NCBI GenBank assembly: GCA_021828155.1 | Contig: JAKAST010000005.1 | Span: 1-40,118 of the forward strand | DNA length: 40,118 nucleotides | Direction of reading: 5' to 3' | DNA from: Microcaldota archaeon | GTDB taxonomy: Archaea; Micrarchaeota; Micrarchaeia; Micrarchaeales; Micrarchaeaceae | Part shown: positions 1 through 40,118 of the stretch, one piece after another | Numbering within the stretch: position 1 is the first letter of the stretch | Layout: the number at the start of each line of letters is the position of its first letter | Notes under the pieces: generated by a model | Seen by the model: the letters and a program-made list of their open reading frames with translations, nothing else | Databases searched by the model: none | What the model was told of the DNA's origin: nothing | Program-made: the position numbers and the translations under genes

Positions 1-67
1 TTAATAGAGGCGCAGAAACAGTTTATAAAGAACAAGAAGTATTGGTCTGTGACGTGATTGTGATTCC

Positions 68-835
68 ATGCTTTACCTTATAGGTGTTGGGCTTGCCGAT
101 GGGGACGTGCCGATAGCTGCACTTGACGTGTGCAGGCGTTGCACCATCTACGCTGATACATACACCAGCCTCATGGACGATAAACGCCTGGATTACCTGG
201 AGGGCCTGTTCGAGAAGAAAATTCCGAAACTGAGCAGGTCGGATTTGGAGGAGAACGCTTCGGTTCTGATTGAGCGTGCCGCGCACGAAGACATAGCCGT
301 GTTGGTCGGTGGAGATCCGCTCACGGCCACTACACACAAGATACTCTTCATAGCCGCCAGAAATGCGGGCGTGACGCTCAAGATAGTGCACGCGAGCTCC
401 GTTTTGTCGGCTGTAATTGGTGAGAGCGGCCTTGATTTCTATAGGTTTGGTGCAGTATGCACAGTGCCGAGATGGGGCCCAAACTATAAGCCTGTATCAT
501 TCTACGAGACTATAGAGAGAAATATTAGGGACAATCTCCACAGTGTGGTGCTGCTGGATTACGACGCTGCGAATAGCTCGTCTATACCATTGCAGGAGGC
601 ATTGGACGTGATAGATGCGGCTGAACAGCACTATAGGCATGGTATATTGGTCAAAGAAAAAATTGTTTTAGTCATGCACAATCTAGGGCGCGACGATCAG
701 TCAGTTTCAGTGCTCAGCCTCAGTGATGCTAGAGCGCTAAAGTTTAATAATGGCGTGACCTCAATAATAGTGCCTGCAAAAATTACCGACGTGGAGCGTG
801 AGTCCATAGCAGGCATGCATGGTGTCAGTGCATGA
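68..835 (+). CDS. dphB: Diphthine synthase
   Basis: S-adenosylmethionine-dependent methyltransferase that methylates the 3-amino-3-carboxypropyl group on the modified histidine of elongation factor 2 during diphthamide synthesis. The 255-residue length is normal for archaeal DphB. Seen: the tetrapyrrole-methylase-type N-terminus (MLYLIGVGL), the YADTYTS segment at about residues 28-34, the GGDPLTATTH loop at 81-90, and the region ending in YRFGAVCTVP near 125-134. A TATA-like box (about 22-30) lies upstream of the ATG. The stop overlaps the start of endA by 4 nt, so the two are probably co-transcribed. Identification is by recognisable family motifs. Confidence 0.93.
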   Translation: MLYLIGVGLADGDVPIAALDVCRRCTIYADTYTSLMDDKRLDYLEGLFEKKIPKLSRSDLEENASVLIERAAHEDIAVLVGGDPLTATTHKILFIAARNAGVTLKIVHASSVLSAVIGESGLDFYRFGAVCTVPRWGPNYKPVSFYETIERNIRDNLHSVVLLDYDAANSSSIPLQEALDVIDAAEQHYRHGILVKEKIVLVMHNLGRDDQSVSVLSLSDARALKFNNGVTSIIVPAKITDVERESIAGMHGVSA

Positions 836-1998
836 CCCTTGAAATATGCTATGATAGCAAGCGGAGGCGCCTGTTCGCAAAAGACCAGTCGACCATAGAC
901 ATACTAAGGAACGGCAGCATTGGCATGTATGGGAATGGGGAACTTGATTTGATAGTCGAGGAAGCGCTATATCTTGTAGACGTAAGGAAGGCTGTGTGCA
1001 CCGATGCCAGCTCGGGAGAGGCCCTGACTTTCAACGATATCGCTGAAAGGTTCATAAAGAATGGCAAGCTCATGGCCAGATACTTCACGTACAAAGACTG
1101 GAGGGATAGGGGCCTCATGATACGGCCGCCGTCGGCAGAGCTCGTTTCTGACCAAAGCGAGGCTGTTAAAAAGTACCCTGCGTCTGAGCTAAAGCTCAAG
1201 GGAGTGCACCTCGAAGGAGTATTCTTCCCGGGCGATATGACCACGGTAGTAGACGACCCGGTAGGTGGCCAGGAGATATACGAGAAGTACTGGCTAGGAC
1301 AGTTCGGGACGTACAAGGTAGCAGGGCACGGGACGCTCAACAAACTCGACGTATACGAGACGCTTTTCCTGGCTGATGCCGGAGCGCTCAAGATAAGGAA
1401 TTACTCAAGGAAGCAGGTTATGGACATTGCAATAGCCAGGCGCTCTGACTCTCAGAAGCTTTATGACGTATACAGAGACTGGCGCAGCAAGGGCTATGTC
1501 ATAAAGTCGGGATTTAAGTTTGGCACGCATTTCAGGGTATACTTCCCCGGGGCCAGTCCAGTAAAGAGCGACAGCGAATGGATACACTCAAAGCATGTAC
1601 TGCACGTATTCCCGCGCGACACCAAACTGCTGATATCTGAGTGGGCGCGTGCCATACGCGTTGCGCACTCCGTCAGGAAGACGTTCATACTTGCGATCCC
1701 GGGGAAAAGCAGGATGAAGAAGCTTGCGATAGACTATGTGCTGTACCACAGGCACAACGGCAATATAGAGGTGCCGGGCACGGACTCTCCGCGCTACGCC
1801 ATGCTCTCTTTGGGCGAGAACGAGTATATCGGGGGGAGCGAGCTCGCCGCGGTAATAAACGAGACGAAGTCCAGAAAGCTCGAACTGATAATTGCGATAG
1901 CTGACAGGGAGACCTCAGTAACGTATTACAAAGTAAGGAGGATAAGCCTGCCAAAAAGCGCTTACGAGTACTACGAAATAGACTGGATGCAGCCGTAG
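832..1998 (+). CDS. endA: tRNA-splicing endonuclease, three-unit (epsilon-2-like) form
   Basis: Cuts precursor tRNAs at bulge-helix-bulge motifs to release introns. The core has the family signature: WRSKGYVIKSGFKFG (about 217-231), FRVY with the likely catalytic Tyr237, HSKHVLHV with His252, and RVAHSVRK with Lys283. The His-Lys spacing of 31 matches the M. jannaschii enzyme. At 388 residues it is about twice a homotetrameric alpha subunit. About 160 residues precede the catalytic domain, and a further domain of about 100 residues follows Lys283, ending in ISLPKSAYEYYEIDW. This three-part layout matches the epsilon-2 enzyme reported from ARMAN archaea, which accepts relaxed splice motifs. 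An intron-bearing tRNA-His lies at 29695-29780. Assignment of the flanking units rests on length and layout, not on an alignment. Confidence 0.9.
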   Translation: MTLEICYDSKRRRLFAKDQSTIDILRNGSIGMYGNGELDLIVEEALYLVDVRKAVCTDASSGEALTFNDIAERFIKNGKLMARYFTYKDWRDRGLMIRPPSAELVSDQSEAVKKYPASELKLKGVHLEGVFFPGDMTTVVDDPVGGQEIYEKYWLGQFGTYKVAGHGTLNKLDVYETLFLADAGALKIRNYSRKQVMDIAIARRSDSQKLYDVYRDWRSKGYVIKSGFKFGTHFRVYFPGASPVKSDSEWIHSKHVLHVFPRDTKLLISEWARAIRVAHSVRKTFILAIPGKSRMKKLAIDYVLYHRHNGNIEVPGTDSPRYAMLSLGENEYIGGSELAAVINETKSRKLELIIAIADRETSVTYYKVRRISLPKSAYEYYEIDWMQP

Positions 1999-2001
1999 CT
2001 G

Positions 2002-2502
2002 TTACTGCTCCTGCGCATCAGTATGCTTGCGGTAGTCCGCGTAGCTGTTTTTAATGTGGAATGCCTCGCCAAGTATGAGCCCGGTAGTTCCAGCCAGCAG
2101 CAGTGCCACCGCAAGCAGCGCATAATGGTTTGTTGGGTACAATACCTCTATTGCGAACCTGCCGACGAAAGATGCAAGCCACAGTATCATCACGGCTGGA
2201 GAGCGCTTGTAGTAGACGATGCCACGCCTGTCTGAGAAACTGACTCCACCAGAAATCCTCAAGCCCACAATTATCCCAGCTACGAAGACAGCGGCTGCTA
2301 TAGTGACGTCTGTGAGCGTAAGCAATATTGTGGCAAGCGCCACTGCTGTGAACAAGATGTAGAAGGCCGGCAGCCTGTAGACCCGTGCTGTGCTGTACTT
2401 TGTACCCTTTGCAACTCTGTACAGCCTGAGCGTAACCACTATGGCTATCACTGCAAGCAGCACTATCCAGCCTGGCGCAGTGGCGCCATATGCCACAGCC
2501 AA
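2002..2502 (-). CDS. CcdC/DUF1453-like membrane protein
   Basis: Predicted integral membrane protein of 166 residues with about five hydrophobic segments: near residues 10-26, 47-63, 68-84, 104-122 and 126-145. The central stretch (VGLRISGGVSF, then YYKRSPAVMILW and a later Arg before the last helix) resembles CcdC/DUF1453 proteins, a family associated by name with cytochrome c maturation. No cytochrome c genes are nearby, so no function is inferred. The reading frame opens with TTG at 2502, and GTG at 2496 is an alternative. It converges on endA with a 3-nt gap and lies just downstream of tRNA-Lys on the same strand. Confidence 0.6.
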   Translation of the reverse strand: MAVAYGATAPGWIVLLAVIAIVVTLRLYRVAKGTKYSTARVYRLPAFYILFTAVALATILLTLTDVTIAAAVFVAGIIVGLRISGGVSFSDRRGIVYYKRSPAVMILWLASFVGRFAIEVLYPTNHYALLAVALLLAGTTGLILGEAFHIKNSYADYRKHTDAQEQ

Positions 2503-2522
2503 TTCAAAACCCTAAAAGTAAG

Positions 2523-2596
2523 CGGGCCCAGGGGGATTTGGACCCCCGGCATGCTGGTTAAGAGCCAGCCGCTCTACCAAACTGAGCTATGGGCCC
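2523..2596 (-). tRNA. tRNA-Lys (anticodon CUU)
   Basis: Complete cloverleaf on the minus strand. Acceptor GGGCCCA pairs with TGGGCCC, D-stem GCTC/GAGC, anticodon stem GCTGG/CCAGC with loop CTCTTAA, T-stem GGGGG/CCCCC with loop TCCAAAT, discriminator G. The anticodon CTT reads AAG (Lys). No intron is present and CCA is not encoded. It sits between the HD phosphohydrolase and the CcdC-like gene, all on the same strand. Confidence 0.96.
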
Positions 2597-2621
2597 ATCG
2601 TAGTCCTTATTTTGCGTTATA

Positions 2622-3740
2622 TTATAAAGACTTGTGGAGAGCCCGCCTCGCACGCGCAATATTGGCCGGACTGCATGCAACGACAACTATGCTGCGCTTA
2701 TTAAGCATTTCTAGAAGGGCGTTGAACAACGGCGATATTTTGCTCAAACTGCCGATCTTGCCACCGTCTCTGTCTACTACAGTTACATCGTCGCTCCCAC
2801 CCTTGAATGTTTTTATCTCAACGATGTAATCGTTGCGGTCTATCCCTGCCTTCTCGAGTGCGCCCTCAAGCTCCCCTTTAGTCAGATGGCCATCCAAACT
2901 GTCTAGGTAATATGCCCGCTTGAAAAGTTTCCTTTCGGCCACCATGCTGGCGAGCTTCGAGCCGCTTCTCGAGTTTATTAGTGTGCTCATGAGCTGGCTG
3001 TCGGTCAACCTCGACGCCGCGCTTGCTTCTATCTCGCCGTTGTCTATGCATGCTTCTAACGCCTTGCAGAGCATGCTTGCAGCTATCACGGAAGTGTGGT
3101 GGAAATATACCGAAGAGAGCATGTAGTACCTTGCGATGAGCATTGATTCTGCGCCGTCTATGCTGTTCAGACGCACTGCAGGCATTCCATGCAGGTTTGT
3201 AAGCCCGTTCCTGATTCGTGTGTAATCTATTATGCCGTACGCAACGCCCGTCTGGTATGCATCGCGCATAAGATAGTCGAGCCTGTCCGAGCCGAGCGGA
3301 CCCGTTATAACTGCACCTCTGCCGATGCCACGGAAGTAGCCTAGCGTCTTCTTCAGAGATAGGCCTGATGCCTGTATAACGTCGCGTATTGCCGATGCCC
3401 TTATCATATCGTAGCCTATCTGTTCATGAGACTTGTGGAGGTACTTGATAAACACCTGCTCAGTCTGGTGCGAGAAAGGAGTATGGCCAATGTCGTGTAG
3501 CAGTCCCGCGATCGATAGCTCTTGATCCGTTTCGCCGTATAATCTGTCTGATATGTCCTTTGTAATTTTCATTGTGCCAAGCGAGTGCTCAAATCTTGTG
3601 CCGTTTGCACCTGGATACACTAAGTTTGAAAATCCGAGCTGTGATATGCTGCGCAGCCTTTGGAATTCGGGGAGGTCTATAACTTTCTCTTCAAGCTCTG
3701 TGACCTGTATGTCGTTTAGGACCGGGTCCCTGATGTACAA
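2622..3740 (-). CDS. HD-superfamily phosphohydrolase (COG1078 type)
   Basis: Metal-dependent HD-domain phosphohydrolase related to dNTP triphosphohydrolases; the true substrate is unknown. Seen in order: N-terminal RDPVLNDIQV, LPEFQRLRSISQLG (about 23-36), TRFEHSLGTM with His52, LLHDIGHTPFSH (about 80-91) with the HD pair at His82-Asp83, and GSDRLDYLMRDA near residue 165, all typical of the COG1078 group. The start is TTG, because a GGTGAT Shine-Dalgarno-like sequence lies 3 nt upstream and no ATG in frame fits. It starts 13 nt after the VKOR stop, suggesting co-transcription. Confidence 0.85.
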   Translation of the reverse strand: MYIRDPVLNDIQVTELEEKVIDLPEFQRLRSISQLGFSNLVYPGANGTRFEHSLGTMKITKDISDRLYGETDQELSIAGLLHDIGHTPFSHQTEQVFIKYLHKSHEQIGYDMIRASAIRDVIQASGLSLKKTLGYFRGIGRGAVITGPLGSDRLDYLMRDAYQTGVAYGIIDYTRIRNGLTNLHGMPAVRLNSIDGAESMLIARYYMLSSVYFHHTSVIAASMLCKALEACIDNGEIEASAASRLTDSQLMSTLINSRSGSKLASMVAERKLFKRAYYLDSLDGHLTKGELEGALEKAGIDRNDYIVEIKTFKGGSDDVTVVDRDGGKIGSLSKISPLFNALLEMLNKRSIVVVACSPANIARARRALHKSL

Positions 3741-3753
3741 TTTATCACCATAG

Positions 3754-4158
3754 CTATACCCTCATGGCCCCAGCGTACACTGTCACGAGGAACAGTATTA
3801 TTGCTATGTCGAGCGTAGTGCAGTATATACAAGCTCTGCCCAAAAGGTACTGGGCTGTGAACGAGTATGCCACGCCAGCTGCACCAAGTAAGTACCACAC
3901 CGGAGCAACGATCCTAACGCTCCTGGCTGATTTGTAGATGAACAGGAAGAGCATTACAGCCGTCCATATCAGCCCCAACACAGCGAGCGGGATGCCCAGC
4001 ACAATTGAGTACTGGCTGCCCAGCACTGCTGTGCAGTTTATCACTGCAATATTGGGACAAACGAGCGGCGCGCCTCCGAAGTGCTCTGCAGTAAGGTACG
4101 CCGAATCCGCAAGGGCTATTAGTAGAATGGCCAATGCGGCAGCCTCGATCTTTTTCAC
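3754..4158 (-). CDS. Vitamin K epoxide reductase (VKOR) family protein
   Basis: Membrane thiol oxidoreductase. Bacterial and archaeal VKOR homologues reoxidise DsbA-like proteins to support disulfide formation outside the cytoplasm. From the GTG start the protein has 134 residues and four hydrophobic segments. The loop cysteine pair is Cys34/Cys42 (VCPNIAVINC) and the active-site CIYC is at 110-113; VLGIPLAVLGLIW is also typical. The frame stays open upstream to 4272, but GTG 4158 is preferred. It begins the first membrane helix, and a TATA box (4181-4190) lies about 27 nt upstream, as expected for a leaderless message. No DsbA-like partner is visible here. Confidence 0.88.
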   Translation of the reverse strand: MKKIEAAALAILLIALADSAYLTAEHFGGAPLVCPNIAVINCTAVLGSQYSIVLGIPLAVLGLIWTAVMLFLFIYKSARSVRIVAPVWYLLGAAGVAYSFTAQYLLGRACIYCTTLDIAIILFLVTVYAGAMRV

Positions 4159-4180
4159 GATAAGATTTGCTAGCCGAAGA

Positions 4181-4190
4181 GTTATAAATT
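4181..4190 (-). promoter_or_regulatory. TATA box for the VKOR gene
   Basis: On the minus strand the sequence reads AATTTATAAC, centred about 27 nt upstream of the GTG at 4158. The spacing predicts that transcription starts at the start codon. This is the main argument for the short VKOR start. Confidence 0.65.
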
Positions 4191-4258
4191 TATGGAGCGG
4201 GTTGTTCCTAATTATTAACGGGTTTGCCGAAGCAGTATGAGCGCAGTAGTATGATTCG

Positions 4259-5311
4259 TCAGTATAACACACTTATGCCGCGGTCCATGAAAAGCTCTGG
4301 CTGCTTGCCGATCACAGGAATCTTGGTACCACAGCCATTGCACCTGTTGCTCGAATCTAGATTCCAACCTTTTATCGTGTATCCGCTGCGCTCTATTACG
4401 ACTTTGCCGCATGATGGACAGTAGGTATGTGCGTATTTTGTGCCGGACACATTGCCTATGTAGACATAATTGAGCCCCTCCTCTTTAGCCGCATCATGAT
4501 GCTTTTGAAGCGTTTCTATAGGGGTATATGGATAATCCAGCATCTTGTAATCAGGATAGAACCTGGTGAACTGGAGCGGCGTGTCTGGCCCCAGGTTTTC
4601 GCGGATCCACCTTGCCAGCCCGTGGCATGCTGCAAGGGAGTCGCCAGCCCGCGGCACGATAAGGTCGGTAATCTCTATGTGTATGCCTGCCCGCTTCATC
4701 TCGATAAGCGCTTCCTTCACCGGTTCATTTGAGGTGACCATCTCGTATTTGTTTGAGAATATACGCTCGCCGTTGCCCTTGAAGTCAACCACAACCGCAT
4801 CAATCTTGCCCTTCATCAGGGATATGGTTTCTTTAGTCATGAAGCCGTTGCTTATGAATGTGGTGAACAGGCCGCGCTTATGGGCCAACTCCGCCACATC
4901 TAGAGCGAACTCTATGAATATGGTGGGCTCATTGTAGGTAAACGCTATCCCTTGGGCATGCTGGGTTATTGCGGTGTCGACTACCTGCGCGGGTGTCATC
5001 TCAATTCCAGAGATTTCGCGCTCCTTTGATATGTTGTGGTTCTGGCAGAACAGGCAGCCAAAGTTACATGAGGACGTGCCTATGCCAAGAACGTACGTGC
5101 CTGGCATGAAATGGTTGAAGGGCTTCTTTTCTATTGGATCGACCTGCATGGCGGATATGACGCCATAGCTCATCAGCATCAGTTTGCCTCCGATATTCTT
5201 GCGTATGAAGCAGAATCCGCCTGAGCCCTCCGGGATTGAGCATCGCCGAGCACATGCTGTGCAGACGACCCTGTTGCCGCTTCTGCGCCATAGCTTGGCA
5301 GGCTTCATCAT
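4259..5311 (-). CDS. amrS: AmmeMemoRadiSam system radical SAM enzyme
   Basis: Radical SAM protein of the COG1180 group, similar to the widespread but poorly understood AmmeMemoRadiSam enzyme. The 4Fe-4S-binding CxxxCxxC is at Cys82, Cys86 and Cys89 (CNFGCLFC). N-terminal cysteines 17, 20, 24 and 34 and a C-terminal zinc-ribbon-like CPSC...CNGC are also present. Other family blocks are DPIEKKPFNHF, FTYNEPTIFIEF and DFKGN. The usual AMMECR1 and Memo partners are not in the window. The 350-residue length is typical. ATG 5311 has a TATA element centred about 26 nt upstream, consistent with a leaderless transcript. Confidence 0.88.
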   Translation of the reverse strand: MMKPAKLWRRSGNRVVCTACARRCSIPEGSGGFCFIRKNIGGKLMLMSYGVISAMQVDPIEKKPFNHFMPGTYVLGIGTSSCNFGCLFCQNHNISKEREISGIEMTPAQVVDTAITQHAQGIAFTYNEPTIFIEFALDVAELAHKRGLFTTFISNGFMTKETISLMKGKIDAVVVDFKGNGERIFSNKYEMVTSNEPVKEALIEMKRAGIHIEITDLIVPRAGDSLAACHGLARWIRENLGPDTPLQFTRFYPDYKMLDYPYTPIETLQKHHDAAKEEGLNYVYIGNVSGTKYAHTYCPSCGKVVIERSGYTIKGWNLDSSNRCNGCGTKIPVIGKQPELFMDRGISVLY

Positions 5312-5330
5312 AATACAGCATTACCCCTAG

Positions 5331-5342
5331 GTAATATTTATC
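5331..5342 (-). promoter_or_regulatory. TATA box for the radical SAM gene
   Basis: The minus strand reads GATAAATATTAC, about 26 nt upstream of ATG 5311, which places the predicted transcript start at or next to the start codon. Confidence 0.6.
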
Positions 5343-5475
5343 CCTTTTCTGGGCTGGTTTTTACTCAATTTCAACCGCAATACACCGGCTTACCAAAAGG
5401 GTTTTAAATGTAAAATCCCAATTGATTTTAAGGCGATAATTAGGGGTTGCTTCGCATCTTTGCCTAGTTGATAAA

Positions 5476-7380
5476 ATGAGCGATAACAGTTATAGCGCTA
5501 AAGATATTGTTGTGCTTTCTGGACCCCTCGGGGTGAGGAAAAGGCCAGCAATGTACATAGGCTCGACTGGCAGCGCGGGCTATCTTCACTTGCTTTATGA
5601 GGTGCTGGACAACGCAGTGGACGAATTCCTTGCGGGTTATTGCAAGAAAATACGCATAACGCTGACCAGAGAGGACGACATGGATGTGGCGGAAGTTGTC
5701 GATGACGGCCGAGGCATACCTGTGGACATCATGCCGAAGGAGGACAGGCCGGCGCTTGAGGTGATAATGACATCGCTGCATGCAGGCGCCAAGTTCAATA
5801 ACAACGCTTACAAGGTATCAGGCGGGCTGCATGGAGTCGGATTGACTGTGGTCAACGCGCTTTCCGAATATGTCGATGTCACTGTGAGTAGGGACGGCAA
5901 AACATACAGACAGCAGTTCGCTAGGGGTGTGCCTGCCACTCAGCTTAAGGAGATCGGCGGTCAGAGCAACACCAGCGGGACTACAATACGCTTCAAACCT
6001 GATTCTGAGATATTCTCTGTGCATAGGTTCGACACTATAGCCCTGATGGAAAGGCTCCACGACCTTTCATTCCTGTGCCCCGGCCTTCACATATACCTGA
6101 CGGATTCCAGAGAGGGGCAGGGCTCTGCAATCGAATACGTATCAAAAAACGGGTTTACTGACTTTCTAGAATTCATCAGGAACGGCAGAACTGCGCTCAC
6201 CAAGCCCATCATAATATCGAAGGGCGTAGATTCCATAAGCGTAGACGTGGCGCTGCAGTACGTAGACTCATATAGCGAGGAGGTACTTTCATTCGTAAAC
6301 AAGATAAAGACACCGGAGGGCGGAACGCACATTGCTGGATTCAGGGCTGCGCTAACTAGGGCGATAACGAACTATATCCAGAAGAACGCGAAGAAGGAGC
6401 TGCCCGAGATAGAAGGCGAGGACACTCGGGAGGGCCTTGTCGCAATAGTTTCGGTGCTTATGCAGAACCCAGAATTTGAGGGACAGACCAAGGAAAAGTT
6501 GGGCAACGCGACGATAAAGACGGTGCTGGAGAACTCAGTGTACACGCAGCTCTCGTATTACCTAGACGAAAATCCAAGCGAAGCGGAAAGGATACTTGCC
6601 AAGGTGTCGAAGAGCGCCGAGGCCCGTGAGGCCGCCAGGAGAGCACGGGAGCTGGCGCGGAAGAAGAGCGTGTTCGACAGCGCTGTACTGCCAGGCAAGC
6701 TGTCAGATTGCATAGAGACCGATCCGGAGAAGTCCGAGATTTTCATAGTTGAGGGCAACAGCGCTGGCGGCTCGAGCAAGCAGGGGCGCGACAGGGCTTA
6801 CCAGGCGATACTGCCGCTGCGCGGCAAGGTGCTCAACGTTGAGAAGGCCTCGACAGAAAAGATATTCGGCAATGCTGAGCTGCACACCATGGTTACAGCG
6901 TTCGGCACGGGGATAAAAGAGAGCTTCAACGCGCAGAACCTTAGGTACGGCAAGATAATCCTGCTTGCAGATGCGGACGTAGACGGCAGCCACATAAAGA
7001 CCCTGCTACTGACCTTTTTCTACAGGTATCTCAGACCGTTGGTTGAGCAGGGCCATGTGTACATAGCGCAACCACCGCTATACAGGATAACTGACGGAAG
7101 AGACGTTAAATATGCGTACAGCGATGCCGAGCTCAACAATGCTATGCACGCCACTGGAGGCAAGGCGGAGGTTCAGCGTTACAAGGGTCTTGGCGAGATG
7201 AACCCCGAGCAGCTCTGGAGCACAACTATGGATCCCTCGAAGCGCATACTGAAGAAGGTCATGGTCAAGGACGTAGAGCTCGCAAATACTATGTTCGAAA
7301 TACTCATGGGCGTCGACGTTGAAAGGCGCAGGAAGTTCCTAGAGGAGCACTCTACAGAGGTGTCGTTCCTCGACGTGTGA
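5476..7380 (+). CDS. gyrB: DNA gyrase subunit B
   Basis: ATPase subunit of type IIA topoisomerase, introducing negative supercoils with GyrA. Seen: GHKL ATPase motifs YEVLDNAVDE (Glu42, Asn46), DDGRGIPVD, GGLHGVGLTVVNALSE; transducer region around GGTHIAGFR; TOPRIM motif EGNSAGGSSKQGRDR with Glu426, and DADVDGSHI (Asp499/501/503); C-terminal RYKGLGEM. At 634 residues it matches the short bacterial form, without the insert of the E. coli protein. EGDSAGG is the usual TOPRIM sequence; here residue 428 is Asn, at the position of E. coli Asp426. T-rich promoter-like sequence lies at about 5402-5432. gyrA follows 9 nt later. Gyrase in archaea is generally attributed to transfer from bacteria. Confidence 0.97.
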   Translation: MSDNSYSAKDIVVLSGPLGVRKRPAMYIGSTGSAGYLHLLYEVLDNAVDEFLAGYCKKIRITLTREDDMDVAEVVDDGRGIPVDIMPKEDRPALEVIMTSLHAGAKFNNNAYKVSGGLHGVGLTVVNALSEYVDVTVSRDGKTYRQQFARGVPATQLKEIGGQSNTSGTTIRFKPDSEIFSVHRFDTIALMERLHDLSFLCPGLHIYLTDSREGQGSAIEYVSKNGFTDFLEFIRNGRTALTKPIIISKGVDSISVDVALQYVDSYSEEVLSFVNKIKTPEGGTHIAGFRAALTRAITNYIQKNAKKELPEIEGEDTREGLVAIVSVLMQNPEFEGQTKEKLGNATIKTVLENSVYTQLSYYLDENPSEAERILAKVSKSAEAREAARRARELARKKSVFDSAVLPGKLSDCIETDPEKSEIFIVEGNSAGGSSKQGRDRAYQAILPLRGKVLNVEKASTEKIFGNAELHTMVTAFGTGIKESFNAQNLRYGKIILLADADVDGSHIKTLLLTFFYRYLRPLVEQGHVYIAQPPLYRITDGRDVKYAYSDAELNNAMHATGGKAEVQRYKGLGEMNPEQLWSTTMDPSKRILKKVMVKDVELANTMFEILMGVDVERRRKFLEEHSTEVSFLDV

Positions 7381-7389
7381 GGTGTGCGG

Positions 7390-9822
7390 ATGGCTGATAA
7401 CATCGAAGTTGCGATAGAGAACGAGATGCAGTCCAGCTACATAGACTACGCCATGAGTGTTATCATAGGTCGGGCACTCCCCGATGCACGCGACGGCCTG
7501 AAGCCGGCTCAGAGGCGCATCCTCTACGCAATGTACAAGCTTGGCAACACACACGACAAACCAACAAAGAAGAGCGCGAGGATAGTCGGAGAGGTGATAG
7601 GAAAGTACCACCCGCACGGCGACATAGCTGCTTATGAGACGCTTGCGAGGATGGCGCAGGACTTCTCCATGAACCACATGCTGGCCGAGGGTCAGGGGAA
7701 CATGGGCGACATAGACGGCGACCCTCCGGCCGCGCAGAGGTACACCGAGGTCAGGCTAACCAGGCTGGCGGAGGAGATGCTCGAAGACCTTGAGAAGCGC
7801 GCAGTGCCGTTTGTGCCCAATTTCGACAACACCGAAGAGGAGCCGGTTGTGCTTCCTTCGAAAGCACCCAACCTCCTGGTCAATGGAGCCTCGGGCATAG
7901 CGGTCGGGGTGGCTACCAACTTATTGCCGCACAACCTGGGTGAGGTGTGCGACGCAGTAAATGCATACGTGACCAACAGGGAGATCACTTCATCGGGCCT
8001 TCTTTCTTACGTTAAGGGGCCGGACTTCCCGACCGGCGGGATTGTTTTCTACAACAACTCGCTAGAGAGCGCTTACACAACAGGCAGAGGGTCTGTGGTT
8101 GTGAGGGCGCGTACATCGATTGAGAAGGATGGCAAGAACCAGCGCATAATTGTAACTGAGATACCTTACACAGTAAACAAGGCAGCGATGCTGGAGCGCA
8201 TAGCAGAGCTGGCAAAGAACAAGACAATTGCGGGAATAGGCAACATAAGGGATGAGAGCGACAAGAGCGGCATACGCGTAGTTATAGACATAAGGCACGA
8301 TGCAAGCCCAGAATACGTGCTAAACCAGCTCTACGTGCACACACAGATGCAGACTGCCATGCCTGTAATGAACATAGCAGTGATAGGCAACAGGCTGCTC
8401 ACCCTAAACCTCAAAGACATGATAAAGGTGTTTGTCGACCACAGGTTCGGAGTAATAAAGAACCGCTCGCAATACGATCTGGGTGTGGCACAGGAGCGCC
8501 TGCACATAGTAGAGGGACTCGTAAAGGCCATTGCGAGCATAGACGCAGTGGTGGCGCTGATAAGGAAAAGCCGCGACACAAAAGAGGCAAGGGCGGCGCT
8601 TATGGAGCAAGTCAGCGTCTCTGAGAAGCAGGCAAATGCAATACTTGACATGAAGCTCAGCAGGCTTACCAGCCTGGAGAACACCACGCTTGTGAGGGAA
8701 CAGGCGGATCTCGGAAAGACGATAGAATATCTTAATGGAGTACTCGCGGACGAGAACAAGATTTACAAGATCATAGCCGATGAAACGGCAGACATAAAGA
8801 AGCGCTACGCGCGTAACAGGCGCACAACGATCGAGGAAGGTACTGACGAGGCCGGCAGTATCGCAAGAGAGGACCTGATAAAGGACGAACCAAGCACCAT
8901 AATACTTACAAAGAGCGACTACCTGAAGCGTATCGGGAGCGAGGCATACAAGCTGCAGGGCCGGGGAGGCAAAGGAGTAATAACGATAGACCTGCGTGAG
9001 GGTGACTTCGTCAGGCAGGTTGTGGAGTGCATGGCCAAGGACTACTTGCTGATAATATCTGACAGGGGCAGGGCTTACTGGCTGAAAGCTTACGAGGTAC
9101 CTGAGGGTAACAGGTACAGCAGTGGTAAGCCGGCTGTGAATCTGGTCAGGCTTAGCGAGAACGAGCATATCGCACGCATAGTCAACACGAGGGTCTTCGC
9201 TGACAAGTTCCTCGTGTTCATCACCAGGAACGGAAAGATAAAGAGGGTAAGAGCTGAGCTCTTCTCCAGGCCTAGGTCAAACGGGATAAACGCAATACCT
9301 CTGCTGCAAGGCGACATGATTGCTGACGTAGCGCTGTCCGACGGTGGGAGCGAGCTGTTCATAGCTACAAGAAACGGGTTCTCATTGAGGTTCGGGGAGA
9401 AAAACCTGCGGCCGATGAGCAGGGTGGCGCATGGAGTGAGAGGCGTGCGGATTAGGCATGGGGATTCGGTTGTCAATATAGCGCAGGTAAGGTCTGATGA
9501 TGATGTGCTGACCATAACAAGTAATGGCTTCGGCAAGATCACGCGGGTCGATAGGTACAGGCTGCAGGGCCGCGGAGGTAGAGGCGTGATAAACCTCAGG
9601 GTTACGGAAAAGACCGGCGAAGTTGTGCGGGCACTGCCTGTCGGCAAGGATGACAAGCTCTTAGTAGTCAACTCGCTTGGTGTGTCAATAGATATACCGG
9701 TTGCATCGATACGTGTAACAGGCAGAGGCGCTCAAGGAGTCAGGATAATGCGTCTGCAGCCAGGGGCGAAAGTCGTAGATGCAAGAGTCATAGGGAATGA
9801 GCCTGCAAGCAATAGGGCGTAG
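7390..9822 (+). CDS. gyrA: DNA gyrase subunit A
   Basis: DNA cleavage-religation subunit of gyrase. Numbered from ATG 7390 (810 residues), the active-site tyrosine is Tyr118 in [10 protein letters not shown]. The winged-helix block [18 protein letters not shown] precedes it. The C-terminal domain has beta-pinwheel repeats and two GyrA-box-like sequences (QGRGGKG near 523 and QGRGGRG near 726), supporting a supercoiling gyrase rather than topoisomerase IV. A GTG at 7384 is in frame, but ATG 7390 follows GAGGTG at a 5-nt spacing and starts the normal MADN. In the quinolone-determining region, Ile79 and Glu83 stand where E. coli has Ser83 and Asp87. It is the distal gene of the gyrBA operon. Confidence 0.97.
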
Positions 9823-9884
9823 GATGGACGGCACGTTACGCCGATTGCGCAAAGCTTATTATAGATAGGCAGAAGTCTAACTTA

Positions 9885-10412
9885 GTGGCGGGGGGTACAG
9901 TGATAGCCATACTTGTTATAGGGAAGCCTAACTGCGAATACTGCATGGATATGGGGCTGGCAGCGCGCGCATTTGGAGCCTCGTCTATAATATTCACTAC
10001 GCCAAAAAACAGCAGGGTGGTAAGATATTTCAAGGGTCTGTCGGCCAGATGGGGAGGGAATTTCAACGTGGAGTTCACGAACGACTGGAGGAAGGAGCTA
10101 GATGACAAGAAGAACTACAAGGTGGTTTACCTGACCCGGTTTGGTGTGCCAATAAGGAGTGTGGAGTCCATACTTAGGACGTACAAGAACCTCGTTGTTG
10201 TAGTATCTACGACAGACAACAAGAGCGCGATAAGGCGCGCCGACTTCAATGTGAGCATAAGCACTCAGCCCCACACCAACATATCGGCCATCAGCGTATT
10301 CCTGCACGAGTTCTACAGCGGACGCGAGCTCGCCCTCCACTTCGAGAACGCGAGGTACAAGGTTGTGCCTGCGGCCAGGGGCATGAGGGTGGCAAGAATA
10401 AAGAAAGGGTAA
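9885..10412 (+). CDS. Trm56-like SPOUT methyltransferase, degenerate
   Basis: Resembles archaeal tRNA (cytidine-56-2'-O)-methyltransferase. The alignable parts are AARAFGAS, RWGGNFNVEF, VVYLTRFGV and the trefoil-knot end ADFNVSISTQPHTNISAISVFLHE. Compared with the family as I recall it, the N-terminal HRxxRD...TTH block is replaced by GKPNCEYCMDMG, and the VGxEKVP SAM-binding loop by VVVSTTDNK. Activity as a C56 methylase is therefore doubtful. The start could be GTG 9885, about 24 nt after a TATA-like TTATTATAG, or GTG 9900 behind a G-rich stretch. It stands alone after gyrA and converges on radA. Confidence 0.7.
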   Translation: MAGGTVIAILVIGKPNCEYCMDMGLAARAFGASSIIFTTPKNSRVVRYFKGLSARWGGNFNVEFTNDWRKELDDKKNYKVVYLTRFGVPIRSVESILRTYKNLVVVVSTTDNKSAIRRADFNVSISTQPHTNISAISVFLHEFYSGRELALHFENARYKVVPAARGMRVARIKKG

Positions 10413-10459
10413 GCGGCGCGACGGGCTTCAGGCAGGCGCCTAGCTTGCATGGCGCGCCA

Positions 10460-11410
10460 TCAGTCCTTTATGCCGTCCGGGGTTATCTTTATAACGCATT
10501 CTCCTTCTGGCATATTAGGCGAGTCGACAAGCCTCACTATACGCTTGTCCTCCTTGCTCTTCCTCATGTACAGCCGGGTAGTTGCAGCGTGCGCTATGAC
10601 GTTGCCGCCTATCGGCACCGTAGGGTCGCCGAACATTATGCCCGGGTTGTCCATCACCTGATTGGTTATGTAGGCCGCCAGGCCGTACTTGTCTGCAAGG
10701 GTCTGAAGCCTGTGTATGTGCTGGTTGAGCTTCTGCTGGCGCTCTCCGAGCGCCCCCCTGCCGATGAACTCTGACCTGAACAGCGAGGTGAGCGAGTCAA
10801 TTATTATCAGCTTGATGTTCATCTCCTGTATAACGGAATCCGCCCTTTCGAGCGTGAGAATCTGCTGCTCCGTGGTCGGCACCCTTACCATGGCAATGTT
10901 AGCAAGCACCTCCTTCGGATCCATGCCGGCAGCCTTTGCTATCTGCTCTATGCGCTCAGGCCTGAACGTGCCCTCGGTGTCTATGAACAGCACGTTGCCT
11001 CCAAGGCCGCCTTTGTCCTTTGGAAGCTGAACGTTCACGGCGAGCTGGAAGCCGAGCTGGGTCTTCCCGCTGGCGAACCTGCCGTACGTCTCGGTTATGC
11101 CGTTGGTCTCGACTCCGCCGCCTATAAGGTCATTGAGGTCGCTCGAGCCCGTGCTTATCTTGCCTATGAGCTTCCTCTTCTCGTAGAACTGCTCGCCAGT
11201 CTCGAATGCTATTGTTGTGGATTCCTGCGCGATCTGCACCGCCTTCTTGGCAGCCTCGACGCTTATGCCTGTCATCTCAGCTATCTCGTGTGGCGACGCT
11301 ACAGCAATCTTGTCCAGGGTGTCGATGCCGGCAGCCCTCAGCTTCGTGGCTGTGGTGGGGCCTATTCCTGGCAGGTCCTCCAAATCATGTACGGCCTTCT
11401 CTTTTGGCAT
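10460..11410 (-). CDS. radA: DNA repair and recombination protein RadA
   Basis: Archaeal RecA/Rad51 recombinase that forms filaments on single-stranded DNA and catalyses strand exchange. Seen from ATG 11410 (316 residues): helix-hairpin-helix LEDLPGIGPTTATKLRAAGI (about 10-29), Walker A GRFASGKTQ (110-118), FIDTEGTFRPERI, Walker B LIIIDSLTSLFRSE, and the L2-region FGDPTVPIGGNVIAHA. Most RadA proteins have GEFGSGKTQ at Walker A; here Glu and Gly are replaced by Arg and Ala. An in-frame TTG precedes the ATG by one codon. A TATA-like ATTTTAAATACC lies about 35 nt upstream (11441-11453), predicting a short leader. Confidence 0.96.
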   Translation of the reverse strand: MPKEKAVHDLEDLPGIGPTTATKLRAAGIDTLDKIAVASPHEIAEMTGISVEAAKKAVQIAQESTTIAFETGEQFYEKRKLIGKISTGSSDLNDLIGGGVETNGITETYGRFASGKTQLGFQLAVNVQLPKDKGGLGGNVLFIDTEGTFRPERIEQIAKAAGMDPKEVLANIAMVRVPTTEQQILTLERADSVIQEMNIKLIIIDSLTSLFRSEFIGRGALGERQQKLNQHIHRLQTLADKYGLAAYITNQVMDNPGIMFGDPTVPIGGNVIAHAATTRLYMRKSKEDKRIVRLVDSPNMPEGECVIKITPDGIKD

Positions 11411-11478
11411 CAAAACACGGCATTAGTTTATGGACGAAAAGGTATTTAAAATAAGACACGGCAGGCTAGCTCAGACAT

Positions 11479-11560
11479 AAATAGAAAGAGTGCCAGCGTG
11501 CAATGCACGCTGGCAAGGCGACCAGTTCTTCACGACCTTCCTACAGTAGAGAACCCGTAT
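11479..11560 (-). ncRNA. Candidate small structured RNA upstream of radA
   Basis: Hypothetical RNA on the minus strand. A TATA-like CTTTTTAAATG (about 11577-11587) predicts a start near 11558-11560. The transcript would fold into a first stem GGTTCT/AGAACT and then a 12-bp hairpin (TGCCAGCGTGCA / TGCACGCTGGCA) at 11491-11515, followed by the pyrimidine-rich CTCTTTCTATTT, terminator-like in form. No known RNA family was recognised. A transcript on the plus strand, or a protein-binding palindrome, is equally open. Confidence 0.25.
11491..11515. repeat. 25-nt near-perfect palindrome
   Basis: Arms TGCCAGCGTGCA and TGCACGCTGGCA flank a single A. It can form a strong hairpin in RNA or serve as a two-fold symmetric binding site. 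It lies 80-105 nt upstream of the radA start. Confidence 0.85.
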
Positions 11561-11730
11561 ATATCTATCAGATGAAACATTTAAAAAGCTTTCCAAATAG
11601 CGGAATTTTCTGCTTTATATGCAGTTCAAACGATAGAAAAAGTTTCATTTAAATGAGCTAATGTGACTGTTTAAAAAGGTTGCCGGGCATTACCATACAA
11701 GCAGTTTCGACCAGGCTTCGGTGCGCGTAT

Positions 11731-12429
11731 ATGCCCTTCCTGACGCTCAACTTCAAAGCAGTCGCCGTCTCGCTTATAGTAGGAGCAGCAATGATAGTGC
11801 TCGGAGGGAGCCTCGGCTTATTCTTCTTCGGTGAGATGTTCTATTTCGTTGTGCTGGCTGCGCTTGCAACGCTCGCTGGCAGGAAATTCAAGCAGAATGC
11901 CGGACTGTACGAGAAAAGCAGAGGCGTAAGGAACGTGCTGGCCAACGGCCTCTGGCCGCTCGCCATGAGTGTGGTATTCTATGCAGCCATGGCCTCTGGC
12001 CATATGCATGTGGCACTCTTCGCTGCGCTCGGCTTTGTGGCAAGCGTCGGTGCCGTAACGGCAGACACCCTCAGCAGCGAGCTGGGTGTGCTTGACGGGC
12101 AGCCAGTTATGATACTAGGCTTCAGAAAGGTGCATAAGGGCGTTTCTGGAGGCATAACATGGCTGGGGCTGGCCGCAGGCCTGGCCGGCGCACTCCTCAT
12201 ATCAGCCATGGTCGTGGTGGTGCTGCCGCAGCTCTCTGCACTCGGTCTTTCCAGTTATGCATTGGCGTTCGCTGTGCTGACTGCGGGCGGCTTTTTCGGC
12301 ACTGTTGCCGACTCTCTGCTCGGGTATTTCGAGGAAAAGGGGATCGGCAGCAAGTACACCTCGAATTTCTTTGGCAGCATGGCGGGCAGTGCGCTCTGCA
12401 TAGGTCTTGCAGCATTGCTAGCGCTCTAA
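11731..12429 (+). CDS. DUF92 family membrane protein
   Basis: Polytopic membrane protein of 232 residues with six to seven hydrophobic segments, belonging to the DUF92/COG1836 group. Seen: the family block ADTLSSELGVL, the segment KVHKGVSGGITWLGLAAGLAGAL, and FGTVADSLLGYFEEKG near the C-terminus. Plant relatives act as phytyl-phosphate kinases in prenol salvage; the archaeal role is unknown, so no substrate is assigned. The frame opens at TTG 11680, but ATG 11731 is chosen. It begins MPFLTLNF just before the first helix, and a TATA-like box at about 11668-11678 puts the transcript start between the two. Confidence 0.8.
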   Translation: MPFLTLNFKAVAVSLIVGAAMIVLGGSLGLFFFGEMFYFVVLAALATLAGRKFKQNAGLYEKSRGVRNVLANGLWPLAMSVVFYAAMASGHMHVALFAALGFVASVGAVTADTLSSELGVLDGQPVMILGFRKVHKGVSGGITWLGLAAGLAGALLISAMVVVVLPQLSALGLSSYALAFAVLTAGGFFGTVADSLLGYFEEKGIGSKYTSNFFGSMAGSALCIGLAALLAL

Positions 12430-12467
12430 GGTATTTCAGATAGTGCACGCTTGGGTAGCGGCATTGA

Positions 12468-12538
12468 TGCGCCAGCCGGGAATCGGACCCGGGTCGTCGC
12501 CTTGGGAAGGCGATGTCCTACCCCTAGACTACTGGCGC
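12468..12538 (-). tRNA. tRNA-Gly (anticodon CCC)
   Basis: Cloverleaf on the minus strand. Acceptor GCGCCAG/CTGGCGC, D-stem GTC/GAC, anticodon stem TCGCC/GGCGA with loop TTCCCAA, T-stem CCGGG/CCCGG with loop TCCGATT, discriminator A. The anticodon CCC reads GGG. No intron is present and CCA is not encoded. Confidence 0.95.
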
Positions 12539-12542
12539 AGCA

Positions 12543-13316
12543 TCAGCGTATGTAGGATGGGGGCTTGTCGTCGCCCTTTCCAGGCATCGGGAATTCTGCT
12601 GGGGCCTGGCGCTCCAGCTCCTTGAGCGCCTCGGCTGTTTTCTGTATCATCTTGTCAAGGTTCTTAGTATCTATGTTGAGCCCCAACCTGCCCGAGAGGA
12701 ACACCAGCACAGCCTTGGCCGCATATGGGTCTACGTCCAGGAACGAGGATTCACCCATAAGGCATATGCCGTCGACGTGCTCCATCTTTGCGAACCCTAG
12801 TATCATGCCAGCTGAGCCCAGTATTGTGCCGCGCGATTCTCCGAAGACAAGGCCGCTGTCCTTGAGCCCTGCAACAACCGCTGCGCTGGTAGCATTGGCG
12901 TAGACCTTAGGATTCGAGGGATTTGAGCCGGGGGCGCTGTAGCCACCAAGTGTGTATATGAACTTCCCACCCAGCTTTTCCTTGAAGAACCTGACTATCT
13001 CGTGGTTTACCTCATATTGCCCTTCCGGTGTGATTGCCTGAGTGTCGCCGGTAAGTATGACTATGTCTTCCTTCCTGCCACTACGCCTTATCACATAGAA
13101 GCGGTTGCTCATCAGCCTTATGCCGCCATGCCTGAGCATTATAACCTGGTAGGGGAAATGCGGCGAGTAGAGCGTGGCTATCCTCTCCGCATTTAGCTCC
13201 TTGATGAGATGCTCTGCTACCATCTTGCCTACGCTGCCTATGCCGGGCAGGCCGACTATCATTATCGGAGCCTTGAGTTTTGCGTACTTCCTTACACGTA
13301 TCCGTGTCTTTTCCAT
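12543..13316 (-). CDS. PAC2-family proteasome assembly chaperone homologue
   Basis: Member of the archaeal COG2047/PAC2 family, homologous to eukaryotic proteasome assembly chaperone 2. Seen: APIMIVGLPGIGSVGKM (about 16-32), EHLIKELNAERIATLYSPHFPYQ, the TGDTQAITPEGQYE block, and FIYTLGGYSAPGS. The C-terminal 60 residues form a predicted helix ending in a polar tail. In many archaea this gene follows L44e, S27e, aIF2-alpha and Nop10. Here it follows aIF2-alpha after 17 nt, with Nop10 missing. The chaperone role is inferred from the family. Confidence 0.85.
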   Translation of the reverse strand: MEKTRIRVRKYAKLKAPIMIVGLPGIGSVGKMVAEHLIKELNAERIATLYSPHFPYQVIMLRHGGIRLMSNRFYVIRRSGRKEDIVILTGDTQAITPEGQYEVNHEIVRFFKEKLGGKFIYTLGGYSAPGSNPSNPKVYANATSAAVVAGLKDSGLVFGESRGTILGSAGMILGFAKMEHVDGICLMGESSFLDVDPYAAKAVLVFLSGRLGLNIDTKNLDKMIQKTAEALKELERQAPAEFPMPGKGDDKPPSYIR

Positions 13317-13333
13317 CTACCACACCAACTCAG

Positions 13334-14140
13334 TTACAGAGAGTCGAGTATGCCCTCCTTGTCTTTCTTCAGCTTCTCCTTCTCTAACTCCAAAGTGCTG
13401 TCCTTGACCTTGGATCCTATGAGCTCTGTAGCTGCCCTTATCTTGCTTTCTGCATCGGAATAGTCCTTGCCCTGAGCCTCCATGTGGTACCTTGGTGCGC
13501 TTATGTATGTGATGTTGACCCCTGACTTCTCAGCCTCAAGCAGCGCTGAGTTAAGTTCAGTCACGCCGCTGGCCGTATTTGAGGTGGAGAGCTTCATTAT
13601 GTATGCGACCTCGTACTTCCTTTTCTTCCTGTTCGCGTCGATTATGGAGAGGATTGCATCTTTAAGCTTCTTTGGCAACTTGGAATTCTTCCAGGTATCT
13701 GAGGTCTCGGTTGCGGCCTGGACAAGCGCTGTGTAGCTCCCAAACTCCGAGAGTGCCTGCTGTGAGAGCTGGGCCTTCTGGCGGTCCTCACCTGAACTCC
13801 TTACAGACTGCAGGAATATTGAGTTGAGCCTGTGCTCCAGATTGTAGGCGTTTATCTTCACCTTCGAGTCCTTCGGGGTGACCTTCTTGAGTGATATGTC
13901 TATAGTGCCTTTGTCGCGGTCTATGTATGTTACCTTGCACACCAGCTTCTGTCCCTGGTGAAGAAACTCGTGGATGTTCTTTATCCAGCCGGATGATATC
14001 TCCCTTAATGGCAGGAACGCCTCCAGGTCATTGTATTCCACGAGCTTGCAGTACGCGCCGAACTGCATGATCTTGGTGACCTGCGCTATTACGAGGGTGT
14101 TTGGGTACGGTGTTTGTGTTGAGAACGCCATTTGCATCAT
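13334..14140 (-). CDS. Translation initiation factor 2 subunit alpha
   Basis: Alpha subunit of archaeal aIF2, which with the gamma subunit delivers initiator tRNA to the small ribosomal subunit. An S1/OB-fold domain spans about residues 13-90 (VTKIMQFGAYCKL...AFLPLREIS...GQKLVCKVTYIDRDKGTIDISLKKV). It is followed by the helical domain and the C-terminal alpha-beta domain containing ISAPRYHMEAQGKDYSDAE. Length 268 is normal. Three in-frame ATGs (14140, 14137 and 14131) are possible starts; 14131 gives MAFSTQTPYP, closest in length to homologues. The gene starts 10 nt after L44e. Initiator tRNA lies 0.9 kb upstream. Confidence 0.93.
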   Translation of the reverse strand: MMQMAFSTQTPYPNTLVIAQVTKIMQFGAYCKLVEYNDLEAFLPLREISSGWIKNIHEFLHQGQKLVCKVTYIDRDKGTIDISLKKVTPKDSKVKINAYNLEHRLNSIFLQSVRSSGEDRQKAQLSQQALSEFGSYTALVQAATETSDTWKNSKLPKKLKDAILSIIDANRKKRKYEVAYIMKLSTSNTASGVTELNSALLEAEKSGVNITYISAPRYHMEAQGKDYSDAESKIRAATELIGSKVKDSTLELEKEKLKKDKEGILDSL

Positions 14141-14150
14141 TTTCAGATTT

Positions 14151-14432
14151 TCAGATGTTGAATTCTAGTTTCTTCTTTGTGCGGGAGCCGAGCACCCTCT
14201 CGACAGTGTAGCCGCATTTCTTGCATTCCAGGAGCACCTTCTGCCGCTTCGCTATCTTCTTGACTGTGGCCTGGCCCTTAACCTTGCCATGGTAGCCCTT
14301 CAGCTTCCTGTCCCTGCGACGCTGGCCGACATTAAGCCCAGAATTGGGTTTCTTCGAATAGATTGTCACCTTGTGTGGCGTATGCTCATTGCATTTTGGG
14401 CAATATGTAGTAATTTCCTTGGGTATCTTCAT
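14151..14432 (-). CDS. rpl44e: Ribosomal protein L44e (eL42)
   Basis: Zinc-binding protein of the large subunit near the E site. Seen from ATG 14432 (93 residues): MKIPKEITTYCPKCNEHTPHKV with the first CxxC, the basic central block GQRRRDRKLKGYHGKVKG, and the second pair CKKCGYTVERV. An in-frame GTG at 14441 is a less likely start. It is the first gene of an L44e-aIF2-alpha-PAC2 cluster; S27e, normally between L44e and aIF2-alpha, is absent. Confidence 0.95.
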   Translation of the reverse strand: MKIPKEITTYCPKCNEHTPHKVTIYSKKPNSGLNVGQRRRDRKLKGYHGKVKGQATVKKIAKRQKVLLECKKCGYTVERVLGSRTKKKLEFNI

Positions 14433-14451
14433 TGCAACCACGGTTTGAACA

Positions 14452-14937
14452 TTATGAGAGCTCGCAGAGCTTGTTTGAGACCAGATATTCAGTATCTTCC
14501 TCGCTGGCCACCTCGACTGTATTAGATTTGCTGACCGGGCCTATCTTATTGCCTGATGGGAGGAATATCTCAGGTATGTCGCGGATTGCGCGCAATGACG
14601 GTTTATTGGTGCTTTTGGTATTTAAGGTTTCGTTGCTGAAAAGTTTTTGCAGGTTCTCGTAGAATCTGGCCTCTTCGGCCGGCACTGGTTGCGGTAGCTG
14701 CTTTCCGTATGCTACGTAGACCATTATTTTTTGCTTGCGCCTTTGGTATATTGAATTAATCAGTCTTTCGATGTTGGTTTTGATTGCTACAGATTCGTCA
14801 TCGTTTTTGTTTGAGAGTTCTGCAACGAATGCCTGAGCATCGGTATAAAAGCTCTTTGGCACAAGCTGGATGGTGTTGGTCGACTTCTCCGTTTGATATA
14901 TCTGCCAGATGTAATCATAGCTGATATTACCTGTCAT
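14452..14937 (-). CDS. GINS complex subunit (Gins51/Gins15 type)
   Basis: Component of the replicative CMG-like helicase assembly. The helical A domain comes first (SYDYIWQIYQTEKSTNTIQLV, SFYTDAQAFVAEL, then NIERLINSIYQRRKQKIMVYVAYG at about 55-78). A linker and a small C-terminal B domain follow (EIFLPSGNKIGPVSKSNTVEV...EYLVSNKLCEL). The A-then-B order is the Gins51 arrangement. In many archaea gins51 sits beside PCNA, L44e and S27e; here L44e follows after 19 nt. The 161-residue length is at the short end. A GGGGTG motif precedes the ATG, and an AT-rich TATA element is at about 15012-15024. Confidence 0.75.
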   Translation of the reverse strand: MTGNISYDYIWQIYQTEKSTNTIQLVPKSFYTDAQAFVAELSNKNDDESVAIKTNIERLINSIYQRRKQKIMVYVAYGKQLPQPVPAEEARFYENLQKLFSNETLNTKSTNKPSLRAIRDIPEIFLPSGNKIGPVSKSNTVEVASEEDTEYLVSNKLCELS

Positions 14938-15069
14938 GTCAACACCCCTACCTTCCTCTAATCAAAACAGCCAACACCGCAACTGCACCTACTTTTTTTG
15001 TCTTTTGTTAGGTATATATATTATTAACAGGGCCCGAATACCGGAACTGTGGGGTCTGCCAAGCTTGAA

Positions 15070-15144
15070 TAGCGAGGAATGGATTTGAACCATTGATCTC
15101 CGGGTTATGAGCCCGGCGGGCACTCCAGACTACCCCACCTCGCT
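15070..15144 (-). tRNA. Initiator tRNA-Met (anticodon CAU)
   Basis: Minus-strand cloverleaf with archaeal initiator features: A1-U72 at the end of acceptor AGCGAGG/CCTCGCT, and consecutive G:C pairs in anticodon stem CCGGG/CCCGG. Anticodon loop CTCATAA, D-stem GGGT/GCCC, T-stem AATGG/CCATT with loop TTCAAAT, discriminator A. No intron and no encoded CCA. Confidence 0.96.
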
Positions 15145-15236
15145 CTGCTATTTACGCAAACTCAAAGCCGCAGGCATATTATTACGCCAAACTATTAAAA
15201 TAGAGCACATTCCTCAGGCGGTTTGACCAGTTGCCT

Positions 15237-16124
15237 CTACTTTTTCCTGGAGGTTAGTTTGTAAGCCTCAACGCTCTTGTTTATCTCCAGCTCGTAATCT
15301 GGGCCAACAGGTGTTTGGGGACTCTCTGCACTTATCTGCTCATTTGCCTCCTTTACCAACCTGTCTGCCTCTTCTCTGCCTATCCTGGTTAGCATGCCGT
15401 TGCATGTGCACCTGAAACCAGCCTCATACGCAGCATCGAACGTGAAAATCAGCTTGTTGCTCTCATAGCAGTTCTTACATATGAAGTAGTCATTGCAGTT
15501 GTCCTTGACAACATCACTAGTCTGCGTCATGTTCTTAACATAATCCAGGAACTGCCCTATCTTGTTTACGTTTATATACCACGCAAAAGAGAGCCATCCG
15601 TCTACATTTTTAGATATGTTGTAATTTGTTATCCCGTAGCCCTGCATTATGTTGAGTATGCGCCTTACCGCGTTGATCTTCAGGCCGAGCCTTGCGGCAA
15701 TGTCCTCATCAGTTTTCGGCGAATCAAGTAGCTCAACCACCTCCATTGCACGCTTGCTTACGTTCTTCCTTAGGTAAGACGAGACTATCTCATCGCTCCC
15801 AAGGCTATTTATTATGACGTTTGCCGCTTTCGAGTATTCTACTGCCGCATCCACTGCGCCTGCCTTTACTGGCTTGGTGGCGTGTTTCGGCTGCGCTGAC
15901 ACATGATTTGATGCACTGCCGGCCCTGCTCCAGCCATGTGCATTTCCATGCTTGGCAGGGCTTTTCGGATTGTGTTTTGCCGTGCCTACATGCCGCTTGC
16001 TAGCGCTATATGCGTACCTTGCATGCCCTATCTTGGCTGCCTTCTTGCTTTTGGTAACCATGTGTCTCTGCTGCGCTGTACCATGTTTCTTGGAAGTGTG
16101 AGATACCTTTTTTGCCTTTGCCAT
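15237..16124 (-). CDS. tfe: Transcription factor E alpha (TFE) with long basic N-terminal tail
   Basis: Archaeal counterpart of TFIIE-alpha, assisting promoter opening by RNA polymerase. The winged-helix domain is at about residues 103-185: MEVVELLDSPKTDEDIAARLG, NAVRRILNIMQGYGI, then GWLSFAWYIN. A zinc-ribbon-like region follows with Cys216/Cys219 (CKNC) and Cys239/Cys241 (CTCNG). Two oddities stand out. About the first 90 residues form a Lys-, His-, Ala- and Ser-rich tail not usual in TFE, and the second cysteine pair is CxC instead of CxxC. A TATA-like box at about 16183-16193 serves this gene. Alternative: another winged-helix zinc protein, but the domain order favours TFE. Confidence 0.82.
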   Translation of the reverse strand: MAKAKKVSHTSKKHGTAQQRHMVTKSKKAAKIGHARYAYSASKRHVGTAKHNPKSPAKHGNAHGWSRAGSASNHVSAQPKHATKPVKAGAVDAAVEYSKAANVIINSLGSDEIVSSYLRKNVSKRAMEVVELLDSPKTDEDIAARLGLKINAVRRILNIMQGYGITNYNISKNVDGWLSFAWYINVNKIGQFLDYVKNMTQTSDVVKDNCNDYFICKNCYESNKLIFTFDAAYEAGFRCTCNGMLTRIGREEADRLVKEANEQISAESPQTPVGPDYELEINKSVEAYKLTSRKK

Positions 16125-16270
16125 AGAATGCGCCTCGCTCGTATAGGTTCCAGTTAACGCATCTATTATTTTGTCTTTTCTGGTATTTAATGGTTGCTAT
16201 TCCTGGTTTTGGCGGTTCAAAACGGGCCATACTGCTGCTTTTCTCGTCATATTCAATCAAACTGTCTGTT

Positions 16271-16338
16271 ATTGCGTTGCATCTGTGAAAATATTCATGC
16301 GACGCAATTAGCTCTTGGCGGTAAGCTCAGCGTCCGCC
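16271..16338 (+). ncRNA. Candidate double-hairpin RNA between TFE and L15e
   Basis: First hairpin: arms ATTGCGTTGCAT (16271-16282) and ATGCGACGCAAT (16297-16308), 12 bp with one G-U pair and a 14-nt loop. Second: GGCGG (16317-16321) with CCGCC (16334-16338). Tandem hairpins recall H/ACA guide RNAs, but no clear ACA box or K-turn was found, so the family is open. The strand is a guess. Confidence 0.25.
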
Positions 16339-16372
16339 CAAAACCTATACAGTCACGTACAGCATTGCACAC

Positions 16373-16383
16373 GGTATAAATAC
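16373..16383 (+). promoter_or_regulatory. TATA box for L15e-pcc1
   Basis: GGTATAAATAC, about 69 nt upstream of ATG 16447, predicting a leader of roughly 45 nt. Confidence 0.6.
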
Positions 16384-16446
16384 CTTTACATGCAGAATCC
16401 TCTACTGCAAGCCTTACGCTTATTTTGCAAGTTTGCAAGTGGTACC

Positions 16447-16959
16447 ATGGGCTTTTACAACGAATCTAAGAAGGTCTTTGCGACCGAATACAAGGAACGC
16501 TCCCAAATCTATCGGGAACGGATGGCCACATGGAGCAAGGAGCCCGCGGTCACCATGGCCCAACGGCCAACAAATCTTGCAAGAGCCAGGGAGCTCGGCT
16601 ACAGAGCCAAGCAGGGGGTGTACATAGCAAGGGTGTCCGTTCGGAAGGGCAGGCGTATGCGTCCGGCTGTCGGCGGCGGCAGGAAGCCGTCGAAGAGCGG
16701 GCGCTTCTTCTCTAGGGCAAAATCCCTGCAAACCATAGCAGAGGAGCGCGCTGCGGTTAGGTTCTCCAACATGGAGGTCCTAAACTCCTATTTTGTCGGC
16801 GAAACAGGCGAAAGGCGTTTCTACGAGATCATAATGCTGGACAGGGCCAGCCCTGTCGTCACTGCTGACGCGTTCTACCGCTCTATAGTTTCAAGGAAGC
16901 ATAGGGCACATCGCGGCCTCACACGCTCGGGTCGGAAATCCCGCGGCCTGACACACTGA
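16447..16959 (+). CDS. rpl15e: Ribosomal protein L15e (eL15)
   Basis: Large-subunit protein. Seen from ATG 16447 (170 residues): MGFYNESKKVF, YRERMATWSKEPAVTMAQRPTN as the signature central region, then ARELGYRAKQGVYIARVSVRKG and a basic C-terminus. The frame is open for 44 codons upstream, but those residues do not resemble L15e, and the MGFY start is the family start. The stop codon overlaps the ATG of pcc1 by one base (TGATG), indicating coupled translation. Confidence 0.96.
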   Translation: MGFYNESKKVFATEYKERSQIYRERMATWSKEPAVTMAQRPTNLARARELGYRAKQGVYIARVSVRKGRRMRPAVGGGRKPSKSGRFFSRAKSLQTIAEERAAVRFSNMEVLNSYFVGETGERRFYEIIMLDRASPVVTADAFYRSIVSRKHRAHRGLTRSGRKSRGLTH

Positions 16960-17252
16960 TGGCGTTTCATATGGCAGGCGCAAACCGATATGCAGCAAGG
17001 ATAACCATAACCAAGCACCTACCAATCAAATACAGCAAGATGATTGGCAGTTACAAAGCATATCGGCGAAGCAAGATATCAACAAAAGAGGACGCGCATT
17101 CAATCTCGATAAGCATAGCGGCCAATGACGCCACAGCGCTGCGTGCCTCTCTTAACTCTGTGATGCGCGACATACACGTAATAGAGAGCACAGGAAGGCT
17201 CGCAGTCCGGAGTACTAGGAAAGGCCGAAACGTTCGCGGCAACAGATTATAG
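16959..17252 (+). CDS. pcc1: KEOPS complex subunit Pcc1
   Basis: Small dimerising subunit of the KEOPS complex, which makes N6-threonylcarbamoyladenosine at position 37 of ANN-decoding tRNAs. The 97-residue protein has the Pcc1 signature SISISIAANDATALRASLNSVMRDIHVIEST (residues 47-77), where the DxxALRAslNS block is diagnostic. The basic C-terminus (STRKGRNVRGN) is slightly extended. Its start overlaps the L15e stop. Other KEOPS genes are not in the window. Local substrates would include tRNA-Ile and tRNA-Lys, which read ANN codons. Confidence 0.8.
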   Translation: MAFHMAGANRYAARITITKHLPIKYSKMIGSYKAYRRSKISTKEDAHSISISIAANDATALRASLNSVMRDIHVIESTGRLAVRSTRKGRNVRGNRL

Positions 17253-17341
17253 ACTGCAGTTAATTACATGTCTGTCTCTCTGCAACACCCCTCAATGCCG
17301 TGCCGGGACTCTCTACCGGTACTTCGTCACAGAATGAAAAA

Positions 17342-17352
17342 TCTATAAATAT
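17342..17352 (+). promoter_or_regulatory. TATA box for the ribosomal protein cluster
   Basis: TCTATAAATAT, about 100 nt upstream of the chosen L3 start. It predicts a transcript start near 17372 and a leader of around 80 nt, long for this genome. The leader may carry regulation, but no known ribosomal leader structure was recognised. Confidence 0.5.
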
Positions 17353-17450
17353 GTGCGCCCATCAATACTGATTGGCTCTAGAAAGCACGACGTGTCATCT
17401 TTTTCACTTCGGTGCACTTTCAATTAGGGCATTGCAGCACAGTGTTTCGA

Positions 17451-18410
17451 ATGGCAGGATCGCTACAATATTGGCCTAGGAGGCGCGCGCGGCACAGGCT
17501 CCCACGCGTCAGGAACATGCCCGCGCAGGCTGAGCCAGTGCTCTCCAGCATGATCGCATACAAGGCAGGCATGGTGAGTCTTGGAGTTGTCGACGATTCA
17601 AATGCCCCGACCAAGGGCATGGAAGTAATGCGCGCCGGCACAGTGCTGGAGATTCCGCGTATGGAAGTGTATGGAATACGGCTCTACAAGCGTGACGCGG
17701 AATCAGGCTATAGGCATGTGTCGGCTGAGATGCTGCACAGGCAAACCTCTGAGAGGCTCGGCATCAAGAAGGTCAAAGCTGATGAAACCAAGCTTGCAGA
17801 TCTGAGGGCAAAGGCCGGCGAGTACATTGATGCAACTGCGCTTGTGGCCGCATATCCGAAAGGCATGAGCACGGGGCAGCACCACCCTATGAGATTCGAG
17901 AGTGCGGTAGGGGGCAAAAGCGTCGAGGAGAAGCTAGATACCCTCTCAAAGCTGCTGGGAAAGGAGCTCAAGGCGTCCGACATTTTTAAGCCCGGGGAGT
18001 ACATAGACACAACCTCGATAACGAAGGGCAAGGGCTGGCAGGGAGCAATAAAACGCTTCGGCGCCTCGCGGCAGTTCCACAAGGCCACGCAAAAGATAAG
18101 GCACGTAGGCCCTCTCGGGGCATTCACACCTGGGAAGGTATTATACAGCGTGCCGAGAGCGGGCCAGATGGGGTTCAACTACCGCACGGAGCACGGCAAG
18201 CGCATACTCAAGATAGGCCAAAAAGAGAGCGTATCTGAAATAAATCCGAAGTCAGGATTCGCGAATTACGGTCAGGTAAGGAGTGACTACCTGCTCATAG
18301 AGGGTTCTGTACCCGGGCCCGCCAAGAGGCTTGTCCGGCTAAGGAAATCCATAACGCAGCAGAGCGCGAAGGGCGTGAGCGAGCCCAAGCTGACTTTCAT
18401 AAAGGGCTGA
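17451..18410 (+). CDS. rpl3: Ribosomal protein L3 (uL3)
   Basis: First gene of the S10-type cluster. Seen from ATG 17451 (319 residues): GSLQYWPRRRARHRLPRVRN, AYKAGMVSLGVVDD, and the central KGKGWQGAIKRFGASRQFHKATQKIRHVGPLGAFTPGKV region typical of archaeal and eukaryotic L3. The GSLQYWPRxRA beginning is the usual N-terminus and supports this start over the in-frame ATG at 17412. uL4 follows after 5 nt. Confidence 0.96.
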   Translation: MAGSLQYWPRRRARHRLPRVRNMPAQAEPVLSSMIAYKAGMVSLGVVDDSNAPTKGMEVMRAGTVLEIPRMEVYGIRLYKRDAESGYRHVSAEMLHRQTSERLGIKKVKADETKLADLRAKAGEYIDATALVAAYPKGMSTGQHHPMRFESAVGGKSVEEKLDTLSKLLGKELKASDIFKPGEYIDTTSITKGKGWQGAIKRFGASRQFHKATQKIRHVGPLGAFTPGKVLYSVPRAGQMGFNYRTEHGKRILKIGQKESVSEINPKSGFANYGQVRSDYLLIEGSVPGPAKRLVRLRKSITQQSAKGVSEPKLTFIKG

Positions 18411-18415
18411 ATTAA

Positions 18416-19210
18416 ATGGCAAATACTGACTTATATTCATTGGACGGCAGGCAGGTAGGCAAGGTTGAGCTGCCTCAGATCTTCAGCATTGAGGTGAAGC
18501 CGTGGCTCATAAGCAGGGCGGCCGTGGCAGAGCAGTCCAGGCGCATGCAGCCCCAGGGCCATTTCGTGTTGGCGGGTATGCAGACGACAGCGGCCTATTA
18601 CGGCGCAATGATGTCGTGGCGTACAGGGAGGCACGTCGGAAAGGCTATACGGCCCAGGGAGAAGCTCGGCGGCGGGGCATTAGGCAAGATAAGGCGCATA
18701 CCCTCGTCAGTCAAAGGCAAGCGTGCGCACCCGCACCTTATAGAAAAGGACATACACGAGACTATAAACGATGGCGAATACAGACGCGCCGTAGCAAGCG
18801 CTGTAGCTGCAACAGCCAGCAGAGATGGCATCCCTTCAGGCACTTCTGTCAGCCTGCCCGTTGTGGTGTCTAACGATATAGAGTCTGTATCAAAGACAAA
18901 AGCAGTGCTGGCGCTTTTCAAGGGGCTCAAGATACTGGACTATGCGCTTTCAAGCGGCACTAGGGCAAGAAAAGGGGTAAGGCGCTCATCTATCCAGAGG
19001 CTCAAGAAGCACAAAATACTAATGGTGGTCAACGCGGACAAAGGTATAGTAAAGGCCGCGCGAAACATACCCAGCGTGGAGGTCAGTACCACCAGTCAGC
19101 TCAGCATAGGCAAGCTGGCACCAGGTGGTGCAGGACGTGTATTGGTAATATGGAGCGAGGACGCAGTCAAGGGCGTCACCGAGGCCATAAACAGGCTTAG
19201 CCTGAGGTGA
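18416..19210 (+). CDS. rpl4: Ribosomal protein L4 (uL4)
   Basis: Large-subunit protein lining the exit tunnel. The 264-residue archaeal form shows FSIEVKPWLISRAAVAEQS, MSWRTGRHVGKAIRPREKLGGGALGKIRRIPSSVKGKRAHPHL (the extended tunnel loop), and the C-terminal LKKHKILMVVNADKGIVKAARNIPSVEV. It is embedded between L3 and L23 in the standard order. Confidence 0.96.
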   Translation: MANTDLYSLDGRQVGKVELPQIFSIEVKPWLISRAAVAEQSRRMQPQGHFVLAGMQTTAAYYGAMMSWRTGRHVGKAIRPREKLGGGALGKIRRIPSSVKGKRAHPHLIEKDIHETINDGEYRRAVASAVAATASRDGIPSGTSVSLPVVVSNDIESVSKTKAVLALFKGLKILDYALSSGTRARKGVRRSSIQRLKKHKILMVVNADKGIVKAARNIPSVEVSTTSQLSIGKLAPGGAGRVLVIWSEDAVKGVTEAINRLSLR

Positions 19211-19214
19211 ATTC

Positions 19215-19466
19215 ATGTCAGTACTCAGATACCCGCTAGCAACAGAAAAATCTATCAACATGGTCTCAAGGGGCAACGTCATAGTGTACATAGTTGATTC
19301 ACGCTCAACCAAAAGCGAGATAAGCAAGGAGTTCGAGCGTATGTTCAACGCCAAGGTGGAGAGCGTGCGCATAGCAAACTCTCCCAATAATTCGAAGAAG
19401 GCATTCATAAAACTGGCAAAGGGCTTCAACGCCGGAGACATAGCGATGAAGCTGAAACTGGTGTGA
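19215..19466 (+). CDS. rpl23: Ribosomal protein L23 (uL23)
   Basis: Large-subunit protein at the exit-tunnel mouth, docking site for targeting factors. The 83 residues carry RYPLATEKSINMVSRGNVIVYIVD and FNAKVESVRIANSPNNSKKAFIKL, matching uL23. A GGTGA motif lies 5 nt before the ATG. uL2 follows 3 nt after the stop. Confidence 0.96.
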   Translation: MSVLRYPLATEKSINMVSRGNVIVYIVDSRSTKSEISKEFERMFNAKVESVRIANSPNNSKKAFIKLAKGFNAGDIAMKLKLV

Positions 19467-19469
19467 GGC

Positions 19470-20180
19470 ATGGGCAAGAAACTTAGGCAGCAGAGGAGGG
19501 GCAAGGGCAGCAATCTGTACACCAAGCTGCCTGGCACGTTCACTACTAGCGTCAGTTATGTAAAGGAGCCATCATTTAAGGGCAATGCAGAGGTAATGAG
19601 GCTGATGAACGATACCGGCCACACCTCGCCTGTAATGGAGGTGGCGTACGACGACTTCAGCCGGAGCTACATGTTAGCGCCGGAGGGCATAGCGGTTGGC
19701 GCCAGAATACACTTTGGTACGGACAGCTACAGCATAGGCAGCGTTATGCGCCTTGCTGACATACCTGAGGGCATACCGATATTCAACATAGAGTCAGTGC
19801 CTGGCGACGGCGGCAAGTACGTAAGAGCCGCGGGTGCATACGCCTACATAACCTCGCGCACCGATAGCACCGTGACAGTGCTGATGCCGTCCAAGGCCAT
19901 GGTAACGATAGACCCGGCATGCAGGGCGCAGCTCGGCATAGTTGCAGGCGGAGGCATGAGCGACCAGCCGATAGTTAAGGCCGGCAAGAACCACTACATA
20001 ATGCATACGATTAACAGGACGTGGCCGAGGAACAGAGGAGTGAAAATGAACCCCGTGGACCACCCATTCGGAGGCAAGCAGCACCACAAGGGCAAGAGCA
20101 GCATGACGTCAAGGAACGCTCCGCCCGGAAGGAAGGTAGGCCACATAGCCGCTAGGCGTACAGGCAGGAGGAAAAGGTAA
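19470..20180 (+). CDS. rpl2: Ribosomal protein L2 (uL2)
   Basis: Large-subunit protein near the peptidyl-transferase centre. The 236 residues include GKKLRQQRRGKGSNLY, the SH3-like domain with GIAVGARIHFG and YITSRTDSTVTVLMPS, and the C-terminal conserved NRTWPRNRGVKMNPVDHPFGGKQH with the essential histidine region. Length fits archaeal L2. A GAGG motif precedes the start. Confidence 0.97.
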   Translation: MGKKLRQQRRGKGSNLYTKLPGTFTTSVSYVKEPSFKGNAEVMRLMNDTGHTSPVMEVAYDDFSRSYMLAPEGIAVGARIHFGTDSYSIGSVMRLADIPEGIPIFNIESVPGDGGKYVRAAGAYAYITSRTDSTVTVLMPSKAMVTIDPACRAQLGIVAGGGMSDQPIVKAGKNHYIMHTINRTWPRNRGVKMNPVDHPFGGKQHHKGKSSMTSRNAPPGRKVGHIAARRTGRRKR

Positions 20181-20221
20181 AGGCTAAATACCGATACAAT
20201 GATAATTTAGACGGTGTTATC

Positions 20222-20440
20222 ATGGCAGATAGGATATCAAGCACGGCTGTTAAGAGAGAGCCAGGCTACCTGTACTACCTGGGGAAGGACGGCTACGTAT
20301 GGCGCACGCCTATGAGGGGCAAGAAGGGCAGCAAGGAGAAGGTCTCGCAGGAGAAGGTCTCGCGCGAGGAGGGCTACCTGTACTTCATAGACTCGAGCGG
20401 CTACGTGTCTAGGGCCAAGCAGGCCAGGGGCAGGAAGTAA
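20222..20440 (+). CDS. Small basic protein with two GYLYxxxxxGYV repeats
   Basis: A 72-residue lysine-rich protein inserted between L2 and S19. It contains two imperfect copies of one unit: PGYLYYLGKDGYVWR (residues 14-28) and EGYLYFIDSSGYVSR (residues 49-63), separated by a Lys/Gly/Ser linker with a doubled QEKVS/REE segment. I recall similar small proteins in archaeal genomes but cannot name a family with a function. Its place suggests a ribosome-associated or nucleic-acid-binding role; this is inference. A TATA-like GCTAAATACC (20182-20191) may give it its own promoter. Confidence 0.8.
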   Translation: MADRISSTAVKREPGYLYYLGKDGYVWRTPMRGKKGSKEKVSQEKVSREEGYLYFIDSSGYVSRAKQARGRK

Positions 20441-20449
20441 GTGTGAAAC

Positions 20450-20836
20450 ATGGCTGAAAGGATTGCGTTCAAGGGCCGGCTTCCGAATGCATTGGCAGCG
20501 ATGAGCATAGGCGAGTACAAAGGGCTCGTCAAGTCGAGGCAGAGGCGCTGGCTCTCACGCAATTCCCTTCAGTACAAAAAGCTTACGGAAAGCGTGGAGA
20601 GAAAGAGGGCCCAGGGAAAGCCTGTCAGGACCCACATGAGGGAAGCCCTAATTCTGCCATCATGGGTGGGCATGGAGTTCGACGTCCATAACGGAAAGGA
20701 GTTCGTGCACTTTGGCATAGCGCCAAACATGCTCGGGCACAGGCTGGGCGAGTTTTCGCCCACGACAAAGCGCGTGCAGCACTCCGCACCCGGAATAAAG
20801 GCGACTCGCGGCAGCAAGTTCCTGGACAAGAAGTGA
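20450..20836 (+). CDS. rps19: Ribosomal protein S19 (uS19)
   Basis: Small-subunit head protein. The 128 residues carry the archaeal N-terminal extension with RQRRWLSRN, the HMREALILPSWVGMEFDVHNGKEFVHFGI core and the C-terminal GHRLGEFSPTTKRVQHSAPGIKATRGSKF, the S19 signature. It follows the small repeat protein by 9 nt and precedes L22 by 9 nt. Confidence 0.96.
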   Translation: MAERIAFKGRLPNALAAMSIGEYKGLVKSRQRRWLSRNSLQYKKLTESVERKRAQGKPVRTHMREALILPSWVGMEFDVHNGKEFVHFGIAPNMLGHRLGEFSPTTKRVQHSAPGIKATRGSKFLDKK

Positions 20837-20845
20837 GGCGTTTTA

Positions 20846-21544
20846 GTGAGGTATTCGTTCAACGCAAAGGGAGAAAGACTCGTATTTGCAGGTGCCAAGG
20901 ACCTCAACGCGAGCCACAAGGACCTGGCGGCAGTATGCGACTCGATACGCTACAGGCCCGCAGAGGGCGCAATGGCGCTGCTTGACGGCGTGGCCGATGC
21001 CGGCATGCCTATAGAGTTCAAAAGGAACAATAAGGGCATGGGGTCGAGGCACGAGCTCCATGGCCGCAAGGGCAGGTACCCGAAGAAATGCGCTGCAATG
21101 GTCAGGAAGGTGCTCGCAAACGCCATGGCGGTTGCGCGATCGAAGGGGTATGATGACACAAGCATGTTCGTTGTGCACGCATCGGCCAACAAGACCCAGA
21201 TAGTCAGGCGCTCCCCATCGAAAGGCATGCTCTACCATTCAGACAGCTACGGCTACCCGTCAACCCGGCACAGCGACATAGAGCTCTCCAAGGTCGAGAT
21301 AGGGCTTGCGGTGCCGGAGGACGTGAAGCTGGGCAAGCAGGCAATGCTCCTGCTGAAGAAGTCGAGCGCGATGGCCGAGAAGCTGCACGCGCAAGCAAAG
21401 GCAGCGCCGCAGAAGCCGAAGCAGAAGCTGAAGCCGGCTGTGCCAAAGCCCGCGAAGACCGACAAGCCTGTACCCGCAAACGACGGCTCGAAGGTCGGGC
21501 GCAGCGGAAATGAATCAGAGCACCAGGTCAAGTCAGATAGGTGA
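20846..21544 (+). CDS. rpl22: Ribosomal protein L22 (uL22) with C-terminal tail
   Basis: Large-subunit tunnel-lining protein. The uL22 core runs to about residue 155, with DLNASHKDLAAVCDSIRYRP, the KKCAAMVRKVLANAMAVARSKG helix and the VHASANKTQIVRRSPSKG loop. Beyond the core there are about 70 extra residues rich in Ala, Lys, Pro and Gln (APQKPKQKLKPAVPKPAK), likely a disordered basic tail. The start is GTG at 20846. Archaeal L22 is usually about 150 residues, so 232 is long. Confidence 0.93.
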   Translation: MRYSFNAKGERLVFAGAKDLNASHKDLAAVCDSIRYRPAEGAMALLDGVADAGMPIEFKRNNKGMGSRHELHGRKGRYPKKCAAMVRKVLANAMAVARSKGYDDTSMFVVHASANKTQIVRRSPSKGMLYHSDSYGYPSTRHSDIELSKVEIGLAVPEDVKLGKQAMLLLKKSSAMAEKLHAQAKAAPQKPKQKLKPAVPKPAKTDKPVPANDGSKVGRSGNESEHQVKSDR

Positions 21545-21548
21545 ATGG

Positions 21549-22172
21549 ATGGCAACAGAGCGCAAATTCATAGACGACGCTGTAATAAAGCTCAACATAT
21601 CAAAGTTCCTTTCGAGGGCCCTCTCGAAGGCGGGATTCTCACGCGTGGAAATACAGAAGACTCCGGTGCTTACGCGCATAACCGTATACGTGCTGAACCC
21701 CGGCCGGGTCATAGGCAGGGCAGGCAAGACTATAGACGAGCTCACCGAAACCATACGCTCGAAATTCGACGTCAACAATCCACAGATAAGCGTGGTCGAG
21801 GTGGGCAACAAGATGCTCGAGCCGCTCCTAGTCGCAAAAGACATAACGTTCAAGCTGGAGCGCTCTATAAACCCAAGGAAGATCATACAGTCAACGCTTA
21901 AGATCATCATGGAGAACGGAGCGCTCGGCGCAGAGATAATAATGAACGGCAAACTCGCCGCAAAAGGCGCTCGGGCAAAATCAATAAGGAAGAGCGTGGG
22001 CTACATACCGAAGGCCGGCGATGTGACATCGCTGGTTCACGAGGGCGTGGCCACGGCCTACCCCAAGTACGGGGCAATAGGCGTCAGGGTGAGGATAGTG
22101 CCTCCGGGCACCAAGTTCCCTGACAGGGAGATAAAGACTGTAGAAATACCTAAGGCTATACTGAATAGCTGA
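21549..22172 (+). CDS. rps3: Ribosomal protein S3 (uS3)
   Basis: Small-subunit protein at the mRNA entry site. From ATG 21549 (207 residues) it begins MATERKFIDDAVIKLNISKFL, followed by the KH domain with NPGRVIGRAGKTIDEL and the C-terminal GVATAYPKYGAIGVRVRIVPPGTKFPD. The frame extends upstream to ATG 21510 inside L22, but a GGTGA motif just before 21549 and the family N-terminus favour the shorter start. It is the last ribosomal gene in the cluster: L29, S17 and the rest do not follow. Confidence 0.95.
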   Translation: MATERKFIDDAVIKLNISKFLSRALSKAGFSRVEIQKTPVLTRITVYVLNPGRVIGRAGKTIDELTETIRSKFDVNNPQISVVEVGNKMLEPLLVAKDITFKLERSINPRKIIQSTLKIIMENGALGAEIIMNGKLAAKGARAKSIRKSVGYIPKAGDVTSLVHEGVATAYPKYGAIGVRVRIVPPGTKFPDREIKTVEIPKAILNS

Positions 22173-22255
22173 ATGGATTCAGTTGTCGAAACGTGTGTAA
22201 AGGTTTTTAGCACAGGCTTCGTAAAAAGTAAAGAACAGCGCAAAGGTATGGTTGC

Positions 22256-25200
22256 ATGGGCTACGTGATACTTACTGCCTTGATCGCATTCATAACAATG
22301 TTCGTGCCCGGCGAACTCCTTGCCCTGGCACTGCTAAAGAAGACAAAGCTCTCGTTCTTTGAGATTTCAGTTATAGGATTCACGTTCGGCCTCATGGCAC
22401 CAACAGGCCTTACGTGGATAGAGTCGTATTTCATGAATGCTGTGCATGCATTCACATTCTCCCTGCCGTTATTCAATGCCAATGCCCTTGTACTGGCAAT
22501 AGTCGGCCTAGCGCTCTGCATACAGCAGGGCGTATTCGATGGTTTTTCCGGTATGCTTGGCAAGAGGCGCAGGGAAACAATAGAAGCCGAGAAGGCGGAG
22601 CTCACATCCTTAGAGAAGGAGGCCAGGCTGACAATAGCACAATTGCGCGAGGAGCTCTCCCAATACGATGCCGCTAGAGCTGTCATATCGAAGCACCAGG
22701 CTGAGGAAAGCAATATGCGTGCGCGGCACGAGGGCGAGATGAATGGCATAAACCTGAATCCCGATGAACGTGCACACATATCAAAGCTGCACGCCGAGGA
22801 AGAGGAGCGCCTAATGCGCGACCACGGGCAGGAGGAGCGCATACTGCTGGCAAGGCTGCGTAGCGCCTCAACACCCTCAGTACGACCTCGCGGCACCTGG
22901 CTCAACACTAACTGGGTATGGCTGGTTCTGCTCGCAATAATGCTGTTAACGTTCGCTACGCGCATGCTGAGCGTTGGAATAACCCCCAAGTTCTTCGAGT
23001 TCGACCCGTATTTCGACATGCTCAGCGCCGAATCTATACTTACTTTTGGCTATCAAGTGCTGCTTTCACCTAGCGCCTGGCCCACCATACCTGCTGGCAC
23101 CATACTGCGGCTGCAGCCAATAGCCCCGTACATGGAGGCGTACTGGTATTCGCTCGCCAATTCCCTGGGACCGCACTACTCTACTTTCAGCACCTCCCTG
23201 ATGAGCTATGTCGGCGGTATATACCCACCCATAACCGCTGCGCTGCTCGTATTCGTCGTCTTCATGCTGCTCTATCACGAGTATGACAAATACATCGGCC
23301 TGATAGGCGCATCACTTGCCGCGACAATGCCTGTGCTATTTACTACATTCATATCAGGGGAACAGCTAGTCGAGCCCTGGGGAATATTTACGCTGTTCTT
23401 CTTCTTTGCAGCGTATATGCTTGCTGTCAAGAATATGAAGAGCGTGCGCTTTGCCATACTCGCAGGCATAGCATTCTCAACCACATTCCTGACCGCGCAC
23501 TACTACACTGTCGATGCGGGAGTGCTCGGCCTGTACATACTGCTGCAGGGTGTAATAAGCGTATTCAGGCACGATACCGGTAAGGACTTCTATAAGATGA
23601 ACATAATCGTCATTGCGCTGATAACGTTCTTCTACGCAATATACGCACCATACAAGGCGACCCTTACCGAGCGCATACCTAGCATACTTCACATACCAAT
23701 CATAATAGGCATACCGCTCCTTGCCCTTGTGTTCATAGCGGTTTTCGAGTTCGTGCCAAAGCTGCTCCAGCGGCGCAAGATTATCTTCAGGAAGCTGGAT
23801 TTCAAGGAGTATCTAGCGTGGCTGGTACTGCTGTCGGTAATAATAATGCCAATAGTGTTTGCCACGTCGATAGGTGCTCCTATAAAGGCCTATCTGAACC
23901 TGAGCACGAAGTTCACAACACCCTCGTCTGCGCTCTTCATGACAGTCCAGGAGTATATCCCGACAGGACCGCTGTATAATTTTGGTACTGGCGGTCTTGG
24001 CCTTCTTGGCTCAAGCGTAGGCGGAGTGCCAATAGTGCTGTGGCTCATCTGCCTGATCTCCTTGTTCTTCATATTCCTCTCGATAGGCGTCAGGAACAGC
24101 AAGACCGGCATACTATACGTGGCCATAGCCCTGCCATTGATGATGGCAGGATTTTCTGAGGTTAAGTACCTGCCTCATTTTGGGATCGCGTTAATAATGC
24201 TTTTCGGAATAATGCTCGGCGAAATCTACTACATGCTAAAGTCCAACTACTACAAGGGTCTGAATGGCAGGAACCGCATACTGCTTATATCAGCAGCATT
24301 GAGTCTGGTAGCACTGCTGGCCAGCTTCTCGCTTACTACAATAAACGCGCTTTACGCCTTGGCTGCCATACTCGTGGTGCTGCTACTGCTGCTGATCTAC
24401 TTCAGCCAGACTCCTGGCAGAGGTTTGTCGCCAAAGCAGGAGGAACTTCCAGCCGGCGATACCAGAAAGTTCATAATGGTGCTGGCGCTGGCAATCGGCC
24501 TGTTCATGATCTCTAGCCTGCTTGCGTTTGTCTACCTGTTTATACTTATAGTCACCCACAAGATGGATGCGCACAGGAAGAAGTTATGGGGGATCATAGT
24601 GCTGCTGCTCGTGGTAGAGATTGCAGCCTTATTCATCAACCATGCCCCAATCATGGGTGAGAGCTCGTCCATACTTTCTGCATTCTCCGCAGCCGCGCTT
24701 AATGCATCAAGCCCCCAGACTGCATGCAACACGCTAGCGTCTACGAGCAGCATAGGCTACGACCTGTACTGCAACGTCGTCCCGCAGTACTGGCTGGAAG
24801 CCACGGCATGGATGAGGCAGAACCTTGGCCCATATGCCCCAAGGGTGCTAGCGTGGTGGGACTACGGTGACTGGATAAACTGGTTCGGCAATACTAACGC
24901 GGTGATCAGGGGCGACAACGCTAATGCGACAGAGGATTATGCTACTGCCGCAAGCTTCGTTCTGGGCATGAACGACAGCTTCGGGCCCTCCGTACTCGCC
25001 AACATTATGAACACCAACCAGACAAAGTATGTGCTGTTCGACAACCAGCTCCTGCCGAAGTGGCAGGCCCTTGACTTCCTCGCATGTGTGGATGTAAACG
25101 AGACCTCTAGAGCGTACGCGTTGGCCCAGGGGCGCCTGCAGAGCCCGCCTGTGCCATACGTGCTGGGCAACTCCCCATGCGAGATTAGCCATGACCCTGC

Positions 25201-25735
25201 ATATACACTGGTGCCGCTGGACGCGCTGCTTGCGACCAACACAACATCGCTCAACTTCTACTGCTCGATATCTAACTCTACAAGCACCTACATCAAGGCC
25301 TATGAGGTGCAGGGCAATTCACTGTCCAATTCGAGCGTGTGCGTTTCTACGATTCCTACCTCAACAGGTGCAGCGCAGCTCTATACATCAACAGGTACGA
25401 AGATGAATGCGATGATACCCTTGAGCTATTACATAGGGGTAATACCTATCCAGGGCACGGACTTTGTAGAATACCCGACGATATACCTGCCCAACGGGCC
25501 GAATGGAACTATAACAGACGCGCCCTCGAAGTTCTACACCTCAAACTACTACAGAGGGTTCTTCCTGGGCGAGCTGCCAGGGTTCACCGAGGTCTACCCC
25601 AGCAATGCCACAGGCATAAACTTCATCAATGGCACATACCCGATACGCATATTCGCACTTGACAACTTCACCGGTACACTGCCGGCCGTGCCAAGCAAGC
25701 CTTCATGGGTGCACAACAACTACACCATGCCGTAG
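22256..25735 (+). CDS. aglB: Oligosaccharyltransferase AglB/STT3, N-terminally extended
   Basis: Catalytic subunit transferring a lipid-linked glycan to asparagine of secreted proteins. The typical part starts near residue 217: a first membrane helix (WVWLVLLAIMLL), then the acidic loop FEFDPYFDM with Asp250 as likely metal ligand. About a dozen membrane helices follow, and then a C-terminal globular domain with WWDYG at 867-871. The first 215 residues are unusual: three or four membrane segments (about 1-95) and a charged, predicted coiled-coil stretch (about 100-205) rich in Glu, Arg and Lys. At 1159 residues it is longer than most AglB. The gene follows S3 after 83 nt. Confidence 0.93.
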   Translation: MGYVILTALIAFITMFVPGELLALALLKKTKLSFFEISVIGFTFGLMAPTGLTWIESYFMNAVHAFTFSLPLFNANALVLAIVGLALCIQQGVFDGFSGMLGKRRRETIEAEKAELTSLEKEARLTIAQLREELSQYDAARAVISKHQAEESNMRARHEGEMNGINLNPDERAHISKLHAEEEERLMRDHGQEERILLARLRSASTPSVRPRGTWLNTNWVWLVLLAIMLLTFATRMLSVGITPKFFEFDPYFDMLSAESILTFGYQVLLSPSAWPTIPAGTILRLQPIAPYMEAYWYSLANSLGPHYSTFSTSLMSYVGGIYPPITAALLVFVVFMLLYHEYDKYIGLIGASLAATMPVLFTTFISGEQLVEPWGIFTLFFFFAAYMLAVKNMKSVRFAILAGIAFSTTFLTAHYYTVDAGVLGLYILLQGVISVFRHDTGKDFYKMNIIVIALITFFYAIYAPYKATLTERIPSILHIPIIIGIPLLALVFIAVFEFVPKLLQRRKIIFRKLDFKEYLAWLVLLSVIIMPIVFATSIGAPIKAYLNLSTKFTTPSSALFMTVQEYIPTGPLYNFGTGGLGLLGSSVGGVPIVLWLICLISLFFIFLSIGVRNSKTGILYVAIALPLMMAGFSEVKYLPHFGIALIMLFGIMLGEIYYMLKSNYYKGLNGRNRILLISAALSLVALLASFSLTTINALYALAAILVVLLLLLIYFSQTPGRGLSPKQEELPAGDTRKFIMVLALAIGLFMISSLLAFVYLFILIVTHKMDAHRKKLWGIIVLLLVVEIAALFINHAPIMGESSSILSAFSAAALNASSPQTACNTLASTSSIGYDLYCNVVPQYWLEATAWMRQNLGPYAPRVLAWWDYGDWINWFGNTNAVIRGDNANATEDYATAASFVLGMNDSFGPSVLANIMNTNQTKYVLFDNQLLPKWQALDFLACVDVNETSRAYALAQGRLQSPPVPYVLGNSPCEISHDPAYTLVPLDALLATNTTSLNFYCSISNSTSTYIKAYEVQGNSLSNSSVCVSTIPTSTGAAQLYTSTGTKMNAMIPLSYYIGVIPIQGTDFVEYPTIYLPNGPNGTITDAPSKFYTSNYYRGFFLGELPGFTEVYPSNATGINFINGTYPIRIFALDNFTGTLPAVPSKPSWVHNNYTMP

Positions 25736-25772
25736 CATATTAATTCCTTTCCGAGATAAATATTCCTTGCAT

Positions 25773-25847
25773 GGGCTTGTAGCTCAGCCTGGTCAGAGCG
25801 GCGGTCTTATAAGCCGTAGGTCGTGAGTTCAAATCTCACCAGGCCCA
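25773..25847 (+). tRNA. tRNA-Ile (anticodon UAU)
   Basis: Acceptor GGGCTTG/CAGGCCC (one G-U), D-stem GCTC/GAGC, anticodon stem GCGGT/GCCGT with wobble pairs at both ends, anticodon loop CTTATAA, variable AGGTC, T-stem GTGAG/CTCAC with loop TTCAAAT, discriminator A. The loop places TAT at 34-36, reading AUA. Most archaea read AUA with a CAU tRNA modified to agmatidine, so UAU is rare. Body resembles archaeal tRNA-Ile(GAU). A TATA-like GATAAATATT lies just upstream. No intron, no encoded CCA. Confidence 0.93.
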
Positions 25848-25879
25848 TCCTAACTTTATGTTACCACGCAAATAACCAG

Positions 25880-26284
25880 GTGTTGAGCACGGAATGCATG
25901 TTCTGTAAGCTGAAGGATGACAGCAGTGCGGTACTGTTCAATGACAAGCAGTGCTATGTTGTGCTCGACAAGTATCCGATAGAGCGGGGCCATATGCTAG
26001 TCATATCAAAAGAGCACTACCCTGACCTACTCTCTGCGCCAGACGATGTTATAACTGGCATGTCATTGATGGCTGTGAAACTCGGCCGCCTGCTCAAGGA
26101 GCGCCTTGGGGCCGATGGCGTGCAGATAAGCACCAATGTCGGCGATACTGCAGGCCAGCTCATAATGCACACCCACATCCACGTCATACCTAGGTATGTC
26201 GGTGGCACACGTAGCTTCTCAAAGCGCGGAATACTCTCAAACGAAGAGCAAAAAATGTTAAAGAAGCTACTGACCGAAAAATGA
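25880..26284 (+). CDS. HIT-family nucleotide hydrolase/transferase
   Basis: Histidine-triad protein acting on nucleoside phosphates, exact substrate unknown. Seen: N-terminal zinc-type CMFC, then YVVLDKYPIERGHMLVISKEHY, and the histidine triad HTHIHVIPRY near the C-terminus. The open frame begins inside the tRNA-Ile gene, so a later start is needed. GTG 25880 or TTG 25883 gives about 134 residues and places CxxC at the N-terminus as in relatives. The choice between them is uncertain. The stop overlaps the Taw1 ATG by 4 nt (ATGA). Confidence 0.87.
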   Translation: MLSTECMFCKLKDDSSAVLFNDKQCYVVLDKYPIERGHMLVISKEHYPDLLSAPDDVITGMSLMAVKLGRLLKERLGADGVQISTNVGDTAGQLIMHTHIHVIPRYVGGTRSFSKRGILSNEEQKMLKKLLTEK

Positions 26285-27288
26285 CGGGTTGTGCAATGTC
26301 CCAACTACCAGAAGCGCTCAAAACAAGGATGCAGAAGCAGGGCTACCACTTCGCTGGCAGGCATTCTGCCGTGAAAATATGCGAGTACACTGCCAACGGC
26401 CTGCGCGGCGGAATCCTGTGCTACAAGCACGCATTCTACGGCATAGAGAGCTGGCGCTGCATGCAGGCAACACCTGCTATAGGCTGTGATCTCGGCTGCC
26501 GGTTCTGCTGGCGCATAATACCTGAGGAGATGGGCATAAACTGGAACGAGCTCAACGCGGTGGAGGAGTGGGATGATCCAGAATTGATAGTTGAGAAGAT
26601 GCTGGACGAGCAGCGCAGGATAGTCAGCGGCTATAGATCGATGGCAGAAACGGAGCTGAAGCAACAGCGCTGGACCGAGGCCAACACCCCGAAGCACGTG
26701 GCTATAAGCCTTACAGGAGAGCCAACGTTCTACCCTAAGCTCAGCGCGCTCATAGCGGCATTCCGCAAACGTGGCATAAGCACGTTCCTGGTGACGAACG
26801 GCACTCTTCCAGAAGCGATAGCAAGGCTGGACCCGCTGCCGACGCAGCTCTACATCTCGCTCCAGGCGCCAGACGCGCAGAGCTACGATATCGTGGTAAG
26901 GCCAAAGATAAAGAATGCATGGGAGCGCTTCACTGAGTCGCTGCGCATGCTCAGCAGCATAAAGACAAGAACTGTGCTCCGCATGACCCTGATAAAAGGC
27001 CTCAACATGCATAACCCTGAAGGCTATGCCAGCCTTATAGGCACGGCGAAGCCAAATTACGTCGAGGTTAAGGGATTCTCGTTTGTCGGAGGCTCAAGGA
27101 ACCCTGAGCGCGGACTGTCCATACAGAGCATGCCTAACCATTCCGAGATAAAGGAGTTCGCCGGAAAGCTCTCGTCGCTCACTGGCTACCAATACACTGC
27201 AGAGCACCAGCCCAGCCGAGTTGTGCTGCTGTCGCGCGACGAGGATTCGGCAAAGCGCCGCATAATAGATTTTGCAGCAATACGCTAG
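26281..27288 (+). CDS. taw1: tRNA 4-demethylwyosine synthase (Taw1/TYW1)
   Basis: Radical SAM enzyme that uses pyruvate to build the tricyclic wyosine base from N1-methylguanosine at position 37 of tRNA-Phe. Seen: radical SAM cluster CDLGCRFC with Cys69, Cys73 and Cys76, and three upstream cysteines 34, 47 and 60 spaced 13 residues apart as for the second cluster. Also present are ISLTGEPTFYPKL, FLVTNGT, YISLQAPD and KGFSFVGGSR. The 335-residue length is typical. ATG 26281 overlaps the HIT stop; ATG 26296 is an alternative. Trm5, which makes the substrate, is not in the window. Confidence 0.93.
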   Translation: MTGCAMSQLPEALKTRMQKQGYHFAGRHSAVKICEYTANGLRGGILCYKHAFYGIESWRCMQATPAIGCDLGCRFCWRIIPEEMGINWNELNAVEEWDDPELIVEKMLDEQRRIVSGYRSMAETELKQQRWTEANTPKHVAISLTGEPTFYPKLSALIAAFRKRGISTFLVTNGTLPEAIARLDPLPTQLYISLQAPDAQSYDIVVRPKIKNAWERFTESLRMLSSIKTRTVLRMTLIKGLNMHNPEGYASLIGTAKPNYVEVKGFSFVGGSRNPERGLSIQSMPNHSEIKEFAGKLSSLTGYQYTAEHQPSRVVLLSRDEDSAKRRIIDFAAIR

Positions 27289-27626
27289 CCGCGCTTCCTG
27301 GTTTTGCCTTTCGTAGCCTTGTATATGATGTGCCTCTCCGCACCGCATCTCTTGCATGTGTATACTGCATAGCCTTTGCTGCTGGCGAGCACCACCTTGG
27401 CAGTAAGCCCTGGCACAAGAACCGAATTGCATTTGCTGCACAATGCGTTCCGCATTTCCCTGCCCAGACCAATCCTGTAATGCGAACTTATCCTGCGCAG
27501 CAGCCTCACATACGAGCGCGAGAGCTCAGGCTCATCCTGCAATGCCCTTTCCGCAAGGCCGAAAAGTATTGATATGCGCTGCCGCGCTATATCTTTCACT
27601 AGAGCCTTGGAGGAACCCTTCACCAA
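27285..27626 (-). CDS. rnp4: RNase P protein component 4 (Rpp21)
   Basis: Zinc-ribbon protein of archaeal RNase P, which matures tRNA 5' ends. The 113 residues show the helical N-terminus (DIARQRISILFGLAERAL, ELSRSYVRLLRRISSHYRIGL) and the zinc-binding pairs Cys63/Cys66 (CSKC) and Cys91/Cys94 (CKRC) around VPGLTAKVVL, with a basic tail. The start is TTG 27626 or the following GTG 27623. It converges on taw1 with a 4-nt overlap and follows the DJ-1-like gene by 9 nt. Confidence 0.88.
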   Translation of the reverse strand: MVKGSSKALVKDIARQRISILFGLAERALQDEPELSRSYVRLLRRISSHYRIGLGREMRNALCSKCNSVLVPGLTAKVVLASSKGYAVYTCKRCGAERHIIYKATKGKTRKRG

Positions 27627-27635
27627 ACCACACAG

Positions 27636-28157
27636 CTACTTTACACCGATCCGCGTGAGCATAGCATCCATGCCGCGCTCGACTTCCGCGCTGCTCCGTA
27701 TTGTGACTATATTGTCAGCGAACTCTATGTCGTTTTCGGTGGGTACTCCGTGGAACAGCACAACTAGCCTCTTCGCCTCCTCGTCCGATGGCGTAGATAT
27801 CGCCCTCCCCTTTATGATGTTGGCCCTTGCGACTATCTTCACAGCATTGTCGATTGCGGCAATGTACTTCTTCGCCCCATCAAACTGCATCATAAGGTCG
27901 AGCAGGGGCCTGAAGTCGTACAGCTTGTAGGCGTCCACCCCGAGGCCGTCAACAAGCACTATGCCGTCGTAGTCCTGCGCCGAAACCATCCCAGTATTTA
28001 TGTCAGGCCTGACAGTCTCGCCATGCCTGCCAATGCACTCCCCCTTGCTGTAGCTCGTTATCTTGTACGGCACCTTCCACCTGTCGAAAAAGAGCCTAAC
28101 CATCCTCAGCGTCTCGTCCCTGAAATCCTTCGGGGGCAGGAATATCAGAAACACCAT
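27636..28157 (-). CDS. DJ-1/PfpI-like protein lacking the nucleophile cysteine
   Basis: A 173-residue protein with the outline of the DJ-1/PfpI (class I glutamine amidotransferase-like) fold: FLIFLPPKDFRDETL at the N-terminus, VSAQDYDGIVLVDGLGVD (about 58-75), then AKKYIAAIDNAVKIVARANIIKGRAIST. In active members the nucleophile elbow reads AAICHG or similar. Here residue 103 is Asp in AAIDNA, so the usual catalytic cysteine is missing and enzymatic function is doubtful. It lies upstream of rnp4 on the same strand. A TATA-like sequence is near 28180-28192. Confidence 0.7.
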   Translation of the reverse strand: MVFLIFLPPKDFRDETLRMVRLFFDRWKVPYKITSYSKGECIGRHGETVRPDINTGMVSAQDYDGIVLVDGLGVDAYKLYDFRPLLDLMMQFDGAKKYIAAIDNAVKIVARANIIKGRAISTPSDEEAKRLVVLFHGVPTENDIEFADNIVTIRSSAEVERGMDAMLTRIGVK

Positions 28158-28200
28158 TCAATCACACCTAGTTCCCAGGCAAAATATTTAAGCCATGCCC

Positions 28201-28665
28201 TTATATGGCGCGCGAGATCCTTGCCAGCTTGTGGCCCTTTGCCTTAAGCTCCATCTCGTAGAACCTGCCGAAGGCCAGCCTCTGCACTGAGAATTTCCTG
28301 TCGGCAAGCCTCTCGCTTAGCATGTCGAGCATCTTTGCGGCAGCGCTCGGGCTTGAAAGCTCCCCGAACATGTGCGCAAATGGGTTCAGCACCACGGAAT
28401 ATACCCCAAGCTGCGCAGCTATGGCCTGTATCTCGTTCACGGCCCTGTCTACGACATCTACCATCCTTGGCTCGTCGGCCTTCTCGAAACTCACGAAAAT
28501 TAGCAGGGCTTCGCCGCTCTCTACCGGTTTGCCGTCCTCAAGGAGCGATGACCGGCCTCCTTCTGTAGGCACGGCCTTGAACCTCTCAACATGCCAGCAC
28601 ATGAAACGCACGCCATCACTATGCTTGTGCTCAGCTTTCCATGTACGGGGCAAGGAAGTATGCAA
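28201..28665 (-). CDS. Stand-alone threonyl-tRNA synthetase editing domain
   Basis: Matches the archaeal ThrRS N-terminal editing domain (D-aminoacyl-tRNA deacylase-like fold), which removes serine from tRNA-Thr. Seen: KHSDGVRFMCW near residue 14, ALLIFVSFEKADEP (53-66), VVLNPFAHMFGELSSPSAA (91-109), LAFGRFYEMELKAKGHKLARISR (130-152). It ends there with no catalytic domain, so it is separate or acts in trans. In the Pyrococcus domain, as I recall, FGYYK supplies a catalytic lysine. Here the alignment gives FGRFY, with Tyr at that position. ATG 28665 overlaps the end of PCNA by 35 nt, and no later start keeps the HSD motif. Confidence 0.8.
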   Translation of the reverse strand: MHTSLPRTWKAEHKHSDGVRFMCWHVERFKAVPTEGGRSSLLEDGKPVESGEALLIFVSFEKADEPRMVDVVDRAVNEIQAIAAQLGVYSVVLNPFAHMFGELSSPSAAAKMLDMLSERLADRKFSVQRLAFGRFYEMELKAKGHKLARISRAI

Positions 28666-29374
28666 CCTGCGCGTCGCCGATCTTATAGTTCACCATTATC
28701 GGCTCGTCGCTCTTCAGGGACATCTCAATTGGTGAATTTGATGGGCAGGCGCTTACTATGCGTTCCAGGTACTCCAGGTTGAACGTGGCAGACGAAGGCT
28801 TCGACACGTCCAGCTTCTTTATCATGTCGGCCTCGTTCATGTGCTCTTCCTCAAGCTCTCCCGCATCGCCCTTGGCCACCACCATGAACGACTCCTTGGC
28901 CGTCCTGAAGCCTATGTATGTCGAGAGCAGGTTGGCGTCTTTGAGTATCTCCTTGAATGCGTCGCTCTTTACGGTGACGTGCGACTCGAACTCCACCTTC
29001 GGCTCCTTCTCGACGTCCTTCTTCACATCTATCATTGGCAGCTTGTAGCGCCTCTTGCTCTTCTCGCCTATAAACTCTATCTGCAGCTTGTTGCTGGCGT
29101 CCTTCATAAGCAACTGCTCTCCGGTGCGTGCGCTGGCCAGTATCTTGCTGAAGTTGTCCAGGTTGAGGCCGACGCTTGCCTGCTTCTCCGCATCGTACTT
29201 CGAGAAGGCTTTGTTTGGCATGGAAAACGAGACCATGCTTATGCCTGAGGGGTCCATGGCCTTGAGCGAGATGCCCTCCTTCGCTATGACGAAAGAGCCC
29301 TCGTCAACCAGGCTCACAATCGAATCAACACAGTTCTTCCAGTACCTCGCATCGTCAATCTTAATCTCGAACAT
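28631..29374 (-). CDS. pcn: DNA polymerase sliding clamp PCNA
   Basis: Ring-forming processivity factor for replicative polymerases, FEN1, ligase and others. From ATG 29374 (247 residues) it begins MFEIKIDDARYWKNCVDSIVSLVDEG and shows GISLKAMDPSGISMVSF, the interdomain region, and the C-terminal EPIMVNYKIGDAQVAYFLAPYMES, a typical PCNA ending. GGTGGGTC precedes this ATG by about 3 nt, better than the in-frame ATG at 29395. The gene overlaps the threonyl-tRNA editing domain downstream. Confidence 0.96.
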   Translation of the reverse strand: MFEIKIDDARYWKNCVDSIVSLVDEGSFVIAKEGISLKAMDPSGISMVSFSMPNKAFSKYDAEKQASVGLNLDNFSKILASARTGEQLLMKDASNKLQIEFIGEKSKRRYKLPMIDVKKDVEKEPKVEFESHVTVKSDAFKEILKDANLLSTYIGFRTAKESFMVVAKGDAGELEEEHMNEADMIKKLDVSKPSSATFNLEYLERIVSACPSNSPIEMSLKSDEPIMVNYKIGDAQVAYFLAPYMES

Positions 29375-29522
29375 GTGACCCACCACAAGTAGCATTATTA
29401 ATACTCTCTAAAGTAATAAAAAGGTATGCGGGTCGACCGGAAATCGATGTGCTTCGGCGATAAAACTGGCCTATCGAAGGATATGTAACCCATAACGTTG
29501 AATTGCAAATCGCTGTGGTTTA
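29375..29522. other. Intergenic region between PCNA and the CWC protein
   Basis: About 150 nt containing the PCNA upstream region (AT-rich at about 29397-29424) and no convincing gene. A 20-codon frame starting at 29425 has no support. Confidence 0.5.
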
Positions 29523-29702
29523 GTGACAACCAAAACATGCCCGATATGCGGCTCTGCATTCGAGTGCAGGGGTATATCACTCAGAAACCCCTGCTGGTGC
29601 CTGAGGGTCGAGGTAACGCCTGAGCACCGCAAGGAAATCGCCCATGTGACAAATGAATGTGTCTGCGAGAACTGTCTCTCCGGTAAGAAAAAAAGACCCT
29701 AG
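29523..29702 (+). CDS. Small cysteine-rich CWC-type protein
   Basis: A 59-residue frame starting GTG at 29523, cysteine-rich and lysine-ended. Cysteines fall at 6, 9, 15, 24, 26, 46, 48 and 51: CPICG, FEC, NPCWCL and CVCENCL. The CPxCG...CWC...CxCxxC order matches the Cys_rich_CWC family, small presumed metal-binding proteins of unknown role. The last codons (GKKKRP) are read across the A-tract that acts as the T-tract behind tRNA-His on the other strand. The stop overlaps the tRNA-His 3' end by 8 nt. The start codon is the least certain part. Confidence 0.72.
   Translation: MTTKTCPICGSAFECRGISLRNPCWCLRVEVTPEHRKEIAHVTNECVCENCLSGKKKRP
29688..29694 (-). terminator. T-tract terminator of tRNA-His
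   Basis: Seven consecutive Ts on the minus strand directly after the discriminator base, typical of archaeal intrinsic termination. Confidence 0.55.
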
Positions 29703-29780
29703 CCGGGATTTCCGCGATGTGTGTCGGACCCGGCCTTTAAGGTCCACAGCCTTACGTGCGGCCGCTACACCACTAGGGCC
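29695..29780 (-). tRNA. tRNA-His (anticodon GUG) with T-loop intron
   Basis: Minus strand. G-1 (29780) pairs with C73 (29695). Acceptor GCCCTAG/CTAGGGT (one G-U), D-stem GTG/CAC, anticodon stem TAAGG/CCTTA with loop CTGTGGA, so GTG at 34-36 (His). The T-stem CCGGG/CCCGG encloses 21 nt in place of 7. Removing 14 nt (29709-29722) leaves the normal loop TCCGACT. The 14 nt together with flanking bases fold as a bulge-helix-bulge: helix TCCG/CGGA with three-nt bulges ACA and AAT. Encoded G-1 and C73 are histidine identity elements. Divergent from hisS. Confidence 0.9.
29709..29722 (-). other. 14-nt intron in the T-loop of tRNA-His (59/60)
   Basis: Intron sequence on the minus strand: ACACATCGCGGAAA. 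The splice helix is TCCG (29728-29725) with CGGA (29714-29711). The bulges are ACA (29724-29722) and AAT (29710-29708), each cut after its second base. Excision restores a seven-base T-loop. The inner helix is minimal, so this is a relaxed motif. Position 59/60 is non-canonical; the usual archaeal site is 37/38. Confidence 0.8.
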
Positions 29781-29809
29781 ATATAAGCAAGTAGGATTGA
29801 GTTGTAAAG

Positions 29810-29820
29810 ATATTTAAAAA
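29810..29820 (-). promoter_or_regulatory. TATA box for tRNA-His
   Basis: TTTTTAAATAT on the minus strand, about 35 nt upstream of the tRNA 5' end, implying a short 5' leader for RNase P. Confidence 0.55.
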
Positions 29821-29880
29821 CGAGCCAGTGGGCGGGCACCGCCTTTAGCATTTTGACATTTCAGTACGTGCACACAAAAC

Positions 29881-29889
29881 CTAATAAAT
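29881..29889 (+). promoter_or_regulatory. TATA box for hisS
   Basis: CTAATAAAT about 38 nt upstream of ATG 29923, giving a leader of roughly 12 nt that contains GGTG as a possible ribosome-binding site. Confidence 0.5.
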
Positions 29890-29922
29890 GGTGCATCTCC
29901 ATAGGTAACGACTGGTGCTAAG

Positions 29923-31305
29923 ATGGCCGCCGATGCAGACAATGACGACGATATTGGTAATGGATTGCGTGACATAAAGGGAGTGCAGTCCTTCCTTCCA
30001 AGCGAACAGATGACGCGCGAATACATCGCCGATACACTCAAGAGGCATTTCAGGCTGTATGGCTACAGGCCGATTGAAACCTCGATACTTGATTTCTACG
30101 ATATAGCGGCAAGTAAGTATGCGGGGGGCGCTGAGATACTCAAGGAGACCTACAGGCTCAAGGATCAAGGCAACCGCGACCTGATCCTGCGCTACGAACT
30201 CACGTTCAAGCTTGCCAAGCTCATAGGCATGAACCCTAACCTACGCATGCCGTTCAAGCGCTACGAAATCGGCAAGGTATTCCGGGATGGTCCGACTGGA
30301 ACAGGAAGGCTGCGGGAGTTCACGCAGTGCGATGTCGATGTAGTTGGCACGGCTAGCACGCTTGCCGATGCAGAAATTATAGCTCTCGCATTCGATATAT
30401 TCAGGGATTTTGGTATAGGCGTATACATAGAGGTGAACAGCAGGAACCTGATGTTCGGAATATTCGAGCGTCTAGGCATTCCAGAACGCAATCGCATCGA
30501 TGCAGCGCTCAGCCTTGACAAGCTGCTTAAGATTGGCGAGAGCGGAGTGAGGAAGGAGCTGCTCGATAAGGGCATAAGCAAGGATATTATAGACGGCATA
30601 TTCAAGATTCTCGGAGAGGCAGATTCCAGGAAATCAAACGAGGAGAAGCTCGAGTACCTGGAAAGCATAGCCAATAACTCGCTTGCCAAGACTGGGGTTG
30701 CGGAGCTTAAGGAGTTTTTCGGCTTCTGCGCCTCTATGCACGCAACCGGCGACCTGCGGCTCACTCCCACGCTTGTTAGGGGCCTGGGCTACTACACGGG
30801 TATAATATACGAGGTATACCTAGAAAAAGGCAAAATGAAGAGCACACTTGCTGCTGGCGGACGCTGGGATCATATGATAAAGGACTTCCTTAAGTCTGAC
30901 AGGGAATATCCTGCCACGGGCATAACGTTTGGCCTTGACTCTATTTACGCAGCACTGCAGGAGAAGAAGGCAAGCCTTCCCGAAGCAGCGGCTCGGAGCG
31001 TTCCAGTGCTGCTGATAATCCCTGTAGATACTATGGAAGAGAGCCTGAAGATTCTGCAGCAGTCCCGCGGGATAGGCATAAGTGCAGACATACTGCCTGG
31101 GAAGAAGCTCACCAAAGCGCTCGAGTACGCTAACAGCGAGTCCATCCCATATACAATGGTAGTGGGCAAGAAGGAGCTTGAGATCGGAAGCGTCAAGCTG
31201 CGCGACATGCATACCGGCAGAGAGCGCGAGATAAGCCTTTCGGCCCTAAAGAGCTCCCTGACCCTGCTCAAGGACTACGGCGCCCACCTTGGCGCAGAAT
31301 CATGA
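29923..31305 (+). CDS. hisS: Histidyl-tRNA synthetase
   Basis: Class II synthetase charging tRNA-His. The 460 residues show an acidic N-terminus, then GLRDIKGVQSFLP, motif 1 region RHFRLYGYRPIETSIL, motif 2 (RYEIGKVFRDGPTGTGRLREFTQCDVDVVG) and the histidine-specific block VRGLGYYTGIIYEVY. Motif 3-like GGRWDHMI...GITFGLDSIY follows, and then the anticodon-binding domain from about residue 355. In most HisRS the histidine motif is RGLDYYTG; here Gly replaces Asp. It is transcribed away from tRNA-His, with start codon and tRNA 5' end 143 nt apart. Confidence 0.95.
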   Translation: MAADADNDDDIGNGLRDIKGVQSFLPSEQMTREYIADTLKRHFRLYGYRPIETSILDFYDIAASKYAGGAEILKETYRLKDQGNRDLILRYELTFKLAKLIGMNPNLRMPFKRYEIGKVFRDGPTGTGRLREFTQCDVDVVGTASTLADAEIIALAFDIFRDFGIGVYIEVNSRNLMFGIFERLGIPERNRIDAALSLDKLLKIGESGVRKELLDKGISKDIIDGIFKILGEADSRKSNEEKLEYLESIANNSLAKTGVAELKEFFGFCASMHATGDLRLTPTLVRGLGYYTGIIYEVYLEKGKMKSTLAAGGRWDHMIKDFLKSDREYPATGITFGLDSIYAALQEKKASLPEAAARSVPVLLIIPVDTMEESLKILQQSRGIGISADILPGKKLTKALEYANSESIPYTMVVGKKELEIGSVKLRDMHTGREREISLSALKSSLTLLKDYGAHLGAES

Positions 31306-31312
31306 ATTTCAT

Positions 31313-31747
31313 TCAATCTGGTTGGAACTCCTTGATTCTTTCCGCTACCTGTATTTCCAAATCAGGCAAGATTGTCGAGACAAGCCATATGGCTCTTTCC
31401 TTGAGTTCGTCCGCCGTGTCATCGACGAACTTGTTCTTATCAATCTTTTTTAAGTGGACCTGAAGGTGCTGGTTCTCACCAAACCTATCTCTTATGTAAG
31501 CTACCTCGTGCTCTATACCGCGTTCATCATCATAGCCTTTTACCAGTCCTTTCCTTTCCGATGCCTTGTATACGGCTTCAGCCAGCGGGTCATTCAGCCC
31601 TCTCAGCATCGGAGCTGCATGCGGTGCAGGGGCTTGGAGCTGCACAATTACCTCCACAACCCCATAGCTTTTTCTCTCAACATATTTCCTTATCACGGCC
31701 GCTCCTACATCAACAGAATCTGTCCTTATGCTTGTACCCTTGTCCAT
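31313..31747 (-). CDS. Conserved-looking protein of unknown function
   Basis: Not recognised. From ATG 31747 the product has 144 residues, is soluble and charged, with a predicted mixed fold: YGVVEVIVQLQAP as a beta strand, ASERKGLVKGYDDERGIEHEVAYIRDRFG, HLQVHLKKIDKN, and a C-terminal helix with LKERAIWLVSTILPDLEIQVAERIKEF. The frame runs upstream to 31951 across the cytochrome b gene region, but those residues look random. GGGGT sits 6 nt before ATG 31747, and a palindromic TATA element (GATATAAATATC, 31778-31789) predicts a start about 10 nt upstream. It converges on hisS and diverges from cytochrome b. Confidence 0.6.
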   Translation of the reverse strand: MDKGTSIRTDSVDVGAAVIRKYVERKSYGVVEVIVQLQAPAPHAAPMLRGLNDPLAEAVYKASERKGLVKGYDDERGIEHEVAYIRDRFGENQHLQVHLKKIDKNKFVDDTADELKERAIWLVSTILPDLEIQVAERIKEFQPD

Positions 31748-31777
31748 CAAAATACCCCGTACTAGCATGACCAATAA

Positions 31778-31789
31778 GATATTTATATC
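31778..31789 (-). promoter_or_regulatory. TATA box for the unknown gene at 31313-31747
   Basis: GATATAAATATC is a self-complementary TATA element, about 37 nt upstream of ATG 31747. Confidence 0.5.
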
Positions 31790-31913
31790 GCGCAGGACCC
31801 TATATTTAACTTTTTCCGTCTGTCCCAACGGTGCAAAATTCCCTGTTTCCCATGCGCCGCATGGCAAAGTATTATATCGTTTCCAGATGCTACAATTATG
31901 CGACGGGTGTATT

Positions 31914-33374
31914 ATGGAAGCGCAAGATGACGAAGAAAACGATGCGGACAAAGGCCTGATAGCCGAATTGCGTTCGCTGATGAAATTCTTCTACATAAAC
32001 ACTGTGCCATCATACGGAAACAACTTTTTCTTCACGATAGGCATATACCTGTTAGAGCTTTTCGGGATTCTCGCCGTAACCGGCATTATAATGCTCGTCT
32101 TCGGCCCGTACTGGTGGGACTTGAGTGCTGCAGGCACGTTTGTAAGAACCGTGCACCTCTGGGCAGCCGAAGCCTTCGTCCTGCTGATGTTCCTCCACTT
32201 CTTCGTCAATTTCTCAACTTCTGCATTCAGAAAGAAAAGGCTGGCCTGGATGATTGGGGGCATCATGCTGCTTGCAGTGCTCCTTGAATTTGCATTTGGC
32301 ATCGGCGGAGTCGGAGGCCTAATTTCGCAATACAACGCCAAAGCTGGTGCTGACCTCTGGAACGGCCTCGGCCTGGGCTATTGGATAAATCCGCTGAATG
32401 CTGGTGCCGTAATAGGATGGCATGCAGCGATACTGCCGATTATACTTGCCGCACTGATGTTTGTGCATTTCATGCTTGTAAAGACGAAGGGTCTTAATAC
32501 CCCGTACAGAAGCGACATCAAGTACAGCATCGTTCAGGCCAACCACCGGACAATGTTCAAAAGAATGGGGTATATACTAGTCGCAGTGGTCGTGTTCTCC
32601 ATACTGTTTCGGGCGCCGTATGAAGCTCCCCTAACTATAGGCAACATAGCAAACAACTACCCTGATCTGACTGCAATCACCCTGTTGAACGAATTCAACG
32701 GCTCTTCCAATACTGCGACCTACCTAGATACAATAGACCCATATACATTCAGCACCAGGGCAGTCTATGTGACGGAGCCATACAAAGTGTACACGAACAT
32801 AACACATACGAAAAACTACGAAGCAGATTTTCTTGCAGAAAACGGCAGCATGCAGAAAAATGTGCTTTCTCAGGCATTCGCGTATTTTGATAACAATGGC
32901 TCGGTAGCAGAGGGTGTAAACTCGTCGAATCCTCTAGTTGCCATGGCATCAGGCCTTACAGAAATGGCCCAAAAAGGCGTATACCAGCCGATTGTGCAGA
33001 GCGAGGCGCAAAGCGGCTTAGACACCACGTACGTGCTTCTGTTTATTAACGACACTGGCATGCTGAACGTGGAAGGGGAAAGATACGGACTAAGCCTCCA
33101 GCAGTGGGGAATGCTCTCAGTTGGCGGAAGCCCTCCCCTTGACATACAGTTCTGGCTCATACCCTACAATCTCTTGGAACTGATGACCGCAGGCATACCC
33201 TGGTGGGGAGACCTAGAGAATGGCATAGTCGGATTTGTTGCATTCATGGTGATTGTATTTCTCCCATTCATACCTGGCCTTAACAAGTTGCCCGACAAAC
33301 TAAGGCTTTATAAGCTGTTCTGGAACAGATTTACTGTGCCGGAGATGAGGAAGGGCAAAGGCAAGGACAAATAG
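31914..33374 (+). CDS. Cytochrome b/b6-type protein with large extracytoplasmic insertion
   Basis: Membrane diheme cytochrome likely passing electrons in a quinol-oxidising chain. From ATG 31914 (486 residues) the N-terminal part has four helices with four heme-ligand histidines His81, His95, His170 and His185. Spacings of 14 and 15 match cytochrome b6. FVHFMLVKTKGLN is a typical end of helix D. After a fifth hydrophobic segment comes about 190 residues of polar, Asn/Thr-rich sequence, probably outside the membrane, then two C-terminal hydrophobic segments. The long upstream frame is rejected: a TATA-like GTATTATATC (31869-31878) and GGGTG before this ATG fix the start. No Rieske gene is seen. 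Confidence 0.82.
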   Translation: MEAQDDEENDADKGLIAELRSLMKFFYINTVPSYGNNFFFTIGIYLLELFGILAVTGIIMLVFGPYWWDLSAAGTFVRTVHLWAAEAFVLLMFLHFFVNFSTSAFRKKRLAWMIGGIMLLAVLLEFAFGIGGVGGLISQYNAKAGADLWNGLGLGYWINPLNAGAVIGWHAAILPIILAALMFVHFMLVKTKGLNTPYRSDIKYSIVQANHRTMFKRMGYILVAVVVFSILFRAPYEAPLTIGNIANNYPDLTAITLLNEFNGSSNTATYLDTIDPYTFSTRAVYVTEPYKVYTNITHTKNYEADFLAENGSMQKNVLSQAFAYFDNNGSVAEGVNSSNPLVAMASGLTEMAQKGVYQPIVQSEAQSGLDTTYVLLFINDTGMLNVEGERYGLSLQQWGMLSVGGSPPLDIQFWLIPYNLLELMTAGIPWWGDLENGIVGFVAFMVIVFLPFIPGLNKLPDKLRLYKLFWNRFTVPEMRKGKGKDK

Positions 33375-33381
33375 CGATTCA

Positions 33382-34041
33382 ATGTACGGCCTGCAATCTG
33401 CTGTAGTTGCATCTACAATACTGATAACACTGCTTAGTTCTGTCTTGGCGCTATTCCTTACGCTGAATTTCGTTGCCAAGCGACAGAAAAGCCATATGCT
33501 ATGGAGCTCTGGCATGTGGGCGTTCACGCTCGGAACCGCCTTAGAAATAGTATTTGCGTTTGGCGTGTACAACGATGCACTTGCGGGAATTTATTTATTC
33601 GTAGTTGCGCTTACTGTGGAGCTGCTTGCACTTGGGTCAGTGCAGCTCACGCACTCTAAGCACGCAAAGCTTGCGTACTACGGCTTCTGCGCCATAACAA
33701 CGCTGCTTCTTGCCGCTGTGCTCATTTCAACAAATCTCGGCAATATCGTAACTACCTATATCGTATTCGGTGTATTGCCGCTGTCTGTAGTGCTGGTGTC
33801 ATCATTTATCACTTTTCCGGCAGCAGTCATCATAGCATTGATTGCCGCAATCAGCTACAAACACACAAGAAGCAAGAAGATGCTGAGCATAATCGCGGGC
33901 GTCATAGTTGTCAGCATTGCTGGCACTTTGTACATAGCCAGCTTTCCGGAGTTCCTTTATTTCTCGGAATTCATAGGCATACTCCTCCTCTGGGCTGGCT
34001 TTTTTGATGCAGGCACATTCAAAAGATCGTTTCATCTATGA
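33382..34041 (+). CDS. Seven-helix membrane protein of unknown function
   Basis: A 219-residue protein with seven clear hydrophobic segments and short loops, starting MYGLQSAVVASTILITLL and ending with a hydrophobic segment and GTFKRSFHL. No family was recognised and no catalytic or heme-binding histidine pattern is evident. It begins 7 nt after the cytochrome b stop, so it is likely co-transcribed and may be a membrane partner; this is inference. Confidence 0.75.
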   Translation: MYGLQSAVVASTILITLLSSVLALFLTLNFVAKRQKSHMLWSSGMWAFTLGTALEIVFAFGVYNDALAGIYLFVVALTVELLALGSVQLTHSKHAKLAYYGFCAITTLLLAAVLISTNLGNIVTTYIVFGVLPLSVVLVSSFITFPAAVIIALIAAISYKHTRSKKMLSIIAGVIVVSIAGTLYIASFPEFLYFSEFIGILLLWAGFFDAGTFKRSFHL

Positions 34042-34134
34042 CCAAGGCACATCCCCTAGATGAAAATACAGATATGCCCTCAAATCGTGAAATAAATCAA
34101 TGGGAGCGAGCATTAGCGTTTCAATATTTTAGAA

Positions 34135-34207
34135 TGGGGCTGCCGAGATTTGAACTCGGGTATCCAGCGCCCGAGGCTGGAAGTCTGCCAGGTTAGCGTA
34201 CAGCCCC
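34135..34207 (-). tRNA. tRNA-Pro (anticodon CGG) with poor D-stem
   Basis: Minus strand. Acceptor GGGGCTG/CAGCCCC, anticodon stem CCAGC/GCTGG with loop CTCGGGC, so CGG at 34-36 (Pro, CCG). T-stem CCGAG/CTCGG with loop TTCAAAT, discriminator A. The D region (CGCT AACCTGGCA GACT) keeps the GG pair of the loop, but only one Watson-Crick and one wobble pair form in the expected stem, and one extra nucleotide precedes the anticodon stem. It may be a divergent functional tRNA or a decaying copy. A TATA-like ATTATTTAAAAG is about 30 nt upstream. Confidence 0.82.
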
Positions 34208-34302
34208 CTGCATGTGGAATATTAGCCAACCAGCTTTTAAATAATACCCTGCATCTTATCCCCGCCAGCAAGCTTTTTGTATGTTAAACGCGATACAATA
34301 TC

Positions 34303-35292
34303 ATGGACGCTTCGGAACGCCTGGACTTCGCGTACAGGTATCCGTTCTCGCAGGAGGCCAAGGCGCTGGTCGAGGGACTCAAGCTCTCCAGGATAGAGCC
34401 CCGCTACCTGGAGCTCGGGGCCGAGCGCGTGCAGGACGCGCTCAATGCCGAGGGCAAGAAGCATCCGAATAAGGCATACTTCAAGATAGAGCTTGGCAGC
34501 ATAAAGCAGGGCTATGTGCTAAGCTACGTTGCGGCAAGGGTGATAGCCAGCGCCCTTTCGGACTACTCTGCGATAGAAAGCTTTGTGGCCAACGAGGCGC
34601 GCAGATCTTCGGAGGCCCTTCGCAGCGACACACAGCAAAACGTGATGCACCTCTCATCGGAGCTCGGGCTACGGCTGCAGAACGGCAACGGCGAGCTGCT
34701 TATGAAATTCTCAGACTTCCTTAGGAATGCTCCCAGCAGCGATGGCAACGCGCTGGTGAATCAAAGGCTTGCGATGGGCTATGTTGTGATGCAGCGCGAA
34801 AGCATTCTTGCATTGATTGACGAGGCCATGCGCCGCGCTATACGCTCTGGCCTCCCGATCCCAAAGAAAGAGCTTCCTGCCGAAGTCCTCGAGTTCGCAA
34901 AAGGCGTGCACCTCTCCATCAAGGCAAAGCCTGCACTATCCGGCGCAGCTGGAATAAACTGGATAGAGCGGCTGCTTGCCACACCAATACCAGACGTACG
35001 GCACAGGACGGTCTACCTCATACTTGCTCCCTACATGGTAAACATAAAGGGCATGGACCCCGAAAGCGCGACAAAAGCCATAATGGAATACATAGAGCGG
35101 TGCAAGACCGTCAATCCAGACACGCGCATAACCGAGAAGTACATCAGGTACCAGTGCGAGTACGCCAAACGCAAGGGCATGAAACCCCTCAAGCTTGTCA
35201 ATGCCCGCGAGCTGCTAGGCAGCTTCATAGACTTGGGTTCACCCAATAGTGCTGAGAGTACCCGTCAGCCCTCCAGCAAGGGAAGGAAGTGA
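34303..35292 (+). CDS. priL: DNA primase large subunit, without Fe-S cysteines
   Basis: Regulatory subunit of the replicative primase. The N-terminal half fits PriL: DFAYRYPFSQEAKALVEG, then YVLSYVAARVIASAL. The C-terminal part (about 215-305) reads INWIERLLATPIPDVRHRTVYLILAPYMVNIKGMDPESATKAIMEYIERC...YIRYQCEYAKRKGMKPL. Only Cys267 and Cys285 are present in the whole protein, so the four-cysteine 4Fe-4S site of usual PriL cannot form. This C-terminal region looks more like PriX, the third primase subunit of Sulfolobus-type archaea, though that comparison is from memory. The zinc-finger gene follows after 5 nt. Confidence 0.8.
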   Translation: MDASERLDFAYRYPFSQEAKALVEGLKLSRIEPRYLELGAERVQDALNAEGKKHPNKAYFKIELGSIKQGYVLSYVAARVIASALSDYSAIESFVANEARRSSEALRSDTQQNVMHLSSELGLRLQNGNGELLMKFSDFLRNAPSSDGNALVNQRLAMGYVVMQRESILALIDEAMRRAIRSGLPIPKKELPAEVLEFAKGVHLSIKAKPALSGAAGINWIERLLATPIPDVRHRTVYLILAPYMVNIKGMDPESATKAIMEYIERCKTVNPDTRITEKYIRYQCEYAKRKGMKPLKLVNARELLGSFIDLGSPNSAESTRQPSSKGRK

Positions 35293-35297
35293 GCGCA

Positions 35298-35468
35298 ATG
35301 CAAGAAAGAAGAATACTATGCGACATATGCGGCATTAAGTTCGCTGAACATACATGCAAGCTGTGCGGGCGAAGGGTGTGCAGTGATCACTTCGATCGCG
35401 CGGCAGGCATATGCACTGCATGCAAGAGAGGCAGATCTGCACATGCCAAGGAGGTACGTCCTAAATAA
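35298..35468 (+). CDS. Small zinc-finger protein
   Basis: A 56-residue protein: MQERRILCDICGIKFAEHTC, then KLCGRRVCSDHFDRAAGICTACK and a basic tail. Eight metal-binding residues are arranged CxxC, CxxC, C..H and CxxC, suggesting two interleaved zinc sites as in HIT-type or treble-clef fingers common as orphan proteins in archaea. The start ATG is 5 nt beyond the priL stop, so it is probably co-transcribed and may belong with replication. No specific function is known. Confidence 0.78.
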   Translation: MQERRILCDICGIKFAEHTCKLCGRRVCSDHFDRAAGICTACKRGRSAHAKEVRPK

Positions 35469-35501
35469 CCACAGGCCTACTCTTCTGCGCCCGGGCTGCG
35501 G

Positions 35502-36116
35502 TCATTTCCTTCTGGACGCCAAGAAGAACACAGCTACTGCTATAACGACTATAACAACCACTGCGGCAATCTCGTATCCCGTATAGTTTGCCGCATGCGT
35601 TCCAGATGTGCCTGTGGCCGGGGCTACAGTGGTCGGAGCCACGGTCGTCGGTGCTACTGATACTGTGGGCGCTATGCTGGTGCTTGCAGGGATGGTGCTT
35701 GCTGTGGTTGTGCTGGCTGGCTGTGCAGGGACGAATACAGAAACAGTGGCGGTGTTAGACGATGGGTCATCGCCTGTTGCATTCAGTTTCACTGTGTAAG
35801 TGCCACTTGCCACGCTGCTACTGACAGATATGGTCAGAGTGCCGGAATATGTGGGATCAGCGTAAGACTTGCTCACCGAAGCCGTTATACCTTCCGCGGA
35901 AAGCTGACCAGCATTTGCGATGTTTGTAGTGGTTCCCCACGTATTGCCGCTTGATAAAGTGACCGTATAGCTTGTAGTGCCTGTTCCTCCGGGCGCAATC
36001 GTCATGTTGGTGTTTGCCACGGATATTGTAGAGGTGCCATATCCATACTGCGCAGCTGCGTAAGGCACTAACACAAGCAGCGCCGCTACCAAGGCCACTA
36101 GCCCAATCCTGCTCAT
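35502..36116 (-). CDS. Secreted, membrane-anchored surface protein
   Basis: A 204-residue protein with a signal peptide (residues 1-22, MSRIGLVALVAALLVLVPYAAA, cleavage after AAA probable). A Thr/Ser/Gly-rich beta domain of about 100 residues follows, with SYTVTLSSG and GTYTVKLNATG, like an immunoglobulin-type fold. Then comes a stalk rich in Thr, Pro, Ala and Val (APTTVAPTTVAPATG), and a C-terminal membrane anchor followed by ASRRK. The topology is that of an exported, cell-surface protein held by its C-terminus. Asn-X-Ser/Thr sites (NMT, NAT, NYT) could be AglB targets. It converges on the zinc-finger gene. Confidence 0.82.
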   Translation of the reverse strand: MSRIGLVALVAALLVLVPYAAAQYGYGTSTISVANTNMTIAPGGTGTTSYTVTLSSGNTWGTTTNIANAGQLSAEGITASVSKSYADPTYSGTLTISVSSSVASGTYTVKLNATGDDPSSNTATVSVFVPAQPASTTTASTIPASTSIAPTVSVAPTTVAPTTVAPATGTSGTHAANYTGYEIAAVVVIVVIAVAVFFLASRRK

Positions 36117-36212
36117 CTTACCACAAGCTATACTTGGATATACCTACTATATTAAACTTGCGCCAGGGACGAAATAGCAGCATGCCAGCGTATTTTCGCA
36201 ATTCAGCAGAAG

Positions 36213-36328
36213 TGCCAAACAGCAATATGCTTTCCCGGCCGAAACCAGTATGTACATATCGTGGGCAGGCTTAGCTTCCGAGTTCGGAATGGGATCGGGC
36301 GTTTCCCTGCCCCTGTTGCCGTTTGGCA
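36213..36328 (-). rRNA. rrf: 5S ribosomal RNA
   Basis: Minus strand, about 116 nt. Closing helix I pairs TGCCAAAC (36328-36321) with GTTTGGCA (36220-36213). The central loop has the universal ATCCCATTCCGAACTCGGA and AGCTAAGCC sequence. A TATA box ATATATTTAAA (36347-36357) lies 24 nt upstream of the 5' end. No 16S or 23S gene is nearby, so it is an unlinked 5S gene. Confidence 0.95.
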
Positions 36329-36346
36329 GGAACTACTTTACCGCCA

Positions 36347-36357
36347 ATATATTTAAA
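36347..36357 (-). promoter_or_regulatory. TATA box for 5S rRNA
   Basis: TTTAAATATAT on the minus strand, centred 24 nt before the mature 5' end, so the transcript probably starts at or next to it. Confidence 0.65.
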
Positions 36358-36368
36358 GCTTGCTAGCG

Positions 36369-36677
36369 TCACACATACTGCTTGACAAAGTTTGTGACTA
36401 GCGGTATATCTACGTCCTCGTTCAATGAGGCCTTGTACCCTACGTACAGGCCATAGAGCCATATTAGCACCTCGAGTATCCATGCGAATGGTATGATCAG
36501 CAGTAACCCAGCAACAACTCCAATCGCACCCAGGACTACAGCCTGCATCGAGTGTAGCTTCATGCGCTTGTCTTTGTTTCCTCGGGCTATGAAATACACT
36601 ATCCCGGTAACCCATTCGAGCAGGTAAACCAGTATGTAGTTGAAGTCGTTCCCGGCAGCTTCATGCCCGGTTTTCAT
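36369..36677 (-). CDS. DUF4870/UPF0132-like small membrane protein
   Basis: A 102-residue membrane protein with three hydrophobic segments: NFNYILVYLLEWVTGIVYFIARG-like first helix, a polar turn KDKRMKLHSMQAVVLGAIG, and two further helices ending KASLNEDVDIPLV. The layout, with a KRMKLHSMQA motif between helices (compare VRFHAQS), is that of DUF4870/UPF0132 proteins of unknown function. The open frame extends to 36884, but ATG 36677 is chosen: a TATA element (36703-36714) lies about 32 nt upstream. Divergent from the adenosine-specific kinase gene. Confidence 0.7.
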   Translation of the reverse strand: MKTGHEAAGNDFNYILVYLLEWVTGIVYFIARGNKDKRMKLHSMQAVVLGAIGVVAGLLLIIPFAWILEVLIWLYGLYVGYKASLNEDVDIPLVTNFVKQYV

Positions 36678-36818
36678 GCAAATCGAATCGGATTGGTAGC
36701 GCAAATTTAAATAACAGGCCCTCTTCTCAGGAATTTCCGTACAAGTGACACATAGCGCAATGCTATACATACTCAAAGCAACCGATAAATTGCTTTGCAT
36801 CCATATCAGCGTGAGAGC

Positions 36819-37310
36819 ATGCCTGCCGATATCAAGCAGATAAGCATAGACAAGGCTCCTGACGTGCAGCTGATAGTGGGGCATGCGGGATTCATAAAGA
36901 CGCCCGAAGACCTGTACGAGGCTCTTATCAATGCGGTGCCGGGCATAGAGGCTGGCATAGCATTCGTAGAGGCGAGCGGCCCGTGCCTGGTACGTACTGA
37001 AGGCAATTCCAAGGAGCTTGAGGAGCAGGCTGGCAAGGCTGCGCTAAGCATAGCTGCGGGCCACACATTCGTGATATTATTCAGGAAGGCATATCCAATA
37101 AACGTGAAGGAGAGCGTGGCCAAGGTTCCTGAGGTCTCTACTATATACTGCGCCACTGCAAACCCCGTGCAGCTGATTGTTGCAGACACGCATGATGGCA
37201 GGGCCATTCTGGGCGTGGTGGACGGCAGCACTGCCAAGGGTCTGGAAGGCGAAGAGGACAAGAGGGTCAGGCGCGACTTCCTCAGGAAGCTAGGCTACAA
37301 GCTAGGGTAG
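36819..37310 (+). CDS. Adenosine-specific kinase (DUF355/COG1839)
   Basis: Small archaeal protein of a family reported to bind or phosphorylate adenosine. The 163 residues from ATG 36819 contain AGFIKTPEDLYEALINAVPGIEAGIAFVEASGPCLVRTEGNS, AAGHTFVILFRKAYPINV, then VSTIYCATANPVQLIVADTHDGRAILGVVDGSTAKG and RRDFLRKLGYKLG, very close to the family consensus. ATG 36795 is also in frame, but the preferred ATG follows a TATA box (ACCGATAAATTG, about 36781-36792) by about 30 nt. Confidence 0.9.
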   Translation: MPADIKQISIDKAPDVQLIVGHAGFIKTPEDLYEALINAVPGIEAGIAFVEASGPCLVRTEGNSKELEEQAGKAALSIAAGHTFVILFRKAYPINVKESVAKVPEVSTIYCATANPVQLIVADTHDGRAILGVVDGSTAKGLEGEEDKRVRRDFLRKLGYKLG

Positions 37311-37320
37311 CCACTAACTC

Positions 37321-37362
37321 TTTGAGAATAGAAAAGAAACAGAAAAGAAAAAGAAAAGAAGA
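37321..37362 (-). terminator. Pyrimidine-rich terminator
   Basis: On the minus strand a run of T-rich, C-punctuated sequence (TTCTTTTCTTTTTCTTTTC and more) follows 3 nt after the stop of the 37366-37740 gene. Archaeal polymerase terminates at such T-tracts. The same stretch is the 3' end region of the kinase gene on the other strand. Confidence 0.5.
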
Positions 37363-37365
37363 GGG

Positions 37366-37740
37366 TCAGCCCTTGTAGGTCAAGCCCAGTATGCTCCCTA
37401 TCAGGCCGAGTATGAAGCCTATAACAAAGCCTCCGAAGTTGCCGAGGCTTATTATCGTGAATACGATGGCCACTATAGACCACATCTTCACCTTGCTCAC
37501 ATCGGTCTTGTTCATCAGTATCGACGATATTATCATTACTATGCCGGCTATTACTCCCAATACCCCTCCAACTGAGATGCCAGTCCCTACTCCGCTTCCT
37601 ACATGCAAAGCGCTGCCGAGCGCCGAGGCAAATCCTCCTAGTGCGATTGTCGCGAGTCCCCCTATCAGGACGAACACGCCCCCTATCAGGACCAGGACGA
37701 ATGCGGCTGTCGGTTTGTTTCCGGTTGCCATTAAAGACAC
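37366..37740 (-). CDS. Small hydrophobic membrane protein of unknown function
   Basis: A 124-residue protein with three or four hydrophobic segments rich in Gly, Ile and Val: AAFVLVLIGGVFVLIGGLATIAL, VLGVIAGIVMIISSILM, VKMWSIVAIVFTIISL and GGFVIGFILGLIGSILGL. It resembles DUF4064-like small membrane proteins common in archaea, but assignment is weak. The start is GTG 37740 (TATA-like element 37765-37772 about 28 nt upstream, leaderless) or ATG 37731. Confidence 0.65.
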   Translation of the reverse strand: MSLMATGNKPTAAFVLVLIGGVFVLIGGLATIALGGFASALGSALHVGSGVGTGISVGGVLGVIAGIVMIISSILMNKTDVSKVKMWSIVAIVFTIISLGNFGGFVIGFILGLIGSILGLTYKG

Positions 37741-37863
37741 CGTGAATCACTCTCAATGAAGCAATAAAAACCTTGCTAAAAAGGCTGCATCTCCCCACAC
37801 GAGCGATAATCTGGCGCAGCAGCCTTAGATAGGATTAAATGTGTTGCACGACAATCAGCATCG

Positions 37864-38880
37864 ATGCACGAACGCATGGTAAGGCCGCCGGCGCTCAGAC
37901 CCGGCAGCACGATAAAGATAATCGCTCCGTCGAGCATGATGACAACGATAGCGGGCCTCTCGAGCGCGGTCAGGTTCATACAGAAGAGCGGCTTCCGTGT
38001 CAGCCTCTCAAAGAGCATGACTAAGGAATCAACTACCAGGTTCCTTACGGCCGGCGACAGGGTGCGCAAGACCGAGCTGGAGAACGCCTTCAGGAGCGAC
38101 GAGGTTGACGGCATAATGGTGCTGCAGGGAGGGGCCGGCTCTATAGACATGCTCTCAAAGATAGACTATGACGTGGTGCGCGACAACCCAAAGGTGTTCG
38201 TAGGCTACAGCGACATAACGCTCCTCCAGCTCGCCTTCCTGAGGAAGGCCCACATGATATCATTCCAGGGCCCGATGCTCGTAGACCTAACCGACAGCGA
38301 CAGCACTACGAGGGAGTACAACTGGTCGATGCTGCTGAACATGGTGAGCACAGGCAACGCCATGAAGCTGAAAACTCCAAGCGAGAGCAACTGGTCAAGG
38401 ACTGTGGTGGAGGGCAAAGCCAGGGGGGTGCTGCAGGGTGGCAACCTTTCGGTATATGCGCTAGTGGCGAATACATCATACATGCCGGATCCGGATGGCA
38501 GCGTGCTGTTCTTCGAGGATGTAAATGTAGAGCCGTGGATGGTGGACAACCTGCTCTCGTCGCTCGTGCTCAAAGGCATAATACAGAAGGCCAACGGCCT
38601 CTTCTTCGGGGAGTTCCCCAACTATGCGCTCTCAGAGGCGCTCGGCCCTCATGGCGCAGCCTCATACCTGTCGAAAAACCTGTTTGTAGAGGATTACATA
38701 AAGGCCACGCTCAATGGCGCTATATCTGACACGCTCACCAACAAGGTGCCCGGGAAACCCTCGTTCATAGAGTTCTCATGCTGCCATGGCTCCTACATAA
38801 CACCATTGCCGCTCGGCGCCTATGTTGAGCTAGATGCAGACGAGCGCTCCGTGCAGATGCTGGAGAGCGCCGTGGACTAG
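37864..38880 (+). CDS. S66 family peptidase (LD-carboxypeptidase/MccF-like)
   Basis: Serine peptidase of the S66 family. The catalytic triad can be placed as Ser116 in FVGYSDITLL, Glu218 in VLFFEDVNVEPW, and His308 in CHGSYITPLPLGA. The N-terminal PPALRPGSTIKIIAPSS and VLQGGAGS blocks are typical, as is the 338-residue length. Bacterial members cleave murein tetrapeptides or detoxify microcin C. Archaea lack murein, so the substrate here is unknown, and detoxification or peptide recycling is speculative. TATA-like GATTAAATG (about 37833-37841) lies 26 nt upstream of the ATG (37864), consistent with leaderless initiation. ATG 37876 is an alternative. Confidence 0.87.
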   Translation: MHERMVRPPALRPGSTIKIIAPSSMMTTIAGLSSAVRFIQKSGFRVSLSKSMTKESTTRFLTAGDRVRKTELENAFRSDEVDGIMVLQGGAGSIDMLSKIDYDVVRDNPKVFVGYSDITLLQLAFLRKAHMISFQGPMLVDLTDSDSTTREYNWSMLLNMVSTGNAMKLKTPSESNWSRTVVEGKARGVLQGGNLSVYALVANTSYMPDPDGSVLFFEDVNVEPWMVDNLLSSLVLKGIIQKANGLFFGEFPNYALSEALGPHGAASYLSKNLFVEDYIKATLNGAISDTLTNKVPGKPSFIEFSCCHGSYITPLPLGAYVELDADERSVQMLESAVD

Positions 38881-38887
38881 TGGTTGC

Positions 38888-39817
38888 ATGGAATACATGG
38901 AGCTCGGCAGGACCGGCGAGCGCATACCTAAATTGGGCATAGGAACCTGGAAGATGCCCAACGACTCAAAGGAGTGCATCAGCGCTATACGCACAGCAAT
39001 AAGCAGCGGCATGACACTGGTCGATACCGCAGAGATGTACGCGAACGAGGAGATGGTGGGGAGCGCTATACACGGCAGCGAAGCATTCGTAGTCACTAAG
39101 GTCTCTCCGCACCATTTTCACGCCCATGACGTTGCCAAGGCGTGCGATGCCAGCCTGAAAAGGCTTGGCATCAAGAGCATAGACCTGTATTTGCTGCACT
39201 GGCCAAGCGCCAGCATACCTATAAGCGAGACTATGAGGGCCATGGAGGGCCTTGTCAGGGCGGGAAAGGTGCGCCACATAGGCGTCAGCAACTTTTCCGT
39301 GGAGGAGATGCTCGAGGCGCAGGCCGCACTGAAACGCGAGGAGATAGCAGCAAACCAGGTCGAGTACAGCGCCTACGTACGCTCCATAGAAAAGGGCATG
39401 CTCGAATTCTGCCAGAGGGAGCGCATCACAGTAATGGCATACAGCCCCCTTGCCAGGGGTTCGATTCCAAATGCGGCGAAGAGGCGCGTGCAGGAAGTCC
39501 TTGACAGGCTTGCGCTTGCGCACAAAAAGACGCCGGTGCAGGTGGCGCTCAACTATCTGATATCCCACAAGGGCGTCATGGCGATACCAAAAGCCGCATC
39601 GAGGGCCCATGTGCTGGAGGATGCGGGCGCTGCCGGCTGGCACCTTTCACCAAAGGAAATGTTAGAGATAGGCAGCCTCGGCGGCCAGCAGAGCCCGATG
39701 GTTCATGGAGCTGTGAAATGGCTGGCAAAGAACATGTCTGCATGGTCTTCTGTCATGGAGAAAATAGAAAAAGTAAGGCATGCGGCTCCCAATCGGCGCA
39801 GCCCGGGCAAAGATTAG
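38888..39817 (+). CDS. Aldo/keto reductase
   Basis: NADPH-dependent oxidoreductase with a TIM-barrel fold. From ATG 38888 (309 residues) it shows MELGRTGERIPKLGIGTWKM and the catalytic tetrad Asp46, Tyr51, Lys71 and His104 (DTAEMYANEE, VVTKVSP, LYLLHWPS). HIGVSNFSVEEMLEAQ, NQVEYSAYVR and AYSPLARG follow. The C-terminal tail of about 30 residues is unrelated to the barrel and basic. Start chosen to give the family N-terminus; the frame is open upstream into the S66 gene. Converges on ileS with a 4-nt overlap. Confidence 0.92.
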   Translation: MEYMELGRTGERIPKLGIGTWKMPNDSKECISAIRTAISSGMTLVDTAEMYANEEMVGSAIHGSEAFVVTKVSPHHFHAHDVAKACDASLKRLGIKSIDLYLLHWPSASIPISETMRAMEGLVRAGKVRHIGVSNFSVEEMLEAQAALKREEIAANQVEYSAYVRSIEKGMLEFCQRERITVMAYSPLARGSIPNAAKRRVQEVLDRLALAHKKTPVQVALNYLISHKGVMAIPKAASRAHVLEDAGAAGWHLSPKEMLEIGSLGGQQSPMVHGAVKWLAKNMSAWSSVMEKIEKVRHAAPNRRSPGKD

Positions 39818-40118
39818 CGCTCCCTTATCCTTACGAAGGTCTTTACAATAGTATCCATTACCTCGAATTCCTTGGCAACCTGGCCTTCAGGTATACCGCT
39901 GACTATGCTTTTGGCGTTCAGGCTGCTGGCCAGCCTTTTGGCGTTGCGCTGCAGGAGCCCGCTGAGCTGCCCAGACGTCTCATAATAAAGTTCTATCTTG
40001 TCGAAGCGCTTCAGGCCCAGCTCCTTGCGCATCAGCTGCACATTGCGCTCGAACTCCCGGAGCGTCGCGTCCTCGATCACTTTTTCGTCTCTTGCTGTAT
40101 CTACATATGCTTTGCCGT
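39814..40118 (-). CDS. ileS: Isoleucyl-tRNA synthetase, C-terminal end (partial)
   Basis: The frame enters from the right edge without a start and ends at 39814. About 100 residues are visible: GKAYVDTARDEKVIEDATLREFERNVQLMRKELGLKRFDKIELYYE, then KRLASSLNAKSI and DTIVKTFVRIRER. The EFERNVQLMRKELGL block resembles the C-terminal IQxMRKE region of IleRS. A GTG at 40080 could be mistaken for a start, but the codons before it are open and continue the synthetase pattern. Partial because the window ends. Confidence 0.72.
   Translation of the reverse strand, partial: GKAYVDTARDEKVIEDATLREFERNVQLMRKELGLKRFDKIELYYETSGQLSGLLQRNAKRLASSLNAKSIVSGIPEGQVAKEFEVMDTIVKTFVRIRER

Follow-up and report, generated by a model that had tools for sequence, protein, structure and literature searches.

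A predicted 14-nt intron in the T-loop of the tRNA-His gene of a Micrarchaeales archaeon

Known T-arm introns and the present locus

Bulge-helix-bulge (BHB) introns in the T-arm or T-loop of archaeal tRNA genes have already been described (PMC6379350, PMC3293823, PMC12397907), and both T-loop BHB introns and broad-specificity tRNA-splicing endonucleases (EndA) are known (PMC6379350, PMC3293823, PMC12397907, PMC8450103). According to earlier reports, epsilon2 endonucleases process BHB and BHL introns located at several different positions of the tRNA (PMC6379350, PMC12397907). Both a BHB (Ile-UAU) and a BHL (Cys-GCA) precursor are cleaved by the ARMAN-2 enzyme, which depends on its ARMAN-specific loop (PMC12397907); the literature search yielded no assay of this enzyme with a T-loop substrate whose intron is as short as the present one. 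The nuclear tRNA-Ile(UAU) gene of Cyanidioschyzon merolae also carries a T-arm intron, but this organism is a eukaryotic alga and the intron is one of three in the gene (PMC9602550); its origin is presumably independent.

The sequence analysed here (the window) comprises positions 1-40,118 of contig JAKAST010000005.1 (GCA_021828155.1) of a Microcaldota archaeon of the order Micrarchaeales, 40,118 nt in length. Like the non-canonical BHB introns of Thermoproteales, Caldiarchaeum and ARMAN-1/2, the intron proposed here is located inside a complete tRNA and features a BHB core with two predicted EndA cuts. It differs from them in its length of 14 nt, in having almost no inner helix, in its occurrence in Micrarchaeales tRNA-His and in its patchy distribution among orthologues. 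The present tRNA-His intron was not found in the literature searched, which did not include the primary ARMAN intron paper (Fujishima et al. 2011). T-loop introns as such are known in archaea; what lifts this case out of the ordinary is the lineage-wide T-loop intron set, together with the very small size of the intron and the clear proof by comparison. The locus very probably represents a working tRNA-His gene whose T-loop holds a 14-nt BHB-type intron at position 59/60; EndA would cut this intron out and RtcB would join the exons.

Gene anatomy, splice geometry and splicing machinery

The tRNA-His gene is read on the minus strand with an encoded G-1 at 29780, C73 at 29695 and the anticodon GTG; the full precursor (29780..29695) is GGCCCTAGTGGTGTAGCGGCCGCACGTAAGGCTGTGGACCTTAAAGGCCGGGTCCGACACACATCGCGGAAATCCCGGCTAGGGTC. 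The acceptor, D, anticodon and T stems are all complete and paired. The acceptor stem (29779-29773 with 29702-29696) has standard pairs at seven of seven positions, with a G-U wobble at 1-72 versus G-C in two congeners. The T-stem, formed by CCGGG (29733-29729) and CCCGG (29707-29703), closes a loop of 21 nt instead of the usual 7 (29728-29708, TCCGACACACATCGCGGAAAT). Taking out the 14-nt insert (29722-29709) leaves the standard 7-nt loop TCCGACT and a complete tRNA with all stems paired. The initial annotation had described a 14-nt intron at 29709-29722, a T-stem closing over 21 nt that reverts to a seven-base loop, an encoded G-1 and C73 and an otherwise intact tRNA, and direct reading bears out this anatomy. 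The features of the locus are listed in Table 1.

Table 1. Positions of the tRNA-His gene parts, flanking signals and related genes in the window
Feature	Position	Strand	Basis
tRNA-His(GUG) precursor, G-1 to C73, 86 nt including the 14-nt intron	29695..29780	-	direct reading, orthologues
5' exon, G-1 to C59	29723..29780	-	BHB rule, intact orthologues
Predicted intron ACACATCGCGGAAA, position 59/60	29709..29722	-	direct reading, orthologues
3' exon, T60 to C73	29695..29708	-	direct reading, orthologues
Central BHB helix, exon strand T54 C55 C56 G57	29725..29728	-	67/68 pairs in 17 sequences
Central BHB helix, intron strand CGGA	29711..29714	-	orthologues, RNA folding
5' bulge, A58 C59 ^ A	29722..29724	-	orthologue comparison
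3' bulge, A A ^ T60	29708..29710	-	orthologue comparison
TATA-box-like TTTAAATA, start of a 16-nt block	29811..29818	-	alignment
T7 run directly after the tRNA, probable terminator	29688..29694	-	direct reading, alignment
hisS, histidyl-tRNA synthetase, divergent neighbour	29923..31305	+	sequence comparison
EndA, epsilon2-type tRNA-splicing endonuclease	832..1998	+	PDB match, residue comparison

The gene was missed by ARAGORN and by Rfam at the gathering cut-off. ARAGORN also missed it with introns allowed, because the program looks for anticodon-loop introns, and a permissive Rfam scan recovered the gene minus its T-arm, with a score of 15.2 bits. The interrupted T-loop explains the absence of tRNA-His from the output of the standard finders run on this genome. 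The 16-nt block that starts with the TATA-box-like element, TTTAAATATCTTTACA, is located 23-38 nt upstream of G-1 and is identical in the alignment of three congeners, and T-runs follow the tRNA-His gene in congeners as well.

RNA folding of the T-arm by itself recovered the T-stem and the TCCG/CGGA helix, together with the 3' bulge of 3 nt. Inside the central helix lies a 7-nt loop, CACATCG, with a single possible C-G pair, so this copy lacks the inner flanking helix expected of a strict BHB; elsewhere, an inner helix of 2-3 bp is possible in congeners and one of about 9 bp in the 36-nt form of genome G036. The subtype is BHL-like, with a strict 3-4-3 core, shared by 17 orthologues, and an almost absent inner helix. 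The term "relaxed bulge-helix-bulge" in the initial annotation is apt for the missing inner helix and inexact for the core. As relaxed and BHL forms without an inner helix belong to the wider BHB class, the subtype is affected and the membership is not.

In archaea, each splice site falls between bulge residues two and three (PMC4307357). Given two 3-nt bulges, this rule yields cuts at AC^A and AA^T, and hence a 14-nt intron at site 59/60. In the proposed precursor, T54-G57 would pair with CGGA of the intron in a helix stacked on the T-stem, with a 3-nt bulge on each strand. The epsilon2 EndA would cut both bulges between their second and third bases, and RtcB would join C59 to T60, restoring the loop TCCGACT. 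Because the inner helix is nearly absent, cleavage would depend on the BHL tolerance known for ARMAN-2 EndA on other substrates. The tRNA-His precursor may serve as a compact and testable natural epsilon2 substrate, with a strict 3-4-3 core and almost nothing inside it.

The EndA gene, pointed out in the initial annotation as the candidate enzyme, indeed encodes an epsilon2-type protein nearest to the ARMAN-2 enzyme (PDB 4fz2/9w2k, E 3e-181), to which it is closely homologous and with which it shares the catalytic and ARMAN-specific loop residues. Y237, H252 and K283 correspond to the catalytic Y236, H251 and K282 of ARMAN-2 EndA (PMC6379350); Y161 and K162 of the ARMAN-specific loop, together with R276 and W385, correspond to Y160, K161, R275 and W384 (PMC12397907). 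None of the catalytic and loop residues varies among the 24 genomes compared; W385 falls beyond the end of two truncated copies. With this triad and loop, the enzyme is predicted to accept non-canonical motifs. An RtcB ligase gene is present elsewhere in the genome. This gene (L325 247-3177, contig C16) is interrupted in frame by an intein of ~490 aa, directly ahead of a conserved Cys, and RtcB itself must therefore undergo protein splicing; RtcB inteins of such a kind are known (NF038162).

Orthologue comparison and alternative explanations

To collect tRNA-His orthologues, 60 related genomes were searched at the DNA level and a named genome collection was scanned with a pattern. The 133 matches to the tRNA-His body were reduced by duplicate removal to at least 62 genes with a 7-nt T-loop and 17 with a longer one, counted as distinct sequences and not as independent events. 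All of the longer T-loops (17/17, Micrarchaeota) can be read with an insert of 13-39 nt at 59/60, and the acceptor stems of these genes have 6 or 7 of 7 pairs. Both congeners possess the intron (16 and 15 nt) in near-identical splice-site surroundings.

Standard pairs were found at 67 of the 68 central-helix positions over the 17 sequences. Shifting the 3' strand by one to four positions gave at most 39 pairs and 5000 shuffles gave at most 42, and redistribution of the 3' strands among the sequences never reached the observed pairing. Base 55 covaries with its partner (C-G in nine sequences, T-A in seven, T-G in one), and base 57 does so in one sequence (A57-T). Since the site, the bulges and the helix recur in 17 distinct orthologues, a chance insert is excluded, and the intron, the TCCG/CGGA helix and the two 3-nt bulges proposed initially are all backed by the comparison.

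The same data bear on the possibility that the T-loop is truly enlarged, with the 14 nt retained in the mature molecule as an additional mini-helix. RNA folding indicates that the TCCG/CGGA helix would be stable, as this explanation needs; however, the insert ranges from 13 to 39 nt at a single position, with conserved bulge bases, and most orthologues have a 7-nt loop, the commonest being identical to the predicted spliced one. An extended T-loop would also disturb T-loop/D-loop contacts. Permanent enlargement is thus highly unlikely.

A real intron might instead be cut one base earlier, at 58/59, leaving the loop TCCGAAT; the sequence alone permits the partition TCCGA[CACACATCGCGGAA]AT. We consider this very improbable, as TCCGAAT occurs in no intact orthologue found, whereas TCCGACT is the commonest T-loop among intact tRNA-His genes, and the bulge rule (PMC4307357) places the site at 59/60, as annotated initially, in 17 of 17 interrupted orthologues.

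A second, uninterrupted tRNA-His gene, which the initial annotation had named as evidence against its reading, was found neither in this genome (84.7% complete) nor in the congener G001, G019 or ARM-1. The last of these, an archaeon known from a co-culture, has a single-contig genome (AP024486.1, 814439 bases; G026), where the only tRNA-His-like anticodon arm is that of the gene interrupted by 17 nt. Since no other tRNA-His was found in this single-contig genome, the interrupted gene has to work in ARM-1, unless a diverged tRNA-His escaped the search, and the presence of the intron there makes the prediction checkable on real RNA. An unseen second copy in the incomplete assembly is disfavoured by G001 and ARM-1. 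Decay to a pseudogene, with a functional copy elsewhere, would fit the incompleteness of the assembly and the G1-U72 wobble of this copy, but is extremely improbable, as all stems pair, the exon up to C59 is nearly identical in three species, the promoter-like block and the T-run are conserved and no further copy appeared in any of the four genomes.

The functional intron-containing gene is supported by its anatomy, the common site, the covarying helix, the EndA residues, the presence of RtcB, the conserved promoter-like block and T-run, the three other T-loop introns of the same genome and the search for a second tRNA-His, which found none. We infer that the gene is transcribed, that the transcript is cleaved and ligated, and that the spliced tRNA-His is used. 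Other intron classes were ruled out: the insert is at 59/60 and not one base 3' of the anticodon, as a canonical 37/38 intron would be; the exons are contiguous and in order, unlike those of a split or permuted tRNA; and 14 nt compares with a group I core of a few hundred nt, with no Rfam intron match.

In a tree of EndA and RadA from 24 genomes, intron-bearing tRNA-His appears in three separate places, namely in this genus together with G019 (a weak grouping, support 0.51), in G013 plus G036, and in ARM-1. Several gains, or losses, of the intron have therefore taken place at this one site.

The adjacent hisS gene and other tRNA features of the genome

The HisRS of this genus shares about 32% identity with that of most family members; identity is 78% with G001, 48% with G008 and 58% with G029 (a fragment), and the best score was obtained with NF009085. 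It is probably a different, laterally acquired type adjoining tRNA-His. A link between this unusual HisRS and the intron was rejected, as G013, G019 and ARM-1 combine the intron with the common HisRS type.

Long T-loops are also present in the genome's own tRNA-Leu(CAA), Arg(UCG) and Arg(CCU), i.e., three more T-loop introns. The Leu(CAA) intron was found in 30 of 30 Micrarchaeales genomes read, from two families, with a length of 11-16 nt; lengths were determined automatically, except for G017 (mis-cut by the script; 16 nt) and G049, which were read by eye. Its helix is TTC(A)/(T)GAA, the 3' bulge is larger and often reads CAAAT, and the exact junction is ambiguous owing to runs of A. The genome's own Leu(CAA) gene is located at C11:23829-23729, and its Arg(UCG) (C8:20448-20560) and Arg(CCU) (C18:14463) genes have the same helix. 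The Arg(UCG) intron, 16-44 nt long, was present in most family members read and in none of the order relatives read.

It is conceivable, though rather unlikely, that a group of ultra-short T-loop introns (in the tRNAs for His, Leu-CAA, Arg-UCG and Arg-CCU) is maintained specifically in Micrarchaeales, and that the Leu-CAA intron, being nearly universal in the order, would be under selection. Such an intron might break the tRNA 3' half used by integrases as an attachment site or, alternatively, might delay T-loop modification until splicing. The patchy His intron and the near-universal Leu-CAA intron offer a comparative system for the gain, retention and loss of tRNA introns.

In this genome, 7 of the 33 tRNA genes have a base other than U at position 55. 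C55 occurs in both Lys genes, Gly-CCC, Ser-GCU and Arg-GCG, and G55 in Ala-CGC and Cys-GCA; Lys (2596-2522) and Gly (12539-12466) are examples in the window. The idea that C55 in tRNA-His points to incorrect splicing or a pseudogene was rejected, as the base is shared with these five other tRNAs and with most intact tRNA-His orthologues. Pus10 had no match in the incomplete (84.7%) genome.

Partial 3' tRNA copies resembling attachment-site duplicates of integrated elements are located at C7:12039-12096, C11:15613-15671, C16:4687-4744 and C11:13612-13684. For Asn and Ala, the distance between the partial copy and an intact one is 0.8-1.4 kb, and the Asn, Ala and Glu parent tRNAs are without a T-loop intron.
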